Source of the DNA: Flintibacter muris
Lineage (GTDB): Bacteria > Bacillota > Clostridia > Oscillospirales > Oscillospiraceae
Reading direction: 5' to 3'
Length of the DNA stretch: 64,000 bases
NCBI RefSeq assembly: GCF_943192995.1
Contig: NZ_CALPCP010000002.1
Location: 124,001-188,000 of the forward strand
Position 1 is the stretch's first letter. Each line of letters opens with the position of its first letter. Of the stretch, positions 1 to 64,000 are shown in pieces. The position numbers were made by a program, and so were the translations under genes. The notes beneath the pieces were generated by a model, which did not search any database, was not told where the DNA came from, and saw only the letters and a program-made list of their open reading frames with translations.

Positions 1-163
1 CGTCCTCATAGTACTGGGTGCAGGCCTCGGTGGTGATGGTAAAGCCCTGGGGGACAGGCATGCCGATATTGGTCATCTCGGCCAGGTTGGCGCCCTTGCC
101 GCCCAGCAGATCACGCATGTTCGCGTTGCCCTCGGAGAAGAGGTACAAGAATTTAGTAGCCAT
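1..163 (-). CDS. ppdK: Pyruvate, phosphate dikinase, N-terminal fragment
   Basis: Only the first 54 codons are in the window; the gene runs off the left edge. Read on the minus strand the protein begins [12 protein letters not shown] and continues with the segment [13 protein letters not shown], then [15 protein letters not shown]. This is the hallmark start of the nucleotide-binding domain of PPDK, which interconverts pyruvate + ATP + Pi and phosphoenolpyruvate + AMP + PPi in the cytoplasm. PEP synthase begins differently, so PPDK is preferred. The ATG at 161-163 follows an AAAGGAATG ribosome site. In anaerobic Clostridia PPDK often works in pyrophosphate-linked glycolysis, which would suit the phosphofructokinase-like gene nearby; that link is inference. 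Confidence 0.93.
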
Positions 164-429
164 TGGTAAACATCATTCCTTTCTAGCGTATACGGCGCTC
201 CAGCCGTCCGTCCCCGGCGGGAACGCCGTGGTGGGGAGAGAATCGGGATTAGCAATATTGTCCGCAGTTTCTGGAATACCGTGCATAATATTATACAGAC
301 GGCTGGCTGATATTGCAAGATTTTTTAGAAAATTTTCCATAGAAATTCCAGGCAAAATTTTGTTGAAAAAGGCGGTTGAAGGAGGTATCCTGTAAAAGAC
401 CCGAAATATACGGAAAGGGGCGGTTTTGG

Positions 430-714
430 ATGGAAAAATGGCTGTGGCAGCTGCTGGGACTGTATCTGGCGGCAGTCAATCTGGCCGCTTTTGCGCTGAT
501 GGGAGCGGACAAACGCCGGGCCAAAGGGGGAAGGTGGCGCATTTCAGAGCGGACACTGTTCCTCCCCGCCCTTCTGGGAGGGGCGCTGGGCGGCACCCTG
601 GGAATGAAGGTGTTCCGCCATAAGACCAGGCACTGGTATTTCCGCTGGGGCTTCCCCCTGCTGCTGGTCCTTCAAATCGGACTGCTGGCCTGGCTGGCCC
701 TGAGATATGCTTAA
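430..714 (+). CDS. DUF1294 small membrane protein
   Basis: A 95-residue protein starting at ATG 430, 9 nt after a GAAAGGGG ribosome site; the open frame extends upstream to a TTG at 376 but without a better site. It has an N-terminal hydrophobic helix (residues 5-22), a basic loop with DKRRAKGG, then two hydrophobic stretches separated by KVFRHKTRHWYF. This layout and the RISERTLFLPALLGGALGG segment are typical of the DUF1294 family, whose function is unknown. It probably spans the inner membrane three times. The next gene starts 45 nt downstream on the same strand. Confidence 0.8.
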   Translation: MEKWLWQLLGLYLAAVNLAAFALMGADKRRAKGGRWRISERTLFLPALLGGALGGTLGMKVFRHKTRHWYFRWGFPLLLVLQIGLLAWLALRYA

Positions 715-759
715 AAAGCACCCCGCTGGCGGGGCTCTCACTCAAAGGAGATGGAAGCT

Positions 760-1671
760 ATGATTTATACTGTTACCTTTAATCCGGCGCTGGACTATGT
801 GGTCCGGCTGGAGAATTTTCACCCCGGCGAGACCAACCGCAGCGACAGCGACGGGGTTCAGTTTGGCGGCAAAGGGATCAATGTGTCCATTGTGCTGCGG
901 AATCTGGGGGTGGAAAGCGTGGCCCTGGGCTTTCTGGCCGGATTTACCGGCAGGGGGCTGGAGCAGGGACTGCGGAACACTGGCGTCAGGACCGATTTTA
1001 TCTGGCTGGAGCGGGGCCTGACCCGGATCAATGTGAAGCTCAAGGCGGAAGAGGAGAGCGAGATTAACGGCAGGGGGCCGGACATCCCGTCCCATGCGCT
1101 GGAGGAGCTGTTTGTCAGGCTGGACCGCCTGGGGGAGGGGGATATATTGGTGCTGGCCGGGTCTATCCCGGCCTCCCTCCCGAAGGATATCTACCGGCGT
1201 ATTTTGGAGCGGCTGGAGGGGAGGGGCGTCCTCAGTGCGGTGGATGCTGAGGGGGAGCTGCTGCGGGAGACGCTGCCCTACCGCCCCTTCCTGGTCAAGC
1301 CTAACAGACGGGAGCTGGGGGAGATTTTTGGGCGCTCCCTGGCCGCCGGCGGTGAGATTGAGGAGTGCGCCCGGCAGCTCCAGGCATGGGGAGCCCGGAA
1401 TGTGCTGGTGTCCATGGCGGGGGACGGCTCCCTGCTGGTGGATGAGAGGGGAGAATGTCACCGGCTGGCCGCCCCCAGAGGGACGGTGCGCAACTCGGTG
1501 GGAGCGGGAGATTCCATGGTGGCCGGCTTTCTGGCCGGCTGGCTGAAAGACCGCAACTGCGCCGCCGCCCACCGGCTGGGGGCCGCCGCCGGCTCCGCCA
1601 CCGCGTTTTCTGACGGTCTGGCCACCGGAGATGAGGTCCGGGCACTGCTGAAAGCTATCCCTCTTGGGTAA
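760..1671 (+). CDS. 1-phosphofructokinase / tagatose-6-phosphate kinase-type PfkB kinase
   Basis: A 303-residue ribokinase-fold (PfkB) kinase. The N-terminus MIYTVTFNPALDYVV with FGGKGINVS is the sugar-phosphate-binding signature of the FruK/LacC branch, and the C-terminal NSVGAGDSMVAGF carries the catalytic Asp (about D251) and the anion hole. It should phosphorylate fructose 1-phosphate or a related ketohexose phosphate to the 1,6-bisphosphate; FruK and LacC cannot be separated from sequence alone. An ATG at 751 abuts the AAAGGAG site, so the ATG at 760 (9-nt spacing) is preferred. No PTS fructose permease or FruR regulator sits beside it, so the substrate is less certain. The 3' end overlaps the convergent SGNH hydrolase by 17 nt. 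Confidence 0.85.
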   Translation: MIYTVTFNPALDYVVRLENFHPGETNRSDSDGVQFGGKGINVSIVLRNLGVESVALGFLAGFTGRGLEQGLRNTGVRTDFIWLERGLTRINVKLKAEEESEINGRGPDIPSHALEELFVRLDRLGEGDILVLAGSIPASLPKDIYRRILERLEGRGVLSAVDAEGELLRETLPYRPFLVKPNRRELGEIFGRSLAAGGEIEECARQLQAWGARNVLVSMAGDGSLLVDERGECHRLAAPRGTVRNSVGAGDSMVAGFLAGWLKDRNCAAAHRLGAAAGSATAFSDGLATGDEVRALLKAIPLG

Positions 1672-2338
1672 GGAGCCGGGGAACCAACTTGGCCAGAGCT
1701 TCGGCCAGGGCCGCGTGGCCCTTTTGGGTCAGGTGCATGAAATCAATGGTGTTGAATTCACAGCCGCAGGTGTTGGCGTCCAGGAAATGACATCCGGCCT
1801 CCTCCGCTACCCGGCGGTACTCCGCCGGAAGCTGACGGGATTTCTCCACACAGGTGGGGGGCGTGGTGCCCATCTCCTCCGCCACCGGGGAGGTGAGGAC
1901 CCCCTCGCCGATGGCGGGCGGGGCTACAATCAGGATGTTGGGCCTTCTGCCGGGGCCCCAGCAGTCGATTGCGGCGGCCTTGCGCACCAGCCGCCGCATG
2001 CCCAGGCCGATGGCGTAGGGGTTCATGCCAAAGCGCTGCTTTGTGTCGTTGGTGCCCAGCATGACAATCAAAAGGCTGACTGGCTCGTGGCTTTTCAGGC
2101 AGGGCCACAGATAGCTCAGCGCGTCCAGACCCTCGTAAAGCGGGTCCTGAAATACGGTGGTCCGGCCGGACAGACCCTCCTCCACAACCAGATAGTCCTC
2201 CCCCAGGGATTTTTGCAGCAGCTTGGTCCAGCGCTCCTCCTCGTTGAAGCGGGCCAGGACGGGGTCGGCGCAGTCCTGGGGGTCGGCGCAGTAGCCGTGG
2301 GTGTTGGAATCGCCCAGACAGACAATGTGTTTTTTCAT
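1655..2338 (-). CDS. SGNH/GDSL-family hydrolase
   Basis: A 227-residue cytoplasmic protein with no signal peptide. Block I is CLGDSNTHG with the nucleophile Ser11, block III is MLGTNDTK, and block V is IDFMHLTQKG with Asp199 and His202, so the full SGNH catalytic set is present. Members are esterases, arylesterases, lipases or carbohydrate deacetylases; the GDSNTHGY start and length resemble arylesterase/acyl-esterase-like members, but no substrate can be named. It is convergent with the PfkB-type kinase and overlaps its last codons. Its start is preceded by GAGGTAAC. Confidence 0.85.
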   Translation of the reverse strand: MKKHIVCLGDSNTHGYCADPQDCADPVLARFNEEERWTKLLQKSLGEDYLVVEEGLSGRTTVFQDPLYEGLDALSYLWPCLKSHEPVSLLIVMLGTNDTKQRFGMNPYAIGLGMRRLVRKAAAIDCWGPGRRPNILIVAPPAIGEGVLTSPVAEEMGTTPPTCVEKSRQLPAEYRRVAEEAGCHFLDANTCGCEFNTIDFMHLTQKGHAALAEALAKLVPRLLTQEG

Positions 2339-2497
2339 ATGCGGTTACCTCCATATTTTCGCTGTAAAACCAGTTTTGTTGAATGATTTTACCACATAAA
2401 ACGGATATTGTCACCTGTTTTTCGGGTAAGTTTGCCGGAGACAGGTTTTATACCAAAGGTTCTCTTGGGGAGTGTCCCTCTCTCAGATTTTAATATA

Positions 2498-2521
2498 GAG
2501 GCGGCCACAGGCCGCCCCTAC
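2498..2521. repeat. R1 repeat, core palindrome only
   Basis: GGCGGCCACAGGCCGCCCCTAC matches the inverted core of the R1 family found about a dozen times in this window. The terminal inverted repeats are not recognisable here, so this is a decayed or core-only copy. Confidence 0.7.
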
Positions 2522-2601
2522 AGATTACACCGATTCTGATGATTGCTGCAAAATGCGTAATAGAACATTGCTTTCTCTCACGGAAAATAATTTTGGCGCT
2601 G

Positions 2602-2673
2602 CAGGGCGCGGCGACCCCGGCGCGCCATTGGAAAAAGCGTCCGGCCGGCGGCGGGCCGAGTCGTCCCGCCCTG
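2602..2673. repeat. R3 repeat copy
   Basis: CAGGGCGCGGCGACCCCG at the left and CGAGTCGTCCCGCCCTG at the right are imperfect inverted copies. They match the GTAGGGCGGGACG arms of R3 at 41490 and 63200. No coding content. Confidence 0.6.
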
Positions 2674-2728
2674 AAAATTCGGCTGGATTTTCTGAACGTT
2701 GATTCCCGTGAGATTCTTTTGGAAGGTA

Positions 2729-2757
2729 TTGCATATTTTTTTCCTTTATGGTATACT
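2729..2757 (+). promoter_or_regulatory. Sigma-A-type promoter of the SLH surface-protein leader
   Basis: TTGCAT (2729-2734), a 17-nt spacer and TATACT (2752-2757). It gives a predicted start near 2764 and an untranslated leader of about 680 nt that contains the tandem riboswitches. Confidence 0.7.
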
Positions 2758-2939
2758 GTTTCCAGATAAAGTACATAGCTTTTCCATAAAATGGAGATGG
2801 GCCCGGATATAAGGATCGTGTTCCCATGGCACAGATGAAAAAGGAGGCCGTGGGGCTGTATCGGTGAGTTTGCCAGCGCCGGCGCTCAGGCACCGGTGGA
2901 GGGCTGATTCATAAACTGAACTGGAGGGGAGGAAGCGGC

Positions 2940-3001
2940 ATGACCCAATGCAGTCCACCCGGTAATTGACCCGCTGTCACGTGAGCGCCGGTGACAGCGG
3001 G
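2940..3001 (+). other. Possible 9-codon leader ORF followed by an 11-bp hairpin
   Basis: A strong GGAGGGGAGG ribosome site precedes ATG 2940, which opens a 9-residue frame (MTQCSPPGN, stop 2967-2969). It is followed at once by a perfect 11-bp inverted repeat, CCCGCTGTCAC (2970-2980) and GTGACAGCGGG (2991-3001), without a U-run. It lies in the leader ahead of the riboswitches. It may be a leader peptide or an RNA-structure element; function unknown. Confidence 0.35.
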
Positions 3002-3032
3002 AGGTCCGTTTGCTCGGGCAGGCAGGCGTGCC

Positions 3033-3114
3033 GGCAAACCATGGGAAACTGTGGGACGCAAAGCTAAGGGGCTACGGCGCCGGGGGGACCCGGAAGCTAT
3101 GCTCGCCTGGTTGC
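3033..3114 (+). promoter_or_regulatory. Cyclic di-GMP-I (GEMM-I) riboswitch aptamer, copy 1 of 4
   Basis: Contains GGCAAACC, a P2 hairpin CCATGG-GAAA-CTGTGG with a GNRA loop, the invariant GGGACGCAAAGCTA segment, a GC-rich second hairpin and a closing CTGGTTGC. This order is diagnostic of the GEMM-I class that binds the second messenger c-di-GMP. It is followed after 4 nt by the next copy. Confidence 0.9.
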
Positions 3115-3118
3115 ATCT

Positions 3119-3202
3119 GGCAAACCGCAGGAAACTGCGGGACGCAAAACTACGGGACTACGGCGCCGGGAGAACCTCCGGGCGCTACGTTCGCCGGGTT
3201 GC
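3119..3202 (+). promoter_or_regulatory. Cyclic di-GMP-I (GEMM-I) riboswitch aptamer, copy 2 of 4
   Basis: Same architecture as copy 1. The P2 stem is CCGCAG-GAAA-CTGCGG, so the changes from copy 1 keep pairing, which supports selection on structure. It has GGGACGCAAAACTACGGG, with an A where the other copies have G after GCAAA, and a closing CCGGGTTGC. Confidence 0.9.
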
Positions 3203-3206
3203 ATCT

Positions 3207-3290
3207 GGCAAACCACGGGAAACTGTGGGACGCAAAGCTACGGGACTACGGTGTCGGGGGAAACTCCGAACGCTATGTTCGCCGGGTTGC
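3207..3290 (+). promoter_or_regulatory. Cyclic di-GMP-I (GEMM-I) riboswitch aptamer, copy 3 of 4
   Basis: P2 is CCACGG-GAAA-CTGTGG, followed by GGGACGCAAAGCTACGGG and closing CCGGGTTGC. It is nearly identical in length to copy 2 and separated from its neighbours by a constant ATCT linker, which suggests unit duplication. Confidence 0.9.
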
Positions 3291-3294
3291 ATCT

Positions 3295-3401
3295 AGCAAA
3301 CCACAGGAAACTGTGGGACGCAAAGCTGAAAAGGGGGCTAAACCGACGTCACGCTGGGCATTTTGCCCGCCGGAAGCGACGGCATGCCAGCCCGGCCGCC
3401 G
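3295..3401 (+). promoter_or_regulatory. Cyclic di-GMP-I (GEMM-I) riboswitch aptamer, copy 4 of 4 (variant)
   Basis: Starts AGCAAACC with P2 CCACAG-GAAA-CTGTGG and GGGACGCAAAGCTG, so the 5' half is canonical. The second hairpin is longer and different in sequence, and the 3' closing segment reads GCATGCCAGCCCGGCCGCC rather than CCGGGTTGC. This copy is next to the expression platform and is probably the one coupled directly to the switch. Its 3' boundary is less sure than for copies 1-3. Confidence 0.75.
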
Positions 3402-3429
3402 GATACTTTGCATCCGATTTTTTGCAAAG
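3400..3429 (+). promoter_or_regulatory. Candidate riboswitch expression platform (two competing hairpins)
   Basis: CGGAT (3400-3404) can pair with ATCCG (3412-3416), followed by ATTTTTT, a short terminator. Alternatively CTTTGCA (3406-3412), which forms the terminator loop, can pair with TGCAAAG (3423-3429) just upstream of the AAGGAAG ribosome site. The two structures exclude each other, and the first uses bases at the end of aptamer 4. Which form c-di-GMP favours cannot be read from sequence. Confidence 0.5.
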
Positions 3430-3444
3430 AAAGGAAGAATGACT

Positions 3445-6400
3445 ATGACTAAGAGAACATGGAGTGCTCTCAGCAAGCGCGGTCTGGCGCTCTTCCTGGC
3501 TCTGATTATGTGCATGGGCATGCTGCCCCTCTCCGTATTCGCGGAGGAGGCCGCCGTCACTGATGATACCGTCATCAGTGAGAATGTCACCGTGTCTGAT
3601 GACACGGTGAACCCTGTCGATAACCAGGAGGGCCAGGATACTGAGCCTGAACAGTCCGCTGAGAACACCGAGGAACCCAAAGAGGAGGTTGATAACCCCG
3701 CTGAGGAGCCCGAGGCAGAGGGCGAGACCCCCGCTGAGGAGCCCAAGGCAGAGGGCGAGACCCCCGCTGAGGAGCCCAAGGCAGAGGGCGAGACCCCCGC
3801 CGAGGACCCCAAGGCAGAGGGCGAGACCCCCACTGAGGAGCCCAAGGCAGAGAACGAAGACCCCGCCGAGGTGCCCGAGGTGAAGGATGATGACCCCGCC
3901 GAGGAGGAAACCACCGTTCCCCCCGCCAACATGGGCGAGGTGGTGGCCCCCATCGTGGAAGAGGTCAAGAACACCATCACCGAGGCCGCAGAAGCGGTTG
4001 TCGTCCCCGCTGAGGTCCAGGCCTTCCTGGACGCCGTGGCGGCCATTCCGGAGATTACCCCGGAGAACGCCGCTGAGGTGGCTGAGTACGTCTATGGCGA
4101 GGTCTCTGAGCTCTACAAGGCGCTGCTTGGCACCGAATACGAGGAGCGCCAGGATATCCAGAAGGCCGTCGCCAGCTACACCGCCGCTATCGCGGCTGTG
4201 GACGCGGCGCTGGATATGGAGAGTGATGACTTTGCTTATGGCACTCAGTATCAGCCTTATCACAATGCTAAGATTATTGATCAGTCTGGAAGTGCATACC
4301 CGGGGAAAACAAATAACCATGCTACAATTAAGACATTTGTCAATGAGACATGGAATTTCCAGCGTCTCCCGACTAATAGCTATTATGGAAGCCTTTGTGG
4401 TCATTTGATGTTTGTATGCGCCGCCAAGTACTATAATCGTCCATCTGTTAAATCCTACAACAGCACCATAGTACAGAACGACGGCTATACAATTGGCACT
4501 TGGATTGACAATGGTGCTATGCCTCAGATGGATGGCTCTGACTGCCTGCAGTGGAATTTCACCACGTTAAAGCCCGGAACAACTACCGCGACATTAAATT
4601 ATTATGTTAGATTTGATAATCGTTCAACAGCCAGTGGTGGTTGTCCTATATGTGGATGGGGAACTGATGGCTTTAACAACGTAGGAATATACTATACGTA
4701 TCAAGATAACGTTCCTATTCAGGTCTATGCCAGATATACCCTAAACTACAACACCCAGGGTGGTTCTGCGGTTTCAGCAACCACTAAGGACACTATGAGC
4801 ACAAGCGCCACCCTGACTGTCACCAGCGAAGTCCCCACTAAGACAGGCTACAAGTTCCTGGGCTGGGCGGAGACTGCGGACGCTAAGACTGCGCAGTATA
4901 CCGGCGGTGAGTCTATCACTCTGAACTGGTCCGAGGGCCTGGGCAGCAAGGATGCCCCCGTTTCCAAGACGCTGTATGCGGTTTGGGCGGATGACGACAC
5001 CACTTCCCCCACCGCCCCCGAGGCCCCCGAGCGTGTTGACCTGTACGGTATCCTGCGTAACTTCGTTCAGGTGGAGTGCGTGTCTGAGGGCACAGACCTT
5101 CCGCATGAGGCGAAGACCTACTGCACTAATACCAAATCCGTCAATGGCAAGTACGAGGCTGAGATTGGCACTGTCTACCTAGATGGGGCCGACTGGAAGG
5201 TGAACGTAACCCTGAACGGAGATGTCTACGCCGCCATGTACGGCTACGAGCCCAGCTTCGGCACCGGTGTAAAGCACACCTTGGCCAGCGACGAAAGTCC
5301 CACCAAGACCATTACGCTGAAATGGAATGCTACCGATGAAAAGTGGGCCGAGGCCAGTGGTGAGCCAAAGGACACCGTGCTGGCTACCTTCCATGTGGAA
5401 TGCCAGAAAGCTGCAACCTACACCGTCGTATGGAAGGGTGTGGACGAGGATCAAGATACCCCAACTGCAACTTTCCTCCCGTGGACTACGCTGCACAAAG
5501 AAGACAATGTAACCGCTGATACCGAGCCCACGTGGGAAACGGTGAAGGCACAGAGCAATGTGTCTGACCCCAAGCCCTACACCCTGGACGGCGTGACCTA
5601 CAAGTGGACTGGCGAGTGGGACGTGGAATGGAATGCTGATGACACCGTCAAGACCTATAAGGCGAAGTATCAGCCCGTTCAGACACCCAAGGCCCCTGAT
5701 GCTCCCACTGAGCAGGAGGTGAACCGTGAGGTTCGCAACGACGGCAAGGGCAAGTCCGCTGTTGAAGTGTACTGCCAGCCTGGACGGCATCAGGTGGGTT
5801 ACTTCGACTGCTACAATGAAGAAAAGGGAAAGCCTGGCGTCAATATCCATCCTGGCCGTGTTGAGATCGGTGAGGTCAAGGGCGATGCCACGAGCGGCTA
5901 CACCTGTGATGTGACCTTCCTTGCGGAAAAGTATCGGGAAGCTTACAACACCTTGAAGACGGCAAAGCACGACTTGGTGGCTAATGAGGGTAACAAGACT
6001 GTAACCTTCAAGTGGGTCGTCGAGGACGGCAAGGGCGCCTGGAAACTGGCTGACGCTACTCAGGCTCCTGTGAAGTTCTATGTGGAGTGCAAGGCTTCTG
6101 ACGTGAGCATTGAGAAGACGGTTGACAAGATCAGAGTCAATGTCGGCGATACGGTGACCTACACCATCACCCTGAGAAACAATGGCGATGCCGATGCAAA
6201 GAACGTTGTTGTTACCGACAAGCTGAACACCAAGCTGAGCTTTGTGAGCGCGGTGGCTTCCAGTAATGGCACTACCGTCAAGAGCTGGGATGATGTTCCC
6301 AAGGGCAACAAGTATGAAATCGGCACCGTGCCAGCCAAACAGACCGTCACCCTGACCATTGAGGCCAAGGTGATGGAGGCGGGCACAATTAGCAACACCG

Positions 6401-9093
6401 CCTCCTTTGTCGATGCAGACAAGAACGGCGCTGAGGACAGTTCCGACAATGTTACAGCAACCGTTCCCACCGAGCCCGCCAAGCCCGCCATCGCGGTGGA
6501 GAAATCCATCTGGACCGCGGACGGCAGCAAGCAGTTGACTGCCAGCGACAGCATCTCCATGGGCGACAAGGTGCTCTATAAGGTAAAAGTCACCAACAAC
6601 GGCAATGTGAACCTGTGGAACCTGTCTGTTATGGACACCATGGACACCAAGCTGACGCTGGACAGAGCTACCATCCAGGGCACCGGCGCTCCCTCCTGCA
6701 AGGTCTACAACAGGACCGAGACTGAGGGTGAGCTGCTGTACTTCACCTGGAACGGCCAGCTGGCCCAAAACGCCACAGTGGAAGTGAGCTATCAGGCCAC
6801 AGTCACCGGGTATGACGGCAAGCAGCTGAGTAACGTTGCCAAAGCCGGCGCCTATGACTACAACCCCGCTGCGAGAATGCTGAGAAGCAACGTCGACGGT
6901 GAGGGCTCGCTCACTGGCCCCAGCATTACCCCGCCTTCCGGTTCCATTACCCCGGTTGAGCCAAGTGAAGGTGAGAACCGGCCCACAGAGCCCGGCGGCA
7001 ATGTCAGCGGTTCGGGCAGCACGGGTAATCCCCAGAACAAGCCCACCGTGACCTGGCAGGACAAGGACGGCGAGACGTTCTATACTGCGGAAGTTAATCC
7101 GAATGGCACTTACACCAGCGAGCCCGAGGGCACGCCTGAGGCTCCCGAGGGCCAGGAGTTTGACAAGTGGGGCGACCCCGAGACGGACCCTGTCACCGGC
7201 AATGTCACCATCAAGCCGGTCTTTAAGGACAAGGAAGCTGAGAAGCACACCCTGACAATCACCTATGTGATCTCTGAGGGTACGGCTCAGACCCCTGAGC
7301 AGTTCGTGAAAGAGTACGCCAAGGGCGAAGAGTACAGTGAGGGTTCTCCCGCGGTGGAAGGTTATGAGGCTGACAAGGCCATTGTGACCGGCACTATGGG
7401 CGACACCGATGTGGAAGTTACCGTCACCTACACGCTGAAGGAGTATACCATTACCTGGGTGCTGCCCGACGGCACTACGCAGGAAGACACCGTAAAGCAC
7501 GGCGAGACCCCTGTGCCTCCCGCTGGCGATTACACCTGGTCCCCCGAGATTGTCCCCGCCACTGGAGACGCAACTTATACTGGCACCGAGAAGCAGAAGA
7601 CCTTCACCGTGACCTTCGTGGATGGTTTTGACAACACTGTCATTGAAACCCGGGAGAATGTCACTGAGATACCTGCGGACCGTCCCGCGGCTCCTGAGCA
7701 CAGCGGTTATGTCTTCACCGGCTGGACTGTTGGCGCGCCTGATGAGAACGGCGACGTGACCATCACTGCCAACTATACTGTCATCCCGCCCGTTGGCAAC
7801 CGCGTCATCACCATCAACCGCACCCATAACGGTGTGGTGATTGACAGCGTGACGGTCACCGTGCCCCAGGGCACTGGCTACACCGTCACCGGCACTGACG
7901 CTCCTGCCACCCTCGACCGCAGCGGCGACCACTATATCCGCACCGGCGCACTGCCCACAGTGCCCGCCGGCAACGATAGCGTGACTGTCAATGTGGCCTA
8001 CGCCATCGACAACATCGGCGGCGGCCCGGACGGCAGAGAACCCGACAACATCCCTGACAACCAGGAGGTTGTGGTGTACTACCGCTCCAGCAACGAGACT
8101 TACGGCACTGTCGCCAGCAGCTACCAGACCCTGAATCTGGGCACCGCCGGCGCCAGCGGCACTATGGCCCTGAGCAACACCGCTTCCACCACCACTCTGA
8201 GCCGCACCTACTTCAGCAGCTGGGCCCAGGGCAGCACTACCCTGAGCAACAGCGCAGCTCTGGCCTATAACCTTCCCGTTGTGGGCGGCCAGACCTATGA
8301 GGTAGTTGCCAACTTCGGCCGTACCAGCGGTGGCGGCAGCAGCGGCGGAAGCTCCGGCGGAAGCAGCGGCGGCAGCAGTGGCGGAAACACCGGCGGCACC
8401 ACCACCATCGTGGACGGTGAAGTGCCTCTGGCTGGTGACACCCAGCTGAACAAGGAGGACCACTTCGCCTACGTGAGCGGTTATGAGGACGGCACCGTTC
8501 GTCCCAACAACAACATCACCCGCGAAGAGGTAGCCGCCATCTTCTACCGTCTGCTCACTGACGAGTCCCGCGCTATTTACGACACTGACGTCAACGATTT
8601 CAGTGACGTAGCCAGCAGCCGGTGGTCCAACCGGGCCATCTCCACCCTGGCCAACGCGGGCATCATCAGCGGCTATCCCGACGGCACCTTCCTGCCCGGC
8701 CAGACTATCACCCGCGCCGAGTTCGCGGCCATCGCCGCCCGCTTCGACGTTGTGACCGAGAATGTGGAGAACCCCTTCTCCGACACCACCGGCCACTGGG
8801 CTGAGAATCTGATCTCCTTCGCCGCCAGCAAGGGCTGGGTCGGCGGCTACACCGACGGCACCTTCCTGCCCCAGAAGGCCATCACCCGCGCCGAGGCCAT
8901 GACGCTGATCAACAACGTTCTGGACCGCGAAGTGGATGAGGAAGGCCTGCTGGCCGAGGCCAAGCAGTGGCCCGACAACCAGGAGGGCAGCTGGTATTAC
9001 TACGAGGTTCTGGAGGCCACCAACTCCCACGATTACACCCGCCGCAGCGAGGGCAATCTGGTAGAGAACTGGACCGCCATCACTAACGAGTAA
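3445..9093 (+). CDS. Giant SLH-domain surface protein / adhesin
   Basis: An 1882-residue exported protein. The frame is open back to 3010, but that part is the riboswitch leader; ATG 3445 lies 7 nt after AAGGAAG and starts a clear signal peptide (MTKRTWSALSKRG, hydrophobic core, cleavage after VFAEE). Residues about 86-142 are an acidic 11-residue repeat (EEPKAEGETPA). An InlB-type B-repeat lies at about 430-515, two DUF11-like repeats start near 887 and 1014, MucBP-like and further B-repeat-like segments follow at about 1270-1460, a Gly/Ser linker at about 1629-1652, and three SLH domains at about 1665-1882 for attachment to secondary cell-wall polymer. The modular beta-rich stalk and wall anchor point to an adhesin or S-layer-associated protein. 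Control by c-di-GMP fits a role in the switch to surface life; the ligand is unknown. Confidence 0.93.
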   Translation: MTKRTWSALSKRGLALFLALIMCMGMLPLSVFAEEAAVTDDTVISENVTVSDDTVNPVDNQEGQDTEPEQSAENTEEPKEEVDNPAEEPEAEGETPAEEPKAEGETPAEEPKAEGETPAEDPKAEGETPTEEPKAENEDPAEVPEVKDDDPAEEETTVPPANMGEVVAPIVEEVKNTITEAAEAVVVPAEVQAFLDAVAAIPEITPENAAEVAEYVYGEVSELYKALLGTEYEERQDIQKAVASYTAAIAAVDAALDMESDDFAYGTQYQPYHNAKIIDQSGSAYPGKTNNHATIKTFVNETWNFQRLPTNSYYGSLCGHLMFVCAAKYYNRPSVKSYNSTIVQNDGYTIGTWIDNGAMPQMDGSDCLQWNFTTLKPGTTTATLNYYVRFDNRSTASGGCPICGWGTDGFNNVGIYYTYQDNVPIQVYARYTLNYNTQGGSAVSATTKDTMSTSATLTVTSEVPTKTGYKFLGWAETADAKTAQYTGGESITLNWSEGLGSKDAPVSKTLYAVWADDDTTSPTAPEAPERVDLYGILRNFVQVECVSEGTDLPHEAKTYCTNTKSVNGKYEAEIGTVYLDGADWKVNVTLNGDVYAAMYGYEPSFGTGVKHTLASDESPTKTITLKWNATDEKWAEASGEPKDTVLATFHVECQKAATYTVVWKGVDEDQDTPTATFLPWTTLHKEDNVTADTEPTWETVKAQSNVSDPKPYTLDGVTYKWTGEWDVEWNADDTVKTYKAKYQPVQTPKAPDAPTEQEVNREVRNDGKGKSAVEVYCQPGRHQVGYFDCYNEEKGKPGVNIHPGRVEIGEVKGDATSGYTCDVTFLAEKYREAYNTLKTAKHDLVANEGNKTVTFKWVVEDGKGAWKLADATQAPVKFYVECKASDVSIEKTVDKIRVNVGDTVTYTITLRNNGDADAKNVVVTDKLNTKLSFVSAVASSNGTTVKSWDDVPKGNKYEIGTVPAKQTVTLTIEAKVMEAGTISNTASFVDADKNGAEDSSDNVTATVPTEPAKPAIAVEKSIWTADGSKQLTASDSISMGDKVLYKVKVTNNGNVNLWNLSVMDTMDTKLTLDRATIQGTGAPSCKVYNRTETEGELLYFTWNGQLAQNATVEVSYQATVTGYDGKQLSNVAKAGAYDYNPAARMLRSNVDGEGSLTGPSITPPSGSITPVEPSEGENRPTEPGGNVSGSGSTGNPQNKPTVTWQDKDGETFYTAEVNPNGTYTSEPEGTPEAPEGQEFDKWGDPETDPVTGNVTIKPVFKDKEAEKHTLTITYVISEGTAQTPEQFVKEYAKGEEYSEGSPAVEGYEADKAIVTGTMGDTDVEVTVTYTLKEYTITWVLPDGTTQEDTVKHGETPVPPAGDYTWSPEIVPATGDATYTGTEKQKTFTVTFVDGFDNTVIETRENVTEIPADRPAAPEHSGYVFTGWTVGAPDENGDVTITANYTVIPPVGNRVITINRTHNGVVIDSVTVTVPQGTGYTVTGTDAPATLDRSGDHYIRTGALPTVPAGNDSVTVNVAYAIDNIGGGPDGREPDNIPDNQEVVVYYRSSNETYGTVASSYQTLNLGTAGASGTMALSNTASTTTLSRTYFSSWAQGSTTLSNSAALAYNLPVVGGQTYEVVANFGRTSGGGSSGGSSGGSSGGSSGGNTGGTTTIVDGEVPLAGDTQLNKEDHFAYVSGYEDGTVRPNNNITREEVAAIFYRLLTDESRAIYDTDVNDFSDVASSRWSNRAISTLANAGIISGYPDGTFLPGQTITRAEFAAIAARFDVVTENVENPFSDTTGHWAENLISFAASKGWVGGYTDGTFLPQKAITRAEAMTLINNVLDREVDEEGLLAEAKQWPDNQEGSWYYYEVLEATNSHDYTRRSEGNLVENWTAITNE
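3703..3867 (+). repeat. Five tandem 33-nt coding repeats
   Basis: Five in-frame copies of a 33-nt unit encode the acidic Pro/Glu-rich stalk after the signal peptide. Copies 1-3 are nearly identical; copies 4 and 5 diverge. Length variation by slippage is likely. Confidence 0.85.
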
Positions 9094-9110
9094 TTCCTAA
9101 ATACGGAGAA

Positions 9111-9147
9111 AACGGGAGAGAGCCTGACGGCTCTCTCCCGTTTTTAT
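9111..9147 (+). terminator. Rho-independent terminator after the SLH protein
   Basis: AACGGGAGAGAGCC and GGCTCTCTCCCGTT form a 14-bp stem with a TGAC loop, followed by TTTTTAT. The A-rich 5' flank means it could also serve the convergent XpaC-like gene. Confidence 0.88.
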
Positions 9148-9166
9148 ATATCCCGCAACGCTCTGC

Positions 9167-10369
9167 TTACAGTCCCAGCGTGAGTCCCTCCTGGTCGGAC
9201 AGGCCGTCCTTGGCCAGCATGCGCTCCAGTACCTCCACATCGGTGGTGATATCCATGGCGTCCCCCTGAAAAAGGAGGTCCAGCTGTTTTTCAAAGCCCT
9301 CTACCACCTTATCCATCATCCCCTCAATGCGGGACATAGCGGCGGTGATGTTTTGGCCGGAGACCTCCTGATCCTCCAGCTGGCCGTAGGCCCGAAGGAT
9401 TTTCAGCGTGGTGGGCAGGTAATAGCTCAAAAAGCTGTGAAGCTGGGCGGCCTTCTCTGGATGGGTCTTTTGATAGTCCAGAATTTTGGCGGTAATTACA
9501 CCGATCCGGTCAATCTGAGCGGACATCTTCTCGTTGTCAATCGCGTTGTTGACGGCTCTGATCTCCGCCAGGATGGCGTTTTCATCCTCCTTGGGCGGGG
9601 GCGGCGGGGCGGCATGTTCCCGCTTGGACGGCTCGGCGATTCCGTCTCCGGAGAGGACCAGCCGGTCGCCGCCGTAGTCCAGAAAGCCCTGGGGGAAGAT
9701 GCCGTCGTCCAGCATGTCGGCCAGATCGTCCCGCACCTTGCTGGGGGACAGGCCGGTGGCCGAGGCCAGAGCGGAGACAGACACCGAACTCTGCCGGCCG
9801 ATCATGGCCAGGTAATTTCGATAGCGCCGGGCCTGCTTCCGCTTGCGCAGGCCGGCCCACAGAGAGCCCAGTCCGCCGGCGGCGATGCAGGGCAGAACCA
9901 TCAGGCCCATAAGCTCTTCCAGAAAAAAGGCCATATCGCCATTGAAGAGCCAGAAAAAAGGTTCGCCCAGGCTGGCGATAAAGGCCACCAGGCAGCCGGC
10001 CGCAGTGGCGCCTCCGGCGATGGCCCAGTTCTTTCCCTTTTTGTCCAGCTCAGAGATCAGGTCCCGGTCCTTGCCCTTTTTTTGCTTGGGTTTGAGAGGG
10101 GTCTGCGCCCGAACGGGCTCCTCCCAGGCAGGAGCGGCCTGGGAGGTCTCCTCCCAGGAGGGACTCTCCCGAAAGGTCCGGGCTCCCACCTGTCCCTGAG
10201 CGTTCTGCCCCTCATAGTAGGGGTGGCGGCCCCTCTTCTTGCCGCTGAGCAGCTTCAATACAATCATCAGCACACCCACCGGGGCGGCGATACCGGTAAA
10301 AATCAAACCCAGGGCAATCAACCAATAAAGCCCGTCGCCATTACCTTTTTGTCCCTGATAGTCAGACAT
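9167..10369 (-). CDS. XpaC-like (5-bromo-4-chloroindolyl phosphate hydrolysis family) membrane protein
   Basis: A 400-residue protein beginning MSDYQGQKG at 10369; an upstream frame extension to 10489 lacks a ribosome site. Two hydrophobic segments lie near residues 15-40, with another pair after about 135. A basic/Pro-rich cytoplasmic linker lies between them, followed by a winged-helix-like segment (VSVSALASATGLSPSKVRDD). The C-terminal 130 residues match the XpaC family: HPEKAAQLHSFLSYYLPTTL, then FEKQLDLLFQGDAMDITTD and VLERMLAKDGL. The family's biochemical role is unclear; in many Firmicutes it is paired with TelA, which is not adjacent here. It is divergent from the VanW gene. Confidence 0.82.
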   Translation of the reverse strand: MSDYQGQKGNGDGLYWLIALGLIFTGIAAPVGVLMIVLKLLSGKKRGRHPYYEGQNAQGQVGARTFRESPSWEETSQAAPAWEEPVRAQTPLKPKQKKGKDRDLISELDKKGKNWAIAGGATAAGCLVAFIASLGEPFFWLFNGDMAFFLEELMGLMVLPCIAAGGLGSLWAGLRKRKQARRYRNYLAMIGRQSSVSVSALASATGLSPSKVRDDLADMLDDGIFPQGFLDYGGDRLVLSGDGIAEPSKREHAAPPPPPKEDENAILAEIRAVNNAIDNEKMSAQIDRIGVITAKILDYQKTHPEKAAQLHSFLSYYLPTTLKILRAYGQLEDQEVSGQNITAAMSRIEGMMDKVVEGFEKQLDLLFQGDAMDITTDVEVLERMLAKDGLSDQEGLTLGL

Positions 10370-10721
10370 TGTCCTACCCCCATATCTCTGCCACGCGGCA
10401 GCACTGTTACTTACTATAGCAGATAATCCCCAAAATGGAATTGATTTTTTCTTAAAATTCGGTAAAGAAATATCGGCTTTATATATCATAGCGCACCAGA
10501 GGGAAAAAGTAAATGGCCCGCTTTGCTTTTTGCAGGAAAATAGCCACAGAGCTGGTTGGATTTTTCAGGGGAGTTGTAACTATTCTGTAATTCTTTCAAA
10601 GTCCCCTCGTGCTATAATATAAAATTGGTTCACAGTGTAAAGCTGAACATACATATCAACACTCACACGAGTTTCGTGCGGCAACGGTCCTGATCTGGGC
10701 CGGACAGGAGGAACAACAGCG
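10370..10721. other. Divergent intergenic region
   Basis: 352 bp between the divergent XpaC-like and VanW genes. It holds the plus-strand promoter listed next and AT-rich DNA close to the XpaC-like start. No ORF, repeat or RNA gene is recognised. Confidence 0.5.
10591..10618 (+). promoter_or_regulatory. Probable promoter of the VanW gene
   Basis: A consensus -10 TATAAT (10613-10618) with a weak -35 (TTCTTT, 10591-10596; 16-nt spacer). The leader to ATG 10722 is about 100 nt. Confidence 0.5.
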
Positions 10722-12551
10722 ATGGAAGGACAGCGCGTAGCAAAAAAAGGGGGGGGCGGCGGTAAGCTGCCTTGGATCATCACCGGCGCGGTGGCGGGAG
10801 TGCTGGCGGCGGCCTACATTGGCACATGCGTCTGGGCATCCGGGCGGGATACCATTCTGCCCAACGTGTCGGTGGCCGGGATCGATGTCTCTGGCCTGAC
10901 GGTGGAGCAGGCCCGGGATACCGTCAGGACTGCGGCGGATCAGGCGGGCCAGGACGTTACCCTTACCCTGGCCTATGAGGACCTGGAACAAAGTCTGAAC
11001 TGCGCCGGCTTGGAGCTGGACGTAGGGCAGGGGGTGGAGGCGGCCCAGCAGGTCGGCCATGGGAACTTTTTTACCGGCGGCCCTCAGCTGGTGGGGCATA
11101 TGCTGGGCATGTCCAGCCAGGTGCCGCTCCCCCTGGCGGAGGAAAATTTCGCCTTGGATGACTTTGTTTCAGACATGGAGCAGGCTGTGAAAGACGCCAC
11201 AGTAGACCACGGCTATCAGGTGGATGGGGACCGGCTGTTGATGACCAAGGGAGCCCCGGTTACCACCATCAACTGGGATCAAACGCTGGGCACCGTTCGG
11301 GAGACCGCGCAGGAGGCCGTTGAGGAGCGGCTGAGCGGCGGGGAGGGGCCGGTGGAAAAGACCATCACCCTGTCCGCCTCCCAGAGCCAGCAGCAGGACC
11401 CGGACTTTGAGGCCATCCACCGGGAGGTGTACACCGAGGTCAAGGATGCCTCCCTGGACCTGGAGTCTATGGAGATCACCGACCACACCGTGGGCCTTGA
11501 CTTCGACGTTCAGGAGCTGAAAGAGGCCTACTACGCGGCCAGGAGCGGTGAGACCTTCTCCATCCCCCTCACCGTCACCCAGCCCAAGGTGACCAAGGAG
11601 GACCTGGGGGGCCAGCTGTTCAAGGACCTGCTGGGCGAGGGTACCACCACGGTGTCCGGCTCCGCCAACCGGAAGCACAATGTGCAGCTGTCCGCTGAGG
11701 CGTGCAACAACGTGATTCTCCTCCCCGGCGAGGAGTTCTCCTACAACAATACTACCGGCAGCCGCACCGCCGCCAAGGGCTATAAAAATGCCCCTACCTA
11801 TGTGGCCGGCCAGTCGGTGGACGATATCGGCGGCGGTATCTGCCAGACCTCCTCCACCATCTATTACGCCGTTCTCCACACCGCCCTGGAGGTGGTGGAG
11901 CGCCATGACCACCAGTTCAACACCGGCTATGTGACCTTGGGGATGGACGCCACCGTCTATTTCGGCAGCTTGGATTTCCGTTTCCGGAACAATACTGACT
12001 ACCCCGTTAAAATTGTCACCAACAGCTATGATTCCAACGGCAAGCGCTACCTGAACGTACAAATCTACGGCACCAACCCGGAGGGCATCTACGCCGTTCC
12101 GGACAGCGTCACCTATGACAAGGTGGCCCCCACCACCGTCTATGTTCCGGACGAGAGCGTCCCCCGGGGCACCTTGGTGCTGGACCGGAAGCAGTACGCC
12201 TACACCGGCTGGTCCGCCCACACCTACCGCTATATCTACGACAAGGACGGAAACCAGATCGAAAAGCAGGACATGGGCACCAGCAAATACAACATGCGGC
12301 CCAACTCCTACCACTATAACCCCGCCGACGGCGACCTCTCCACCTGGGTGGACGGCAAGCCCGGCGGAACCACTACCACCGATCCCGGGACAACAGCGCC
12401 GGAGAATCCTGATACCACAACCCCTGCCGATCCCGGCACAGGCACATCGGATGAAACTGAACCTCCCGGTGCGGAGGACCAGGGACAGCAGACGCCCCCC
12501 GCCTCTGACACGGGGATTGCCCCTATAGACCCTAATATGGCGGCGGGGTGA
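10722..12551 (+). CDS. VanW-family exported protein with peptidoglycan-binding-like domains
   Basis: A 609-residue protein. A Gly/Lys-rich start is followed by one membrane segment (about residues 18-38), so it is an anchored extracytoplasmic protein. Residues about 50-290 carry two PG-binding-4-like repeats (NVSVAGIDVSGLTVEQA...). The VanW domain, at about 310-450, holds EEFSYNNTTGSRT, GGGICQTSSTIYYA and ERHDHQF. The tail is a Thr/Pro/Asp-rich linker (about 545-600). The family is named from a vancomycin-resistance gene cluster but is widespread and not itself a resistance determinant; a cell-wall role is inferred. AGGAGG precedes ATG 10722. A DUF2461 gene follows 59 nt downstream. Confidence 0.9.
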   Translation: MEGQRVAKKGGGGGKLPWIITGAVAGVLAAAYIGTCVWASGRDTILPNVSVAGIDVSGLTVEQARDTVRTAADQAGQDVTLTLAYEDLEQSLNCAGLELDVGQGVEAAQQVGHGNFFTGGPQLVGHMLGMSSQVPLPLAEENFALDDFVSDMEQAVKDATVDHGYQVDGDRLLMTKGAPVTTINWDQTLGTVRETAQEAVEERLSGGEGPVEKTITLSASQSQQQDPDFEAIHREVYTEVKDASLDLESMEITDHTVGLDFDVQELKEAYYAARSGETFSIPLTVTQPKVTKEDLGGQLFKDLLGEGTTTVSGSANRKHNVQLSAEACNNVILLPGEEFSYNNTTGSRTAAKGYKNAPTYVAGQSVDDIGGGICQTSSTIYYAVLHTALEVVERHDHQFNTGYVTLGMDATVYFGSLDFRFRNNTDYPVKIVTNSYDSNGKRYLNVQIYGTNPEGIYAVPDSVTYDKVAPTTVYVPDESVPRGTLVLDRKQYAYTGWSAHTYRYIYDKDGNQIEKQDMGTSKYNMRPNSYHYNPADGDLSTWVDGKPGGTTTTDPGTTAPENPDTTTPADPGTGTSDETEPPGAEDQGQQTPPASDTGIAPIDPNMAAG

Positions 12552-12610
12552 TTTACCCGGCGTACAAAGCTGCCCCTGCGTAAGAAACAACAAGCGAGAG
12601 AGGAAACACT

Positions 12611-13288
12611 ATGTTTCAAGGTTACACCCAGGGCGCCATCGACTTTTTGTGGGGCCTGAAGCTGAACAACGAGCGCCCCTGGTTTCAGGCCCACAAGGAA
12701 GAGTTCCTCCAGCTGGTGGATCAGCCCACCCGTGAGCTGTGCGCGCAGCTTACCGAAGAGATGACCGCCGCCTACCCCAAGCTGGGCCTGGAGCCCAAGG
12801 TGAGCCGCATCTACCGGGACGCCCGCCGGCTTTTTGGCCGGGGGCCCTACAAGGACCACCTGTGGTTCTCCCTGCGCAAGCCGGGGGAGCACGATGGGAT
12901 GATCCCCTGTTTCTGGTTTGAGATAGCCGCCGACCGCTACGGCTACGGCATGGGCTGCTGGGAGGTCCCGCCCGTCACCATGGCCAAGCTCCGCGCCCGC
13001 ATTGACCGGGACCCCAAGCCCATTGAAAAGCTGGCCCGGGCAGTGGAGAAGCGGGGGGAATTTGTGCTGGATGGTCAGGAGTACAAGCGTCCCAAGGGGG
13101 ACCCCGGCTCCCTGCTCTACCCCTGGTACAACCGGAAGCAGATCAGTTTTTCCTGTGAGCGCAACTGCGAGGGAATTTTCTTTACTCCTGAGCTGGCCGG
13201 TCAGGTGCTGGAGGGGTGGAAGTCTCTGGTACCCCAGTACAGATTCCTGTGTTCCCTGCCCGGAGACCCGGAACCGGAGCATATGTGA
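12611..13288 (+). CDS. DUF2461 family protein
   Basis: A 225-residue soluble protein starting MFQGYTQGAIDFLWGLKLNNERPWF. It contains the family landmarks EPKVSRIYRDARRLFGRGPYKDHLWFSL and a C-terminal GDPGSLLYPWYNRKQ. DUF2461 proteins have no established activity. ATG 12611 follows GAGAGAGG. It is probably co-transcribed with the VanW gene, and a clear terminator follows its stop codon. Confidence 0.87.
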   Translation: MFQGYTQGAIDFLWGLKLNNERPWFQAHKEEFLQLVDQPTRELCAQLTEEMTAAYPKLGLEPKVSRIYRDARRLFGRGPYKDHLWFSLRKPGEHDGMIPCFWFEIAADRYGYGMGCWEVPPVTMAKLRARIDRDPKPIEKLARAVEKRGEFVLDGQEYKRPKGDPGSLLYPWYNRKQISFSCERNCEGIFFTPELAGQVLEGWKSLVPQYRFLCSLPGDPEPEHM

Positions 13289-13292
13289 TGAG

Positions 13293-13325
13293 CACCCCCG
13301 GAGGAACAGCCTTCGGGGGTGTTTT
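13293..13325 (+). terminator. Rho-independent terminator after the DUF2461 gene
   Basis: CACCCCCGGAGG and CCTTCGGGGGTG form a GC-rich stem with one mismatch around an ACAG-type loop, followed by TTTT. Confidence 0.8.
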
Positions 13326-13401
13326 GCAGGATATTCCAGAAAATTATTCAAAACGTAGAAAACGGAAGTTCATATTTGTTAAATAAAACGAACAAAAACA
13401 G

Positions 13402-13430
13402 TTGACAAAATTACGCTAGTGTGGTAAAGT
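13402..13430 (+). promoter_or_regulatory. Strong sigma-A promoter of the candidate RNA
   Basis: Perfect -35 TTGACA (13402-13407), 17-nt spacer and -10 TAAAGT (13425-13430), with A/T-rich DNA upstream. Predicted start about 13437. Confidence 0.82.
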
Positions 13431-13436
13431 ATAGAC

Positions 13437-13879
13437 AGATTAAGGAAGGGTGAGTCCAATGTACAAGTAAGTGCCCAAGCAGCTGAAACCGGATGCGTGG
13501 TCAAATATATTCTGTATTAAAACTTAGCGTCGGCCATGAGAGGGAGCCAAGGAGAGACAAACAAGCTTCAGGATTCATAAAAGAAGTCGATCTCCAAATG
13601 ACCGGAAAGCAGACGGTGTTCAGTCAGCGCAAAGCCCAGCCCAAACTGCAAACAGGAAAGTGATCCGACCAAGGGCCTCACATATGAGGAGTCAGGCTGT
13701 AATAACGGCAATAAAAAGGACGGTCGTGGAAGAACTGGAGGATTGTGGAAGGGGAATGCGGCGGAGCGTATCCAGTAGAAACGGAGGTAGCCATATGATG
13801 TTAGATAATAAGACAGAACAGAAATGACCCTTGACTGTAACGGATTACGAAACGGACAGTCAAGGGTCATTTCTTTTTT
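13437..13879 (+). ncRNA. Candidate structured non-coding RNA, about 440 nt, class unknown
   Basis: The segment is bracketed by a near-consensus promoter and a perfect 17-bp-stem terminator and contains no convincing gene. Local hairpins are visible: GGAGA...GCTTC with GAAGT...TCTCC near 13548-13592, GTGATCC...GGCCTCAC near 13661-13682, and CCTCA-CATA-TGAGG near 13677-13690. Short frames exist (47 codons from 13684; 10 codons from 13795 with a good GGAGG site) but none resembles a known protein. It does not show the landmark sequences of tmRNA, RNase P RNA, SRP RNA or a known riboswitch as far as I can tell. Candidate Rfam classes to test are raiA and Clostridiales-1; I cannot confirm either. 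Confidence 0.55.
13822..13879 (+). terminator. Perfect 17-bp terminator of the candidate RNA
   Basis: AAATGACCCTTGACTGT (13822-13838) and its exact complement (13856-13872) flank a 17-nt loop and are followed by C and six T. Very strong intrinsic terminator. Confidence 0.92.
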
Positions 13880-13913
13880 GTCTGTGGGCGGCGATGAGCC
13901 GTCTTTTTCTTTT

Positions 13914-13995
13914 TATAGCAATCTGCAAAATTACAGCCAGCGGGCCACCGAAGCCGGCGGCTCCTACAGTAGGGGCTGGCCCTCTGGCCAGCCCA
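13914..13995. repeat. R1 repeat copy, left end and core
   Basis: TATAGCAATCTGCAAAATTAC matches the left terminal repeat of R1. It is followed by a diverged core, AGGGGCTGGCC...GGCCAGCCC. The right terminal repeat is not recognisable. Confidence 0.65.
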
Positions 13996-14015
13996 TTTAT
14001 CAGGCTTCTTAACGT

Positions 14016-14071
14016 TTGCCATGAGGAAGTCTGCAAGGCTGGAATTAGCACTCTGAGAATGAGAGTGCTAA
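14016..14071 (+). promoter_or_regulatory. CIRCE operator and likely clpB promoter
   Basis: TTAGCACTC (14045-14053), 9 nt, GAGTGCTAA (14063-14071) is an exact CIRCE element, the operator of the heat-shock repressor HrcA. A plausible promoter overlaps it: TTGCCA (14016-14021), 18-nt spacer, TGGAAT (14040-14045). HrcA itself is not in the window. Confidence 0.92.
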
Positions 14072-14158
14072 AAATTCACGAATTGTTCATGCAATCCTTT
14101 TGGGAGCGGTTTATACTAAGACCATACCGCAGGCTGTTCCATGAAAGGAGTGTTATTT

Positions 14159-16753
14159 ATGAACATGAATCAGTTTACGAAAAAATCTCTGGCCGCCATT
14201 CAAGGGGCCCAGGATATCGCCCTGGAGCACGGAAACCAGCAGATTGAGCAGCCCCATCTGCTGCTGGCTCTGGTGGGGGACGGCGAGGATTTTATTCCCC
14301 AGCTGCTCACCGCTATGGGGTTCACTGTCCCCAGCTTTAAGGCAGCGGTGAAGGCAGAGATGGACAAGCTGCCCAAGGTGTCCGGTTCCGGCAGGGAGAG
14401 CGGCAAGGTCTATGTCTCCCAGGACGTGGACAAGGCCCTCCAGGCCTCCGAGCGGGAGGCCCGGGCCATGAAGGATGAGTATATCTCGGTGGAGCACATC
14501 CTCTTGGGCCTGCTGGCCCACCCCAACAGCGCGCTGAAGGAGCTGTTCCGCACCTATAACCTGACCAAGGAGGGGGTCCTCCAGGCGCTGGCCTCCGTCC
14601 GGGGCAATCAGAGGGTCACCTCCGACAACCCGGAGGAGACCTACAACGCCCTGAAAAAGTACGGCTCTGACCTGGTGGAGCGGGCCCGGCAGAACAAGCT
14701 GGACCCGGTGATCGGCCGGGACGACGAGATCCGGAACGTTATCCGCATTCTGTCCCGGAAGACCAAGAACAACCCGGTTCTGATTGGTGAGCCCGGCGTG
14801 GGCAAAACGGCCATTGCCGAGGGGCTGGCCCAGCGGATTGTCAAGGGAGACGTACCCGGTTCCTTGAGAGACAAGACCATCTTTGCCTTGGACATGGGGG
14901 CCCTCATTGCAGGCGCCAAGTACCGGGGCGAATTTGAGGAGCGGCTGAAAGCCGTTCTCAACGAGGTGAAGAAGTCAGAGGGCCGGATCATCCTATTTAT
15001 CGACGAGCTGCACACCATTGTGGGTGCGGGCAAGACCGAGGGCTCTATGGACGCGGGCAACCTGCTCAAGCCCCTGCTGGCCCGGGGGGAGCTGCACTGC
15101 ATTGGGGCCACCACCCTCAACGAGTACCGGCAGTATATTGAGAAGGACGCCGCCCTGGAGCGGCGGTTCCAGCCCGTTATGGTGAACGAACCCTCTGTGG
15201 AGGATGCCATTGCCATTTTGCGGGGACTGAAAGAGCGCTATGAGGTATTCCACGGGGTGAAAATCACCGACGGAGCCATCATTGCCGCCGCTACCTTGAG
15301 CAACCGCTATATCTCTGACCGCTTCCTGCCCGACAAGGCTATCGACCTGGTGGATGAGGCCTGCGCCATGATCCGCACAGAGATGGACTCCATGCCCACC
15401 GAGCTGGATGTGATCCAGCGGAGGATTATCCAGCATGAGATTGAGGAGGCGGCGCTGAAAAAGGAGACCGACAAGCTGTCCCAGGAGCATCTGGCGGAGA
15501 TTCAAAAGGAATTGTCCGACATGCGGGAGGAATTCAAGACCAAAAAGGCCCAGTGGAACAACGAAAAGGGGGCGATCGGCAGGGTCCAGAAGCTGCGTGA
15601 GGACCTGGAGGCGGCCAACGCCGCCCTGGAGAAGGCCCAGCGGGAGTACGACCTGGAGAAGGCCGCGGAATTGCAATATGGCCGTATCCCCGAGCTGAAA
15701 AAGGCTCTGGAGGCAGAGGAACAGACCGCCAACGAGGGCAAGGCCCGCTCTCTCCTTCGGGACAAGGTGACCGAGGAGGAGATCGCCCGGATTATCGAGC
15801 GGTGGACGGGCATCCCTGTGGCCCGGCTGATGGAGGGGGAGCGGGAAAAGCTGCTCCACCTGGAGGACATCCTCCACAAAAGGGTGGTGGGCCAGGACGA
15901 GGCGGTGCGGCTGGTGAGCGAGGCCATCCTCCGTTCCCGGGCCGGTATCGCCGACCCGGATAAGCCCATTGGCTCCTTCCTGTTCCTGGGCCCCACCGGC
16001 GTGGGCAAGACCGAGCTGGCCAAGACCCTGGCCGAGGCCCTGTTTGACAGCGAAAAGAACCTGGTCCGTATCGACATGTCCGAGTATATGGAAAAATTCT
16101 CCGTCTCCCGGCTCATTGGCGCCCCTCCGGGGTATGTGGGCTATGAGGAGGGCGGCCAGCTTACCGAGGCGGTGCGGCGCAAGCCCTATTCGGTGGTCCT
16201 CTTCGACGAGGTGGAGAAGGCCCACCCGGATGTGTTCAACGTCCTGCTCCAGGTACTGGACGACGGCCGCATCACCGACAGCCAGGGCCGGACGGTGGAC
16301 TTTAAAAATACCATCCTGATTCTCACCTCCAACCTGGGCAGCCAGGCCCTGCTGGACGGAATCAATGAGGAGGGTGAGATCAGCGAAACGGCCCGGAACC
16401 AGGTGAATGAGCTGCTGAAGCGGTCCTTCCGGCCCGAGTTCCTCAACCGGCTGGACGAGATTGTCTTCTACAAACCGCTGACCCGGGACAATATCACCCA
16501 CATTATCGACCTGCTGGTGGCCGGTTTGAACCGGCGGCTGGCCGGCAAGCAGCTGACTGTGGAGCTGACTCCCGCCGCCAAGGAGGAGATTATCCAAGCG
16601 GCCTACGACCCCGTATATGGCGCCCGGCCTCTGCGCCGCTACCTCCAGCACACGGTGGAGACGCTGATCGGCCGCAAGATTATCGCCGACCAGGTGGAGC
16701 CCGGCGCAAATCTGACAGTAGACCTGCGGGATGGACAGCTGACAGTGGAATAA
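14159..16753 (+). CDS. clpB: ATP-dependent disaggregase ClpB
   Basis: An 864-residue Hsp100 chaperone that threads proteins out of aggregates with DnaK. The ClpN domain (residues 1-145) is followed by NBD1 with Walker A GEPGVGKT (210-217) and Walker B ILFIDELH. The coiled-coil middle domain lies at about 400-520, and NBD2 has GPTGVGKT from 611 and [13 protein letters not shown]. The middle domain distinguishes it from ClpA and ClpC. The start is ATG 14159, 8 nt after AAAGGAG; an in-frame ATG at 14141 lies inside the ribosome site. The CIRCE element upstream predicts repression by HrcA and heat induction. Confidence 0.97.
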
Positions 16754-16782
16754 AAAAACCGCCCGAGGCGGTTCAAAGTCAA

Positions 16783-16870
16783 AAAAAAGCCTCCCTCTTT
16801 GAGGGAGGTGGCACGGCGAAGGGCGTTTCTCTATCCCTGCACGGGAGAACAGGAACGCCGCTTTTTTTAT
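16783..16870. repeat. R2 repeat copy after clpB
   Basis: AAAAGCCTCCCTCTTTGAGGGAGGTGGCACGG is the left arm of R2; the right part is diverged and ends with GCCGCTTTTTTTAT. The hairpin plus T-run could terminate clpB. A smaller hairpin, CCGCC-CGAG-GCGG, precedes it at about 16760. Confidence 0.6.
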
Positions 16871-16877
16871 GGCCTCA

Positions 16878-16991
16878 TGTTACGCAACAGGGCCAAAAAG
16901 GGCCTTGCTGCAAGCGGCTTTGCGGGCGCGTTTTTTGCGAGGACAAGGATTTATACCTAAACCCGGCAAAACGGCATTCTATCGCGTAACA
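16878..16991. repeat. 114-bp segment bounded by TGTTACGC / GCGTAACA
   Basis: Perfect 8-bp inverted termini enclose a GC-rich, non-coding segment between clpB and the LysR remnant. It could be another small element, but only one copy is seen here. The remaining DNA from 16754 to 17141 holds an R2 copy and the LysR promoter and no gene. Confidence 0.35.
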
Positions 16992-17015
16992 AATCCACAA
17001 CCATATTCCTCCTCT

Positions 17016-17043
17016 TTGCATTTCGAGTCCATTATGCTATAAT
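17016..17043 (+). promoter_or_regulatory. Promoter of the LysR remnant
   Basis: TTGCAT (17016-17021), 16-nt spacer and a perfect TATAAT (17038-17043). Confidence 0.6.
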
Positions 17044-17141
17044 TTTTCCAAAGGATAAAAAATCCTTTTTCTGTCCGAATGATATCGGATTATTTTCAAA
17101 AAGCACACTATCAAATATTGATAGAGCATAATTAAAACATT

Positions 17142-17651
17142 ATGCGAATGGAGGACGCAATAGATATCACTCAGCTGGAAGCATTCAAAATGATTGCCGA
17201 GACAGAATCCTTAACTCGGGCAGCAGAGAAACTGCATATTTCCCAGCCGGCCATGAGCGCAATGCTGAAACGGCTGGAAACCGATTTAGGCGCAGAACTC
17301 TTCCACCGCAGCCCAAACCAAATACGGATCAACGAAACCGGGGAACTAAAACATCCCAAGTTGGAAACAATTCCGTTTCTCAATGACAAAGTCTATTTGT
17401 CTGTCTCCAAGAATCCATGTGCTGGCTCAGCAGGATACTATTTCTTTGCGAGAACTGCCCACTCAGCCCTTACTCCTCCCCACTATCGGCGGATATTAGG
17501 GGAAGTAGAGCGGATAATTAAGGAAGAACATCTAAGCCTCACACCAGTGAAAAACGAATACCTTATGACTCAACATATGGGTCTGCCGGCCTTTTTGTAT
17601 TTTCGGTTAAGAAGCTGCGTTTTTGGGAGAGTTACTGGAAATTCCGGATGA
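17142..17651 (+). pseudogene. LysR-type regulator with internal deletion (remnant)
   Basis: The first 65 codons encode a normal LysR winged helix-turn-helix (LEAFKMIAETESLTRAAEKLHISQPAMSAMLKRLE, split here for reading as two parts around position 35). The protein then jumps to an effector-domain tail and ends at 169 residues, when LysR proteins have about 300, so roughly 130 residues are missing. Its best ribosome site, GGAGG at 17150-17154, points to an ATA at 17160 just where the family start (M/V-DITQLEAF) should be, which suggests a mutated start codon. The 3' end overlaps the convergent pxpA by 20 nt. It was probably once the regulator of the 5-oxoproline genes. Confidence 0.7.
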
Positions 17652-18390
17652 CAATGCCCTCGCTCTCAAAGGCCTTGCGGATACGTTCCACAAAGGCCAA
17701 GGCCTTGGCCCCGTCGCCGTGGACGCACAGGGTGTCGCCCCGGATGGGCACATCCTTGCCGGTGATGGAGGTAACCACGCCCTCCTTCACCATGCGGATA
17801 CACCGCTCCACCGCCAGGTCCTCGTCGGTAATCATGGAGCCGGGCTGCTTCCGGGGCACCAGGTTCAGGTCATCCTGCACGGCCCGGTCGGCAAAGATTT
17901 CCGCCGCCGTTTTCAGGCCCATCTTTTCGGCCTCCTCACCCAGCACCGCTCCGGCGCAGTAGAAAATCATGATGGAGGGGTCGATTTCGTACACTGCCTC
18001 GCAGATGGCCCGGGAGACCTCCCGGTCATACTGGCACAGGTTGCCCAGCGCCCCGTGGGGGGCCACATGCTGGAGCTTCAGGCCGCTGCTGTGGGCAAAG
18101 GCCCACAGGGCGCCAATCTGGTACTTCATGTAGTTTTTGACCTCATCGGGACTGAGCACCATCTTCCGGCGGCCAAATCCCATCAGGTCGGGGTAGCCGG
18201 GGTGGGCGCCCACCGCCACGCCCCGCTCCTTGGCAATTTTGACCACCCGGTCCATCACCATGGGGTCGCCGGCGTGGTAGCCGCAGGCGATGTTGGCGGA
18301 GGTGATATAGGGGAGAATGCCCTCGTCATTGCCAATTTTGTAGGCGCCGAAGCTCTCACCCATGTCGCTGTTCAGGTCGATCTGATACAT
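17632..18390 (-). CDS. pxpA: 5-oxoprolinase subunit PxpA (LamB/YcsF family)
   Basis: A 252-residue protein starting MYQIDLNSDMGESFG; ATG 18390 follows AAAGGAGTG by 9 nt, while the upstream ATG at 18409-18411 overlaps that site. Family landmarks are ITSANIACGYHAGDP, VGAHPGYPDLMGFGRR and CVHGDGAKA. PxpA, with PxpB and PxpC, hydrolyses 5-oxoproline (pyroglutamate) to glutamate using ATP in the cytoplasm. It is the last gene of the minus-strand run symporter-pxpB-pxpC-pxpA, separated from pxpC by 72 nt that hold a GC-rich hairpin. Confidence 0.95.
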   Translation of the reverse strand: MYQIDLNSDMGESFGAYKIGNDEGILPYITSANIACGYHAGDPMVMDRVVKIAKERGVAVGAHPGYPDLMGFGRRKMVLSPDEVKNYMKYQIGALWAFAHSSGLKLQHVAPHGALGNLCQYDREVSRAICEAVYEIDPSIMIFYCAGAVLGEEAEKMGLKTAAEIFADRAVQDDLNLVPRKQPGSMITDEDLAVERCIRMVKEGVVTSITGKDVPIRGDTLCVHGDGAKALAFVERIRKAFESEGIVIRNFQ

Positions 18391-18462
18391 CCGGTTCCAC
18401 TCCTTTATCATAAATTTATAGCGCTTCCCGCCGCAGGGGCGGGAGGGCAGATTATAGGAAAG

Positions 18463-19515
18463 TCAGCTGTGCTTTACCACCTGCACCTGGTGGGTCCGTC
18501 CGTTTACCGTGACCTTATAGGTAATTCCGACCGGCTGGGCCGCCTGGGACTGGGCGGGCTGGGACTGAACGGTCTGAGGCCGGTCCAGCTGCCCTTTCAG
18601 GTCCTCCAGCTCCTGGGTGAACTCCCGCCAGAGCCTGTGGGCCTCCTCCACGGTCACCGCCTGGAAGCGGATCACATCGCCGGTCTTCCTCTGGCCCACC
18701 AGGGGCAGGTCGGCGGAAATGACAGTGGCAATCTTGGTGTAGCCGCCCACGGTCTGCCGTTCGGCCAGCATAATAATGGGCTGGCCCGAGGTGGGCACCT
18801 GGATAGCTCCAGTGACCATGCCGTCGGAGATAATGTTGCCGTCGGTTTTGTGCTGGATGACCGCCCCCTCCAGGCGGCATCCCATGCGGTCAAAGTCCTT
18901 GCTGACAGTGTAGGGCTGGGACAGGAAGGCGTTGATGCCCTCTTTGGTAAACATGTCGTCCTGGGGACCCAGGATGACCCGAATGGTGACCTCCTTCCCG
19001 GCGGGGGCCGGGACAGGCGCAATGCGGGGGGCGGCCAGGGCTGTGTTGGGGGCCCGGAAGCCCACCTGGTCTCCCTTGGCCAGCTTGCGGCCCTGGTAGC
19101 CGCCCACCTGGTTTTGCAGGGCAGTGGCCCGGCTGCCCATCACCTGGGGGACGTCCAGTCCGCCGGCGAAGGCCAGATAGGAGTGGCATCCGGTTTTGGC
19201 GGCGCCCAGTCTCAGCTGGTCGCCGGCCTTGACGGCCACAGCCTGATACATGGGGCAGGGCTGGCCGTTGAGAACGGGGCCCATATCCGCCCCGGTGACA
19301 GCGATAACATTGCTCTGGTCAAAGCGCAGGGTGGGGCCCAGCACCGTGGCCTCCAGGGCGCTTTCCCCCGGATCGTTGCCCACCAGAAGGTTGGCGGTGC
19401 GGAAGGCTTTCAGGTCCATGGGGCCCGCCGGGGACATACCAAACTGCTCATAGCCGTAACGGCCCTCATCCTGGATGGTGGTAAGAACGCCGGGATTTTC
19501 TGCGGTAAAGCCCAT
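18463..19515 (-). CDS. pxpC: 5-oxoprolinase subunit PxpC (biotin-dependent carboxyltransferase-like)
   Basis: A 350-residue protein starting MGFTAENPGVLTTIQDEGRYGYE with QFGMSPAGPMD, the signature of the KipA/PxpC (urea amidolyase carboxyltransferase-like) family. It contributes the second half of the 5-oxoproline-hydrolysing heterocomplex. A GTG at 19521 overlaps the pxpB stop codon, but the GGGGG site spaces better to ATG 19515. Residues beyond about 300 form a Gln/Ala/Pro-rich linker and a short beta tail (ITYKVTVNGRTHQVQVV), resembling the beginning of a biotinyl-lipoyl domain without the MKM lysine motif; this tail is unusual for plain PxpC. Confidence 0.92.
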   Translation of the reverse strand: MGFTAENPGVLTTIQDEGRYGYEQFGMSPAGPMDLKAFRTANLLVGNDPGESALEATVLGPTLRFDQSNVIAVTGADMGPVLNGQPCPMYQAVAVKAGDQLRLGAAKTGCHSYLAFAGGLDVPQVMGSRATALQNQVGGYQGRKLAKGDQVGFRAPNTALAAPRIAPVPAPAGKEVTIRVILGPQDDMFTKEGINAFLSQPYTVSKDFDRMGCRLEGAVIQHKTDGNIISDGMVTGAIQVPTSGQPIIMLAERQTVGGYTKIATVISADLPLVGQRKTGDVIRFQAVTVEEAHRLWREFTQELEDLKGQLDRPQTVQSQPAQSQAAQPVGITYKVTVNGRTHQVQVVKHS

Positions 19516-19517
19516 GG

Positions 19518-20246
19518 TCACTGCCCCCTTTCATAGCTCTTGCACTGGTACTCGCCCAGCTCAACCTGCCGTTTGATCTCCATAAATTCCGCCTTGTCCA
19601 CCGGGACGTGGCGAATCCACTGGCCCGCCTTCAGCAGGAACGGGTTCTCCTTGCGGTAGTCGCAGGCCAGAATGGGGGTGGTGCCAATGATATTCCAGCC
19701 ACAGGGCTGATCGAAGGGGATGATGTCGCTGAGGGCCAGCTGAACCACAATACTGCCTCCCGGAATGCGCACCCGGGGGGACTCCCTCCGTTTGAAGGAG
19801 AAGGAATTCTCAAACCGGGCGGTGTAGGGGTGGCCCGGGGCAAAGCCCAGCATGTACACATAGTAGTCGCTGCCGCTGTGGATCTTGATGATCTGCTCAG
19901 GGGTGGTGTTCTCCAGCTTGGCAATCTCCTCCAGATCCAGGGCATACTCCCCCTCGTAGAGGACAGGGATCTCGGTAACAATGGCCTTTGGCAGCTGGGA
20001 CAGGTCCATATTGGCGGCGGACTGGCTGATGGCCTCTTTCAGCTGGTCCAGATCCGCGTTCAGCGGGTCGTAGTGGACCAGCAGAGCCCGGTAGGTGGGG
20101 ACCAGCTCCCCCATACCGGGAGTTTTCTTCTGTTCCAAATCATATTTCAGGGCCCGGACCTTCTGGTTGACCTCCATGCTGATCTCGTTTTCAAACTCCA
20201 CCAGAAGGGCCTGGTCGCCCACATAGCGCACAGTGTAGTCAGACAC
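19518..20246 (-). CDS. pxpB: 5-oxoprolinase subunit PxpB (KipI-like)
   Basis: A 242-residue protein starting at GTG 20246 (VSDYTVRYVGDQALLVEF), 7 nt after GGAGG; the longer frame from ATG 20261 begins inside that ribosome site. Landmarks are PVLYEGEYALDLEEIA, LGFAPGHPYTA, RIPGGSIVVQ and GWNIIGTTP, typical of PxpB/KipI (allophanate hydrolase subunit 1). It forms the 5-oxoprolinase with PxpC, whose start it abuts, and PxpA. In Bacillus KipI also inhibits KinA; here the complete pxp set favours the metabolic role. Confidence 0.94.
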   Translation of the reverse strand: MSDYTVRYVGDQALLVEFENEISMEVNQKVRALKYDLEQKKTPGMGELVPTYRALLVHYDPLNADLDQLKEAISQSAANMDLSQLPKAIVTEIPVLYEGEYALDLEEIAKLENTTPEQIIKIHSGSDYYVYMLGFAPGHPYTARFENSFSFKRRESPRVRIPGGSIVVQLALSDIIPFDQPCGWNIIGTTPILACDYRKENPFLLKAGQWIRHVPVDKAEFMEIKRQVELGEYQCKSYERGQ

Positions 20247-20278
20247 AGCTTTTTCCTCCATCCAAACAGATTTTCAGG

Positions 20279-20303
20279 TTCCCGCCCCTTCCGGGGCGGG
20301 AAC
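20279..20303 (-). other. GC-rich hairpin between the symporter and pxpB
   Basis: GTTCCCGCCCC and GGGGCGGGAAC form an 11-bp stem. No T-run follows on the minus strand, so it is more likely an mRNA-processing or stability element than a terminator. Confidence 0.45.
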
Positions 20304-20322
20304 AGTGATAAAATGTATGAAA

Positions 20323-21654
20323 TCAGCTGTTGTAGACCTTGGCGTCAAACTCGTTTTCGCTCTTGGCCACGATCACGGTGGTGGCGGCGTCGCCTACCAC
20401 GTTCAGGGTGGTCAGCACCATCTCACAGGGCTTGTTCATGGCCAGGATCAGGGAGTAGATGAGGGTACAAAGCTCGGTGCCGAAGCCGGCGCCGGTGAGC
20501 ACCGCGTACAGCATCACAGTGCCGGCGGCGGGGATGGCGGGGGTGCCCATAGAGGCGCAGATGGCCAGCAGAGTCATGGTGGCGTAGTGCATGGGGGTAA
20601 CCTCCAGGCCGGCGCAGGTGGCAATGAAGGCGGCGCCAATGATGTGCATGATGGCGGTGCCGTTCATGTTGATGGTCATGCCCACAGGCAGGACAAAGTT
20701 GGTGATCTCCTCGCTGCAGCCCAGTTCCTCGACGCAGGTTTCCTTATTCAGGGGCAGGGCGGGGGCGGAGGCGGCGGCGCCGAAGGCGATAATGGCCACC
20801 TTAATCATCTTCTTCATAAAGATAAAGGGATTGCAGCGGGTGACAGCGCCAATGGCCACAGGGTAGGCCACCAGCAGATAGATAACCAGAACAATGAGGG
20901 TAACCAGGATGTAGGAGAAGATGTTGCTGACCTGGTCAATGCCGTAGATGGCGAAGGTGCGGGTGACCATGCAGAACACGGAAATGGGGGAGCAGGTGAT
21001 GATGAGGAAGTCCAGGAACTTCTGGGTAATCTGGGCGGCCTCGTCGCAGAAGGTTTTGAACACGGTGATCTTGCCGCCCATGGAGGCAATGCACACGCCG
21101 ATAGCCACTGCGCAGGAGATAACGGCCAGCATCCGGTTGTTGGAAGTCATGGGGGCGATCAGGTTGTCGGGCACTGCGTTGACGATCGTGACCAGAATGT
21201 TGCTGGTCTCAATTTCGGTGACGCTGGCTGCGGCCTGGTCCACGCTGAAGGGACGGTAGATGTTCATGCCAATGACGATTTCAGAGGCGATAGCGGCGAA
21301 AACACAGGCTACCAGATAGAACAGAACAAAGATAATGATGGTCTTGCCGGCGATACGGCCCAGCTTTCTCATATCATTCATGCTGCACACGGACATGATA
21401 ATAGAGAAGAACACCATAGGGACAATGGCCAGCTTGAGTGCGTTGGTAAAGACAGTTTGAACAATGTAGAACAGGCCCAGCGCGTTGCGTCCGGCGCTGA
21501 CGGTGATGTCCTGGAAGAAGATCGTATTGATGATGTTCCAGGTACCGGGGTCCATGGAGGTCTTGGCCAGGCTGGCGATAATGCCGCATACCACACCCAG
21601 AATCAGACCGGTTATCATGCGTTTGACAAAGTTTTTACGTGCTTTTTCTCCCAT
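20323..21654 (-). CDS. DAACS-family sodium-coupled symporter, atypical substrate site (candidate 5-oxoproline carrier)
   Basis: A 443-residue membrane protein of the dicarboxylate/amino acid:cation symporter (GltP/Glt-Ph) fold, starting MGEKARKNF at 21654 after GGGAG. The HP1 region reads AAASAPALP instead of a serine-rich tip, the TM7 sodium motif is NMNGT instead of NMDGT, and HP2 is GTPAIPAAG. Aligning TM8 with Glt-Ph without gaps, D390 becomes Asn, D394 becomes Glu and R397, which binds the side-chain carboxylate of aspartate/glutamate, becomes Leu; N401 and D405 remain. Glutamate is therefore an unlikely substrate. As first gene ahead of pxpBCA, 5-oxoproline is a reasonable candidate; that is inference. 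Confidence 0.88.
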   Translation of the reverse strand: MGEKARKNFVKRMITGLILGVVCGIIASLAKTSMDPGTWNIINTIFFQDITVSAGRNALGLFYIVQTVFTNALKLAIVPMVFFSIIMSVCSMNDMRKLGRIAGKTIIIFVLFYLVACVFAAIASEIVIGMNIYRPFSVDQAAASVTEIETSNILVTIVNAVPDNLIAPMTSNNRMLAVISCAVAIGVCIASMGGKITVFKTFCDEAAQITQKFLDFLIITCSPISVFCMVTRTFAIYGIDQVSNIFSYILVTLIVLVIYLLVAYPVAIGAVTRCNPFIFMKKMIKVAIIAFGAAASAPALPLNKETCVEELGCSEEITNFVLPVGMTINMNGTAIMHIIGAAFIATCAGLEVTPMHYATMTLLAICASMGTPAIPAAGTVMLYAVLTGAGFGTELCTLIYSLILAMNKPCEMVLTTLNVVGDAATTVIVAKSENEFDAKVYNS

Positions 21655-21704
21655 GTTGGTCACTCCCTAATTTGATTTTTGTGTGCTTTTGTCCTGCTGC
21701 GTCC

Positions 21705-21733
21705 AGTATAACATAAAGAGTGACATATGGTAA
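21705..21733 (-). promoter_or_regulatory. Promoter of the symporter-pxpBCA operon
   Basis: On the minus strand: TTACCA (21733-21728), 17-nt spacer and TATACT (21710-21705). Between it and the divergent promoter lies the inverted repeat GACGAATTTTCGTC near 21780, a possible operator. Confidence 0.55.
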
Positions 21734-21841
21734 AATGAATAATTTTAAAGAAGAATATTTAGGTTTTCTATATTTAACGACGAATTTTCGTCATTTTGTC
21801 AAATATCGGAATTTTCAATATATTGCCTTAAAATTATCTAT

Positions 21842-21870
21842 TTGCCCGGCGGTTTTTCGTGTGCTATACT
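21842..21870 (+). promoter_or_regulatory. Promoter of the hydroxyacid dehydrogenase gene
   Basis: TTGCCC (21842-21847), 17-nt spacer and TATACT (21865-21870). The leader is about 45 nt and ends in GGGAGGG ahead of ATG 21922. Confidence 0.65.
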
Positions 21871-21921
21871 CAAAACACACCGAAAAATTGGAGCACTAAA
21901 AATTTGGGAGGGTTCTTTATT

Positions 21922-22884
21922 ATGAAAATCGTAGTACTGGATGGATACACTGAAAATCCCGGTGACCTGAGCTGGGCCGGCATGGAGGCGCTGGGCGAGG
22001 TAACGGTATATGACCGCACCCCCCTGGACGATGAGGGGGAGATCATCCGCCGCATTGGCGATGCCGAGGTGGTGCTCACCAACAAGACCCCCATCAGCCG
22101 GGCCGCCTTGGACGCCTGCCCCAGCGTGAAGTTCATAAGTGTGCTGGCCACCGGCTACAATGTGGTGGACGTGGCTGCCGCTCGTGAGAAGGGCATCCCC
22201 GTGTCCAATATTCCCACCTACGGCACCGCCTCTGTGGGCCAGTTCGCTATCGCCCTGCTGCTGGAGATCTGCCACCATATCGGCCACCACAATGAGGCCG
22301 TCCACGCCGGCCGCTGGGAGCACTGCGACGACTGGTGCTTCTGGGACTACCCCCTCATTGAGCTGGCGGGCAAGACCATGGGCGTGATCGGTTTTGGCCG
22401 GATCGGCCAGCAGACAGGCAAGATCGCCAAGGCGCTGGAGATGAATGTCATTGCCTTTGACAGCTACCCCAACGACTCTGGCAAGGCCATTGCCGAATAT
22501 GTCACTCTGGACGAGCTGCTGGCCAAGTCTGACGTTATCGCCGTCCACTGCCCCCTGTTCCCCGAGACCCAGGGTATCATCAACAAGGACAATATCGCCA
22601 AAATGAAGGACGGCGTCATCATCCTGAATAACAGCCGCGGTCCCCTGGTGGTGGAGCAGGACCTGGCCGACGCCCTCAACTCCGGCAAGGTGGCCGCCGC
22701 TGGTCTGGACGTGGTATCCACCGAGCCCATCAAGGGGGACAATCCCCTGCTGAAGGCCAAAAACTGCATCATCACCCCCCATATCTCCTGGGCCGCCAAG
22801 GAGCCCCGCTCCCGGATTATGAACATGTCCGTGGACAATATCAAGGCCTATCTGGCCGGGGCCCCCGTCAACGTGGTGAACTGA
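21922..22884 (+). CDS. D-2-hydroxyacid dehydrogenase (glycerate/hydroxypyruvate reductase type)
   Basis: A 320-residue NAD(P)-dependent enzyme. The Rossmann fingerprint is GVIGFGRIGQQTG. The catalytic set of the family is present: Arg in NNSRGPLV, Glu in VVSTEPI and His in TPHISWAA. Length and the VLATGYNVVDVAAAREKGIPVSN segment match glycerate dehydrogenase-like members that interconvert D-glycerate and hydroxypyruvate. The next gene, 13 nt downstream, is a glycerate 2-kinase, which strongly supports that substrate. ATG 21922 follows GGGAGGG; an upstream in-frame extension has no ribosome site and overlaps the promoter. Confidence 0.9.
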   Translation: MKIVVLDGYTENPGDLSWAGMEALGEVTVYDRTPLDDEGEIIRRIGDAEVVLTNKTPISRAALDACPSVKFISVLATGYNVVDVAAAREKGIPVSNIPTYGTASVGQFAIALLLEICHHIGHHNEAVHAGRWEHCDDWCFWDYPLIELAGKTMGVIGFGRIGQQTGKIAKALEMNVIAFDSYPNDSGKAIAEYVTLDELLAKSDVIAVHCPLFPETQGIINKDNIAKMKDGVIILNNSRGPLVVEQDLADALNSGKVAAAGLDVVSTEPIKGDNPLLKAKNCIITPHISWAAKEPRSRIMNMSVDNIKAYLAGAPVNVVN

Positions 22885-22897
22885 AAGGAAGATTATT

Positions 22898-24121
22898 ATG
22901 AGCCTGCGTTCCGATGCTCAGACTATCATCTCCGCCTCCATCCGGGCGGTACAGCCTGACGCCGCCGTCCAGCGTGCCCTCCAGGGCCGGGAATTTCCCG
23001 GCCGGGTGGTGCTGGCGGCGGCGGGTAAAGCCGCATGGCAGATGGCTAAGGCGGCCTGTGACTGCCTCCAGATCGACGCCGGTGTGGTGGTCACCAAGTA
23101 TGGCCATGTGGCCGGAGAGCTCCCCGGCTGTACCTGCTATGAGGCGGGCCACCCGGTCCCCGACGAGAACTCCTTTAAAGGGACCCAGGCGGTGCTGGAT
23201 ATGGTATCCGGTTTGGCGGCGGAGGACACGGTCATTTTCCTGCTGTCCGGCGGGGGGAGCGCCCTGTTTGAAAAGCCCCTCATCCCTGGGGAGGAGCTCC
23301 AGGACATCACCAATCAGATGCTGTCCAGCGGGGCGGACATTGTGGAGATGAACACCATCCGCAAGCGGCTGTCCGCCGTGAAGGGAGGGCGCTTCGCCCA
23401 GTTGTGTGCCCCCGCCCGGGTCTTTGCCATTGTTCTCAGCGATATCCTGGGCGACCCCCTGGATATGATTGCCTCCGGCCCCGCCTGCGCCGACCGGTCC
23501 ACCTGTGACCAGGCCCTGGCTATTGCGGAGAAGTACCGCCTCTCCCTCACCTCCCAGGCCAAAGAGCTGCTGGCGCAGGAGACCCCCAAGGAGCTGGATA
23601 ACGTGGAGACCCAAATCACCGGCAGCGTCAGGGAGCTGTGCGCCGCCGCCGCCCGGTCCGCTCAGGAGCTGGGCTATGAGCCGGTCATCCTCACCGATCT
23701 GCTGTGCTGTCAGGCCCGGGAGGCCGGGTCCTTCCTGGCCTCCATTGCCCGGACCCACCAGGGACAGGGCAAAAAGCTGGCCTTTCTGGCGGGGGGCGAG
23801 ACGGTGGTGAAGCTCACCGGCACCGGCAAAGGGGGCCGCAACCAGGAGCTGGCCCTGTCCGCCGCTCAGGGTATCGCCGGGCTGGACAATGTGCTGGTCT
23901 TCTCTCTGGGCTCCGACGGCACCGACGGCCCCACCGACGCCGCAGGCGGCATGGCGGACGGCCAGACGGCGTCCCGGCTTCAGGAGCAGGGCCTGTCCAT
24001 CCACCAGGTGCTGGAGGACAACGATGCCTACCACGCCCTGGCCAAGGCGGACGGCCTGATTGTCACCGGTCCCACCGGAACCAACGTCAATGATGTGGCT
24101 GTGGTTTTGATCGGCGGATAA
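22898..24121 (+). CDS. Glycerate 2-kinase (MOFRL family)
   Basis: A 407-residue protein with the DUF4147 N-terminal domain (AAGKAAWQMAKAA, FLLSGGGSALFE, EMNTIRKRLSAVKGG) and C-terminal MOFRL domain (LAGGETVVKLTGTGKGGRNQE, SDGTDGPTDAAGG). It phosphorylates D-glycerate to 2-phosphoglycerate, an entry to lower glycolysis. AAAGGAAG precedes ATG 22898. It forms an operon with the dehydrogenase; the pair converts hydroxypyruvate to 2-phosphoglycerate. The aminotransferase gene downstream has its own promoter. Confidence 0.93.
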   Translation: MSLRSDAQTIISASIRAVQPDAAVQRALQGREFPGRVVLAAAGKAAWQMAKAACDCLQIDAGVVVTKYGHVAGELPGCTCYEAGHPVPDENSFKGTQAVLDMVSGLAAEDTVIFLLSGGGSALFEKPLIPGEELQDITNQMLSSGADIVEMNTIRKRLSAVKGGRFAQLCAPARVFAIVLSDILGDPLDMIASGPACADRSTCDQALAIAEKYRLSLTSQAKELLAQETPKELDNVETQITGSVRELCAAAARSAQELGYEPVILTDLLCCQAREAGSFLASIARTHQGQGKKLAFLAGGETVVKLTGTGKGGRNQELALSAAQGIAGLDNVLVFSLGSDGTDGPTDAAGGMADGQTASRLQEQGLSIHQVLEDNDAYHALAKADGLIVTGPTGTNVNDVAVVLIGG

Positions 24122-24159
24122 TATAAAATTTCTAGATATTCAAAATCGAAATTAACAAT

Positions 24160-24188
24160 TTTACAAATATAAAAGTTTGTGATATACT
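24160..24188 (+). promoter_or_regulatory. Promoter of the aminotransferase gene
   Basis: TTTACA (24160-24165), 17-nt spacer and TATACT (24183-24188). The surrounding AT-rich DNA has T-N11-A-like motifs that could bind a LysR protein. Confidence 0.65.
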
Positions 24189-24217
24189 GTTAATATCAAC
24201 TGAAAGGAGAATGAATC

Positions 24218-25393
24218 ATGTTTAATCCTGCCAGCCGTATGGAAGCCCTTCCCTTCTCCGAGATCCGTGTGATGATGGAGAAAGCGACCCAGATGCAAAA
24301 GAACGGTGAGGACGTGATCCACATGGAGATCGGCCGCCCCGACTTTGACACCCCCGAGGTTATCAAGCAGGCCGCCAACAAGGCCCTGGCCAACGGCAAC
24401 GTGTTCTATACCTCCAACTACGGTACTCCTGAGCTGCGCCAGGCTATCGCCGACAAGCTCAAGCGGGACAACAATATTGACTACAAGGCCGAGGAGATCC
24501 TGGTGACTATTGGCGTGGGCGAGGGCACTTACGCCGCTGTGGCCGCCTTCACCGAGCCCGGCGACGAGATTCTGGTCCCCGACCCCGTGTGGCTCAACTA
24601 TATCCATGTGCCCCACTTCTTCGGCGCGGTGCCCGTCAGCTACGCCCTGAAGGAGGAAAATGACTACCAGATCGACCTGGACCAGATTGAGAGCCTGATT
24701 ACGCCCAAGACCAAAATGCTGGTCATCAACACCCCCGGCAACCCCACCGGCGTGGTCCAGTCCTATGAGACCCTGGAGAAGCTGGCCGAGATCGCCAAGA
24801 AGCACGACCTTATTGTGGTTTCCGACGAGATCTATGAAAAGCTGGTCTATGACGGAGCCAAGCACGTGAGCATCGCCGCCCTGCCCGGCATGAAGGAGCG
24901 GACCATCACCCTCAACGGCTTCTCCAAGTGCTACTCCATGACCGGCTGGCGCCTGGGCTACGTGGCCGCCCCGGTGGAGTTCATCAAGGCTATGGTCCGG
25001 GTCCACGCCTACATCAACACCTGCGCCCCCTCCTTTGTCCAGGAGGCCGGCATCACTGCCCTGGAGAAGGCTGAGCCTGATGTGCAGGAGATGGTGAAGG
25101 AGTACCAGCGCCGCCGGGACTACACCGTGTCCGCCATCAACGCCATTGACGGCCTGAGCTGCAAGACCCCGGGCGGAGCCTTCTACATCTTTGTCAACAT
25201 CAAGCAGCTGGGCAAGACCTCCGCCGAGATGGCTGACTATCTGCTGGAGACCGCCAAGATTGCCGCCGTACCCGGTTCCGCCTTTGGCCCCCAGGGTGAG
25301 GGTTACATCCGCCTTTCCTACGCATGCAGCTACGAGCGCATTGTAGAGGCCATGGAGCGGATGAAGAAGGCGATTGAGGCCCTCAGAGCCTGA
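24218..25393 (+). CDS. Class I/II PLP-dependent aminotransferase
   Basis: A 391-residue fold-type I aminotransferase of the AspC/alanine subgroup. Landmarks are EIGRPDFDTP, YTSNYGTPELR, NTPGNPTGVV, VVSDEIYEKL and the PLP-lysine segment NGFSKCYSMTGWRLGY, with Lys at about 237. The C-terminal RLSYACS holds the carboxylate-binding Arg. The exact amino donor cannot be read out; next to glycerate dehydrogenase and glycerate kinase, a serine-hydroxypyruvate or alanine-type reaction is likely. AAAGGAG precedes ATG 24218. The stop overlaps the convergent LysR gene by 11 nt. Confidence 0.88.
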   Translation: MFNPASRMEALPFSEIRVMMEKATQMQKNGEDVIHMEIGRPDFDTPEVIKQAANKALANGNVFYTSNYGTPELRQAIADKLKRDNNIDYKAEEILVTIGVGEGTYAAVAAFTEPGDEILVPDPVWLNYIHVPHFFGAVPVSYALKEENDYQIDLDQIESLITPKTKMLVINTPGNPTGVVQSYETLEKLAEIAKKHDLIVVSDEIYEKLVYDGAKHVSIAALPGMKERTITLNGFSKCYSMTGWRLGYVAAPVEFIKAMVRVHAYINTCAPSFVQEAGITALEKAEPDVQEMVKEYQRRRDYTVSAINAIDGLSCKTPGGAFYIFVNIKQLGKTSAEMADYLLETAKIAAVPGSAFGPQGEGYIRLSYACSYERIVEAMERMKKAIEALRA

Positions 25394-26300
25394 ACACTTC
25401 TCCGATCGGGATATTGAATTTCAGGTTTTCCAGGTAGATGGCCAGCTGTTCCTCAAAAAACTCCAGGGCAGGCTCACTGGTAACCAGGGGGAAGCGGTGG
25501 GTGATCTTGTAGCAGCACCGGTCCGGGGGCGGGTTTTTCAGCTCGCTGACGTAGATAGGCCGGGACTGGGCCATGTCATAGACCACCGACTCCGGCGCGA
25601 TCATCCAGCTCTCCCCCTCCTGCCACAGCCGGCGGGCCAGGGTGATGGTGTCCAGAGCGACGCAGGGCCGGGCATAGTTGGTCAGCCACTGGTTATGCCA
25701 GAGCTGATAGGGGTCGTCCCACTTTAAAAAGATTTCCCGGGAGCCATCCAGCTCCTCAGTGTGGACCAGAGGCTTGTCCACCGCCGGCCTGGCGGACTGG
25801 ATCAGGTAAAATTTCTCCTGGAATACCCGCTCACAGAGAATGTTTTTGTAGTACAAGTGGTAGAACACAAACCCCACGTCGATATCGTGGTTATCCAGAA
25901 TCCCGTACAGCTCTGCCGACTGGTGGGTGCGCACATCCAGGTCTACAATGGAGTCCGGACCCATCAGCTCCCGGTAAAAGGGGGCCAGCAGCGCCACGTT
26001 GACGCTGTCCGTACAGCCTACCGACAGCAGCACCCGGTCCCGGCTGCGCTTCAACAGCCGGGTCTCCTTCCACAGTGAGAGCATCCGCTCGGCAATGGGG
26101 ATGAACTCCACCCCCTCGGGCGTGAGCTCGATCTGCTTAAAGCCCTTGCTGCGGGTAATAAGGGCAAAGTCCAGCTCCTTCTCCAGCACCTTGAGCCGGT
26201 GGCTGATGGTGGGCTGGGAGAGGAACAGGGTCTCGGCTGTTTTGGAGATGCTTTTAGTGTTGACAATGGTTAAAAACATTTCCACATCGGTCAGATCCAT
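25383..26300 (-). CDS. LysR-family transcriptional regulator
   Basis: A full-length 305-residue LysR protein: an N-terminal winged helix (MDLTDVEMFLTIVNTKSISKTAETLFLSQPTISHRLK, read as two adjoining parts) and an effector-binding domain from about residue 88. It lies between the aminotransferase (convergent) and the RraA-like gene (divergent), so it probably controls one or both. Its effector is unknown. The 77-bp divergent gap to the RraA-like gene holds AATATTTGA/TATAAATGA AT-rich sites suited to LysR binding. Confidence 0.92.
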   Translation of the reverse strand: MDLTDVEMFLTIVNTKSISKTAETLFLSQPTISHRLKVLEKELDFALITRSKGFKQIELTPEGVEFIPIAERMLSLWKETRLLKRSRDRVLLSVGCTDSVNVALLAPFYRELMGPDSIVDLDVRTHQSAELYGILDNHDIDVGFVFYHLYYKNILCERVFQEKFYLIQSARPAVDKPLVHTEELDGSREIFLKWDDPYQLWHNQWLTNYARPCVALDTITLARRLWQEGESWMIAPESVVYDMAQSRPIYVSELKNPPPDRCCYKITHRFPLVTSEPALEFFEEQLAIYLENLKFNIPIGEVFRL

Positions 26301-26377
26301 AGGGACGCGCCTCCTTAAATATTTGATTTTTCTATATTATAAATGATTTTTCGAGTTTTGGAAAGAAGGTTTTTATC

Positions 26378-27058
26378 ATGGCAGTTGGTTGCAGAATCAG
26401 ACGTAATTTTGTCCGCCCGGACCGGGCGCTGGTGGAGGCCTTCCGGGGCATTCCCGTGGCCAATATTGACGACTGCATGGGCCGTCTGGCCGCTGTGGAC
26501 GCCGGACTGGAGCCCATGAACCACTCCCCCCTGCTGGGCACCGCCTTTACCGTGCTGTGTCCCGCCGGCGACAATCTGATGTTCCACAAGGCCCTGGATA
26601 TGGCTCAGCCCGGTGACGTGCTGGTTATCGCCGCCCGGGGCAGCCTGAGCCGCGCCCTGTGCGGCGAGATTATGGCCACCTATGCCAAGAGCCGGGGCCT
26701 GGCTGGCTTCATCATTGACGGCTGCGTCCGTGACCGGGATGAGCTGGCCCAGTTCACCGACTTCCCCGTCTACGCCCGGGGCGTGGTGCCCAACGGCCCC
26801 TACAAGAACGGCCCCGGTGAGATCAACTTCCCCGTCAGTGTGGGCGGCCAGGTCATCTGCCCGGGAGATATCCTGGTAGGCGACGGCGACAGCGTGCTGG
26901 TGGTCAAGCCCGAGGACGCCGAGCGGGTAGCCAAGGAGGCCGCCGCCGTCCAGAAGAAGGAGCAGGGCCAGATTGCCGACATCCTGGCCGGCAAGGGTTT
27001 CCCCCGTCCCTTCGTGGACCAGGTGCTGGAGCAGATCGGCGTGGAGTATGTAGACTGA
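26378..27058 (+). CDS. RraA-family protein (HMG/CHA aldolase or oxaloacetate decarboxylase type)
   Basis: A 226-residue protein starting MAVGCRIRRNF. It carries IDDCMGRLAA, then GDVLVIAARGSLSRALCGEIMA and the IDGCVRDRDELAQ segment, where the Arg-Asp pair binds the divalent metal/substrate in class II HMG/CHA aldolases. Proteins of this family cleave 4-hydroxy-4-methyl-2-oxoglutarate-like acids or decarboxylate oxaloacetate; the RNase-E-inhibitor name is misleading in Firmicutes. Divergent from LysR and followed by a strong terminator, so transcribed alone. A role in 2-oxoacid metabolism fits its neighbours. Confidence 0.85.
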   Translation: MAVGCRIRRNFVRPDRALVEAFRGIPVANIDDCMGRLAAVDAGLEPMNHSPLLGTAFTVLCPAGDNLMFHKALDMAQPGDVLVIAARGSLSRALCGEIMATYAKSRGLAGFIIDGCVRDRDELAQFTDFPVYARGVVPNGPYKNGPGEINFPVSVGGQVICPGDILVGDGDSVLVVKPEDAERVAKEAAAVQKKEQGQIADILAGKGFPRPFVDQVLEQIGVEYVD

Positions 27059-27070
27059 GTATAGGTATAA

Positions 27071-27105
27071 CAAAGGCCCTGACCGGATTTCGGTCAGGGC
27101 CTTTG
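27071..27105 (+). terminator. Terminator after the RraA-like gene
   Basis: CAAAGGCCCTGACCG and its exact complement flank a 5-nt loop, ending in CTTTGTGTTG. Perfect 15-bp stem. Confidence 0.85.
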
Positions 27106-27127
27106 TGTTGCTCCTATTCAACGCTAT

Positions 27128-27150
27128 GGTAGGGGCGGCCTGTGGCCGCC
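27128..27150. repeat. R1 core palindrome
   Basis: GTAGGGGCGGCCTGTGGCCGCC identical to the core seen in full R1 copies. Diverged GC-rich DNA follows up to the ABC ATPase stop. Confidence 0.75.
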
Positions 27151-27248
27151 CGCCTGCCACCGGCAGGACTATTCGTTTCTGAGGGCGACTGCAAGCCACC
27201 TCTACAAGCGTCCACAATTAAAATTCCGCGTTTTTGGCCCACCAGGGA

Positions 27249-28004
27249 TCAGCCATCCAGCAGAGACAGGATCTGCCGCTTACAGGCCAAAAATTCCTCG
27301 CTGAGGGCAAAGGACATATTCCGGGGCCGGGGCGGCTGGATGGTCAGCTCAGCAGTGATCTGCCCGGGCTGGCCCGACAGGATGCAAACCCGGTCAGAGA
27401 GCAGCACCGCCTCGTCGATATCGTGGGTGATAAACAGGGTGGCCAGCTCCAGCCGGTCCATCATTCCCATGTACCACTGGTGAATCTCCCGTTTGGTTAG
27501 GGCGTCCAGGGCGGAAAAGGGCTCATCCAGCAGCGCCACCCCCTGAGACCCCAAAAAAGTCCGCAGCAGCGCCGCCCGCTGGCGCATTCCCCCGGACAGC
27601 TGGGCCGGGTACTTGTCCTGGGTTTCCTCCAGGCCAAAGGCGCCGAAATAGGACAGGGCCGTTTCCCGGGCCCTCCGCCTGTCCTGACCCTGGATGACCA
27701 GGGGCAGGGCCACGTTGTCCGCCACCTTTTTGTGGGGCAGAAGCAGGTCCTTTTGGAGCATATAGCTGATTTTGCCCGGTGCGCTGGTGATATCCTGCCC
27801 TTTCAGCAAAACCCGTCCTCCATCCGGGCGCTCTAGCCCGGACAGCACATTGAAAAGGGTCGTCTTTCCCGCTCCGCTTACTCCCAGCAGGCAGACCAGC
27901 TCCCCCTCCCCCAGGGTGAGGGAGATGTTTTGGATGATGGTCCTGCCGCCGTAGGACTTTGTGATGCCCTCCGCCTGAAGGACGGTCTTCGCCGCGTCCC
28001 TCAT
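27249..28004 (-). CDS. ABC transporter ATP-binding protein, thiamine-precursor type
   Basis: A 251-residue ATPase of the nitrate/sulfonate/taurine/pyrimidine group. It has Walker A GVSGAGKTT, Q-loop YMLQKDLLLPH, signature LSGGMRQR, Walker B VALLDEPFSALD and H-loop ITHDIDEA. It is the last gene of a four-gene minus-strand operon headed by a TPP riboswitch and overlaps the binding-protein gene by 4 nt (ATGA), which implies translational coupling. It powers import of thiamine or its pyrimidine precursor. Confidence 0.92.
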   Translation of the reverse strand: MRDAAKTVLQAEGITKSYGGRTIIQNISLTLGEGELVCLLGVSGAGKTTLFNVLSGLERPDGGRVLLKGQDITSAPGKISYMLQKDLLLPHKKVADNVALPLVIQGQDRRRARETALSYFGAFGLEETQDKYPAQLSGGMRQRAALLRTFLGSQGVALLDEPFSALDALTKREIHQWYMGMMDRLELATLFITHDIDEAVLLSDRVCILSGQPGQITAELTIQPPRPRNMSFALSEEFLACKRQILSLLDG

Positions 28005-29008
28005 TGGGGGAGATAGTCGTTGGAGAAGCCCGTGTTCTCCGGAATGGGCCGCTCCAGCAGGTTGTTGTCATTCAGCCACTGGTAAAAGGCGTTCCAGCGC
28101 TCCGGATCAATGTAGCCCCACCGCTCTTCCCCGGCCTTGTACTGGCCGCCGATCCACTCCTGACTGGCCTTTACCATCTCCTCGCTGCCGGCCAGGGAAC
28201 CGGTTTCGTCGCCATCGATCAACATTTGGGCGCTCTGCTCCGGGTGCTCAATGGCGTACTCATAGCCTCTGGCGGCGGCGGACAGAAAAGCCTTGGCTGT
28301 CTCGGGCTGTTTGTCCAGAAAATCGTTATTGGCCACCAAAATGGGGGTGTAGTAATCGAAAACCGGGTTGACATCCTTAAAGTCGAAGTAGTCAAAGTCC
28401 AGGCCGCTCTCTTTGGCGGCAATGCCGCCCCAGGCGTAGAAAATCCAGATGGCGTCGGTCTGGTGCTCCCGCAGGGCTCCGGCCTCGTCGGTAATATTAT
28501 TGGGAATCAGCTTGACCTGGGAGAAGTCACCGCCGTCAGCGGTGACCGCCTGTTCCATCATGGCCAACTCCGTGGGGGTGTTCCAGGTGGAGTAGGTGTG
28601 TCCCTCCAGGCCGGCGGGGCGGTCCATCCCCTCCCCCGCCCGGGAGATGATTCCGGAGGTGTTGTGCTGGAGCAGTGCGGCCACCGCCGTCACCGCCAGG
28701 GGGTCCTCCCGGGCAAAGGCGGAGGCGATGGAGTCCTGCGCCGTTCCGGCAAACTCCACCTGTCCGGCGGCGCAGATGGCCACCGCTCCGTCCTCCGGGG
28801 GCTGGACGATGGAGACGTTCAGCCCCTCCTCCTCAAACCAGCCCTGGGCCAGGGCGACATACACGCCGGTATAATTGGTGTTGGGAGTCCAATCCAGGCA
28901 GAGGGTCACGTCGGTAAGCCCCTCCTTTCCGCCGGTTTTCTGTCCGCAGGCAGTCAAAACCAGAAGGACCGCCAGCAGCAGCGCTCCCATAGACTTAAAA
29001 TGTCTCAT
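28001..29008 (-). CDS. ABC transporter substrate-binding lipoprotein, NMT1/THI5-like
   Basis: A 335-residue lipoprotein with signal peptide and lipobox LTACG (Cys about residue 21). The mature protein begins with VTLCLDWTPNTNYTGVYVALAQGWF, the signature of NMT1/THI5-like binders (ThiY) that capture 4-amino-5-hydroxymethyl-2-methylpyrimidine or formylaminopyrimidine. TPP-riboswitch control supports thiamine-related import. It lies 2 nt downstream of the permease gene. The exact ligand (pyrimidine or thiamine) is not resolved. Confidence 0.9.
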   Translation of the reverse strand: MRHFKSMGALLLAVLLVLTACGQKTGGKEGLTDVTLCLDWTPNTNYTGVYVALAQGWFEEEGLNVSIVQPPEDGAVAICAAGQVEFAGTAQDSIASAFAREDPLAVTAVAALLQHNTSGIISRAGEGMDRPAGLEGHTYSTWNTPTELAMMEQAVTADGGDFSQVKLIPNNITDEAGALREHQTDAIWIFYAWGGIAAKESGLDFDYFDFKDVNPVFDYYTPILVANNDFLDKQPETAKAFLSAAARGYEYAIEHPEQSAQMLIDGDETGSLAGSEEMVKASQEWIGGQYKAGEERWGYIDPERWNAFYQWLNDNNLLERPIPENTGFSNDYLPQ

Positions 29009-29010
29009 GT

Positions 29011-29790
29011 TCAGTCGTTCCTTTCTATTTTCTCAAAGGCTTCCCAGGGGCAGGCCCGCCGCCGCAGGGCGGTCACCAGGGCCATCAGCAGCAGGCTGAC
29101 CGCCACAATGACGATAATCACGGCGAACATCTTGTCAAAGGCGTAGGCCTTCTTCACCCGGGTCATATAGACGCCCAGCCCCTGAAAGCCCCCCAGCCAC
29201 TCGGAGATGACCGCCCCCACCACCGCATAGGACGCGGATACCCGCAATCCGGAAAAAAAGTGGCTCAGGGCGGAAGGAAATTCCAGGTGGAGGAAAATCT
29301 GGCGGCGGCTGGCCCCCATGGAACGCAGCAGATCCGCCGCCGCCCGGTCCGTGCTGGCATAGCCCTCCAGAAGGCTGACAGCAATAGGGAAAAAGGTGGT
29401 CAGCGCCACCAGCGTCACCTTGGGCGACATACCAAAGCCCATCCACAGCACCAGAAGGGGGGCCAGGGCAATGGTGGGGATGGTCTGGGTAATGACCAGA
29501 ACGGGGTACAGCGCCCGGTACAACAGGCGGAAGCGGTGCATGGCGGTAGCCAGCACCAGGGCGGCGGCAATACCCAGACCCAGTCCCATGGCCGCCTCCA
29601 GCAGGGTGATGCCGGCGTTCTCCAGCAGGACAGGGCCGTCCTTCACCAGGGCCCGGCACACCTCCACCGGGGAGGGCAGCAGGAAGGAGGGCACCAGTTC
29701 CCACTCGCTCACCGCCAGCCACAAGACCCCGATTAAAATCAGGGCCCCGGCCGCCGGAAGCTTACTGGTGATGCTTTGTGACTTTTTCAT
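29011..29790 (-). CDS. ABC transporter permease, thiamine-precursor type
   Basis: A 259-residue BPD_transp_1 permease with six predicted membrane helices. The EAA loop around ADLLRSMGASRRQIFLHLEFP contacts the ATPase. It belongs to the SsuC/ThiX-like group. The start overlaps the thiamine-binding MTH1187 gene by 29 nt; a shorter start, at the ATG after the Shine-Dalgarno-like GGGG, is not evident, so the overlap may be real. Confidence 0.9.
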   Translation of the reverse strand: MKKSQSITSKLPAAGALILIGVLWLAVSEWELVPSFLLPSPVEVCRALVKDGPVLLENAGITLLEAAMGLGLGIAAALVLATAMHRFRLLYRALYPVLVITQTIPTIALAPLLVLWMGFGMSPKVTLVALTTFFPIAVSLLEGYASTDRAAADLLRSMGASRRQIFLHLEFPSALSHFFSGLRVSASYAVVGAVISEWLGGFQGLGVYMTRVKKAYAFDKMFAVIIVIVAVSLLLMALVTALRRRACPWEAFEKIERND

Positions 29791-30061
29791 CGATCCCCAG
29801 CACCTGTCCCTCAGGGTTGTAGCCCAGCTTCACATAGGCCGAGACCTTGGGGCTGCCCGCCCTGTGGGCTACCTCCATGCAGCGCTCCACAATCTCCATC
29901 AGCTGGTGGAGGTCATCCCCCTCAATGGCGGTCTCGCAGGGCCCTACATAGTAGTGCAGGCCGGTAGATTTGATGTAGTCAATGACCTCGTCCACAATGC
30001 GGACAACCTCCTGGTCATTGGGCGCGGCGGGCAGGATCTGGATGGCGACGTTTGCTTTCAT
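29762..30061 (-). CDS. MTH1187-family thiamine-binding protein
   Basis: A 99-residue ferredoxin-like-fold protein (PF01910). It has VAIQILPAAPND at the N-terminus and GLHYYVGPCETAIEGDDLHQLMEIV in the middle, which in relatives forms the thiamine-binding site (YkoF/MTH1187 group). It is the first gene after the TPP riboswitch and GGAGG precedes ATG 30061. It is a cytoplasmic binder likely to receive or buffer imported thiamine or its precursor. Confidence 0.88.
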   Translation of the reverse strand: MKANVAIQILPAAPNDQEVVRIVDEVIDYIKSTGLHYYVGPCETAIEGDDLHQLMEIVERCMEVAHRAGSPKVSAYVKLGYNPEGQVLGIDEKVTKHHQ

Positions 30062-30081
30062 AGTGTTTTACCTCCGAATAT

Positions 30082-30126
30082 AAAAAATCAGAACATCCGC
30101 AAGTGATGCCATGCGGATGCTCTGAT
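30082..30126 (-). terminator. TPP-riboswitch terminator (expression platform)
   Basis: On the minus strand ATCAGAGCATCCGCA and TGCGGATGTTCTGAT form a long stem with one G-U/mismatch position, followed by TTTTTTAT. It lies between the aptamer and the first gene, so ligand-dependent termination is expected. Confidence 0.88.
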
Positions 30127-30132
30127 ACACCT

Positions 30133-30232
30133 CAGAATGTACTCCCTACGCTGGCATTACCCAACAGGTTCAAAGGGTCAAAGGCCTAAAGCCTTACTCT
30201 CAGCTGCGCGGCAGCCCCCCTGGCTATTCACT
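30133..30232 (-). promoter_or_regulatory. TPP (THI-box) riboswitch
   Basis: The minus strand reads CAGGGGGGCTGCC, GCAGCTGAGAGTAAG, ACCCTTTGAACCTG, TTGGGTAATGCCAGC and GTAGGGAGT in that order. CTGAGA and the ACCC/GAACCTG segment are invariant thiamine-pyrophosphate contacts. It should shut off the four-gene importer when TPP is abundant. Confidence 0.96.
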
Positions 30233-30251
30233 TGTATTTGTTCCGCCTACC

Positions 30252-30280
30252 AGTATAGCGGCTTTTGCCCAACTTGGCAA
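30252..30280 (-). promoter_or_regulatory. Promoter of the TPP-controlled operon
   Basis: Minus strand TTGCCA (30280-30275), 17-nt spacer and TATACT (30257-30252). Confidence 0.75.
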
Positions 30281-30337
30281 GGGGTATCAGAAAAAAATTC
30301 ATTTTTTTCTGATGCCTCCGCCTGCAAAGCGGCCAGC

Positions 30338-30598
30338 TTACAGGTAATACTCAAAAAAGCTCTGCATGTTATCAATGGCGGCGTTTTCCTGGGGGCCCTC
30401 CGCTGCTACGGTCACCTTGCTGCCCTGCCTGAGGCCCATGCTGATCAGCTTCATCAGCTGATTGGTGTTGGCGGTATTCCCGTTTGAGGACACCGTAATC
30501 CGGGTATCCTGAAAGGCCTTGGCATGCATGGCCAGCAGTCCGGCACGGCGGGTATGCAGGCCGGTCTTATTCGTGATAGTATAGGTAAACTCTTTCAT
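30338..30598 (-). CDS. HPr-family phosphocarrier protein lacking the regulatory serine
   Basis: An 86-residue HPr fold starting MKEFTYTITNKTGLHTRRAG; ATG 30598 follows AAAGGGG by 9 nt (a TTG two codons upstream is less likely). The phosphorylatable His of the PTS site is kept in GLHTRRA, but the usual GLHARPA Pro is Arg. Where Gram-positive HPr has NAKSIMG with Ser46, the target of HPr kinase, this protein has NTNQLMK, so Gln replaces Ser. It could act in PTS transfer but not in classical HPr(Ser-P) catabolite repression. No ptsI is adjacent. Confidence 0.85.
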   Translation of the reverse strand: MKEFTYTITNKTGLHTRRAGLLAMHAKAFQDTRITVSSNGNTANTNQLMKLISMGLRQGSKVTVAAEGPQENAAIDNMQSFFEYYL

Positions 30599-30730
30599 AT
30601 CCAAGTACCCCTTTCTGAAAGGTTGGGCCTAATTATAATCAAAGCCAATCACAAACGCAAGAATCAATCAGCCAAAAGATACCTGAGCCACATCCCTCAA
30701 TTTCGGAGACCTGCACATTTTTCCCACATA

Positions 30731-30758
30731 AAAATCCCGACAGGAACCTGTCGGGATT
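30731..30758 (-). terminator. Terminator after the FIST-MCP operon
   Basis: AATCCCGACAGG and CCTGTCGGGATT form a perfect 12-bp stem with an AA/TT loop; on the minus strand it ends in ATTTTTATG. Confidence 0.82.
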
Positions 30759-30768
30759 CTCAATATAT

Positions 30769-30805
30769 TATAGCAATCTTCAAAATTGCAGTCAGCGGGC
30801 TGCCG
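30769..30805. repeat. R1 left terminal repeat
   Basis: TATAGCAATCTTCAAAATTGC followed by AGTCAGCGGGC, the left end of R1 abutting the end of the MCP gene. The core is missing. Confidence 0.65.
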
Positions 30806-30807
30806 TC

Positions 30808-31749
30808 TTATTTTTTAATTTCCATGTCCTGAATCAGGGGAGGCAGCTGAGAAATCATGTTGTCCATATCCTCAAACATTGCGCTCTTTGTAGTGCCCAG
30901 CTGGCTGGCATAATCAATGTGTTTGACCACTTCCTGGTACTGATCCTTGATCTGATCGAAGAACTGACACAGCAGCTGAAGCTCCTGCTGAGACTGCCCG
31001 ATTACGCCGACAATCCCGGTCTGAACTGACACAGCGCCCTCTGCGGCCTCTGTGATTTTCACAAAGCTGCCCTCCGTCTGGTTGACAATGCCCACGCCCT
31101 GGCCCAGGGTCTGCTGGGATGTGGAGATACTGTCGCTGAGCTCGTTGGCCCGAAGCTCCACCTCGTTTACTCCGCTGTCCACCTCGCCCGCCAGGTTCTT
31201 GATCTCTCCGGCCAGCTGTTTGACCTGCGCCGCCACCACCGCAAAGCTGCGGCCCTCGGCCCCCGCTCTGGCCGCCTCAATGGAGGCGTTGATGGCCAGA
31301 ATATTGGTCTGCTCTGCGATAGACACAATCTTGCCCAGCGTCTGCTGGATGCCCCGGATCGCGTTTTCCAGGAGGGAAAAGGTCTCCGCCATGGTTTCGT
31401 AGGACTGCTGCACCTGCATGGAGGTCTGGCCCAGAGCTTCCATCTGGTCCCGGGCCTCGGAAACCGCCTGGCCGATCTCTCCCCGCACCTGGCCAAACTG
31501 CTCCGCCGTCTCACTGATGCTGGAGAAGGACTGTCCCAGCTCCTGGAGCTTCATCTGGAACTGGTCTCCTCCCTCCAGAACGCCGGAGAAGGAGGAGCCC
31601 ACCTGACTCAGCTCCCAGAGGGAGTTGACCTCCTTTTTTACCAGCTCCCGCTGGTATTCTTTCAGACTTCCCGCAATATGCAGCACCGGATACAGGCTTT
31701 TTTCCTCCTGGACCAGCGCAGCCTGATGGTTTTTACGTTTGAACAGCAT
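30808..31749 (-). CDS. Soluble methyl-accepting chemotaxis protein-type signalling protein
   Basis: A 313-residue protein with no signal peptide or membrane helix. ATG 31749 follows AAAGGAGGG. Residues about 60-250 are a long coiled coil. The hairpin tip, [24 protein letters not shown], is the most conserved MCP signalling segment and binds CheA/CheW (written here as one motif of the family; residues near 158-180). The short basic N-terminus replaces a sensor domain, so it probably takes its signal from the FIST protein encoded 13 nt upstream. No che genes are in the window, and other outputs (for example c-di-GMP enzymes) are possible. Confidence 0.88.
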
Positions 31750-31762
31750 AAAATGCCCTCCT

Positions 31763-32740
31763 TTACTCAAAGACCACACAGGTCATAGACTGGTTGACAA
31801 AACGGTTGTTGTAGTGCTCGCCGTAGCCCACAAAACCGGCGTGGTTGCCCAGGGCCGCCATATCGCGCAGATAGTCCTGCATATACCCCTGTTCTGAAAA
31901 CAGCTTGTAGCGGAACAGGCAGTTGACAGAGAAGATGGCCGAACGGTGGGGGAAGTCATGGCAAATCTGCTGGATGGTTTCCCGGACGATAGCCCTGTAA
32001 TCGCCCAGCTCCAGAAGGATCAGCACGTCGGAGTCGTTCACCTGACGGAAGCAGGCCAGGGCGCTCCCCTTGACCTCCTTGATGGAAATGATGCAGGTGT
32101 CGTCCCCATTTACCTTGCCAAAGGGATTTTGGAAGGTCCGGGTGAGAATTTCCTCGTCTGTCACATGAAGGATATCCTGATAGACCTGCTTGGCACTTTT
32201 GCCGTTCAGGGCGCCCAAAACATAGTTGGCCCGGTCTGTATTGGAGGCCACAAAGCGGTAGTTGCCCAGCTGGTGATAGATATTCTCCTTGTATGTCCTC
32301 ACCCGGCCATTCTGGTTGCGCACCAGAGCGTAGGCCACTGCATCCTCATAAATCCGACCGTTGGCGGACACCTTTCCCTGGTCTCCGGTGCCGCCCACCA
32401 GCGAGATGCCCCGCTTGCGCAGCGCGGTATAGATGGTGGTCAGCACACAGGCGTCGTTGCCGGAGCAGAAGTCAATGCATACGGTATCCCGGTCTGTACC
32501 GCCCACTGTCTGCATGTCCCGCTCCAGGCGCTGTATGTATTTCACCGGCATGGTGGACGCATGTTCCAGTACGTTGGCGGCAGCGGTCACCCCCTCTGAA
32601 AAGGCAATGATCCCCACTCCGTGCTCCGCCACGCTGGTCTGGTAGCTCATTCCAATGCACCCAATGCTGGGTACGCCGGGGAAGCGCCGTTCCAACTCCG
32701 TCACATGCCTCTCAAATTGATCGGCGTTGGTTAATAGCAT
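31763..32740 (-). CDS. FIST-domain sensory protein (5' part interrupted, see 32741-32818)
   Basis: The longest uninterrupted frame encodes 325 residues from ATG 32740. It has a FIST N domain ([16 protein letters not shown]..., [21 protein letters not shown]) and a FIST C domain ([32 protein letters not shown]). FIST proteins are intracellular small-ligand sensors often coded beside MCPs or GGDEF/EAL proteins. ATG 32740 has no ribosome site, while a good site and start lie 26 codons upstream in the same frame, separated by one TAG. The functional product is therefore uncertain: amber read-through, internal initiation, or an inactivated gene. Confidence 0.8.
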
Positions 32741-32818
32741 GATGAATTGGGGGTTATGCAGTCCCTGGAGCGCCTCATCCAGATTCCCCCGCTAGCTCAT
32801 ACCGTAAAATTGTCTCAT
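32741..32818 (-). other. Upstream FIST start region with in-frame TAG
   Basis: AAGGGGAC followed 8 nt later by ATG (32818-32816) opens the frame MRQFYGMS, then TAG (32794-32792), then RGNLDEALQGL and HNPQFI directly joined in frame to the FIST protein. The residues after the stop look like genuine FIST N-terminus (helix plus first strand), and the spacing and ribosome site are ideal, so the TAG looks like a recent nonsense change or a recoded codon rather than non-coding DNA. Confidence 0.7.
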
Positions 32819-32855
32819 GCTGTTGTCCCCTTCCCAATAATTTCAAATCTGGATT

Positions 32856-32884
32856 ATTATATGGTAAATTCCCCGGTCTGTCAA
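32856..32884 (-). promoter_or_regulatory. Consensus promoter of the FIST-MCP operon
   Basis: Minus strand TTGACA (32884-32879), 17-nt spacer, TATAAT (32861-32856): a perfect sigma-A consensus. The leader is only about 30 nt, leading straight to the ATG at 32818. Confidence 0.88.
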
Positions 32885-32894
32885 TATTTTCACA

Positions 32895-32985
32895 CTGTAT
32901 TTGTGGGACGGGAGGACTTGGCCTGCCGCTGGTTAGAAATTTTTTCCAACGGCACAACCTACAGCGCCGAAATTGATTTCTGTGG
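32895..32985. repeat. R3 repeat, decayed copy
   Basis: GTGGGACGGGAGGACTTGGCCTGCCGCTGGTTAG and the end GAAATTGATTTCTGTGG parallel the R3 element at 41456-41587 (listed in short pieces). The left terminus is lost. It abuts an R1 copy. Confidence 0.55.
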
Positions 32986-32987
32986 GC

Positions 32988-33077
32988 TATTGCAGGCTTC
33001 AAAATTGCTGATACCAGCTCTGCAGGGGCGGCCTGTGGCCGCCCCTACATATACCTGCAAAACTGGCGATTACTATA
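32988..33077. mobile_element. R1 MITE-like element, degenerate ends
   Basis: Left end TATTGCAGGCTTCAAAATTGC, core GCAGGGGCGGCCTGTGGCC and right end GGCGATTACTATA resemble intact R1 copies with several mismatches in both terminal repeats. Length 90 bp, non-coding. Confidence 0.65.
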
Positions 33078-33146
33078 AAAATGGCTTTCGGGTTGGCAGC
33101 TTGGCACATCCTTCCGCTCATTTCACATAGAATGGCAGGAGAGGGG

Positions 33147-33719
33147 GTGGAGACTGTGGCGGAACAGATGTCAATGCGCGGGGGAGGCACCCTGACCATG
33201 TATCAGGACGGCCCCAGAGTCCACATGGAGGCGGAGCGTCCGTCTGACGGCAGGGGACTATATAAGGTATGGCTCCACGGTGACCGGGGGGGCAAGCTTC
33301 TTCTGGGCACCCTGGCTCCTGAGGGCGGGGCGCTGCGTCTGCGGCGCACATTGTCTATCGGGACGCTGGAGCGGGCCGGCTGCTGGCCCCAGTTCTGGGC
33401 GGAAGCCCCCCTGGCGTTTGCCTTCTCCGGACAGTCTGATGGCCGCTGGTACTGCGAGCAGCATCCGGACCGACTGGTGGCCGACCCCATTTTAAAGGAG
33501 CGATGCGCAGGCGCTATGCTGTGCAGAAAAGGGGAGGGGGCTTTTTCTCTGGCCGTCCCCTTTCGCACCGACCGCCCTGTACAGCTGCCCACCTTGTTCT
33601 GCCTGTCCCGGGTGGAGCGCTGGAACGGACAGCTCCATTTGGTTTGGGATTTCGACTCCAAGGGCCAGCCGGTCGTTCCGCATAAAAAGGAAGAATCCGG
33701 ACAGAATAACTGCCAGTAA
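33147..33719 (+). CDS. Uncharacterised protein beside spore-coat genes
   Basis: A protein of about 190 residues that I do not recognise. Starts are possible at ATG 33132, GTG 33147 (5 nt after AGGAG, preferred) and GTG 33156. It opens with a basic/beta-rich domain (MSMRGGGTLTMYQDGPRVHMEAERP) and GLYKVWLHGDRGGKLLLGTLAPEGG, followed by ERAGCWP, a middle part rich in Cys/Trp/Phe, and a short Lys-rich tail. No signal peptide or membrane segment. It precedes two short coat-type genes on the same strand with a 34-nt gap, so a sporulation role is possible but unproven. Confidence 0.7.
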   Translation: METVAEQMSMRGGGTLTMYQDGPRVHMEAERPSDGRGLYKVWLHGDRGGKLLLGTLAPEGGALRLRRTLSIGTLERAGCWPQFWAEAPLAFAFSGQSDGRWYCEQHPDRLVADPILKERCAGAMLCRKGEGAFSLAVPFRTDRPVQLPTLFCLSRVERWNGQLHLVWDFDSKGQPVVPHKKEESGQNNCQ

Positions 33720-33753
33720 CGGGGGCTCCCCCGCTTTGAAAGGAGGCAGTTTT

Positions 33754-33939
33754 ATGCCCAATCTGACCACCGAGGAACTTCATGCCCTGTCTGACCAGCT
33801 GGACTTTGAAAGGGTGCTCCACTGCAAGTACCTGTCCGCCGTCCAGGAGAGCCAGGACCAGGAACTGAAAACCAAGTTTCAGTCCTGCGCCGCCCAGCAC
33901 CTGAACAACTACAACACTCTGCTGAACCATCTGCGCTGA
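33754..33939 (+). CDS. Small acidic/helical protein, possible spore-coat partner
   Basis: A 61-residue protein starting MPNLTTEELHALSDQLDFE; ATG 33754 follows AAAGGAGG. It is predicted helical, Gln- and Asn-rich (QESQDQELKTKFQSCAAQHL, NNYNTLLNHL). It resembles small CotF-associated coat proteins of Clostridia in size, composition and gene position, 16 nt upstream of the CotF-type gene. No membrane or export signal. Confidence 0.65.
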   Translation: MPNLTTEELHALSDQLDFERVLHCKYLSAVQESQDQELKTKFQSCAAQHLNNYNTLLNHLR

Positions 33940-33955
33940 CAAAGGAGGATCACCT

Positions 33956-34213
33956 ATGAACGATCAGGAACGAATGACCGATTTTATTTGCAGTGAAAAG
34001 AAGATGACATCCAACTACAACACCTATGCCTCCGAGTGCGTCAACATGGCCCTGCGGGACGATTTTCTCAACATCCTCAACCAGAGCCACCAGACCCAGA
34101 GCGATCTGTTCCGCATGGCCCAGACCAAGGGCTGGTATCAGGTGGAGCAGGCTCCCAAGAGCAAGGTCAGCCAGGCGTATACCAAGTTCTCCAATCAACA
34201 GCCTACAGCGTGA
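33956..34213 (+). CDS. CotF-family spore coat protein
   Basis: An 85-residue protein starting MNDQERMTDFICSEKKMTSNYN. The segment after it, YASECVNMALRDDFLNILNQ and a tail GWYQVEQAPKSKVSQAY, matches the CotF/coat F family (PF07875), ferritin-like four-helix coat components. A strong AAAGGAGG ribosome site precedes it. It probably forms an operon with the preceding small gene and ends at a strong terminator. Its presence fits the nearby spo0A in a spore-former. Confidence 0.85.
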   Translation: MNDQERMTDFICSEKKMTSNYNTYASECVNMALRDDFLNILNQSHQTQSDLFRMAQTKGWYQVEQAPKSKVSQAYTKFSNQQPTA

Positions 34214-34218
34214 CCGCA

Positions 34219-34265
34219 CCGGGGCGGAGCGCCTATCAAAGGACGCTCCGCCCGGAAAATTTTTG
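34219..34265 (+). terminator. Terminator after the CotF-type gene
   Basis: CCGGGGCGGAGCG and CGCTCCGCCCGG form a long GC stem (one bulge) followed by AAAATTTTTG. Confidence 0.85.
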
Positions 34266-34284
34266 TCCTGTGATTTTGCGAACG

Positions 34285-34456
34285 CTACATATTCTCCTGC
34301 GGCCTCAACGGACCATAGAAGCAGGACGCGGTTGCACCGCCATCAATCAGAAAATCCGCGCCAGTGATAAACGCTCCCTTTTGGCTCATCAGCAGTTCAT
34401 CCGCCGCATTGACCAGCATTGTCACTGCACCGTATTTCTGCCCTTCTCCAATAAGA
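34285..34456 (-). pseudogene. Short-chain dehydrogenase/reductase, C-terminal remnant
   Basis: The minus strand encodes, ending in TAG at 34285-34287, EGQKYGAVTMLVNAADELL, then MSQKGAFITGADFLIDGGAT and ASCFYGPLRPQENM. The ITGADFLIDGGAT piece is the conserved C-terminal strand and loop of SDR enzymes. Only about 55 residues remain and no Rossmann N-terminus is present, so it is a decayed gene end, flanked by a coat-gene terminator and an R1 element. Confidence 0.75.
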
Positions 34457-34563
34457 GGAGCAGTATATCAGTTAAAGCAGAGTTTAAGTCAAGTGTTTTC
34501 CGCAGCGGAAAAATGGACAAGGCCCTTGCCGGATCACGTTTTGGATCATCTGGGCCTGGGGTA

Positions 34564-34664
34564 TTATAGCAATCACCAGAATTGCTGCCATTTGCAGGGG
34601 CGGCCTTTGGCCGCCCGCCCGTCACAGACAGAGCCGGTGTCAGCAATTTTGAAGTTTGCTATAA
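34564..34664. mobile_element. R1 MITE-like element, complete
   Basis: 101 bp with terminal inverted repeats: TTATAGCAATCACCAGAATTG at the left, and CAATTTTGAAGTTTGCTATAA at the right (reverse complement with few mismatches). The core is GCAGGGGCGGCCTTTGGCC. No ORF. It ends exactly where the -35 box of the ROK-like gene begins. Confidence 0.8.
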
Positions 34665-34693
34665 TTGACCGCAGGAGCGCCTCGTGGTACAAT
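34665..34693 (+). promoter_or_regulatory. Promoter of the ROK-like gene, flush with R1
   Basis: TTGACC (34665-34670), 17-nt spacer and TACAAT (34688-34693). The -35 box directly follows the last base of the R1 terminal repeat. Confidence 0.7.
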
Positions 34694-34714
34694 TCCGGAA
34701 AAGGAGTGACCAAT

Positions 34715-36478
34715 ATGATAAAAGGATTTCTTCAACAGGCCGCAAGGGATGAGAACGTGTATATCACCGATGTCCGTCAGGCCTTTCAGGCCCAAGGGAG
34801 TCGCCCATTCCATCTGCACATCACCCTCTACGACCGGTCTGTTCGGGTCTTTGCCCTCCAGCTGCCTGAGACGGCGGGAGAGGACGAGGAAAGGTTTGTG
34901 GCAGAGTATATCTATGCCAGTATCTACAATCTGCTGTCCGCTCTGGGGGGGCTTCGGATGGATATTTATCTGAACCGGGCCGACGAAGGGGCGGCGGAAC
35001 TGGCGGAAAGCCTGGACCTGGTCTTCCAGCTGGACCTGAGCAAGACCGCCCGAACCGGCTATGGCAAGTGCCTCAACGTGAACGAGCGTGTTCTGACTGC
35101 CCTGTTCGGCGGGGAGGAGCGCTTTGCCTTCGGCATCCACAGTGTAGAGGAGGAGCCGGCTGTGGAGCCCCCCAGAGCGGTTTGCGGACAGCCGGTCTTT
35201 GCCCGTCTGCCCGCCCTGACAAGAGGAAAAATGGTACTGGGCATGGACATCGGGGGCACCGATGTGAAACTGGCCGTCAGTGTGGACGGGCAGCTGGCCC
35301 TGTGCAAGGAATTTGACTGGTTTCCCGCCTCCTGCACTCTGGCGGAGGAGATCACCGGGCCGCTGCTGCTGCTGACCCGGCTGCTTCGTGCTGCGGGCAG
35401 CCTGTACTGGGCTGGCCGGGAGCCTGAAATTGACCGGGCCGCCTTGCACAGAGGGGCCGCGATTGAGGAAATGGAGCGAGGCGTCCAGCAGATGGAGCGG
35501 GCGGCGGGTAGCTGTCTGCGGAATTTTGATGCCATTGGTCTGTGCTTCCCGGATGTAGTCATCCGGAACCGCATTGTGGGGGGCGAGACCCACAAGACCT
35601 TAGGGCTGCAAAACAATACCAGCCTGTGCTACGAGGAGCAGTTTGCCAAAATCACCGCTTTGAATGACGCCCTGGCCGTCTATGTGGTGGAGGGCGGTCC
35701 GGTGATGAACACCAACGACGGCCCTATGGCCGCCTTTGCCGCTGCGGTAGAGCAGGCGGCGGCGGGCGGGGACCTGTCTAAAGGTTTTTTTGCCCACACG
35801 CTGGGCACCGATCTGGGCACCGGGTGGGTGTGCCCCGACGGCTCTATCCCTGAAATTCCTTTGGAGGTGTACAATTTTATAATTGACCTGGGCAGCGGCA
35901 CTCAGCAGGACTTTTCCGCGGAGGATGTTCGCAGTGTGCGCAGCTTTAACACAGGACTTCCAGGCGCCCTCCAGCGGTATACGGGACAGTCGGGCGTGTT
36001 CCGTCTGGCGGCCAGACGACTGCCTGAACAGGCGCCAAAGCTGTGGGAGGCCCTCTTGGAGGAGGGACTCTTCCGCTGGAAGGGGGATACGCTGGAGGTC
36101 CCCTCAGAACCGGAAGATATGCGCAAGGCCTGCCTGGAGCGCTGTATGGAGCTGGCTGCCGGAGAAGAGCCGGTGTGTGAGGAGATTTTCCGGACGGTGG
36201 GTGAGTATCTGGCCGTTACCTGGCGGGAGACGGAGTATATCCTGCGGCCCGAGACCAAAGACCGCACGCTCTTTGGCCGGCTTGTCAAGCTGCCCGCCTG
36301 CTTCCGGCTGCTGTGTGAGGGGGCCGCCCGCCGGGAGCCCGCCTTGCGGCAGTACGCCGCCAGCGGCGCGCTGGCTAACACCGCCCTGATGAAGCAGCTG
36401 GATGCCCATCCGGACTACACTGTGGCCCAGTTCGCCCAGGCCGTGGGCGCTGTCTATTACAGCTGTCTGGGGCTCTGA
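34715..36478 (+). CDS. ROK-like protein with N-terminal extension
   Basis: A 587-residue cytoplasmic protein from ATG 34715 (AAAGGAGTG site). After an unfamiliar N-terminal domain of about 170 residues (DVRQAFQAQGSRPFHLHITL..., LDLVFQLDLSKTARTG), it has an ASKHA phosphate-1 loop MVLGMDIGGTDVKLAV near residue 174. Later come IGLCFPDVVIRN and HTLGTDLGTGWV, as in ROK sugar kinases. Typical ROK proteins have about 300 residues, so the extra N-terminus and a long C-terminal helical part set it apart. The ROK zinc site CxCGxxGC is not present. Sugar kinase activity is possible; substrate unknown. Confidence 0.75.
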   Translation: MIKGFLQQAARDENVYITDVRQAFQAQGSRPFHLHITLYDRSVRVFALQLPETAGEDEERFVAEYIYASIYNLLSALGGLRMDIYLNRADEGAAELAESLDLVFQLDLSKTARTGYGKCLNVNERVLTALFGGEERFAFGIHSVEEEPAVEPPRAVCGQPVFARLPALTRGKMVLGMDIGGTDVKLAVSVDGQLALCKEFDWFPASCTLAEEITGPLLLLTRLLRAAGSLYWAGREPEIDRAALHRGAAIEEMERGVQQMERAAGSCLRNFDAIGLCFPDVVIRNRIVGGETHKTLGLQNNTSLCYEEQFAKITALNDALAVYVVEGGPVMNTNDGPMAAFAAAVEQAAAGGDLSKGFFAHTLGTDLGTGWVCPDGSIPEIPLEVYNFIIDLGSGTQQDFSAEDVRSVRSFNTGLPGALQRYTGQSGVFRLAARRLPEQAPKLWEALLEEGLFRWKGDTLEVPSEPEDMRKACLERCMELAAGEEPVCEEIFRTVGEYLAVTWRETEYILRPETKDRTLFGRLVKLPACFRLLCEGAARREPALRQYAASGALANTALMKQLDAHPDYTVAQFAQAVGAVYYSCLGL

Positions 36479-36594
36479 CTCCGGAGTATAAATGAAGGCT
36501 GCCCTAACATATGACTTGAAAGTTGACATCAGCTGCAAAAATTGGAAAAAGCAGGGGGCTGGGGATTGACCTGACCGGAAGCGGATGTATAATA

Positions 36595-36734
36595 TATAGC
36601 AAATTTCAAAATTGCTGACACTGGAGCTGTAGGGGCGGCCTGTGGCCGCCCGCAGAAACAAACAGGTCTGCCTGTGACAGACGGGCGGCCAAAGGCCGCC
36701 CCTGCATATGGCAGCAAATCTAATGATTGCTATA
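36595..36734. mobile_element. R1 MITE-like element, complete, long form
   Basis: 140 bp bounded by TATAGCAAATTTCAAAATTGC and its imperfect inverse GCAAATCTAATGATTGCTATA. It has two facing palindromes: GTAGGGGCGGCCTGTGGCC at the left and GGCCAAAGGCCGCCCCTGC at the right. Non-coding; lies between the ROK-like gene and hisD and provides hisD's immediate upstream DNA. Confidence 0.82.
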
Positions 36735-36759
36735 GGTGAAGAAAAAGGAGGTTATTCCA

Positions 36760-38025
36760 ATGGAATATTTAAAAAAAGCGGCAGTCCGTCCCGCCGGGGA
36801 GGCGGGGGAGTGCGGCAGGCGGGTGGCTGAAATCATCCAAAATATCCGTACCCGCGGCGACAGCGCCATGGTGGAGTACAACACCCGTTTTGACGGCAAT
36901 AACCGCACCGCCCTGCGGGTCACCCGGGAGGAGATTGACGCGGCCTATGGGCAAATGACCAGTCAAGAGCTGGACGACCTGCGCCAGGCCGCCGGCCATA
37001 TCCGCAAATTTGCCCTGGCACAGAAGGAGTGCATCAGGCCGCTGGACGGCTTCGCCAACGTGGACGGCTCCGTTCTGGGGCACCGGATCATCCCGGTCAG
37101 CTCCTGCGGCTGTTATGTCCCCGGGGGCTCCTACCCCCTGTTTTCCACCGCGCTGATGCTCATCATCCCCGCCAAGGCGGCGGGAGTGGGCCGGGTGGCG
37201 GCCTGCGCCCCGGCGGTGAAGGGGACTGCCTCCATCCACTACAAAACCCTGGTGGCCATGGACATCGCCGGCGCGGACGAGATCTATGCGGCCGGGGGTG
37301 CCCAGGCTGTCGCCGCCTTGGCCTATGGCACGGAGCAGATCAAGGCGGTGGACATGATTGTCGGCCCCGGCAACCAATATGTGGCTGAGGCCAAGCGCCA
37401 GTGCTACGGTCAGGTGGGGATTGACTTTTTCGCCGGTCCCAGCGAGGTGCTGGCCATTGCCGACAACAGCGCCGACCCCCGCATTCTGGCCGCCGATATG
37501 CTGGCCCAGTCGGAGCACGACCGGCTGGCCAAGGGCGTTCTGGTCACCACCAGCCGCTCCCTGGGGGAGGCTGTCATGCAGGTGGTCCAGGAGCAGCTGG
37601 ACACCCTGGAGACCCAGGAAATTGCCAGGGCCTCCTGGGATCGCTACGGGGAGGTCATCCTGGCCGAAAGTCTGGACGAGGCGGCGGCTATTGCCAACGA
37701 CTACGCCCCGGAACATCTGGAGGTCATTGTGGACGACGAGAGCATCCTGCCAAAGCTGGTCAACTTCGGCTCACTGTTTATCGGACAGGAGACCGGCGAG
37801 GTCTTTGGCGATTACGCCTCCGGCACCAACCACACGCTGCCCACCGTCCGGGCCGCCCGGTACACCGGCGGCGTATGGGTGGGCACCTTTTTAAAGGTAT
37901 GTACCTACCAGCGCTATCAGCCCGAAGCTATGCGGGAAATTGCCCCGCTTGTCTCCCGCATGGCCTGCGGCGAAGGACTGGCCGCCCACGCCAGAGCTGC
38001 GGACATCCGGATGCAGCTGCTGTAA
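36760..38025 (+). CDS. hisD: Histidinol dehydrogenase
   Basis: A 421-residue enzyme that oxidises L-histidinol to L-histidine in two NAD-dependent steps. It contains [43 protein letters not shown], the zinc-binding [10 protein letters not shown] and AQSEHDRLA regions, and EHLEVI and GTNHTLPT at the C-terminal half. ATG 36760 follows AAGGAGG; the GTG at 36736 is ahead of the site. No other his gene is adjacent, so it is an orphan copy. Relatives outside his operons can act on other amino alcohols; the standard reaction remains likely. Confidence 0.92.
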
Positions 38026-38040
38026 TCCCGTCTGACAGGC

Positions 38041-38069
38041 TTCGACAGGGGCCGTCAGCCCCTTCGACA
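38041..38069 (+). promoter_or_regulatory. Paired Spo0A boxes
   Basis: Two exact TTCGACA sequences (complement of the 0A box TGTCGAA) at 38041-38047 and 38063-38069, 22 bp apart, about two helical turns, 120-145 bp upstream of the spo0A promoter. They suggest autoregulation. AGGGGC-CGTCA-GCCCCT lies between them. Confidence 0.55.
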
Positions 38070-38185
38070 GGGCATAGGTATCCAGACGGGCGGCAAAGGC
38101 CCGCATTTTCGAAGATAAGTTGTATATATGTAGAAAAATGGTCGAAAATGCTGATAAAAAGTGCCATAAAATCTGAAAAAATGAC

Positions 38186-38214
38186 TTGCATAATTCGCTG
38201 TTATATGATAAATT
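38186..38214 (+). promoter_or_regulatory. Promoter of spo0A
   Basis: TTGCAT (38186-38191), 17-nt spacer and TAAATT (38209-38214). A GGTCGAAA site (one mismatch to a 0A box) lies just downstream at 38226. Confidence 0.6.
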
Positions 38215-38303
38215 GTAAGCGGCCGGTCGAAATGTACCGTGAATGCGCTAGTCGGGAACTTTTACCGGTCATCACAGATTTTTATGAAAGGAAGCGTAAA
38301 TGT

Positions 38304-39065
38304 ATGGAAAGCACAAAACGAATTGTGGTGGCCGATACAGGGACAGAGTTTAGAAAGAACCTGATCCGGGCGCTGTCGGAAGAGTCAGACTTTCAGATTG
38401 TCGGCGAAACCGGAGACGGTGCGGAACTGATGCGCATTGTGCAGAAGAGCCAGCCCGACGCCGTGGTTATGGACATGGTACTCACCGGCGGGATGGACGG
38501 CATGGATGTGCTGGATGCTGTTTCCAAATTGCAGAACCGGCCCAAAGTGCTGATTCTCTCCAGCTATATCAAGGGAAATGTGGTGGATGCCGCGGCGGCC
38601 AAAGGGGCGGATTTCTTTGTCACCAAGCCCTGCCGGGTCACGTCGGTGGGAGAGCGGCTGAGACAGGTGATGACACCCAGCGGCTCGGAGCCGGAGGTGG
38701 ATCAAAACGCCAGCTTGGAGAGCCAGGTCACCGCCATCATCCACGAGGTGGGGGTTCCGGCCCATATCAAGGGCTACCAGTATCTGAGAGAGGCCATTAT
38801 CATTGCCGTCAACGATATGGATGTGATCAACGCGGTGACCAAGGTGCTCTACCCCGAGGTGGCCAAGCGGTTTAATACCACGCCCAGCCGGGTGGAGCGG
38901 GCCATCCGTCACGCCATTGAGGTGGCCTGGGACCGGGGTGACCTGGAGACGCTGCAAAAGTATTTTGGCTATACCGTCTCCAACGCCAAGGGAAAGCCCA
39001 CCAACAGCGAGTTTATCGCCATGATTGCCGATCGGCTTCAGCTGGCCCGGCGGAAAGTACTGTAA
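38304..39065 (+). CDS. spo0A: Sporulation master regulator Spo0A
   Basis: A 253-residue response regulator. The receiver domain has the phospho-acceptor Asp57 (VVMDMVL), Thr/Ser SS after LIL and Lys in VTKPC. The second residue of the usual acidic pair is Thr (VVADTG), which is unusual and could affect magnesium binding. The Spo0A_C domain holds [20 protein letters not shown] and the recognition helix [15 protein letters not shown]. It activates entry into sporulation and controls transition-state genes. ATG 38304 (site AAAGGAAG) is chosen; the frame extends upstream without a start signal. Paired 0A boxes upstream suggest autoregulation. Confidence 0.96.
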
Positions 39066-39180
39066 GGGTTGCGTTTGCCGCCGGAATTTGTTATAATTCC
39101 TATTGTACCGCTTGATAGATGTCGGATTGTGTCACAAACGGTCGAAGAATGATAAAATAAGAAAGAGAGGCGGCGGCGCT

Positions 39181-39423
39181 ATGACGATACAATATACCCC
39201 CCGGGGTACCTGCTCCCGGCAGTTTCAGATTGAGGTGGAGGAGGGGGTCATCCAGTCAGTCCAGGTGGTGGGCGGCTGTGACGGCAACCTGAAAGGACTC
39301 TCCTCCCTGCTGAAAGGAATGAAGGTGGAGGACGCTATCCCCCGCCTGGAGGGCATCCGCTGCGGCACAAAGCCCACCTCCTGCCCCGACCAGATCGCCC
39401 AGGCCCTGAAAAAGGCGCTGTGA
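39181..39423 (+). CDS. TIGR03905-type TSCPD domain protein
   Basis: An 80-residue protein, MTIQYTPRGTCSRQFQI..., with GGCDGNLKGLSSLLKGM and CGTKPTSCPDQIAQAL. The TSCPD domain is also found at the C-terminus of some ribonucleotide reductases; the free-standing form has no proven function, and its four cysteines suggest metal or redox use. The preceding site is GAGAGGCGG. It follows spo0A on the same strand by 115 nt and ends at a perfect terminator. Confidence 0.88.
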   Translation: MTIQYTPRGTCSRQFQIEVEEGVIQSVQVVGGCDGNLKGLSSLLKGMKVEDAIPRLEGIRCGTKPTSCPDQIAQALKKAL

Positions 39424-39428
39424 ACAAA

Positions 39429-39458
39429 ACCCGGAACCGTTAACGGTTCCGGGTTTTT
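39429..39458 (+). terminator. Terminator after the TSCPD gene
   Basis: AACCCGGAACCGTTAACGGT continues as an exact palindrome and ends in TTTTT. Perfect 14-bp stem with a short loop. Confidence 0.9.
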
Positions 39459-39486
39459 ATGCTTTCTGCGCTGATGTAGTAAGTTA

Positions 39487-39528
39487 AATGCAGAAAAGGT
39501 TTTTCAACCTTTTTCTGCATTATTTTTT
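39487..39528 (+). terminator. Second hairpin-T-run in the gap before the glyoxalase gene
   Basis: AATGCAGAAAAGGT and ACCTTTTTCTGCATT pair (one bulge) and are followed by ATTTTTT. No gene ends just upstream except the TSCPD gene, so it is a back-up terminator. The rest of the gap (39529-39719) shows only tiny frames, such as a 16-codon one at 39567, and no supported gene. Confidence 0.6.
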
Positions 39529-39719
39529 ACCCAAACGGGGGCAGAAATGGGTGAAAGGGGTGATTTATGATAGCAATATATGTCGCCATAATTACCCGTA
39601 TACAGGTAATTATATAAAAATAAATAAAAGGCGGTATTTGGATGGATAACATAGATGGTCTTGAGTACAGAGAGGAGACAATCCATGGTCTGCAAGTATC
39701 TCACACCATTTTTGAATGG

Positions 39720-40094
39720 TTATTTCCCCTGCTCCGGGACAATCTCGATCCAGTAGCCGTCGGGGTCAGAGATGAAGTAGATACCCATAGCCGGGTTCTC
39801 AAAGCAGATGCAGCCCATGGCTTTGTGCTTGGCGTACAGGGCGTCGTACTCGCCGGTGTAGAAGGCCAGGTGGAACTCGCACTCCCCCAGGTTGTAGGGC
39901 TCGGTGCGGTCCCGGAGCCAGGTCAGCTCCAGAAGGAAGGGGCTGCCGGCCTCATCTCCCAGGAAAACCAGCTTGAAAGAGCCGTCGGCGGCCTCCTTCT
40001 CCCGCACGGGGGAGAGGTTCAACGCCTGCTTGTAAAAGGCCAGAGAGCGGTCCAGATCCAGAACGTTGAAGTTGAAATGGTTGAAGGTTGTCAT
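39720..40094 (-). CDS. Glyoxalase I-like (VOC superfamily) protein
   Basis: A 124-residue vicinal-oxygen-chelate protein starting MTTFNHFNFNVLDLDRSLAFY at 40094, after AAAAGGAG. Likely metal ligands are His6, Glu in FLLELTW, His in EFHLAFYT and Glu in YWIEIVPE, the set used by lactoylglutathione lyase (GloA), which detoxifies methylglyoxal. Clostridia usually lack glutathione, so the thiol cofactor is open. It lies downstream of the CLC gene on the same strand with a 14-nt gap, so the two are co-transcribed. Confidence 0.87.
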   Translation of the reverse strand: MTTFNHFNFNVLDLDRSLAFYKQALNLSPVREKEAADGSFKLVFLGDEAGSPFLLELTWLRDRTEPYNLGECEFHLAFYTGEYDALYAKHKAMGCICFENPAMGIYFISDPDGYWIEIVPEQGK

Positions 40095-40108
40095 GATGCG
40101 TACTCCTT

Positions 40109-41368
40109 TTAATGTGTTTTTTTGTCCACCCACTGGGGTTTGAATTTGGAATAGATAATTTTCTGCTCACTGTACAGCCCGTAGTAGCCGGACAGCATGT
40201 AGGACACCCCGCAGCACATGGCGTACAGGGGCAGGCCCTTGCCGCCGAACAGCTCAAAGGCCAGAAAAATGGAGCTGAGCGGGCAGTTGGTGGCGCCGCA
40301 GAACACCGCCGCCATGCCCAGCGCTCCGGAAAAGCCGTGGGGCAGGCCCAACATAGGTCCCATCCAGGTGCCGAAGGCGCATCCGGTAAACAGCACCGGC
40401 ACAATCTCGCCCCCCCGGAAGCCGGCGCCCAGGGTGAGGGCGGTAAACAGAAGCTTCAGGGCAAATGCCTGGGGGATAGTGTCGCCGGCCAGCAGGCGCC
40501 GGATCACCGGGTCACCGGCCCCGTTGTAGGTCTGACTGCCTACCAGCAGAGTGAGGATCAGTACCAGTGTGCCTCCTACCGCCGCCTGGAGGGTGGGGTT
40601 GGGCAAGTATTTGGCGTACAGCTTAGGGGTGATGTGCATGACCACGCAGAACAAAATGGACAGCAGCGCGCACAAAATCCCCAGTCCAACCGCCTGAACA
40701 AGGGCCAGGGGGCTGAGTTGGAGGGCGTCATACACCGGATAGTCCCCGTCCAGATGGAGCTGGAAGGCCCGAGCTACCATCAGCGCCGTGGCGGAGGAGG
40801 CCAGGCAGGGGACCAGCGCCGCGTAGTACATCCGCCCCACCGTGACCACCTCCATGGCGAAGATGGCCGCCGTCAGCGGCGTGCCGAACAGGGCGGAGAA
40901 GGCGGCGGCCATGCCGCACATCACCATAGTTCGCTCGTCCAGGTCGTCCAGGCCCAGCTTTTTGCCGGTAAAGGCCGCCAGTGACCCGCCCAGCTGGAGA
41001 GCCGCGCCCTCCCGTCCCGCCGAGCCGCCCGCCAGGTGGGTGCAGATGGTGGACAGGAAGATCAGCGGGGCGGTGCGCAGCTTGAGCTGTTTCGCGTCCC
41101 GCACCGCCACCAGCACCCGGTTGGTGCCCCGGTCCTCTGCCATACCGCAGGCCTTGTACAGCAGGATGATGGCCGGACCGGCCACCGGCAGCAGCCAGAT
41201 AATCTGGGGGTATCTCTCCCTCGTCTCGGCGGCGATATCAATGCCCACATGAAAGGCCACCGCCACCAGACCCACCACCACACCGGTCAGGCAGGCGTAA
41301 AACAGCCACTTTACAAAGGCTGCAACGTTATCCAGGCTGGCCTTGGCCCGGTCAGACAGCTGCGGCAT
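40109..41368 (-). CDS. CLC-F-type fluoride/proton antiporter
   Basis: A 419-residue CLC-fold membrane protein starting MPQLSDRAK at 41368 (site AAAGGGGG; the ATG at 41374 is too close). Helix F carries GGSAGREGAALQLGG and helix N GAGFRGGEIVPVLF. These resemble the fluoride-specific CLC-F branch (GREGTAVQMGG, GGEVTPLF) rather than chloride CLCs (GSGIP, GKEGP, GxFxP). It would expel toxic fluoride in exchange for protons. No fluoride riboswitch is visible upstream. Cotranscribed with the glyoxalase-like gene. Confidence 0.85.
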   Translation of the reverse strand: MPQLSDRAKASLDNVAAFVKWLFYACLTGVVVGLVAVAFHVGIDIAAETRERYPQIIWLLPVAGPAIILLYKACGMAEDRGTNRVLVAVRDAKQLKLRTAPLIFLSTICTHLAGGSAGREGAALQLGGSLAAFTGKKLGLDDLDERTMVMCGMAAAFSALFGTPLTAAIFAMEVVTVGRMYYAALVPCLASSATALMVARAFQLHLDGDYPVYDALQLSPLALVQAVGLGILCALLSILFCVVMHITPKLYAKYLPNPTLQAAVGGTLVLILTLLVGSQTYNGAGDPVIRRLLAGDTIPQAFALKLLFTALTLGAGFRGGEIVPVLFTGCAFGTWMGPMLGLPHGFSGALGMAAVFCGATNCPLSSIFLAFELFGGKGLPLYAMCCGVSYMLSGYYGLYSEQKIIYSKFKPQWVDKKTH

Positions 41369-41455
41369 GTACATTCCCCCTTTGCGGCGTTTTAAAATCA
41401 GAGGATACCAGTATACCACATCCCCAAAAAATTTCTACCCCCCAAAAATGGTTTT

Positions 41456-41587
41456 CACAGAAATCAATGTTCAGAACACCCAGCTAAATTCGTAGGGCGG
41501 GACGGCTCGGCCCGCCGCTGGTTGACAGATTTTGTGAACGGCGCACCGAGCTCGCCGCGTCCTACAGCTCCCAAACTGATTTCTGTG
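41456..41587. mobile_element. R3 MITE-like element, complete
   Basis: 132 bp bounded by a perfect 11-bp inverted repeat, CACAGAAATCA and TGATTTCTGTG. Inside are GTAGGGCGGGACGGCTCGGCC and its facing partner GAGCTCGCCGCGTCCTAC (shortened). Non-coding; between the divergent CLC and CorC-like genes. Confidence 0.78.
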
Positions 41588-41695
41588 AGGGTTTTTCCGC
41601 CGAAAACATATCCTCCCCCTTGCAATGGCTGTGTTTTTATGCTATGATGCAGGCGTATCAACGAATTGTTCCGCTCAATAAAGGAGGTTATTTCC

Positions 41696-42598
41696 GTGGA
41701 GGACGGCCATTTATGGCTGGCACTTTTTACCATCAGCCTGTGTATCAACATCATTCAGCTGCTTTGGCGGCCCATCCTGAACCTGCTGCATCGCAAGGAT
41801 CAGGTGTCAGAGGACAACATCAGGGCCATGGTGGAGGAGGGCGAGGAGTCCGGAGCCATCCAGAGCAACGAGAAAGAATTTATTGAGAACGTCTTCGAGT
41901 TTGACAACACCACCGCCAAGGACGTGATGGTCCACCGCACCGACATGGTCACCCTTCCCGCCGATGCAAAGGAGAGTGAGATTCTGGACGCCATCCGCCA
42001 GTCGGGCCTGTCCCGCTTCCCGGTGTACGGGGAGGACGCCGACGACATTCTTGGAGTGCTGTCCACCCGGGACTATTTGCTCAACTTTCACCAGCCGGCC
42101 CCGCTGCCCCTGAAGGAGCTGCTCCGCCCGGCCTACTTCGTCCCTGAGACGGTGGCAGCAGATGTGCTTTTTCGGAACATGCAGGGCAAGAAGACCCATA
42201 TGGCCCTGGTGGTAGACGAGTATGGCGGTACCAGCGGCCTGGTCACTCTGGAGGACCTTTTGGAGGAGCTGGTGGGCAACATCTACGACGAGTTTGACCC
42301 CCAGGAGGAGCAGGAGATCATCAAGCTGGACGGCGGACGTTGGCGGGTATCCGGTTCCGCCGACCTGGAGGAGCTGGCCGAGGCCATGGAGTTTGAGCTC
42401 CCCGAGGATGAGGAGCGGGATTACGATACCCTGGGCGGCCTGATTTTCTCCCAGCTGTCCGTTATCCCGGAGGACGGCAGCCGTCCCATGGTAGAGGCCC
42501 TGGGCCTGCGCATCCAGGTGGAGGAGCTGTGTGACCGGCGGGTGGAGTGGGCCCTGGTAGAAAAGCTGGAGCCCGCCCCGGAGCAGGAAACGGAATAA
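41696..42598 (+). CDS. CBS-pair/CorC_HlyC domain protein
   Basis: A 300-residue protein; GTG 41696 lies 7 nt after AAAGGAGG. It has one hydrophobic helix (about residues 6-22), then EFIENVFEFDNTTAKDVMVHRTDMV, two CBS domains (about 60-190; RFPVYGEDADDILGVLSTRDYL, MALVVDEYGGTSGLVTLEDLLEE) and a C-terminal CorC_HlyC domain with DYDTLGGLIFSQL. The multi-helix DUF21/CNNM transporter domain of longer relatives is absent. The family is linked to magnesium/cobalt efflux or hemolysin names; the function of this short form is not established. Confidence 0.88.
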   Translation: MEDGHLWLALFTISLCINIIQLLWRPILNLLHRKDQVSEDNIRAMVEEGEESGAIQSNEKEFIENVFEFDNTTAKDVMVHRTDMVTLPADAKESEILDAIRQSGLSRFPVYGEDADDILGVLSTRDYLLNFHQPAPLPLKELLRPAYFVPETVAADVLFRNMQGKKTHMALVVDEYGGTSGLVTLEDLLEELVGNIYDEFDPQEEQEIIKLDGGRWRVSGSADLEELAEAMEFELPEDEERDYDTLGGLIFSQLSVIPEDGSRPMVEALGLRIQVEELCDRRVEWALVEKLEPAPEQETE

Positions 42599-42713
42599 CT
42601 ACATAAAATCAGCCTGTGACCCGCCCCGGCAAACAGGCAGTTAGACACCCCCTGACGCAGGAAACCGAACGTACTGCGTCAGGGGGTAAAGCATGCGGGC
42701 ATGTTCTATGGCG

Positions 42714-42747
42714 CTATAGCAGGGGCGGCCTGTAGCCGCCCCTGCAT
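42714..42747. repeat. R1 core with TATAGC end
   Basis: CTATAGCAGGGGCGGCCTGT and AGCCGCCCCTGCATTA: a compact copy in which the terminal TATAGC is joined directly to the core palindrome, as if internal DNA was deleted. Confidence 0.7.
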
Positions 42748-42822
42748 TAAAATCTGCCAATGGGATGTGCCCGGGCAAGTCAGGCGGGGTCCTTATTGGG
42801 GTGCATAAAAAATCAGCATATT

Positions 42823-42838
42823 CGGAATAATATTCATT
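42823..42838 (+). promoter_or_regulatory. argR-binding site: Possible ARG box (ArgR operator)
   Basis: CGGAATAATATTCATT resembles the ARG box consensus TGAATNNNNATTCA (one half diverged). It lies 60-75 bp upstream of the argG promoter. argR is not in the window. Confidence 0.35.
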
Positions 42839-42897
42839 TTTGGTGAAAATATACGGAAAGTTTAGACGCAAAAATGTATAGTCATGCAAAAAATCGC

Positions 42898-42926
42898 TTG
42901 CAATCTGGACAAAACCGTGGTAGACT
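42898..42926 (+). promoter_or_regulatory. Promoter of the arg operon
   Basis: TTGCAA (42898-42903), 17-nt spacer and TAGACT (42921-42926). Predicted start about 42933, ahead of argG ATG 42993 with GGAGGG at its site. Confidence 0.7.
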
Positions 42927-42992
42927 TGTCCCCATAAGATACGGAGGGGGCAAAGAAGCGCCCGGTTCCGGAAATTTGGAGGGTAAATAACC

Positions 42993-44207
42993 ATGGCTTC
43001 TGTGAAAAAAGTAGTGCTGGCATATTCCGGCGGTCTGGATACATCCATCATCATTCCCTGGCTGAAAGAAAATTACGACAACCCTGAGATCATTGCCGTC
43101 TCCGGCGACGTGGGCCAGGGTACCGAGCTGGACGGCCTGGAGGAGAAGGCCATCAAGACGGGCGCCTCCAAGCTCTACGTGGAGGACCTGACCGACGAGA
43201 TGGTGGATGAGGTAATCATCCCCTCCATGATGATGGGGGCCAAGTATGAGGACTATCTGCTGGGCACCGCCTTCGCCCGGCCTATCATTGCCCGGCGGCT
43301 GGTGGAGATCGCCAAGAAGGAGGGGGCTGACGCCATCTGCCACGGCTGCACCGGCAAGGGCAACGACCAGGTCCGCTTTGAGCTGGCCATCAAGCGCTTC
43401 GCCCCCGAGATGAAGATTATCGCCCCCTGGCGGGAGTGGTCCATCAAGGGGAGGGACGAGGAGATCGACTACGCCGAGGCCCACAATGTCCCCCTGAAAA
43501 TTTCCCGGGAGACCAACTACTCCAAGGACAAGAACCTGTGGCACCTGTCCCACGAGGGCCTGGACCTGGAGGACCCGGCCAACGAGCCCCAGTACGACAA
43601 GCCCGGCTTTTTGGAGATGAGCGTCTCTCCCGCCATGGCCCCCGATAAGCCCACCTACATCACCCTGGACTTTGAGAAGGGCTGGCCGGTGGCGATCGAC
43701 GGGGAGAAGATGAAGGCCAGCGACATCATCCGCAAGCTCAACGACCTGGGCGGCAAGAACGGTATCGGCCTGCTGGACATCGTGGAAAACCGCCTTGTCG
43801 GCATGAAGGACCGGGGCGTATATGAGACCCCCGGCGGCACTATCCTCTACCGGGCCCACGAGGTGCTGGAGATGATTACCGTGGACAAGGACACCAAGCA
43901 CATGAAGAGCAAGCTGGCCGTGGACTTTGCTGACCTGGTGTACAACGGCAAGTGGTTCACCCCCCTGCGGGAGGCCCTCCAGGCCTTTGCGGTCAAGACC
44001 CAGGAGCATGTCACCGGCACCGTGAAGCTCAAGCTCTACAAGGGCAACATCATCACCGCCTCCGTCACCTCCCCCGAGAGCCTGTACTCCGAAAATCTGG
44101 TCACCTTTGAGGAGAGCGACTACAACCAGGATGATGCCACCGGCTTTATCAACCTGTGGGGCCTGCCCGACACCGTCCAGGCACTGCGGGAGCAGGGGAA
44201 GCTGTAA
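42993..44207 (+). CDS. argG: Argininosuccinate synthase
   Basis: A 404-residue enzyme that joins citrulline and aspartate using ATP (to AMP + PPi) to give argininosuccinate, the penultimate step of arginine synthesis. The PP-loop is [10 protein letters not shown] near the N-terminus; further landmarks are [22 protein letters not shown] and [12 protein letters not shown]. It is the first gene of argG-argH-argJ-argB-argF on the plus strand. The argG-argH gap of 265 bp is filled by an R2 element. Confidence 0.97.
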
Positions 44208-44225
44208 GTCCCCGTCCCCCGCAGG

Positions 44226-44402
44226 AAAAAAGCCTCCTTTGAAAAGGAGGTGCCCCCGAAGGGGGCGGAGGATTGGGTTTTGCGAAGCATAACATACAAA
44301 GTAAACAAGTTTTTGCAGACTTATGATACTTCGTACATCTCGCTTCGCGAGATACAATCCCCACCGCCCTGCGGGCGGAGCCCCTTTTCAAAGGGGCCTT
44401 TC
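44226..44402. repeat. R2 repeat, full-length, between argG and argH
   Basis: About 177 bp: AAAAGCCTCCTTTGAAAAGGAGG at the left, then CGGAGGATTG, a variable centre with ACTTCGTACAT, then CAATCCCCACCGCCCTGCGG, and CCCCTTTTCAAAGGGGCC at the right (pieces shortened). Near-identical in plan to 60228-60411. Both ends are hairpins and GGAGGATTG pairs with CAATCCCC. Confidence 0.8.
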
Positions 44403-44472
44403 CAGTCAGCCTGCGGCTGACAGCTCCGTTCGAAAGGAGCCTTGGAACTCTGAACGAAAAGAGGAACAAATT

Positions 44473-45852
44473 ATGAAACTCTGGGCCGGACGGTTTCAAA
44501 AGGAAACCGACACCCTTGTCAACGACTTTAACTCCTCCATTGGCTTTGATGCCCGGCTGTACCAGCAGGACATTGCCGGCTCTATCGCCCACGCTCAGAT
44601 GCTGGGCAAAACCGGCATTATCGAGGCCCACGAGGCCGAGACCATTGTTACCGGACTGAAGGCCATTCTGGCCGACATTGAGGCGGATCAGGTGGAGTTC
44701 TCTCTGGAAAACGAGGACATCCACATGAACATTGAGGCCGAACTCACCCGTCGGGTGGGGGAGGCCGGCAAGCGGCTGCACACCGCCCGGTCACGGAACG
44801 ACCAGGTGGCGGTGGACACCCGGCTGTATGTCCGCACAGAGATCCCCGTCCTCATCGCCCAGGTGCTGGACCTGGAGGAGGTGCTGGTAAAAAAGGCCAG
44901 AGCCAACCTGGAGACGGTTATGCCCGGCTATACCCACCTCCAGCGGGCCCAGCCCACCACCTTCGGCCACTATATGATGGCCTACGCCAACATGTTCAAG
45001 CGGGACGTCACCCGCCTGGAGGACTGTCTGGAGCGGCTGGACGAGTGCCCCCTGGGCGCCGGCGCCCTGGCCACCTCCACCTACCCGGTGGACCGGTTTG
45101 AAACCGCCGCCGCCCTGGGTTTTAAAAAGCCCACCGACAACTCCATGGATTCCGTCTCTGACCGGGACTACGCCATTGAGCTGCTGTCCGCTTTGTCCAT
45201 CCTGATGATGCATTTGTCCCGGTTCTCAGAGGAGATCATCCTGTGGTGCTCCTGGGAATTTAAATTTGTGGACCTGGACGACGCCTACTCCACCGGCTCG
45301 TCCATCATGCCCCAGAAGAAAAACCCCGACGTGGCCGAGCTGGTCCGGGGCAAGACGGGCCGGGTGTACGGCGCGCTGGTCACCCTGCTCACTGTGATGA
45401 AGGCCCTCCCCCTGGCCTACAACAAGGACATGCAGGAGGACAAGGAGGCCATCTTCGACGCCGTGGACACCGTGGAGCTGTGTCTGCCCGTCTTTGCCGC
45501 CATGGTGGACACCCTCACCGTCCGGTCCCGGGACATGGCAAAGGCTGCCGCCGGCGGCTTCATCAACGCCACCGACTGCGCCGACTACCTGGTGAAGAAG
45601 GGCCTGCCCTTCCGGGAGGCCTATATGATCGTGGGCCGTCTGGTCAACCTGTGCCTCAAGACGGGGGACACACTGGACACCCTCACCCTCCGGGACTTCC
45701 GGGCCATCTCCGGATTGTTCGACACCGACGTATACCAGGCCCTGGCCTTAAAAACCTGCGTCAACGGCAGAAAAGTCTACGGCGGCCCCGCCAGAGAGAG
45801 CGTGGAGAAACAGATCAGCCTGATCGAAGAGTTTGTGGCGGCAAGAAAGTAA
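44473..45852 (+). CDS. argH: Argininosuccinate lyase
   Basis: A 459-residue fumarase/aspartase-superfamily enzyme that splits argininosuccinate to arginine and fumarate. The start MKLWAGRFQKETDTLVNDF and the family signature GSSIMPQKKNPD (active-site Ser loop) are clear; HTARSRNDQVAVDTRL and GYTHLQRAQPTT are the other two conserved regions. The frame is open 50 codons upstream, through the R2 element, but ATG 44473 with AGAGGA is the start. Second gene of the arg operon. Confidence 0.97.
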   Translation: MKLWAGRFQKETDTLVNDFNSSIGFDARLYQQDIAGSIAHAQMLGKTGIIEAHEAETIVTGLKAILADIEADQVEFSLENEDIHMNIEAELTRRVGEAGKRLHTARSRNDQVAVDTRLYVRTEIPVLIAQVLDLEEVLVKKARANLETVMPGYTHLQRAQPTTFGHYMMAYANMFKRDVTRLEDCLERLDECPLGAGALATSTYPVDRFETAAALGFKKPTDNSMDSVSDRDYAIELLSALSILMMHLSRFSEEIILWCSWEFKFVDLDDAYSTGSSIMPQKKNPDVAELVRGKTGRVYGALVTLLTVMKALPLAYNKDMQEDKEAIFDAVDTVELCLPVFAAMVDTLTVRSRDMAKAAAGGFINATDCADYLVKKGLPFREAYMIVGRLVNLCLKTGDTLDTLTLRDFRAISGLFDTDVYQALALKTCVNGRKVYGGPARESVEKQISLIEEFVAARK

Positions 45853-45970
45853 AAAGCCTCCCTCTCCGAGGGAGGTGGCACGGCGAAGCCGTGACGGAGG
45901 GAGTCCGCCGTCGGAAAGCTCCCTCAGTCAGCCCTGAGGGCTGACAGCTCCCTTTGCGAAGGGAGCTTTT
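45852..45970. repeat. R2 repeat between argH and argJ
   Basis: AAAAGCCTCCCTCTCCGAGGG left arm, then GGTGGCACGGCGAAGCCGTG, and CTCCCTTTGCGAAGGGAGC right arm. Shorter than the full R2. The first hairpin abuts the argH stop codon. Confidence 0.78.
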
Positions 45971-45988
45971 GGGAAGGAGTAACAAAAT

Positions 45989-47212
45989 ATGTTCAACGAG
46001 ATTACCGGCGGCGTGTGTGCCGCCCAGGGCTTCAAGGCGGGCGGCGTCCACTGCGGCGTAAAGGCCACCAGCAGCCCGGACAAAAACGATCTGGCCATGA
46101 TCCTCTCTGACCGGGAGTGTGCCGCCGCCGGGGTGTACACCCTGAACCGGGTGAAGGCGGCCCCCATCTATGTGACCATGGACCATCTGGAGGACGGCAC
46201 AGCCTGGGGCATTGTGGCCAACAGCGGCAACGCCAACGCCTGCTGTTCCGGCAGCCACGAGAACGCGGAGGCCATGTGCGCCGCCGCCGCCAAAGCCACC
46301 GGACGTGAGGCGGCGGACTTCGCCGTCTGTTCCACTGGGGTCATTGGCCAGACCATCAACATTGGAGCCATTGAGGCGGGCATGCCCGCTCTGGCGGCCG
46401 CTCTGTCCTCCAGCGGCTCTGACAGCGCCGCCGCCGCCATTATGACCACCGATACAGTAAAAAAAGAGATCGCGCTCTCCTTTGATGTGGGGGGCAAAAC
46501 GGTGAAGATTGGAGCTATCGCCAAGGGCTCCGGCATGATCCACCCCAACATGGGCACCATGCTGTGCTTCATCACCACCGACTGCGCCATTACCCCGGAA
46601 ATGCTGGAGGACGCCCTGCGGGACACCGCCCAGAAGACCTTCAACCGGGTCACCGTAGACGGCGACACCTCCACCAACGACACCTGCGTCATCCTGGCCA
46701 ACGGCATGGCAGGCAATCCGCTGATTGAGTGGAAGGACGAGGGCTATGAGACCTTCAAAGAGGCCCTGGATCAGGTTTGCCGCTATCTGGCCCGAAGCAT
46801 TGCCGGAGACGGCGAGGGGGCCGGCAGGCTGGTCACCTGTAAAATGACCGGCGCCCGCAGCGAGGAGAACGCCGAGCGCCTGGCCAAGGCAGTGGTGGGC
46901 TCCTCCCTGGTGAAGGCCGCCATGTGCGGAGCGGATGCCAACTGGGGCCGGGTACTGGCCGCCATGGGCTATTCAAAGGCCCCCTTCCGCCCTGAGCATG
47001 TGGACATCACCTTTGAATCGGAGGCCGGGTCCATCCTGGTGTGCCGTCAGGGAGACGGAATCCCCTTTGACGAGGCCAGGGCCAAGGAGATCCTGTCCCA
47101 AAAAGAGGTGGTCATTGCCGTGGAGCTCAACGAGGGCAGCGACTGCGCCGAGTGCTGGGGCTGTGACCTCACCGCCGAGTATGTCCACATCAACGGGGAC
47201 TACCGGTCATAA
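45989..47212 (+). CDS. argJ: Bifunctional ornithine acetyltransferase / N-acetylglutamate synthase
   Basis: A 407-residue precursor that self-cleaves into alpha and beta subunits. It transfers acetyl from N-acetylornithine to glutamate, making the cyclic arginine pathway, and may also use acetyl-CoA. The motif at the cleavage point is KGSGMIHPNMGTMLCF: Gly-Thr replaces the usual Ala-Thr before the nucleophile Thr. NRVTVDGDTSTNDT is conserved. ATG 45989 follows AAGGAG. argC and argD are not in the window and must lie elsewhere. Confidence 0.95.
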   Translation: MFNEITGGVCAAQGFKAGGVHCGVKATSSPDKNDLAMILSDRECAAAGVYTLNRVKAAPIYVTMDHLEDGTAWGIVANSGNANACCSGSHENAEAMCAAAAKATGREAADFAVCSTGVIGQTINIGAIEAGMPALAAALSSSGSDSAAAAIMTTDTVKKEIALSFDVGGKTVKIGAIAKGSGMIHPNMGTMLCFITTDCAITPEMLEDALRDTAQKTFNRVTVDGDTSTNDTCVILANGMAGNPLIEWKDEGYETFKEALDQVCRYLARSIAGDGEGAGRLVTCKMTGARSEENAERLAKAVVGSSLVKAAMCGADANWGRVLAAMGYSKAPFRPEHVDITFESEAGSILVCRQGDGIPFDEARAKEILSQKEVVIAVELNEGSDCAECWGCDLTAEYVHINGDYRS

Positions 47213-47221
47213 ATCCCATGA

Positions 47222-47245
47222 CAAAAGCCTCCCTCAAGGGGGGAG
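47222..47245. repeat. R2 fragment before argB
   Basis: AAAAGCCTCCCTCAAGGGGGGAG: a short imperfect hairpin matching one R2 arm, in the 60-bp argJ-argB gap. Confidence 0.5.
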
Positions 47246-47272
47246 CCAAATAAAGACAGGGAGGAATCAACC

Positions 47273-48127
47273 ATGTCCTTCAATGAAATCGACCGGGCCA
47301 AGATACTGGCCGAGGCCCTGCCCTATATTCAAAAATTTTCCGGCAAGACCATTGTGGTGCGCTACGATAGCGGCGCGGTCCAGGGCGAGATGGTAGAAAC
47401 TGTCATCTCCGACATTATCCTGCTGTCCCTGGTGGGCATCCGGGTGGTGGTGGTCCACGGAGGCACCCCGGAAATCAACGACATGCTCAATCTGCTGGGC
47501 CGGCAGTCCAAATTTATGGACGGCCTGCGCTGCACCGACGGACCGACGATGTCCGTAGTCCAGCAGGTGCTGTGCGGCCAGGTGAACAAGGACCTGGTGG
47601 CCACCCTGAACCGTCTTGGAGGCAGGGCCGTGGGCCTGTGCGGGCTGGACGGCGGGCTGTTCCAGGCCAAAATGCTGGACGAGAAATACGGCCTGGTGGG
47701 CGATATCGCCAAGGTGGACTCCTCCATGGCATCCTCCGCCCTGAACAGCGGCTACATCCCCGTGGTGGCCCCCGTGGCCCAGGGGATGGACCAGCCGGTG
47801 TCCTACAACGTCAACGCCGATACTGCCGCCGCCAAGCTGGCCGTGGCTCTGGAGGCGGAGAAGCTGGTCCTTCTCACCGGGGTAAGGGGCCTGCTCCGCA
47901 GTCCGGACGACGAGACCACCCTGATTCCCGAGCTCCAGCTGTCCTCCGTCCCCGCCCTGGTGCGGGAGGGGGTCATTGCCGGGGAGATGGTCCACAAGGT
48001 GGACTGCTGTGTCAACGCCGTCCGCTCAGGGGTCAGGTCCGCCGTCATTCTGGACGGCCGGGTGTCCCACTCCCTGCTCACCGAGCTGCTCACCGACGCC
48101 GGCGTGGGCACCATGCTGACCAATTAA
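47273..48127 (+). CDS. argB: Acetylglutamate kinase
   Basis: A 284-residue amino-acid-kinase-family enzyme that phosphorylates N-acetylglutamate, the controlled step of arginine synthesis. It has VVRYDSGAVQGEMVE (in place of the common KYGG start), VVVVHGGTPEIND, RALGLCGLDGG-like VGLCGLDGGLF, YNVNADTAAAKLA and EKLVLLTGVRGLL. The GGAGG site precedes ATG 47273. Whether it is feedback-inhibited by arginine (N-terminal helix) is unclear. Confidence 0.95.
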   Translation: MSFNEIDRAKILAEALPYIQKFSGKTIVVRYDSGAVQGEMVETVISDIILLSLVGIRVVVVHGGTPEINDMLNLLGRQSKFMDGLRCTDGPTMSVVQQVLCGQVNKDLVATLNRLGGRAVGLCGLDGGLFQAKMLDEKYGLVGDIAKVDSSMASSALNSGYIPVVAPVAQGMDQPVSYNVNADTAAAKLAVALEAEKLVLLTGVRGLLRSPDDETTLIPELQLSSVPALVREGVIAGEMVHKVDCCVNAVRSGVRSAVILDGRVSHSLLTELLTDAGVGTMLTN

Positions 48128-48139
48128 GGGGGCTGTCAC

Positions 48140-49063
48140 ATGAAAAAAGACCTGTTAAAGCTGCTGGACCTGTCCAAGGAGGATATTGTGTCCATCCTGA
48201 ACACAGCGGACCAGCTGAAATATGAGACCAAGCACAACATCCACAAAGACTACCTCAAGGGCAAGACGCTGGCCATGATCTTTGAGAAGAACTCCACCCG
48301 CACCCGGGTGTCCTTTGAGACGGGCATGTACCAGCTGGGGGGCCACGCCCTGTTTCTGTCCGGCAAGGAGAGCCAAATCGGCCGGGGAGAGCCCATTGAG
48401 GACACCGCCCGGGTGCTGGACCGGTACTGCAATGGCATCATGATCCGCACCTTCGCCCAGGAGGAGGTGGAGACCCTGGCCCGGTACACCAAGATTCCCG
48501 TAATCAACGGCCTGACCGACTTCTGCCACCCCTGCCAGGTGCTGGCCGACCTGCTCACCGTCCGGGAACACAAGGCGGTCCTGGAGGGGTTGAAGATGTG
48601 CTACATTGGCGATGGCAATAACATGGCCAACTCTTTGATTGTGGGCGGCCTGAAAACGGGGATGGAGGTTTCGGTGGCCTGTCCCGAGGGCTACGACCCC
48701 GACCCCCAGGTGTTGGACTTTGCAAAGGGTGACCCCGCCCACAAGTTCTCCCTGTTCCGCACCCCCGAAGAGGCCGCCGTGGGCGCCGACGTGATGATTA
48801 CCGACGTGTGGGCCTCCATGGGCCAGGAGGAGGAGAAAACCGTCCGGGCCAAGGCCTTCCAGGGCTACCAGATCAACTCCAGGCTGATGGCCCTGACCAA
48901 TGAGGGCTGCATGGTGCAGCACTGCCTGCCCGCCCACCGGGGAGAGGAAATCACCGCCGACGTCTTCGAGGCCCACGCCCAGGAGATTTTCGACGAGGCG
49001 GAAAACCGGCTCCACGCCCAGAAGGCGGTCATGTATCTGCTGATGAAGGAAGAGGACCAATAA
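48140..49063 (+). CDS. argF: Ornithine carbamoyltransferase
   Basis: A 307-residue enzyme that makes citrulline from ornithine and carbamoyl phosphate. The carbamoyl-phosphate loop FEKNSTRTRVSFE, the HPCQVLADL motif and the ornithine loop HCLPAHRGEE are complete. Start MKKDLLKLLDLSKEDI at ATG 48140, 12 nt after argB. It ends the arg operon, followed by a strong terminator. Confidence 0.96.
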   Translation: MKKDLLKLLDLSKEDIVSILNTADQLKYETKHNIHKDYLKGKTLAMIFEKNSTRTRVSFETGMYQLGGHALFLSGKESQIGRGEPIEDTARVLDRYCNGIMIRTFAQEEVETLARYTKIPVINGLTDFCHPCQVLADLLTVREHKAVLEGLKMCYIGDGNNMANSLIVGGLKTGMEVSVACPEGYDPDPQVLDFAKGDPAHKFSLFRTPEEAAVGADVMITDVWASMGQEEEKTVRAKAFQGYQINSRLMALTNEGCMVQHCLPAHRGEEITADVFEAHAQEIFDEAENRLHAQKAVMYLLMKEEDQ

Positions 49064-49072
49064 ACAAACCAG

Positions 49073-49105
49073 CGGCTCCCCGGCTTATGCCGGGGAGCCG
49101 TTTTT
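49073..49105 (+). terminator. Terminator of the arg operon
   Basis: CGGCTCCCCGGC and GCCGGGGAGCCG form a perfect 12-bp stem with a TTAT loop and TTTTT. An R2 arm remnant (CTCTCTTTGAGGGAGG) follows at about 49139. Confidence 0.92.
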
Positions 49106-49171
49106 GCGTGTAAAGAACTCCTGCTCGTCCGTTCAGGCTCTCTCTTTGAGGGAGGCGACAATTTGCAGCGT

Positions 49172-50368
49172 CTATGGAAGACCGCCGTCCTCTGCCGTAG
49201 CCTCGGGGACGTTGTCGTAGTCCCACTGATGGTCGGTGAAGGCCATGTAGTCGCTGGTGACATTGAAGTAGCTGTACACATAGTCCCCACCCTGGTTGAT
49301 TCCCGGGTTCACGTCCCAGGTGGGGTCTACGCAGTACCACTCCCCGTTGAGCTTCACCATGTTCCAGGCGTGATTTTCCCGGTTCCGGAACCCCGCCCCG
49401 GTGACAGTGATGCACTCGATACCCGCCATATCCATCAGCAGCCGGAAGGTTTCGGCGTAGCCCAGACAGACCCCCTTGCCCTGAACCAGCGGGCCATAGG
49501 GCTCATAGGAGGTTCGGGGCGCGCCCTTTTTTTCATAGTGGGTCTGGTCATAGGTGACGTTCCCGGTAAGCCAGGCGTACAGAACATATTCCTTGCCATA
49601 GTTGGACATCTCTGGGGTAACGCACTGATTGAACACCGCTTTCGCCGCGTCCAGCACCGCCTTGTCCTTCGTGGACAGGGAAGAACTGTCCCCGCTCTCC
49701 CAGGCGGCCAGGATAGCCGAGTTGTCGAAGAGGGTCATGTCGTCAGTCTGAGGGTCTGTGTAGACATAGCGTCCGTCGGGACGCTGTTCTAGTTTAGGAG
49801 GGAAAAAGTCTGGCATGCCGGCGGCAAAGCGGCCGTCCCCATAGCACGCCTCAAAGGCGTCTTGAGCTCCGGATATGTCTTCACAAATCAGCAGAGCCAC
49901 CTCCTGGCCGCAGGTAAGGATTTTTCCATTTTCCACCAGCGCGGCCTGTTCCGGCTCGTAGCCGGTAAAGGCCCCCTGCCGGTCCAGCAGGTACTCCTGA
50001 AAGGCGGTCACAACGGTTTTTTGCTCCTCACTGGGTACAGAGAGGACGGCCAGCTCAAAGGCGCGCACGCCCTCCATGCGGACAACGGCCGCGTCGTACC
50101 AGCTCAGGTCCTCCAGACCGTAGAAGTCAGAGAGAAGAGCGTTCATCTCTTTCTCATTGTAGTACTCCTCGTCCTTACCGTTACCCTGACGTTGCTCGTC
50201 ATTGAAATACCAGTGGAACAGGCTGGCGGTCTCCTCGTACTCCGTTGTGCAGGACTGCATAAGAAGAACCATGGTCTCACAGGGCTGGCCCGACCTTTCA
50301 TCCCGCTTTATTCCGCACCCTGGCAGCAGCAGGACCAGAACCAGCAGCAGAGAAAGGTATTTTTTCAT
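49172..50368 (-). CDS. Transglutaminase-like domain lipoprotein
   Basis: A 398-residue lipoprotein: signal peptide with lipobox LLLPGC (Cys about 18). Residues about 40-190 resemble DUF4358 (VRMEGVRAFELAVLSVPSEEQ). A transglutaminase-like cysteine-protease fold at about 240-380 carries Cys in GKGVCLGYAETF, His in RENHAWNMV and Asp in WYCVDPTWD, a complete triad. Such exported proteins may act as peptidases or cell-wall cross-linkers; the substrate is unknown. Its ATG overlaps the stop of the preceding gene (ATGA, 50365-50368), so the two are translationally coupled. Confidence 0.88.
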   Translation of the reverse strand: MKKYLSLLLVLVLLLPGCGIKRDERSGQPCETMVLLMQSCTTEYEETASLFHWYFNDEQRQGNGKDEEYYNEKEMNALLSDFYGLEDLSWYDAAVVRMEGVRAFELAVLSVPSEEQKTVVTAFQEYLLDRQGAFTGYEPEQAALVENGKILTCGQEVALLICEDISGAQDAFEACYGDGRFAAGMPDFFPPKLEQRPDGRYVYTDPQTDDMTLFDNSAILAAWESGDSSSLSTKDKAVLDAAKAVFNQCVTPEMSNYGKEYVLYAWLTGNVTYDQTHYEKKGAPRTSYEPYGPLVQGKGVCLGYAETFRLLMDMAGIECITVTGAGFRNRENHAWNMVKLNGEWYCVDPTWDVNPGINQGGDYVYSYFNVTSDYMAFTDHQWDYDNVPEATAEDGGLP

Positions 50369-50898
50369 CCGGCAATGGAGTAGCTGCCCCGCACCAGAAG
50401 CTTCACGTCACCGGAGGCGGTGAGGGTGCGGTCGGCAATGGTGGCCATGTACAGGTGGTTGCGGGTGAGGGCGGCGCCGGAGTCCACCGTTCCGCCGGCG
50501 GACAGGTCAATGAGGGCGGGGGAGGTGTTGGCCCGGACGGTGACAGTGCCGATTCGGGGCAGCAGCTCACAGCCCACGCCCAGAGACATGACCTGGCCGC
50601 TGGTCATAGACACCACGGCAAAGGAGGCGGAGGAACCGGAGGAGCTCCCCTGTCCGCCCTGCTGGAGGTACTGGCTGATCTGACTGGCCAGGTTCAGCTC
50701 CAGCTCCTTCTGCTTGGCGGCTGTCTGTTCTTCCACCTGCTTGACAATCTGGGGGATGGCCGTCTGATTCAAATAGCTGAGGGTAATCAAAGGGTCGCTC
50801 TGGCCGCCGGCGGCCAGAGCCGCCCCTGTGCCCAGCAGCGCAACGGACAGGGCCGCGGCGCCCAGGCGGAGGGACAAACGCTTGTCCGGTTTTTTCAT
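50365..50898 (-). CDS. Exported protein of unknown function, with coiled coil
   Basis: A 177-residue protein starting MKKPDKRLSLRLGAAAL at 50898, after AAAAAGGAG; an upstream frame extension runs through an R1 element and is not used. A signal peptide ends near GAALAAGG. Residues about 45-80 are a charged helix (KQVEEQTAAKQKELELNLASQ), then a Ser/Gly linker, then a beta-rich domain (VVSMTSGQVMSLGVGCELLP, TVTVRANTSPALIDLSAGG) reminiscent of SAF-like or cell-surface modules seen next to transglutaminase-like proteins. Function not recognised. Confidence 0.75.
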   Translation of the reverse strand: MKKPDKRLSLRLGAAALSVALLGTGAALAAGGQSDPLITLSYLNQTAIPQIVKQVEEQTAAKQKELELNLASQISQYLQQGGQGSSSGSSASFAVVSMTSGQVMSLGVGCELLPRIGTVTVRANTSPALIDLSAGGTVDSGAALTRNHLYMATIADRTLTASGDVKLLVRGSYSIAG

Positions 50899-50916
50899 AA
50901 GTACGCTCCTTTTTAT

Positions 50917-50990
50917 GTAGGGGCGGCCTGTGGCCGCCCGCATTTTGCTTCCCGTGTCTGTCTGCGGACGGCCAAAGGCCGCCCCTGCAA
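50917..50990. mobile_element. R1 element, two-palindrome form without TIRs
   Basis: GTAGGGGCGGCCTGTGGCC facing GGCCAAAGGCCGCCCCTGC with TGTCTGTC spacer, like the inside of the 36595-36734 copy. It starts at the base after the mazF stop codon. Confidence 0.78.
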
Positions 50991-51362
50991 TCACACCATA
51001 GTCTCCGGGTGGAGACCAAAGCTTACGGCGATAGCGGCGTCCACCTGGCGCATGACGCCGTCGTCCAGGCGGCCCATCTTCTCCCGCAGACGGCGTTTGT
51101 CCAGCGTGCGCACCTGCTCCAGCAGGATTACCGACTCCTTGGGCAGGCCGCAGCTCAGAGGGGCCACCGAGATGTGGGTGGGCAGCCGGGCCTTTCCCGT
51201 CTGTGATGTGATGGCCGCGGCAATCACCGTAGGGCTGTGCCGGTTGCCGGTGTCGTTTTGCACAATGAGGACAGGGCGCACGCCCCCCTGTTCGCTGCCC
51301 ACTACGGGGCTCAAATCGGCGTAGAAGATGTCGCCTCGTTTTACGCTGTTATCCAAGTACAC
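50991..51362 (-). CDS. mazF: MazF/PemK-family endoribonuclease toxin
   Basis: A 123-residue protein of the NdoA/EndoA type: VKRGDIFYADLSPVVGSEQGG, RPVLIVQND, HSPTVIAAAITSQ, LPTHI and VRTLDKRRL, the last with residues typical of the catalytic site of Bacillus EndoA. It cuts mRNA at short motifs in stress. Starts GTG 51362 (GGAG 5 nt upstream). It lies downstream of alr, as ndoA does in Bacillus, but no MazE/EndoAI antitoxin frame is visible in the 314-bp gap between alr and mazF. The stop codon directly abuts an R1 element. Confidence 0.9.
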   Translation of the reverse strand: MYLDNSVKRGDIFYADLSPVVGSEQGGVRPVLIVQNDTGNRHSPTVIAAAITSQTGKARLPTHISVAPLSCGLPKESVILLEQVRTLDKRRLREKMGRLDDGVMRQVDAAIAVSFGLHPETMV

Positions 51363-51676
51363 TCACACTCCGCTGGAAGATAGCACCGCGTTACAGCCGG
51401 ACCGGTCTTATGTAACGCTGTACTATGATTCTCCCACGGGGCGGCGGGCATTATACCACAAAAACGCAAGTTTTTCTGGTATAAATTTAAAATCAGCCTT
51501 GAGCCGTCAGATGACCGCAGTGGTCCCGGCCCACTCCAAAAGCCCGCCGCGCCCTGCAAACCCGGGGGAGCAAAGCGCCCCCCGTGCTCCATCCCATCCT
51601 ATGTTGGGACAAGTTGGGCGGTCACGGGGCCGGACATGCAGCTCCAGAGGCTGTCCATGGGCTTTTGGTGAAAATG
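51363..51676. other. Gap between alr and mazF with mazF promoter/operator
   Basis: No antitoxin or other gene is recognised. On the minus strand an extended -10 (TGGTATAAT, 51458-51450) lies inside a 14-bp inverted repeat, TATACCA...GTGGTATA (51452-51483), a likely operator or hairpin ahead of mazF. Confidence 0.55.
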
Positions 51677-52840
51677 TTACGGGATCTTCCTCCCGTTTTC
51701 CCAATAAATCCGGGGAACCCGGGAAGATACACGGCACACCAATTCATCCGTAATGGTGCCGGCCAGCTCGGCGATACGGTTCAGGTCCTTGTCGTAGATC
51801 ACAGCCGTGTCGCCCACCCGCACCTGGGGCAGGGCGGTGACGTCGGCCATACACATGTCCATACAGATACGGCCCAAAACGGGGCAGGGGGCGCCGTGGA
51901 GCTTTACCTTCAGCTTGTTGGACAGGGACCGGGGCAGGCCGTCGGCGTAGCCAATGGACAGCACCGCGATCCGGGATTCCCGCTCCAGCACAGCGGTACA
52001 GCCGTAGCCCAGCTTGGTCCCCAGGGGCATGGTGCGCACCGAGGTGACCCGGGCCTTCAGAGTCATCACCGGACGCAGATCGGGGGCACCCCGAATTTCG
52101 CTGGCCGGATCGGGGTAGTGGCCGTACATGGCGATTCCCGGCCGCACCATATTCATATGAGTCCAAGGATAGTTTAGCACGGCGGCGCTGGAGGCGCAAT
52201 GGTAATTTTTAAGGAAGATCCCCGACTGCTCCAGTATCTCGCGGGCCTCCCGGAAGCGGCGGCCCTGGAGCTCGGTGTAGTCAATCTCCTCATCGGCGGC
52301 GGCAAAGTGGGTAAACAGCCCCTCCGCTTTCAGACCGGGCAGAGCGCACAGCTGGCGGATCTGTTCCACCGTCTCGGCCTGGCTGCCCTCCCGCCACATA
52401 AAGCCCAGCCGGCCCATGCCGGTGTCCAGCTTGATGTGGATGGCCAGCTCCTTGCCCGCGGCCACGGCGGCGGCGGACAGGGCCCGGCCCAGCTCCAGGT
52501 CGCCCACCGTCTGGGTGACGTCGTATTTCATCAGCTCGCCGGCCAGCTCCACCGGGGTCTGGCCCAGGCACAGGATGGGGATGGTCACCTCCGCCTGTCG
52601 CAGCTGGACGGCCTCGTCCAGGCAGGCCACGGCCAGCATCTCCGCCCCCAGCTCCTGGAGCTTTTTCCCAATGGCCGGAGCCCCGTGGCCGTAGGCGTTG
52701 GCCTTCACCATGCCCAGCAGCTTTACCGGTTCCTCGGGATTTTCACTCATCCGGACCCAGTTGCGCAGGGACTGATAGTTGTGGGCCAGGGCGTCCAGGT
52801 CGATATCCACCCAGGCGCGGCTGTCTCGTCTGTCTGTCAT
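51677..52840 (-). CDS. alr: Alanine racemase
   Basis: A 387-residue PLP enzyme that makes D-alanine for peptidoglycan. The Lys of the cofactor site lies in GMVKANAYGHGA, and the catalytic Tyr region is KLGYGCTAVLERESRIAVLSIGYADGLPR (the C-terminal half, quoted in two pieces). The start VDIDLDALAHNYQSLR is typical. Gene order nnr-lipoprotein-alr-mazF on the minus strand echoes the conserved acpS-nnr-alr-ndoA cluster of Firmicutes. Confidence 0.96.
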   Translation of the reverse strand: MTDRRDSRAWVDIDLDALAHNYQSLRNWVRMSENPEEPVKLLGMVKANAYGHGAPAIGKKLQELGAEMLAVACLDEAVQLRQAEVTIPILCLGQTPVELAGELMKYDVTQTVGDLELGRALSAAAVAAGKELAIHIKLDTGMGRLGFMWREGSQAETVEQIRQLCALPGLKAEGLFTHFAAADEEIDYTELQGRRFREAREILEQSGIFLKNYHCASSAAVLNYPWTHMNMVRPGIAMYGHYPDPASEIRGAPDLRPVMTLKARVTSVRTMPLGTKLGYGCTAVLERESRIAVLSIGYADGLPRSLSNKLKVKLHGAPCPVLGRICMDMCMADVTALPQVRVGDTAVIYDKDLNRIAELAGTITDELVCRVSSRVPRIYWENGRKIP

Positions 52841-52862
52841 TGCTGCTCTCTCCTTCTTTAGT

Positions 52863-52891
52863 ATGCAGGGGCGGTCATAGGCCGCCCCTGG
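52863..52891. repeat. R1 core palindrome
   Basis: ATGCAGGGGCGGTCATAGGC and the facing CCGCCCCTG, directly upstream of alr and at the end of the lipoprotein gene. Confidence 0.65.
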
Positions 52892-52894
52892 AGA

Positions 52895-53473
52895 TTAACC
52901 GGCAGTAAACCCGGTAAATTCACATAAAATCGCCCGGAAGCCGTCTACACTCACCTCACCTCTCACCAGGGCGTGGGTGGCGGCGTCAAACCACAACACC
53001 GTTTCGGTCCCTCTGCCGGGAGACCCCGCAGGGTCGCCGCAGTCCACACGGAGAAGGGCACCGTCCTCCTCCAGAGCGCAGGCGGTGATGTACCCGGAGC
53101 GGGCCGCCTCCAACAGGGCGGGCAGGGCGGAGACAGGGGTTAGCCCCTGGCCGTCCAGAGGGCCGGTCTCCACCGCCACGCCGTCAAATTCCAGCAGGCC
53201 GTCCTCCCCGGTGATCCGGGCCGTCAGCCCCGCCACCGTTTCGGGGGCGGACAGGGTGAGGACGGTCTCATCCCCGTTCACCGCCGCCGCCATCTCATAC
53301 TGATACACCCGCTGGCCGTAGTCGGCGGTAATGGCGGCCTGGACCGCGCAGCTGTCTATGGCCAGATATTCGCCCCGAATGGTCAGGGCCAGTTCCTCCG
53401 CCTCGCTCCCCTCCGCCGCGCCGCAGCCGGTGAGGAGGATTATCATTAGTACGCAAACCAGACATTTGCGCAC
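52895..53473 (-). CDS. Small lipoprotein of unknown function
   Basis: A 192-residue lipoprotein: signal peptide MRKCLVCVLMIILLTGC with the lipobox Cys at 17. The mature part is beta-rich and acidic (LTIRGEYLAIDSCAVQAAI, VAGLTARITGEDGLLEFDGVA, TETVLWFDAATHALVRGEV), with a layout like outer-membrane-lipoprotein-sorting/germination-type folds, but I cannot assign a family. Located between nnr and alr on the same strand; probably co-transcribed. Confidence 0.75.
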   Translation of the reverse strand: MRKCLVCVLMIILLTGCGAAEGSEAEELALTIRGEYLAIDSCAVQAAITADYGQRVYQYEMAAAVNGDETVLTLSAPETVAGLTARITGEDGLLEFDGVAVETGPLDGQGLTPVSALPALLEAARSGYITACALEEDGALLRVDCGDPAGSPGRGTETVLWFDAATHALVRGEVSVDGFRAILCEFTGFTAG

Positions 53474-53506
53474 AGTGTTACCTCCAATTTGATCGTAAAA
53501 TCTGCC

Positions 53507-53534
53507 TGTAGGGGCGGCCGCAGGCGGCCCCTAC
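53507..53534. repeat. R1 core overlapping the nnr stop codon
   Basis: TGTAGGGGCGGCCGCAGGCG and CCCCTACC; the CTA at 53531-53533 supplies the TAG stop of nnr on the minus strand. Confidence 0.7.
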
Positions 53535-55249
53535 CGTTCATCCTCCGACCATTCCCGCAATACTTGGGACAGGGCCTCGATCAGGTCTGTGGGCAGCATG
53601 GCATACTCGCCCAGCTTTCGGGCGCAGACGTCCCCCGCTGCGCCGTGGTAAAAGACGGCGTCCGCCGTCAGCTCCGCCGCGCTGTCCCCTTCACGGCCCT
53701 CCTTCCGCAGGTGCTTCTGCCCCAGAAGGGCGGCGATCATCCCGGCCAGCACGTCCCCGGAGCCCCCCTTGGCCATGCCGGGGTTGCCGGTGGTGTTGAC
53801 CCAGGCGGAGCCGTCCGGGGCGGCGGTAACGGTGCCCTGCCCCTTGAGGACCAGGATACAGCCGTGGGCTTTGGCAAAGTCCCGGGCGGCGGCAAGCCGG
53901 TTCCCGACGGGCAAGGGGCAGCCGGTCAGCCGGGCAAACTCCCCCTCGTGGGGGGTGAGGACGGTGAGGGCTGTCCGTTTGTCCAATTCATCTATATGCC
54001 CGGAAAGGGCATTTATGCCATCCGCGTCCAGCACAATGGGGATGGTCAGGTCCGCCAGCAGACCCAGGACCAGCCGCTCTGTCTCTGGACTGCGGCCCAG
54101 TCCGGGGCCAATGAGGGCAATGTCACAGCCCTGGGCCCTCTCCAGAATGGTCTTATAGTCCTGGGGGAGGGGAAATGGCATGGCCTCGTCGCACTTGACG
54201 GCCGCAATGGGGTAGATTTCCCGGGGGACCCCTAAGTACACCAGCCCCGCCCCGGTGCGCAGGGCAGCTTTTGCCGCCAGAACGGGTGCGCCGGTATAGC
54301 CCTCGCTCCCGGCCAATATGAACAGCTTTCCAAAATCTCCCTTGTGGGCGTTTCGGGGACGGCGGGGCAGGCCGCCGTTGGGGCAGTTCAGCATTTCCAC
54401 CCGGGGAGCACTCCGTAATACCTCAAATTCCAGATCATAGGGGATACCAATATCCACGGTGCGCACCTCACCGGCACAGACAGCCCCCTCCCCCATGTAC
54501 AGCCCCGGCTTGGGGCGGGTAAACGTGACCGTCACCTTGGCCCGGACGGCCTCACCCAGGATTTCCCCGGTGTCGGCGTTCACTCCGGAGGGGATATCGC
54601 AGGACACCACAGTCCGCCCGTTCATCAGACGGATTGCCGCCTCGAAGGGACCGGTCACAGGCCGGGTCAGGCCAATGCCGAAGAGAGCGTCTACCATACA
54701 GTCACAGGTGGACAGCCAGGCGGAAATCTTCTGCTGTTCAAAGGTAAAGGTGGCCTCCGCCGTCTCCCGGTCGGTGAGATCGATAGAAAAATCCTCCAGG
54801 CACCCTCCAGCGGCGGTGAGCCTGTCCTCTATGGCCCGCTCGTCGGGGGTCATTTTGGCCCGGTCCCCCACGAAGAAGGCCCGGACGTGACAGCCGCCCC
54901 GCTCCATCAGCAGACGGGCACAGGCCACCCCGTCTCCGCCGTTGTTGCCGGGACCGCAGAAGACCGCCACCCGGGGGGTGGGGTCGGTATTTTTGCTCTC
55001 GACAATCGCCCGAATTTCCTTCTCTTGGCGCCGTTCCTCCTCGGTGGGAGGGGGAGCGTCCTTTTTGTGCATAACGATCACACCAATGGAAGAGGTGCAA
55101 ATGGATTCGTCGGGCTGAATCAGCTCCCAGACTGTGTCCGCCACAGCTTGGGCGGCGTGCTCCATCAGTTCCAGGGAGGGGATTCCCCGCTCCTGGATGG
55201 CCCGGCGGTCCAGCTCCTTCATTTGGGCGGCGGTGGCTAAGGGTAACAT
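53531..55249 (-). CDS. nnr: Bifunctional NAD(P)H-hydrate epimerase / ADP-dependent dehydratase
   Basis: A 572-residue fusion: the N-terminal YjeF_N domain (epimerase; FCGPGNNGGDG, VVSCDIPSGVNADTGE) and the C-terminal carbohydrate-kinase-like dehydratase (GDFGKLFILAGSEGYTGAP, IALIGPGLGRSPETE, VLTPHEGEFARLTG, GGSGDVLAGMIAALL). It repairs hydrated NADH and NADPH. About 30 charged residues are inserted just before GPGNNGGDG (KKDAPPPTEEERRQEKE), unusual for the family. The last codon and stop are within an R1 core, so the C-terminal tail may have been reshaped by the repeat. Confidence 0.95.
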   Translation of the reverse strand: MLPLATAAQMKELDRRAIQERGIPSLELMEHAAQAVADTVWELIQPDESICTSSIGVIVMHKKDAPPPTEEERRQEKEIRAIVESKNTDPTPRVAVFCGPGNNGGDGVACARLLMERGGCHVRAFFVGDRAKMTPDERAIEDRLTAAGGCLEDFSIDLTDRETAEATFTFEQQKISAWLSTCDCMVDALFGIGLTRPVTGPFEAAIRLMNGRTVVSCDIPSGVNADTGEILGEAVRAKVTVTFTRPKPGLYMGEGAVCAGEVRTVDIGIPYDLEFEVLRSAPRVEMLNCPNGGLPRRPRNAHKGDFGKLFILAGSEGYTGAPVLAAKAALRTGAGLVYLGVPREIYPIAAVKCDEAMPFPLPQDYKTILERAQGCDIALIGPGLGRSPETERLVLGLLADLTIPIVLDADGINALSGHIDELDKRTALTVLTPHEGEFARLTGCPLPVGNRLAAARDFAKAHGCILVLKGQGTVTAAPDGSAWVNTTGNPGMAKGGSGDVLAGMIAALLGQKHLRKEGREGDSAAELTADAVFYHGAAGDVCARKLGEYAMLPTDLIEALSQVLREWSEDER

Positions 55250-55266
55250 GGGATACCTCCTTACAA

Positions 55267-55291
55267 TCGGGCGGCCTTCGGCCGCCCCTAC
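55267..55291. repeat. R1 core palindrome between the 148-residue gene and nnr
   Basis: CGGGCGGCCTTCGGCCGCCC followed by CTAC. It overlaps the last 4 bases of the upstream gene's coding frame. Confidence 0.65.
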
Positions 55292-55734
55292 AAGGGCATA
55301 TGGCGGTAATGGCCCAGGCCCAGGGCGTCGAACTCGTCCTCCCCCGGCCGGTGCCAGACACCGACAGCCCGCAGCAGACCGTTAATAGTCTCTTCGCCCT
55401 CCACAGGTCCCTGGATGATCCGGCCCCGCTCCAGCAGCACCCCGGCCTGGGTCCCATAGCCCCCGGTGTAGTCGGTCTCAATGTAGGCAAGCGGCCCAGG
55501 ACAGGCGCTCCCCTCCAAAGCCCAGCGGATGGCGGAGGTAAACAGCATCAGGGGTGACGGCTCCTCCCGGTCGGGCTTGTCAAAGAGCTCGGTGATGCTA
55601 TCAAAAAGGGCGTCGGTGAGAAAAACCAGCCCACAGTCCTGGGGCAGGTCCACAATCTCCGCCCACACCCAGCAGTCTGCGAAGACCTGGACAGCCTCAC
55701 GCTTCCCAATAATGGCCTGAATTTGGTGGCCCAT
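55288..55734 (-). CDS. Uncharacterised 148-residue protein
   Basis: A 148-residue soluble protein starting MGHQIQAIIGKREAVQVFADCW. It is acidic and aromatic-rich (VWAEIVDLPQDCGLVFLTDALFDSI, PLAYIETDYTGGYGTQAGVL) with no motif I can name. The conserved-looking TDYTGGYGTQ and the C-terminal GEDEFDALGLGHYRHM are useful search handles. The start codon overlaps the smsB stop by one base, indicating coupling with the Fe-S genes; similar small proteins occur beside many Clostridia operons, without known role. Confidence 0.7.
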   Translation of the reverse strand: MGHQIQAIIGKREAVQVFADCWVWAEIVDLPQDCGLVFLTDALFDSITELFDKPDREEPSPLMLFTSAIRWALEGSACPGPLAYIETDYTGGYGTQAGVLLERGRIIQGPVEGEETINGLLRAVGVWHRPGEDEFDALGLGHYRHMPL

Positions 55735-56651
55735 TACTTCAAAAACCCGTTGACGATCTGCTCCTCGGCCTCTTTTTCGGTCAGGCCCAGGGTCATCAGT
55801 TTGGTGAGCTGCTCCCCGGCGATTTTGCCGATGGCGGCCTCATGGACCAGCTGAGCATCCAAACAGTTGGCGGTAACCTCCGGGATGGCGGACACCACAC
55901 CCTCGTCCATGATGATGGCGTCACACTCCGAGTGGCCGTAGCAGGCGGCGTTGCCGTTGATCCGGGCCAGGAAAATCTGCCTGGACTGGTCCCGGGCCAC
56001 CGAGCGGGAGATGACGTTGGTGTGGCAGCCCTCCCCGTCCAGGTCCACGGTGAAGTCGGACTTAGCCAGCTGTTTGCCGTGAGTCATTACCTTTTCCTTG
56101 ATAATCAGGGTGGCCCTGGGGCCCAGTCTGGCGGTGGTGGTGCGGACGGTGGAGTCCACCCCCTTGATCTGGGTGGTTTCCATCTCCATGTAGCCCCCCT
56201 CCTCCATCTCAACGATGGTGGTGGGGTTCATGATGTTCTCACCGGAGCCGTCCCCCTCGCCGTAGTGGCGCTCCACATAGCGCACCCGGGCGTTTTTGCC
56301 CACGTGGAAGGTGTGGATGCCCGAATGCTCCGAGTTCTGCACCCCGCAGTTGTGGATGCCGCAGCCGGCAATAATGGTCACGTCGCTGTCCTCGCCGATA
56401 AAAAAGTCGTTGTACACCATGTCCTTCAGGCCGCTCATGCTCAGTACCACCGGGATGTGGACCGATTCGTTTTTGGTGCCCGGGCGGATGTGTATGTCGA
56501 TGCCGTCCTTGTCGGTTTTGGTGACAATGTCAATATTGGCGGTGGTGTTCCGGCCGGCCTTCTGGCCGTTGGCCCGGATGTTATAGGCCCCCTCGGGGAC
56601 CTGGTGGAGCCCGGCCACCTGCTCCAATAGGCTTTTTTGTATTGCGTCCAT
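55734..56651 (-). CDS. smsB: SufB/SufD-type Fe-S scaffold (SmsB)
   Basis: A 305-residue SufB/D-fold protein with the right-handed beta-helix (IDIHIRPGTKNESVHIPVVL, AGCGIHNCGVQNSEHSGIHTF) and C-terminal IFLARINGNAACYGHSECDA with AIIMDEGVVSAIPEV and EAAIGKIAGEQL. It is shorter than SufB (about 470) and has no partner SufD, as expected of the minimal SMS (SmsCB) system of anaerobes. With SmsC it builds Fe-S clusters in the cytoplasm. No cysteine desulfurase gene is adjacent. Confidence 0.92.
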   Translation of the reverse strand: MDAIQKSLLEQVAGLHQVPEGAYNIRANGQKAGRNTTANIDIVTKTDKDGIDIHIRPGTKNESVHIPVVLSMSGLKDMVYNDFFIGEDSDVTIIAGCGIHNCGVQNSEHSGIHTFHVGKNARVRYVERHYGEGDGSGENIMNPTTIVEMEEGGYMEMETTQIKGVDSTVRTTTARLGPRATLIIKEKVMTHGKQLAKSDFTVDLDGEGCHTNVISRSVARDQSRQIFLARINGNAACYGHSECDAIIMDEGVVSAIPEVTANCLDAQLVHEAAIGKIAGEQLTKLMTLGLTEKEAEEQIVNGFLK

Positions 56652-56667
56652 AAAAATTCCTCCTTAC

Positions 56668-56806
56668 AAAGGCCCCCTTCGCAAAGGGGGCTCCCGGCGA
56701 AGCCGGGTGGGGTTTTCTCCTACAGCGGCAGATGCCTTTTCGATAGGGGAAAACCCTCCGTCACTGCCTTCGGCAGGGCCACCTCCCTTTGCGAAGGGAG
56801 GCTTTT
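56668..56806. repeat. R2 repeat between smsC and smsB
   Basis: GCCCCCTTCGCAAAGGGGGC and CGGCGAAGCCGG at one end, then CTTCGGCAGGGCCACCTCCC and TTTGCGAAGGGAGGC at the other. Same plan as other R2 copies; inside the operon. Confidence 0.72.
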
Positions 56807-56830
56807 CCCCCTGCGGGCGGGACATGAGAG

Positions 56831-57559
56831 TTACCGCACCTTATCCGCCAGCGCCCCGCACACGCCGGGGGCGCCGCCCAGCAGCGTGGGCAGGACGTTC
56901 TTTCGGGGACCGTCGTTGATGACCTTGCCGTCGGCCAGAACGATAATCCGGTCGGCAATGTTCAGTATGCGCTCCTGGTGGGAGATGATGAGAATGGAGC
57001 CGTTGATCTTCTCATGCAGATGCTCAAAGACCTGGATCAGGTTGCTAAAGGACCACAGATCTATGCCCGCCTCCGGCTCGTCAAAGACGGACAGGCTTGT
57101 CCCCCGGGCCATGATGGTGGCAATCTCAATACGTTTCAGCTCGCCGCCTGACAGGGAGGCATCCACCTCCCGGTCAATGTAGTCCTTGGCGCACAGCCCC
57201 ACCTCAGACAGATAGTTGCAGGCCTCGGGTACGCCGATATCCTTTCCGCTGGCCAGGGTAATCAGGTCCTTCACCGTCAGCCCCTTGAAGCGCACCGGCT
57301 GCTGAAAGGCAAAGCTGATTCCCTTCCGGGCCCGGTCGGTGATGGACAGACCGGTAATATCCTCGCCGTTAAAAAGGATGCGGCCCCGGGTAGGGGTAAG
57401 GATGCCGGCAATCACCTTGGCCAGGGTGGACTTGCCGCCGCCGTTGGGGCCGGTGATGGCCACAAAGCGCTCGTCGATTTTTAAATCAATGTCGTGCAGG
57501 ATGCCCTTGTTGTCGCCGTCCTGCTCCACATCATAGCTGATGTGCTGTAGTTCCAGCAT
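56831..57559 (-). CDS. smsC: SufC-type ATPase (SmsC)
   Basis: A 242-residue cytosolic ABC ATPase. Walker A GPNGGGKST, Q-loop FAFQQPVRFKG, signature SGGELKR, Walker B LSVFDEPEAGIDLWSF and H-loop ISHQERIL. It pairs with SmsB, located 180 bp downstream on the same strand, to power Fe-S assembly. No Fe-S regulator or other suf gene (sufS, sufU) is present in the window. Confidence 0.92.
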   Translation of the reverse strand: MLELQHISYDVEQDGDNKGILHDIDLKIDERFVAITGPNGGGKSTLAKVIAGILTPTRGRILFNGEDITGLSITDRARKGISFAFQQPVRFKGLTVKDLITLASGKDIGVPEACNYLSEVGLCAKDYIDREVDASLSGGELKRIEIATIMARGTSLSVFDEPEAGIDLWSFSNLIQVFEHLHEKINGSILIISHQERILNIADRIIVLADGKVINDGPRKNVLPTLLGGAPGVCGALADKVR

Positions 57560-57697
57560 GGGGTTACCTCCCTGTATTTGGTTTGCCCTATTCTAACATA
57601 GAGCACTAAATTTGTCTACATTATTTCCTATTTTTTTACTGGGTTAATTTCAATTTGCATATCTCCCCTGTTTTCCAAAATTATACCCCTTTTCCTC

Positions 57698-57726
57698 TTG
57701 CATTACAAGATGATTTATGGTATAAA
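57698..57726 (+). promoter_or_regulatory. Promoter of the T-box operon
   Basis: TTGCAT (57698-57703), 17-nt spacer and TATAAA (57721-57726). Predicted start about 57733. Confidence 0.75.
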
Positions 57727-57744
57727 TACGGGTAGTTCAAATGT

Positions 57745-57970
57745 GTGGAACGGGAAAATAGGGAATTTTCCTCTCTCAGAGAGGACGGGCCGCCGGCTGA
57801 AAGCCCGTCTGAGACGGTTTCCCTTGGTTCGCCCGGGAGCGGCCTTCGAGAGGAGGACGGTTTCTCCGCCGTTACCGGAGGATTGAGTGCGCGTCACAGA
57901 CGCGAATGCGGGTGGTACCGCGGAAGGGTTGCCTTTCGTCCCCAGAGATTGGGGCGGAGGGTTTTTCTTT
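57745..57970 (+). promoter_or_regulatory. T-box riboswitch, phenylalanine type
   Basis: Stem I: CGGG and GGGAA at 57751-57765 pair with TTCCC and CCCG at 57819-57834, leaving a specifier loop that contains TTC (57828-57830), a Phe codon. The distal loop has GGCTGAAAGCC. The T-box itself is GGGTGGTACCGCG (57910-57922), which pairs with the uncharged tRNA 3' end, and a terminator with TTTTT (57932-57966) follows. Uncharged tRNA-Phe should allow read-through into the deacetylase and pheST. Confidence 0.93.
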
Positions 57971-57988
57971 TTTAGGAGGGTGGCTGCC

Positions 57989-59143
57989 ATGAGAATATCC
58001 CGGGGGCTGCTGCTGTTGCTGTATATCCTCTGGTGTATTACGCCGCTGAGCTTCTGCCAGGGACCACAGGCGGGAACGGCTCCGTTTTTCAGCCCTGTTG
58101 TGGAGTCTGAACCATCGGAACCGGACAGCTCTGCCCAGGACACTGAGCCAATAGAACCGGACAGCTCCGCTGAGAACATTGAGACAGTAAAACCGGACAG
58201 CTCCGCTGAGGACGTTGAGACAGTAAAACCGGACAGCTCCGCTGAAGACATTGAGACAGTAAAACCGGACAGCTCCGCTGAGGACGTTGAGACAGTAAAA
58301 CCGGACAGCTCCGCTGAGGACGTTGAGACAGTAAAACCGGACAGCTCCGCTGAGGACGCCGGGACAACAAAACCGGACAGCTCCGTTCCGGAGCAGCCCA
58401 CAGCGGCTGAGTCGCCCTCCGAGACTGAGCCGGAGAGCGAACAGAAGCCGGTGAAAAAGAACACAAAGCTCTATGTTTTGATGTACCACCATTTCATTCC
58501 GGAGGGAAAAAAATATAACAACTGGATGGTAACTGACATCCGCTTCCGGGAGGACATGCAATGGCTGGCGGACCACGGCTGGACCACCGTACTGCCCAGC
58601 CAGCTTGTTGCCGGCGAGCCCCTTCCGGATAAGGCGGTTATGCTCACCTTTGACGACGGCTACCGCAGCAACTACCAGCTGGCATACCCCCTCCTGCGGG
58701 AGTATCAGGCCAAGGCGGTCATCTCCATCATTGTCAAAAATGTGGACGACCAGCAATCCGCTTTTCTCACCTGGGATATGTGCCGGGAGATGGCCCAGTC
58801 CGGGCTGGTGGAGTTCGGCTCTCACACCTACGCCTCCCACGATGAGAACGAAAACGGCATCAAGCGGCTGGCGGGGGAGACCAGAGAGGAGTATGAGGCC
58901 CGCATCCTCCCCGACCTCCAGACCAGCATTGACCTGATGGAGGCGAACCTAGGCAAAGCCCCTCTGCTTTTCGCCTATCCCAACGGGGTTAAGGATTCCT
59001 GGGCCGCCGGCTTCATTCAAGATCATTTCTCCCTCACCCTCATCACCCGCCACGGCTCCTGCGATATATCCAAGGGGCTGTACAGCCTGAAACGGTGCAA
59101 CGTATCCATGGGGGTGCCCCTCAGCGACATATTGCCCGATTAA
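57989..59143 (+). CDS. Polysaccharide deacetylase (NodB domain), repeat-rich
   Basis: A 384-residue exported protein from ATG 57989 (8 nt after AGGAGGG). A signal peptide with hydrophobic core (LLLLLYILW) is followed by seven or so 12-residue repeats of the type PDSSAEDVETVK (about 45-134), a stalk. The NodB domain starts near 150 with VLMYHHFIPEG; TFDDGYRSN gives the catalytic/metal Asp222-Asp223, and SHTYASH gives His279 and His284; FAYPNG is motif 3. It probably N- or O-deacetylates cell-wall sugars. It sits between the Phe T-box and pheS with no own promoter evident. Confidence 0.9.
   Translation: MRISRGLLLLLYILWCITPLSFCQGPQAGTAPFFSPVVESEPSEPDSSAQDTEPIEPDSSAENIETVKPDSSAEDVETVKPDSSAEDIETVKPDSSAEDVETVKPDSSAEDVETVKPDSSAEDAGTTKPDSSVPEQPTAAESPSETEPESEQKPVKKNTKLYVLMYHHFIPEGKKYNNWMVTDIRFREDMQWLADHGWTTVLPSQLVAGEPLPDKAVMLTFDDGYRSNYQLAYPLLREYQAKAVISIIVKNVDDQQSAFLTWDMCREMAQSGLVEFGSHTYASHDENENGIKRLAGETREEYEARILPDLQTSIDLMEANLGKAPLLFAYPNGVKDSWAAGFIQDHFSLTLITRHGSCDISKGLYSLKRCNVSMGVPLSDILPD
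58121..58390 (+). repeat. Tandem 36-nt coding repeats
   Basis: Seven to eight copies of a 36-nt unit starting CCGGACAGCTC, encoding the PDSSAE-type stalk. Copies 3-7 are nearly identical, so slippage can change copy number. Confidence 0.85.
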
Positions 59144-59175
59144 ACCAAATCAATCCAAAATAAGGAGTTTTACCA

Positions 59176-60201
59176 ATGAAAGAACAGTTAGCAAAAATTA
59201 AAAGCGAGGCTATGACCGCCTTTGGGGCAGTGGCCTCCCCCGCCGCCCTGGATGAGCTGCGGGTGCGTTACCTGGGCAAGAAGGGTGAGCTCACCGCCGT
59301 TCTCAAGCAGATGGGCAGGCTGTCCCCCGAGGAGCGGCCCGCCATGGGCGCCCTGGCCAACGAGGTGCGCGCCGCCCTGGAAGAGGCCATTGAGTCCGCC
59401 GCCAAAAAGCTGGAGGAGGAGGCCCTGGAGGCCAGGCTCAAGGCCGAGTCCCTGGACGTCACCGTCCCAGGCAAGGCGCCCAAGCTGGGGCACAAGCACC
59501 CCATGTACCGCGCCCTGGACGAGATCAAGGACATCTTTGTGGGCATGGGCTTTACCGTGCTAGACGGCCCGGAGATCGAACTGGCCCAGCTGAACTTCGA
59601 CCGCCTCAACGCCGAGGAGGGCCACCCCTCCCGTGACTGGTCGGACTCCTTCTACTTCGACCGGGACGCCCGGGTGATGCTCCGGTCCCAGACCTCCCCC
59701 ATGCAGGTGCGGGCCATGGACTCCATGCCGCTGCCCATCCGTATCATTGCCCCGGGCCGGGTCTACCGCAAGGACGAGATCGACGCCACCCACTCCCCCA
59801 TGTTCCACCAGGTGGAGGGGATGGTAATTGACAAGAACGTCACCATGGCCGATTTGAAGGGCACCCTGAACCTGCTGGCCGAGGAGCTGTTCGGCAAGGG
59901 CACCGTCACCCGGTTCCGGCCCCACCACTTCCCCTTCACCGAGCCCAGCTGCGAGATGGACGTACAGTGCCACAAGTGCGGCGGCGCAGGCTGTCCCACC
60001 TGTAAGGGCGAGGGCTGGATCGAGCTGCTGGGCGCGGGGATGATCCACCCCAACGTACTGCGTATGGCCAACATTGACCCCGAAGAGTGGTCGGGCTGGG
60101 CCTTCGGCATGGGCCTGGAGCGCACCGCCATGCGCCGGTTCAAAATCGCCGACCTGCGGCTCATTTTTGAGAACGACGTGCGGTTCCTGGAACAGTTCTG
60201 A
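59176..60201 (+). CDS. pheS: Phenylalanine-tRNA ligase, alpha subunit
   Basis: A 341-residue class II synthetase subunit. It begins with an N-terminal coiled coil (MKEQLAKIKSEAMTAFG) and has HPMYRALDEIKDIF, motif 2 with GRVYRKDEIDATHSPMFHQ, FRPHHFPFTEPSCE, and motif 3 GFGMGLER-type WAFGMGLERTAM. With PheT it charges tRNA-Phe. A GGAG site precedes ATG 59176, 32 bp after the deacetylase; no terminator lies between, so both are T-box controlled. A CxxC pair (CHKCGGAGC) follows motif 2. Confidence 0.97.
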   Translation: MKEQLAKIKSEAMTAFGAVASPAALDELRVRYLGKKGELTAVLKQMGRLSPEERPAMGALANEVRAALEEAIESAAKKLEEEALEARLKAESLDVTVPGKAPKLGHKHPMYRALDEIKDIFVGMGFTVLDGPEIELAQLNFDRLNAEEGHPSRDWSDSFYFDRDARVMLRSQTSPMQVRAMDSMPLPIRIIAPGRVYRKDEIDATHSPMFHQVEGMVIDKNVTMADLKGTLNLLAEELFGKGTVTRFRPHHFPFTEPSCEMDVQCHKCGGAGCPTCKGEGWIELLGAGMIHPNVLRMANIDPEEWSGWAFGMGLERTAMRRFKIADLRLIFENDVRFLEQF

Positions 60202-60227
60202 GAAGTAATTCCTCGTTCCGCCGCAAG

Positions 60228-60411
60228 GAAAAAAGCCTCCTTTGCCAAAGGAGGTGGCATCCGCGAAGCGGATGACGGAGGATTGTGTTTGCCAAAGGCG
60301 AACGTATGAAATAAATAAGGATTTGCAAATTTACAGTACTTCGTACATTTTGCTTCGCAAAATACAATCCCCACCGCCCTGCGGGCGGAGCCCCTTTGCC
60401 AAAGGGGCCTT
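60228..60411. repeat. R2 repeat, full-length, between pheS and pheT
   Basis: 184 bp: AAAAGCCTCCTTTGCCAAAGG, ACGGAGGATTGTG, centre with ACTTCGTACATTTTGCTTCG, then CAATCCCCACCGCCCTGC and CCCCTTTGCCAAAGGGGCC. Closely matches the argG-argH copy, including the ACTTCGTACAT centre. Confidence 0.82.
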
Positions 60412-60474
60412 ACCCCTGCGTGGAACGAGGGGCGCTTTCCTGATTGACTAACGATAACAAGAGGAGTTTTGAAT

Positions 60475-63180
60475 ATGAATCTATCCAGAAAATGGCTCAA
60501 CGAATTCGTTGAGATCGACGCCGGCGACCGGGAGTTTGCCGAGGCCATGACTCTGTCTGGCTCCAAGGTGGAGCTGACCCACGACATGGGCGGGGAAATT
60601 TCCAACGTAGTGGTGGGCCGCATCCTGTCCATGGAGCGCCACCCCGATTCCGACCATATGTGGGTGTGCCAGCTGGACGTGGGCAGGGAGGAGCCGGTAC
60701 AGATCGTCACCGGGGCGTGGAACATCCACGAGGGGGATTTGGTCCCCGTGGCCCTGCACAAGTCCACCCTGCCCGGGGGCAAGAAAATTGAGAAAGGCAA
60801 GCTGCGTGGGGTGCTGTCCAACGGGATGCTGTGCTCTCTGTCCGAACTGGGCCTGGACGAGCGGGATTTCCCCTACGGTGTCATCACCGCCGCCGCCCTT
60901 TTGAACGACTACCACCCCATCGACCCGGACAAGCCCTCCATCCCGGCGGACATCAAACCAGGGGACAAGGTGTTTGGGCCAGTGATGTGCGCAGGCGTAG
61001 CAAATGTCTCCCCCTCCGGAGACGGCAAATGGGAATGCACACTGATTCGCACGGAGAATGACGGCCCCTGTGCCACTACTCTGCTGACCGACTGCCAGAA
61101 CCTTCACAAGTGGGATCTAGTGGCTTACAACACAAAGACGAATACAATCTGCACCCTGGCTGACCTCCACGCGGAACAGAAGGAGTTTCCCCACTGCATC
61201 CCCGACGGCATTTTCGTCCTTCAGGAGGACTGCAAGCCCGGGGACGATATCAAGGCCGTCACCGGACTGGACGACCATGTGGTGGAATTTGAGATTACCC
61301 CCAACCGGCCCGACTGCCTCAGCGTGATCGGCCTGGCCCGGGAGGCGGCGGCTACCTTCGACAAGCCCTGCCGCTTCCACCAGCCGGAGGTCAAGGGGGG
61401 CGGCGAGGGCGTCCTGCCTGAGCTGCTGGACGTAGAGACCCCCGACCCTGAGCTGTGTCCCCGGTACACCGCCCGAATGGTACGCAACGTGAAGATCGGC
61501 CCCTCCCCCAAGTGGATGCGGGAGCGGCTGCGGGCCATGGGTGTGCGGCCCATCAACAACATTGTGGATATCACCAACTACGTCATGCTGGAGTATGGCC
61601 AGCCCATGCATGCCTTTGACTATCGCTATGTGAAGGGCGGCAAGATCGTGGTCCGCCGGGCCCAGGACGGCGAGGAGCTGACCACCCTGGACGGAAACGT
61701 CCGTAAGCTGAATTCCAACATGCTGGTCATCGCCGACGACACCCGGGCGGTGGGTCTGGCCGGAATCATGGGCGGGCTGAACTCCGAGATCGTGGAGGAC
61801 ACGGTGGACGTGGTGTTCGAGTCGGCCAACTTCGACGGCACTACCATCCGCAAGACCGCCCTGTCCCTGGGCATGCGCACCGAGGCCAGCGCCAAGTTTG
61901 AAAAGGGGCTGGATATCCTCAACACCCTCCCCGCCGTCAACCGGGCCTGTGAACTGGTGGAGCTGCTGGGGGCCGGTGAGGTGCTGGACGGGGTGATCGA
62001 CATTTTGAACTATGTCCCTCAGCCCACTGTTTTGAAGGTGGAGCCCGACAGGATCAACGCCCTGCTGGGCACCGATGTGTCGGAGAACGTGATGTACACC
62101 ATCCTCCAGAAGCTGGGCTTTGAGACCACCAAGGAGCGGGGCATGGTGAAGGTCCCCTCCTGGCGGGGTGATGTGAAGGAGATGGCCGACCTGGCCGAGG
62201 AGGTGGCCCGGTTCTACGGCTACAACAACATCCCCACCACTCTGATGAAGGGCCAGACCACCCTGGGCGGCTACTCTCCCGAGCAGAAGCTGGAGCAGGC
62301 CCTGGGCTGCGTCTGCCGCTCCTGCGGGTATGACGAGATCATCACCTACTCCTTCATCTCCCCCACCTGGTACGACAAGATCGGCTGGGAGGCTGATGCC
62401 CCCTGCCGCCGCTCCTTCAAGATTTTGAACCCCCTGGGGGAGGACACCTCCATCATGCGCACCACCACCCTGCCCTCCATGCTGGACATTCTCGCCCGTA
62501 ACTACAACTACCGCAACAAGGACGTCCGCCTGTACGAGTTGGGCCGGATCTATCAGCCCGGCGGGGAGAACGGCCTTGCCAACGAGGCCAAGGTGCTCAC
62601 CCTGGGGGCCTGCGGCGAGAGCTTCAGCTTTTACGACCTGAAGGGAACTGTAGAGGCCATTTTGAAGGATATCCGAGCCGAGAAGGTGACCTTCCTGCCC
62701 GTGGCAGACGACCCCTCCTACCACCCCGGCCGCTGCGCCTACTTTTACAGCGGCAGCGACATGGTGGGCGTGCTGGGACAGATTCACCCCAACGTGGCCA
62801 AGAGCTTCGGCGTGGACGCTGAGCTGTACTGCGCCGAGCTGTCCCTTGACGAGCTGATGAACGCCAAAGGGGCCGACCCGGAGTATGTCCCCCTACCCAA
62901 ATTCCCCTCTGTCACCCGGGATATCGCTGTGGTGTGTGATGAGGCGGTTACCGTGGGCGCGCTGGAGAATGCCATCCGCAAGGGGGCCAAGGGCCTGCTC
63001 AAGGAGGTCTCCCTCTTTGACATCTACCGGGGCAAGGGCATTGACGAGGGCAAGAAATCGGTGGCCTTCAATCTGGTCCTCCGGGCGGACGACCGCTCCC
63101 TCACCAGCGAGGAGGCCGACGAGGACGTGAAGTCCATCCTGGCCGCCCTGGAGCGCGAGTGTGGGGCCAAGCTGCGGTAA
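60475..63180 (+). CDS. pheT: Phenylalanine-tRNA ligase, beta subunit, with insertion
   Basis: A 901-residue subunit, starting MNLSRKWLNEFVEIDAGD at ATG 60475 (GAGGAG). The usual parts are present: an EMAP/tRNA-binding fold (VVVGRILSMERHPDSDHMWVCQL), then the B3/B4 editing module (PNRPDCLSVIGLAREAA, YTARMVRNV), B5 (LKVEPDRINALLG) and the C-terminal FDX-ACB domain (FPSVTRDIAVVCDEAV). About 105 extra residues separate LSELGLDERDFPYG from DGIFVLQEDC; most PheT have these next to each other and are about 800 long. The insertion (residues about 140-245) duplicates the theme EFPHCIPDGIF. Confidence 0.96.
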   Translation: MNLSRKWLNEFVEIDAGDREFAEAMTLSGSKVELTHDMGGEISNVVVGRILSMERHPDSDHMWVCQLDVGREEPVQIVTGAWNIHEGDLVPVALHKSTLPGGKKIEKGKLRGVLSNGMLCSLSELGLDERDFPYGVITAAALLNDYHPIDPDKPSIPADIKPGDKVFGPVMCAGVANVSPSGDGKWECTLIRTENDGPCATTLLTDCQNLHKWDLVAYNTKTNTICTLADLHAEQKEFPHCIPDGIFVLQEDCKPGDDIKAVTGLDDHVVEFEITPNRPDCLSVIGLAREAAATFDKPCRFHQPEVKGGGEGVLPELLDVETPDPELCPRYTARMVRNVKIGPSPKWMRERLRAMGVRPINNIVDITNYVMLEYGQPMHAFDYRYVKGGKIVVRRAQDGEELTTLDGNVRKLNSNMLVIADDTRAVGLAGIMGGLNSEIVEDTVDVVFESANFDGTTIRKTALSLGMRTEASAKFEKGLDILNTLPAVNRACELVELLGAGEVLDGVIDILNYVPQPTVLKVEPDRINALLGTDVSENVMYTILQKLGFETTKERGMVKVPSWRGDVKEMADLAEEVARFYGYNNIPTTLMKGQTTLGGYSPEQKLEQALGCVCRSCGYDEIITYSFISPTWYDKIGWEADAPCRRSFKILNPLGEDTSIMRTTTLPSMLDILARNYNYRNKDVRLYELGRIYQPGGENGLANEAKVLTLGACGESFSFYDLKGTVEAILKDIRAEKVTFLPVADDPSYHPGRCAYFYSGSDMVGVLGQIHPNVAKSFGVDAELYCAELSLDELMNAKGADPEYVPLPKFPSVTRDIAVVCDEAVTVGALENAIRKGAKGLLKEVSLFDIYRGKGIDEGKKSVAFNLVLRADDRSLTSEEADEDVKSILAALERECGAKLR

Positions 63181-63199
63181 ATATTTTATCTATGGACGT

Positions 63200-63276
63200 G
63201 TAGGGCGGGACGACCCGGCCCGCCGTTATAAAATGCATCCCGGGGAAAACGGCGCGACGGGGTCGTCGCGCCCTAC
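63200..63276. repeat. R3 repeat copy after pheT
   Basis: GTAGGGCGGGACGACCCGGCC at the left and CGGGGTCGTCGCGCCCTAC at the right are inverted copies; the centre is non-coding. Could also end the pheT transcript, but no T-run follows. Confidence 0.7.
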
Positions 63277-63313
63277 CCCCTGTATCCAACCACCAAACAA
63301 AGGAGTATCTGTC

Positions 63314-64000
63314 ATGATCCGATTTGAATGTGACTACACCACCGGGGCCCACCCGAAGATTTTGGAGGCGCTGGTAAACAGCAATCTGGAGGCCTGCCCC
63401 GGATACGGGGTGGACGGCCACTGCGAACAGGCCCGGATGATGCTCCGGGAGCTGTGTCAGTCTCCGGAGGCGGGGGTCCACTTTCTGGTGGGCGGCACCC
63501 AGGCCAACACCACCGTCATTGCCGCCGCCCTGCGCCCCCACCAGGGGGTTCTGTGCGCCGGGACGGGGCATATCAACGTCCATGAGTCGGGGGCCATTGA
63601 GTCCACCGGCCACAAGGTGCTCTCCCTGCCCTCTGAAAACGGAAAAATTACCGCTGGGCAGATCGACGCTTACTGCCAGGCCCACTATGACGACGTGGCC
63701 TGGGAGCACATGGTCCAGCCTGGAATGGTGTACCTCTCCCTCCCCACCGAGCTGGGCACCGTATACACCCTGGCCGAGCTGGAGGAGATCAGCCGGACCG
63801 CCCGCCGGTGGAAGCTGCCCCTGTTTGTGGACGGGGCAAGGCTGGCCTGCGCTCTGGCGGCCTCAGACATCACGCTGCCCGACCTGGCCCGGCTGTGCGA
63901 CATGTTCTACCTGGGTGGCACCAAGGCGGGACTGCTCTTTGGCGAGGCGGTTGTAATTACCAACCCCGCCCTGAACCGGGATTTCCGCTATCTTATCAAG
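63314..64000 (+). CDS. Threonine aldolase-like PLP enzyme, C-terminus beyond the window
   Basis: The first 229 codons of a fold-type I PLP enzyme in the beta-eliminating lyase/L-threonine aldolase family; no stop before the edge. It starts MIRFECDYTTGAHPKILEAL after AGGAG. Landmarks: HFLVGGTQANTTVIAAAL, HINVHESGAIESTGHKVL, LPTELGTVYTLAELEEI, LPLFVDGARLACAL (the Asp-Gly-Ala-Arg that contacts PLP) and the lysine segment FYLGGTKAGLLFGE. It would split threonine or allo-threonine to glycine and acetaldehyde. The canonical aldolase start is usually longer, with a TPEM-type segment not seen here, so a related lyase is possible. Confidence 0.86.
   Translation, partial: MIRFECDYTTGAHPKILEALVNSNLEACPGYGVDGHCEQARMMLRELCQSPEAGVHFLVGGTQANTTVIAAALRPHQGVLCAGTGHINVHESGAIESTGHKVLSLPSENGKITAGQIDAYCQAHYDDVAWEHMVQPGMVYLSLPTELGTVYTLAELEEISRTARRWKLPLFVDGARLACALAASDITLPDLARLCDMFYLGGTKAGLLFGEAVVITNPALNRDFRYLIK

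Follow-up and report, generated by a model that had tools for sequence, protein, structure and literature searches.

Tandem c-di-GMP-I riboswitches have been described as sets of complete switches rather than as groups of aptamers with a common output; we cite the papers named here and below from excerpts. One survey counts 347 c-di-GMP-I doublets and 12 triplets (PMC9481103), and its Table 1, as we interpret it, places these tandems under multiple expression platforms. In a second source c-di-GMP tandems appear as complete riboswitches arranged one after another (PMC12452182), and the Bc3-5 triplet of B. thuringiensis consists of three complete riboswitches, each with its own terminator, that switch ON (PMC4759541). 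Two aptamers on one platform are the arrangement that the survey gives for the glycine and guanidine-II riboswitches (PMC9481103). The excerpt of that survey names no c-di-GMP-I array of four or five units, and our search of the open-licence literature found no four-unit array of this class. A first, sequence-only reading of the locus discussed here had stated that no well-studied four-unit array was known, which agrees with the excerpts of both surveys (PMC9481103, PMC12452182). c-di-GMP-I tandems themselves are known; what is new is an array with several aptamers on one shared, apparently translational platform.

The window, by which we mean the whole stretch of 64,000 nucleotides of Flintibacter muris DNA that was analysed, carries four c-di-GMP-I aptamers in a single leader: unit 1 at 3033-3114, unit 2 at 3119-3202, unit 3 at 3207-3290 and a terminal unit 4 at 3295-3400 (+ strand, as are all positions below unless noted). 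Their RF01051 scores of 54.7, 65.3, 63.1 and 48.3 bits all exceed the gathering score of 35 bits, with the last one lowest, as the sequence-only reading had predicted for such a covariance-model search; the 63.1 bits of unit 3 come from the genome search (58.9 when it is scored alone), and unit 4 scores 43.1, 45.5 or 48.3 bits depending on the scan. When the whole window was scanned directly, two RF01051 matches were listed; the genome search gave four, and the difference is apparently due to the dropping of overlapping matches in the former: neighbouring matches share 10 nt (3109-3118, 3197-3206 and 3285-3294), and together the four span 3023-3403. These scores support the class and the tandem layout first proposed, and the P2 stems, their GAAA loops and the constant ATCT linker also read as they had been given, with a paired, GAAA-capped P2 in all four units and a gap of 4 nt throughout. 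Only the description of units 1-3 as near-identical was too strong. They are certainly alike, with 68-73 of 82-84 aligned columns identical in comparisons among them; unit 4 shares 66-70 of 82-84 with them, which puts the overall likeness among the units at 79-88% of aligned columns. Unit 4 measures 105 nt against the 82-84 nt of the others, and differs mainly in a longer P3 and in having A for G at position 20. That changed specificity base was absent from the earlier reading, as were a shared 3' module, a 5' hairpin and a short upstream ORF. A chance origin of the array is excluded by these scores together with 43 leaders that have the 3' module in common.

This module follows the last unit with the layout CGGAU-A-CUUUGC-AUCCG-N-GCAAAG-AAAGGA. 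Its hairpin S1 (3400-3416) pairs CGGAU at 3400-3404 with AUCCG at 3412-3416 around the loop ACUUUGC, and this loop holds the switching strand CUUUGC (3406-3411), the 5' strand of a second helix, S2. The complementary S2 3' strand, GCAAAG at 3424-3429, covers the first 2 nt of an extended Shine-Dalgarno sequence, AGAAAGGA (3428-3435), which we take to match the end of the 16S rRNA. Across 44 modules loop 1 measures 1-4 nt and loop 3 measures 4-21 nt (a loop 3 of 1-3 nt was permitted in the search, and none so short occurs among the 44), and by these lengths S1 and S2 can form an H-type pseudoknot in 44 of 44. When terminal unit and module are aligned together over 26 rows, 95.8% of cells are paired and 15 pairs are changed on both sides; none of 500 shuffles does as well, and slid controls reach 29.5-40.2%. 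S1 itself is paired in 99.2% of cells. Most of the covariation signal in these rows comes from the aptamer, and within S1 a two-sided change is confined to the fifth pair, which in 44 modules is U-A in 23, U.G in 9, C-G in 7 and G-C in 1, and is unpaired in 4. S2 is constant throughout the 26 rows, in part an effect of the search pattern, which prescribed it; of the five matches of module class that the model recovered without the exact pattern, GCAAAG is kept in four and lost in G030:C114. We also note two leaders whose module has diverged, its fifth S1 pair being G-C and not U-A, one with a single aptamer (L281, from genome G277) and one with a widely spaced aptamer (L282, from G080).

How widespread is this arrangement? 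Among 400 family genomes, 14 contain the exact module pattern, with 32 occurrences in total against 0 for a reversed-pattern control. When terminal unit and module are combined in one covariance model, 37 places in the 400 genomes score at or above 86 bits, and the next scores 79.5. Of the 43 module-bearing leaders, 36 (among them the window's) come from family genomes and 7 from other records; the set includes near-copies (G070 C1/C12, G071 C8/C18, G030 C14/C87 and G351 C1/C3), and overlap between the two sets was removed for G070 only. One unit is present in 2 leaders, two in 21, three in 13, four in 5 and five in 2, so that 41 of the 43 have between two and five. Four-unit arrays stand in an uncultured Oscillospiraceae bacterium (L126), a Clostridiales MAG (L075) and a Bacillota MAG (L138), and a five-unit array in an uncultured Clostridia MAG (L137). 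The records scanned hold at least 120 triple-core stretches, at least 10 of them with three or more aptamers by pattern; 8 of these 10 have the module, L050 stops just past its last core, and L087 lacks the module. Among the 120 triple-core matches listed, the other 110 hold no array of three or more aptamers by pattern. Viral contigs yielded 14 stretches with the triple-core pattern, none with two or more aptamers by the same measure. A wider spread of the module was considered and set aside: a looser pattern matched in 79 of 394 order-level genomes, with varied letters that look mostly like chance. L087 itself, a Deltaproteobacteria MAG, has by pattern alone a four-unit c-di-GMP-I array with A, G, G and A at position 20 and no 3' module, an apparently independent case which suggests that long arrays arose more than once.

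With 10 nt of overlap between matches and linkers of 4 nt, an expression platform could not fit between the units. Could they nonetheless be four independent riboswitches in series, each with a decision point of its own, and pseudo-cooperative together as in the B. thuringiensis triplet? This is the published view of c-di-GMP-I tandems (PMC9481103, PMC12452182, PMC4759541), and the likeness is real, as Bc3-5 also consists of tandem c-di-GMP-I units before surface-protein genes. However, each unit of Bc3-5 has its own terminator (PMC4759541) and the surveyed doublets and triplets, which are likewise c-di-GMP-I in tandem, have multiple platforms (PMC9481103), whereas the window has one shared module at the end. 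Its units are set 4 nt apart with no terminator-like site between them, and on the + strand of 2600-3600 S1, together with the six T that follow it, is the sole terminator-like site. We therefore regard four serial switches as most improbable. Nor is that one site typical of the family: a T-run after S1 (at least 5 T in 8 nt) is found in 2 of 32 modules, those of the window and of L192 (the latter by eye). An intrinsic terminator was rejected as the general output on this count, and the common output is apparently translational rather than transcriptional. The sequence speaks for a single platform, and so does the recurrence of the module behind the final unit of 43 leaders, an arrangement closer to the glycine riboswitch, in which several like aptamers also feed one platform; there the aptamers are two and of another class, and here they number up to five, with cooperativity, and the steep or graded response that the sequence-only reading had suggested, only candidate properties. 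That a multi-aptamer array acts here through one shared translational platform is, in our judgement, highly probable.

What might the aptamers do to this platform? In the window, CUUUGC together with the AUCC that follows it is the complement of the aptamer core GGACGCAAAG except at 1 of its 10 bases. More generally, the switching strand CUUUGCRUCC matches the core at 9 of 10 bases where R is A (27 of 43 leaders, the window's among them) and at 10 of 10 where R is G (16 of 43), with computed energies of -11.8 and -17.6 kcal/mol, respectively, for the strand:core duplex, against -3.5 for the S1 hairpin and -4.2 for the S2 hairpin. The exact GGACGCAAAG core is present in units 1, 3 and 4 of the window and not in unit 2, and 34 of the 43 leaders have at least one. 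As an invariant partner the core had to be dropped, being exact in only 24 of 43 terminal units and 41 of 70 others; in three terminal units, moreover, GACGCAAAG has changed to the CACAAAG form with no matching change in the switching strand. Capture by the core is thus without covariation support. In unconstrained folds the switching strand pairs with array cores at a probability above 0.5 in 13 of 32 leaders; in the window it pairs with the Shine-Dalgarno side (0.90) and not with any core. Nested folding did not yield a direction for the switch, and was discarded for that purpose: across 32 leaders mean Shine-Dalgarno openness is 0.60 in the whole leader and 0.65 in the module alone, lower in 14 of 32, which is not a significant shift (p = 0.12). 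In these folding runs L213 was reduced to 3 units and L215 to 1, owing to long inserts.

The best overall explanation, to which we give a probability of roughly 0.47, is that the array likely acts through one shared 3' pseudoknot, predicted to cover the ribosome-binding site, and that filling with c-di-GMP would turn translation of the surface protein down, as an OFF switch. We posit that any empty unit, through its core (three of the four units have GGACGCAAAG), would capture CUUUGCRUCC and leave the ribosome site open; with all units filled, the switching strand would be freed, S1 and S2 would form, the ribosome site would be covered and translation would drop. Because c-di-GMP binding would take the cores out of competition for the switching strand, OFF is the simplest reading, and we hold this direction, taken alone, at marginally better than even odds. 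If all four sites, independent and equal, had to be filled, the midpoint would by calculation move up 5.3-fold and the 10-90% range would narrow from 81-fold to 29-fold.

The opposite direction deserves a hearing. c-di-GMP usually raises the level of sticky surface proteins, and a switch ahead of an adhesin would be expected to follow. The same platform could then work as an ON switch, in which S2 stands in the empty state and is broken as a filled aptamer and S1 rearrange, so that c-di-GMP frees the ribosome site. The B. thuringiensis triplet before surface-protein genes is ON (PMC4759541), and the window's unconstrained fold, with its switching strand on the Shine-Dalgarno side, is also on the side of this reading. 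However, the loop lengths that allow S1 and S2 to coexist in 44 of 44 modules mean that stabilising S1 would favour S2 and not break it, and core pairing, which competes in 13 of 32 leaders, is a feature of the empty state. The anatomy of the shared platform fits OFF at least as well as the ON expected for an adhesin, and we consider the ON switch possible, though doubtful.

The second question is what the last unit senses. We number its specificity base as position 20 by equating it with RF01051 column 11, a register inferred from Vc1/Vc2 numbering (Vc1 G12/C36/A39; PMC4744006) and chosen because it is the only one that places C at 36. In this register the predicted ligand contacts G20, A47 and C92 are present in all three of units 1-3, and unit 4 has A, at 3295, where the G20 contact would be. 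Set against RF01051 as a whole, the units are alike in that each exceeds the gathering score and has a GAAA-capped P2, and in the three ligand-contacting bases of units 1-3; they are different in that four stand in one leader, with no platform between them and A20 in the last. The same polarity runs through the module-bearing arrays. G is found at position 20 of the first unit in 40 of 41 arrays, and the last unit has G in 14, A in 18, C in 6 and U in 3; 27 arrays shift from G to another base between first and last unit and 1 does the reverse (sign test p = 2e-7, with arrays counted as independent regardless of kinship). Published mutations suggest what such a change may mean: in a GEMM-Ib switch, A20 to G converts cGAMP selectivity to c-di-GMP selectivity (PMC6456294), and mutation of G20 in Vc2 lowers c-di-GMP binding 30,000-fold (work cited in PMC4744006). 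A last unit without G at position 20 is on these results likely to have an altered pocket.

It is tempting to go further and suppose a mixed-ligand array, with units 1-3 sensing c-di-GMP and unit 4 sensing 3',3'-cGAMP, or both. Indeed, A or G at nucleotide 20 decides between cGAMP and c-di-GMP in GEMM-Ib (PMC6456294), the c-AMP-GMP riboswitch that likewise has A there, and A in 18 of 41 last units, against G in 40 of 41 first ones, fits. Several observations weigh against it, however. cGAMP riboswitches can bind c-di-GMP too (PMC9262584), and C or U occupies position 20 in 9 of 41 last units. Outside these arrays, 29 of the best family matches (some of them in spaced pairs) have G in 20 and A in 9, and since A is also common there, we regard the A20 unit 4 as a variant within RF01051 as scored. 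GGDEF proteins are present in 15 of 15 module-bearing genomes searched, and in the 31 of 46 listed GGDEF domains that were read from these genomes (the window's and 14 relatives), the Hypr position holds Asp in 30 and Asn in 1, with no Ser or Thr; no Hypr GGDEF is thus found among those 31, and the three domains found in the window's genome all have Asp. A second ligand for unit 4 seems to us distinctly improbable.

Where did the extra units come from, and do they matter? In a tree of 107 units the window's units 1-3 form one clade (99/97) with unit 4 outside it, and with the 3' ends cut the same clade keeps 44% SH-aLRT only. The separation points to growth of the array through local duplication of its upstream units. 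Terminal units also cluster, with 9 changes on the tree against 33 when labels are shuffled, and more weakly with 3' ends cut (17 against 32.6); the tree is built on few columns, and L102_1of4 and L232_1of4, on very long branches, are likely to be spurious pattern matches. Likely local duplication of this kind would suit a neutral account in which the extra units are by-products of tandem duplication and the terminal unit alone is functional. If so, the decay of spare units would appear upstream, yet G20 is kept in 40 of 41 first units against 14 of 41 terminal ones, and we find it very unlikely that the upstream units are neutral.

The leader has structure on its 5' side as well. A short ORF, MTQCSPPGN (2940-2969), with GGAGGGGAGG as a ribosome-binding site ahead of it, ends directly before an 11-bp GC-rich hairpin at 2970-3001. 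Counted by eye, 20 of 32 leaders, that of the window among them, have an upstream ORF bearing Pro-Pro, and a hairpin of at least 6 pairs, not always alike, precedes unit 1 in 31 of 32. In the window the loop strand GCGCC (2985-2989) of this hairpin could pair with GGCGU (3025-3029), just ahead of unit 1, and we propose a second, covarying pseudoknot here as a candidate. Permutation tests across 31 leaders are consistent with it: the loop:flank pairing of each leader with its own locus is matched on energy by 0 of 5000 permutations, and its Watson-Crick runs by 1 and 6 of 10000. Runs of at least 5 pairs occur in 15 of 31 loci against 7.1 expected; the window, whose run consists of four Watson-Crick pairs and one G.U, is not among the 15. 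Between loci the loop and flank vary as GCGCC/GGCGC, ACGCC/GGCGU, GUGCC/GGCAC and CUGUGCC/GGCACAG. No Rfam family matches 2750-3040 at E up to 1. Perhaps the Pro-Pro ORF provides a leader-peptide input.

After the array lies the giant secreted surface-protein gene (3445-9093, 1,882 aa, with an alternative ATG start at 3439) that the sequence-only reading had placed there. Its product bears out that assignment, with a signal-peptide-like start, three SLH domains, two DUF11 domains and Listeria-Bacteroides (List_Bact) repeats; by its predicted domains this should be a surface protein, and an adhesin role is a candidate. The genome has a second such locus, where two units stand ahead of another SLH giant of 1,910 residues; the two giants have a near-identical start and the same last 42 residues. 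At that second locus (L007) an AP2-domain-like ORF lies directly upstream at 4239-4778 (PF00847 at 25.6 bits, below the cut-off of 33.3), and similar coding sequence is seen by eye upstream of several sister arrays. Also at L007, no stop codon interrupts the reading frame of the short upstream ORF across the two aptamers and on into the giant gene (4794-10862), and on paper a fused protein could result. Of the 20 downstream proteins that are complete, 16 were scanned (L177, L214, L224 and L298 fall outside the scan); SLH is found in 6, and an LPxTG-like tail, by eye, in 10. The SLH motif, an orphan RNA, is likewise described ahead of SLH-protein genes in Clostridia (PMC6429828). Elsewhere in the window, on the - strand at 30126-30231, lies a TPP riboswitch (RF00059 at 57.5 bits, gathering score 54.3).

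Taken to its furthest point, the shared platform leads to what could be called a counting riboswitch. Up to five aptamers would share one switching strand and translation would flip only when all are filled; the last unit, its specificity base no longer held to G, would be a distinct hub that links the array to the Shine-Dalgarno pseudoknot, perhaps with a second signal of its own to read; pseudoknots would stand at both ends, and the Pro-Pro leader peptide would add an input from translation. As a complete scheme we think this unlikely. If the shared platform is true, two to five contiguous aptamers on one platform would be a second RNA route to a sharp or shifted response, and the different array lengths found before like genes would offer a natural series in which to relate aptamer number to threshold and steepness. 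It would also mean that, in related Clostridia, giant surface proteins of the SLH and LPxTG types are tied to c-di-GMP by one recognisable leader.
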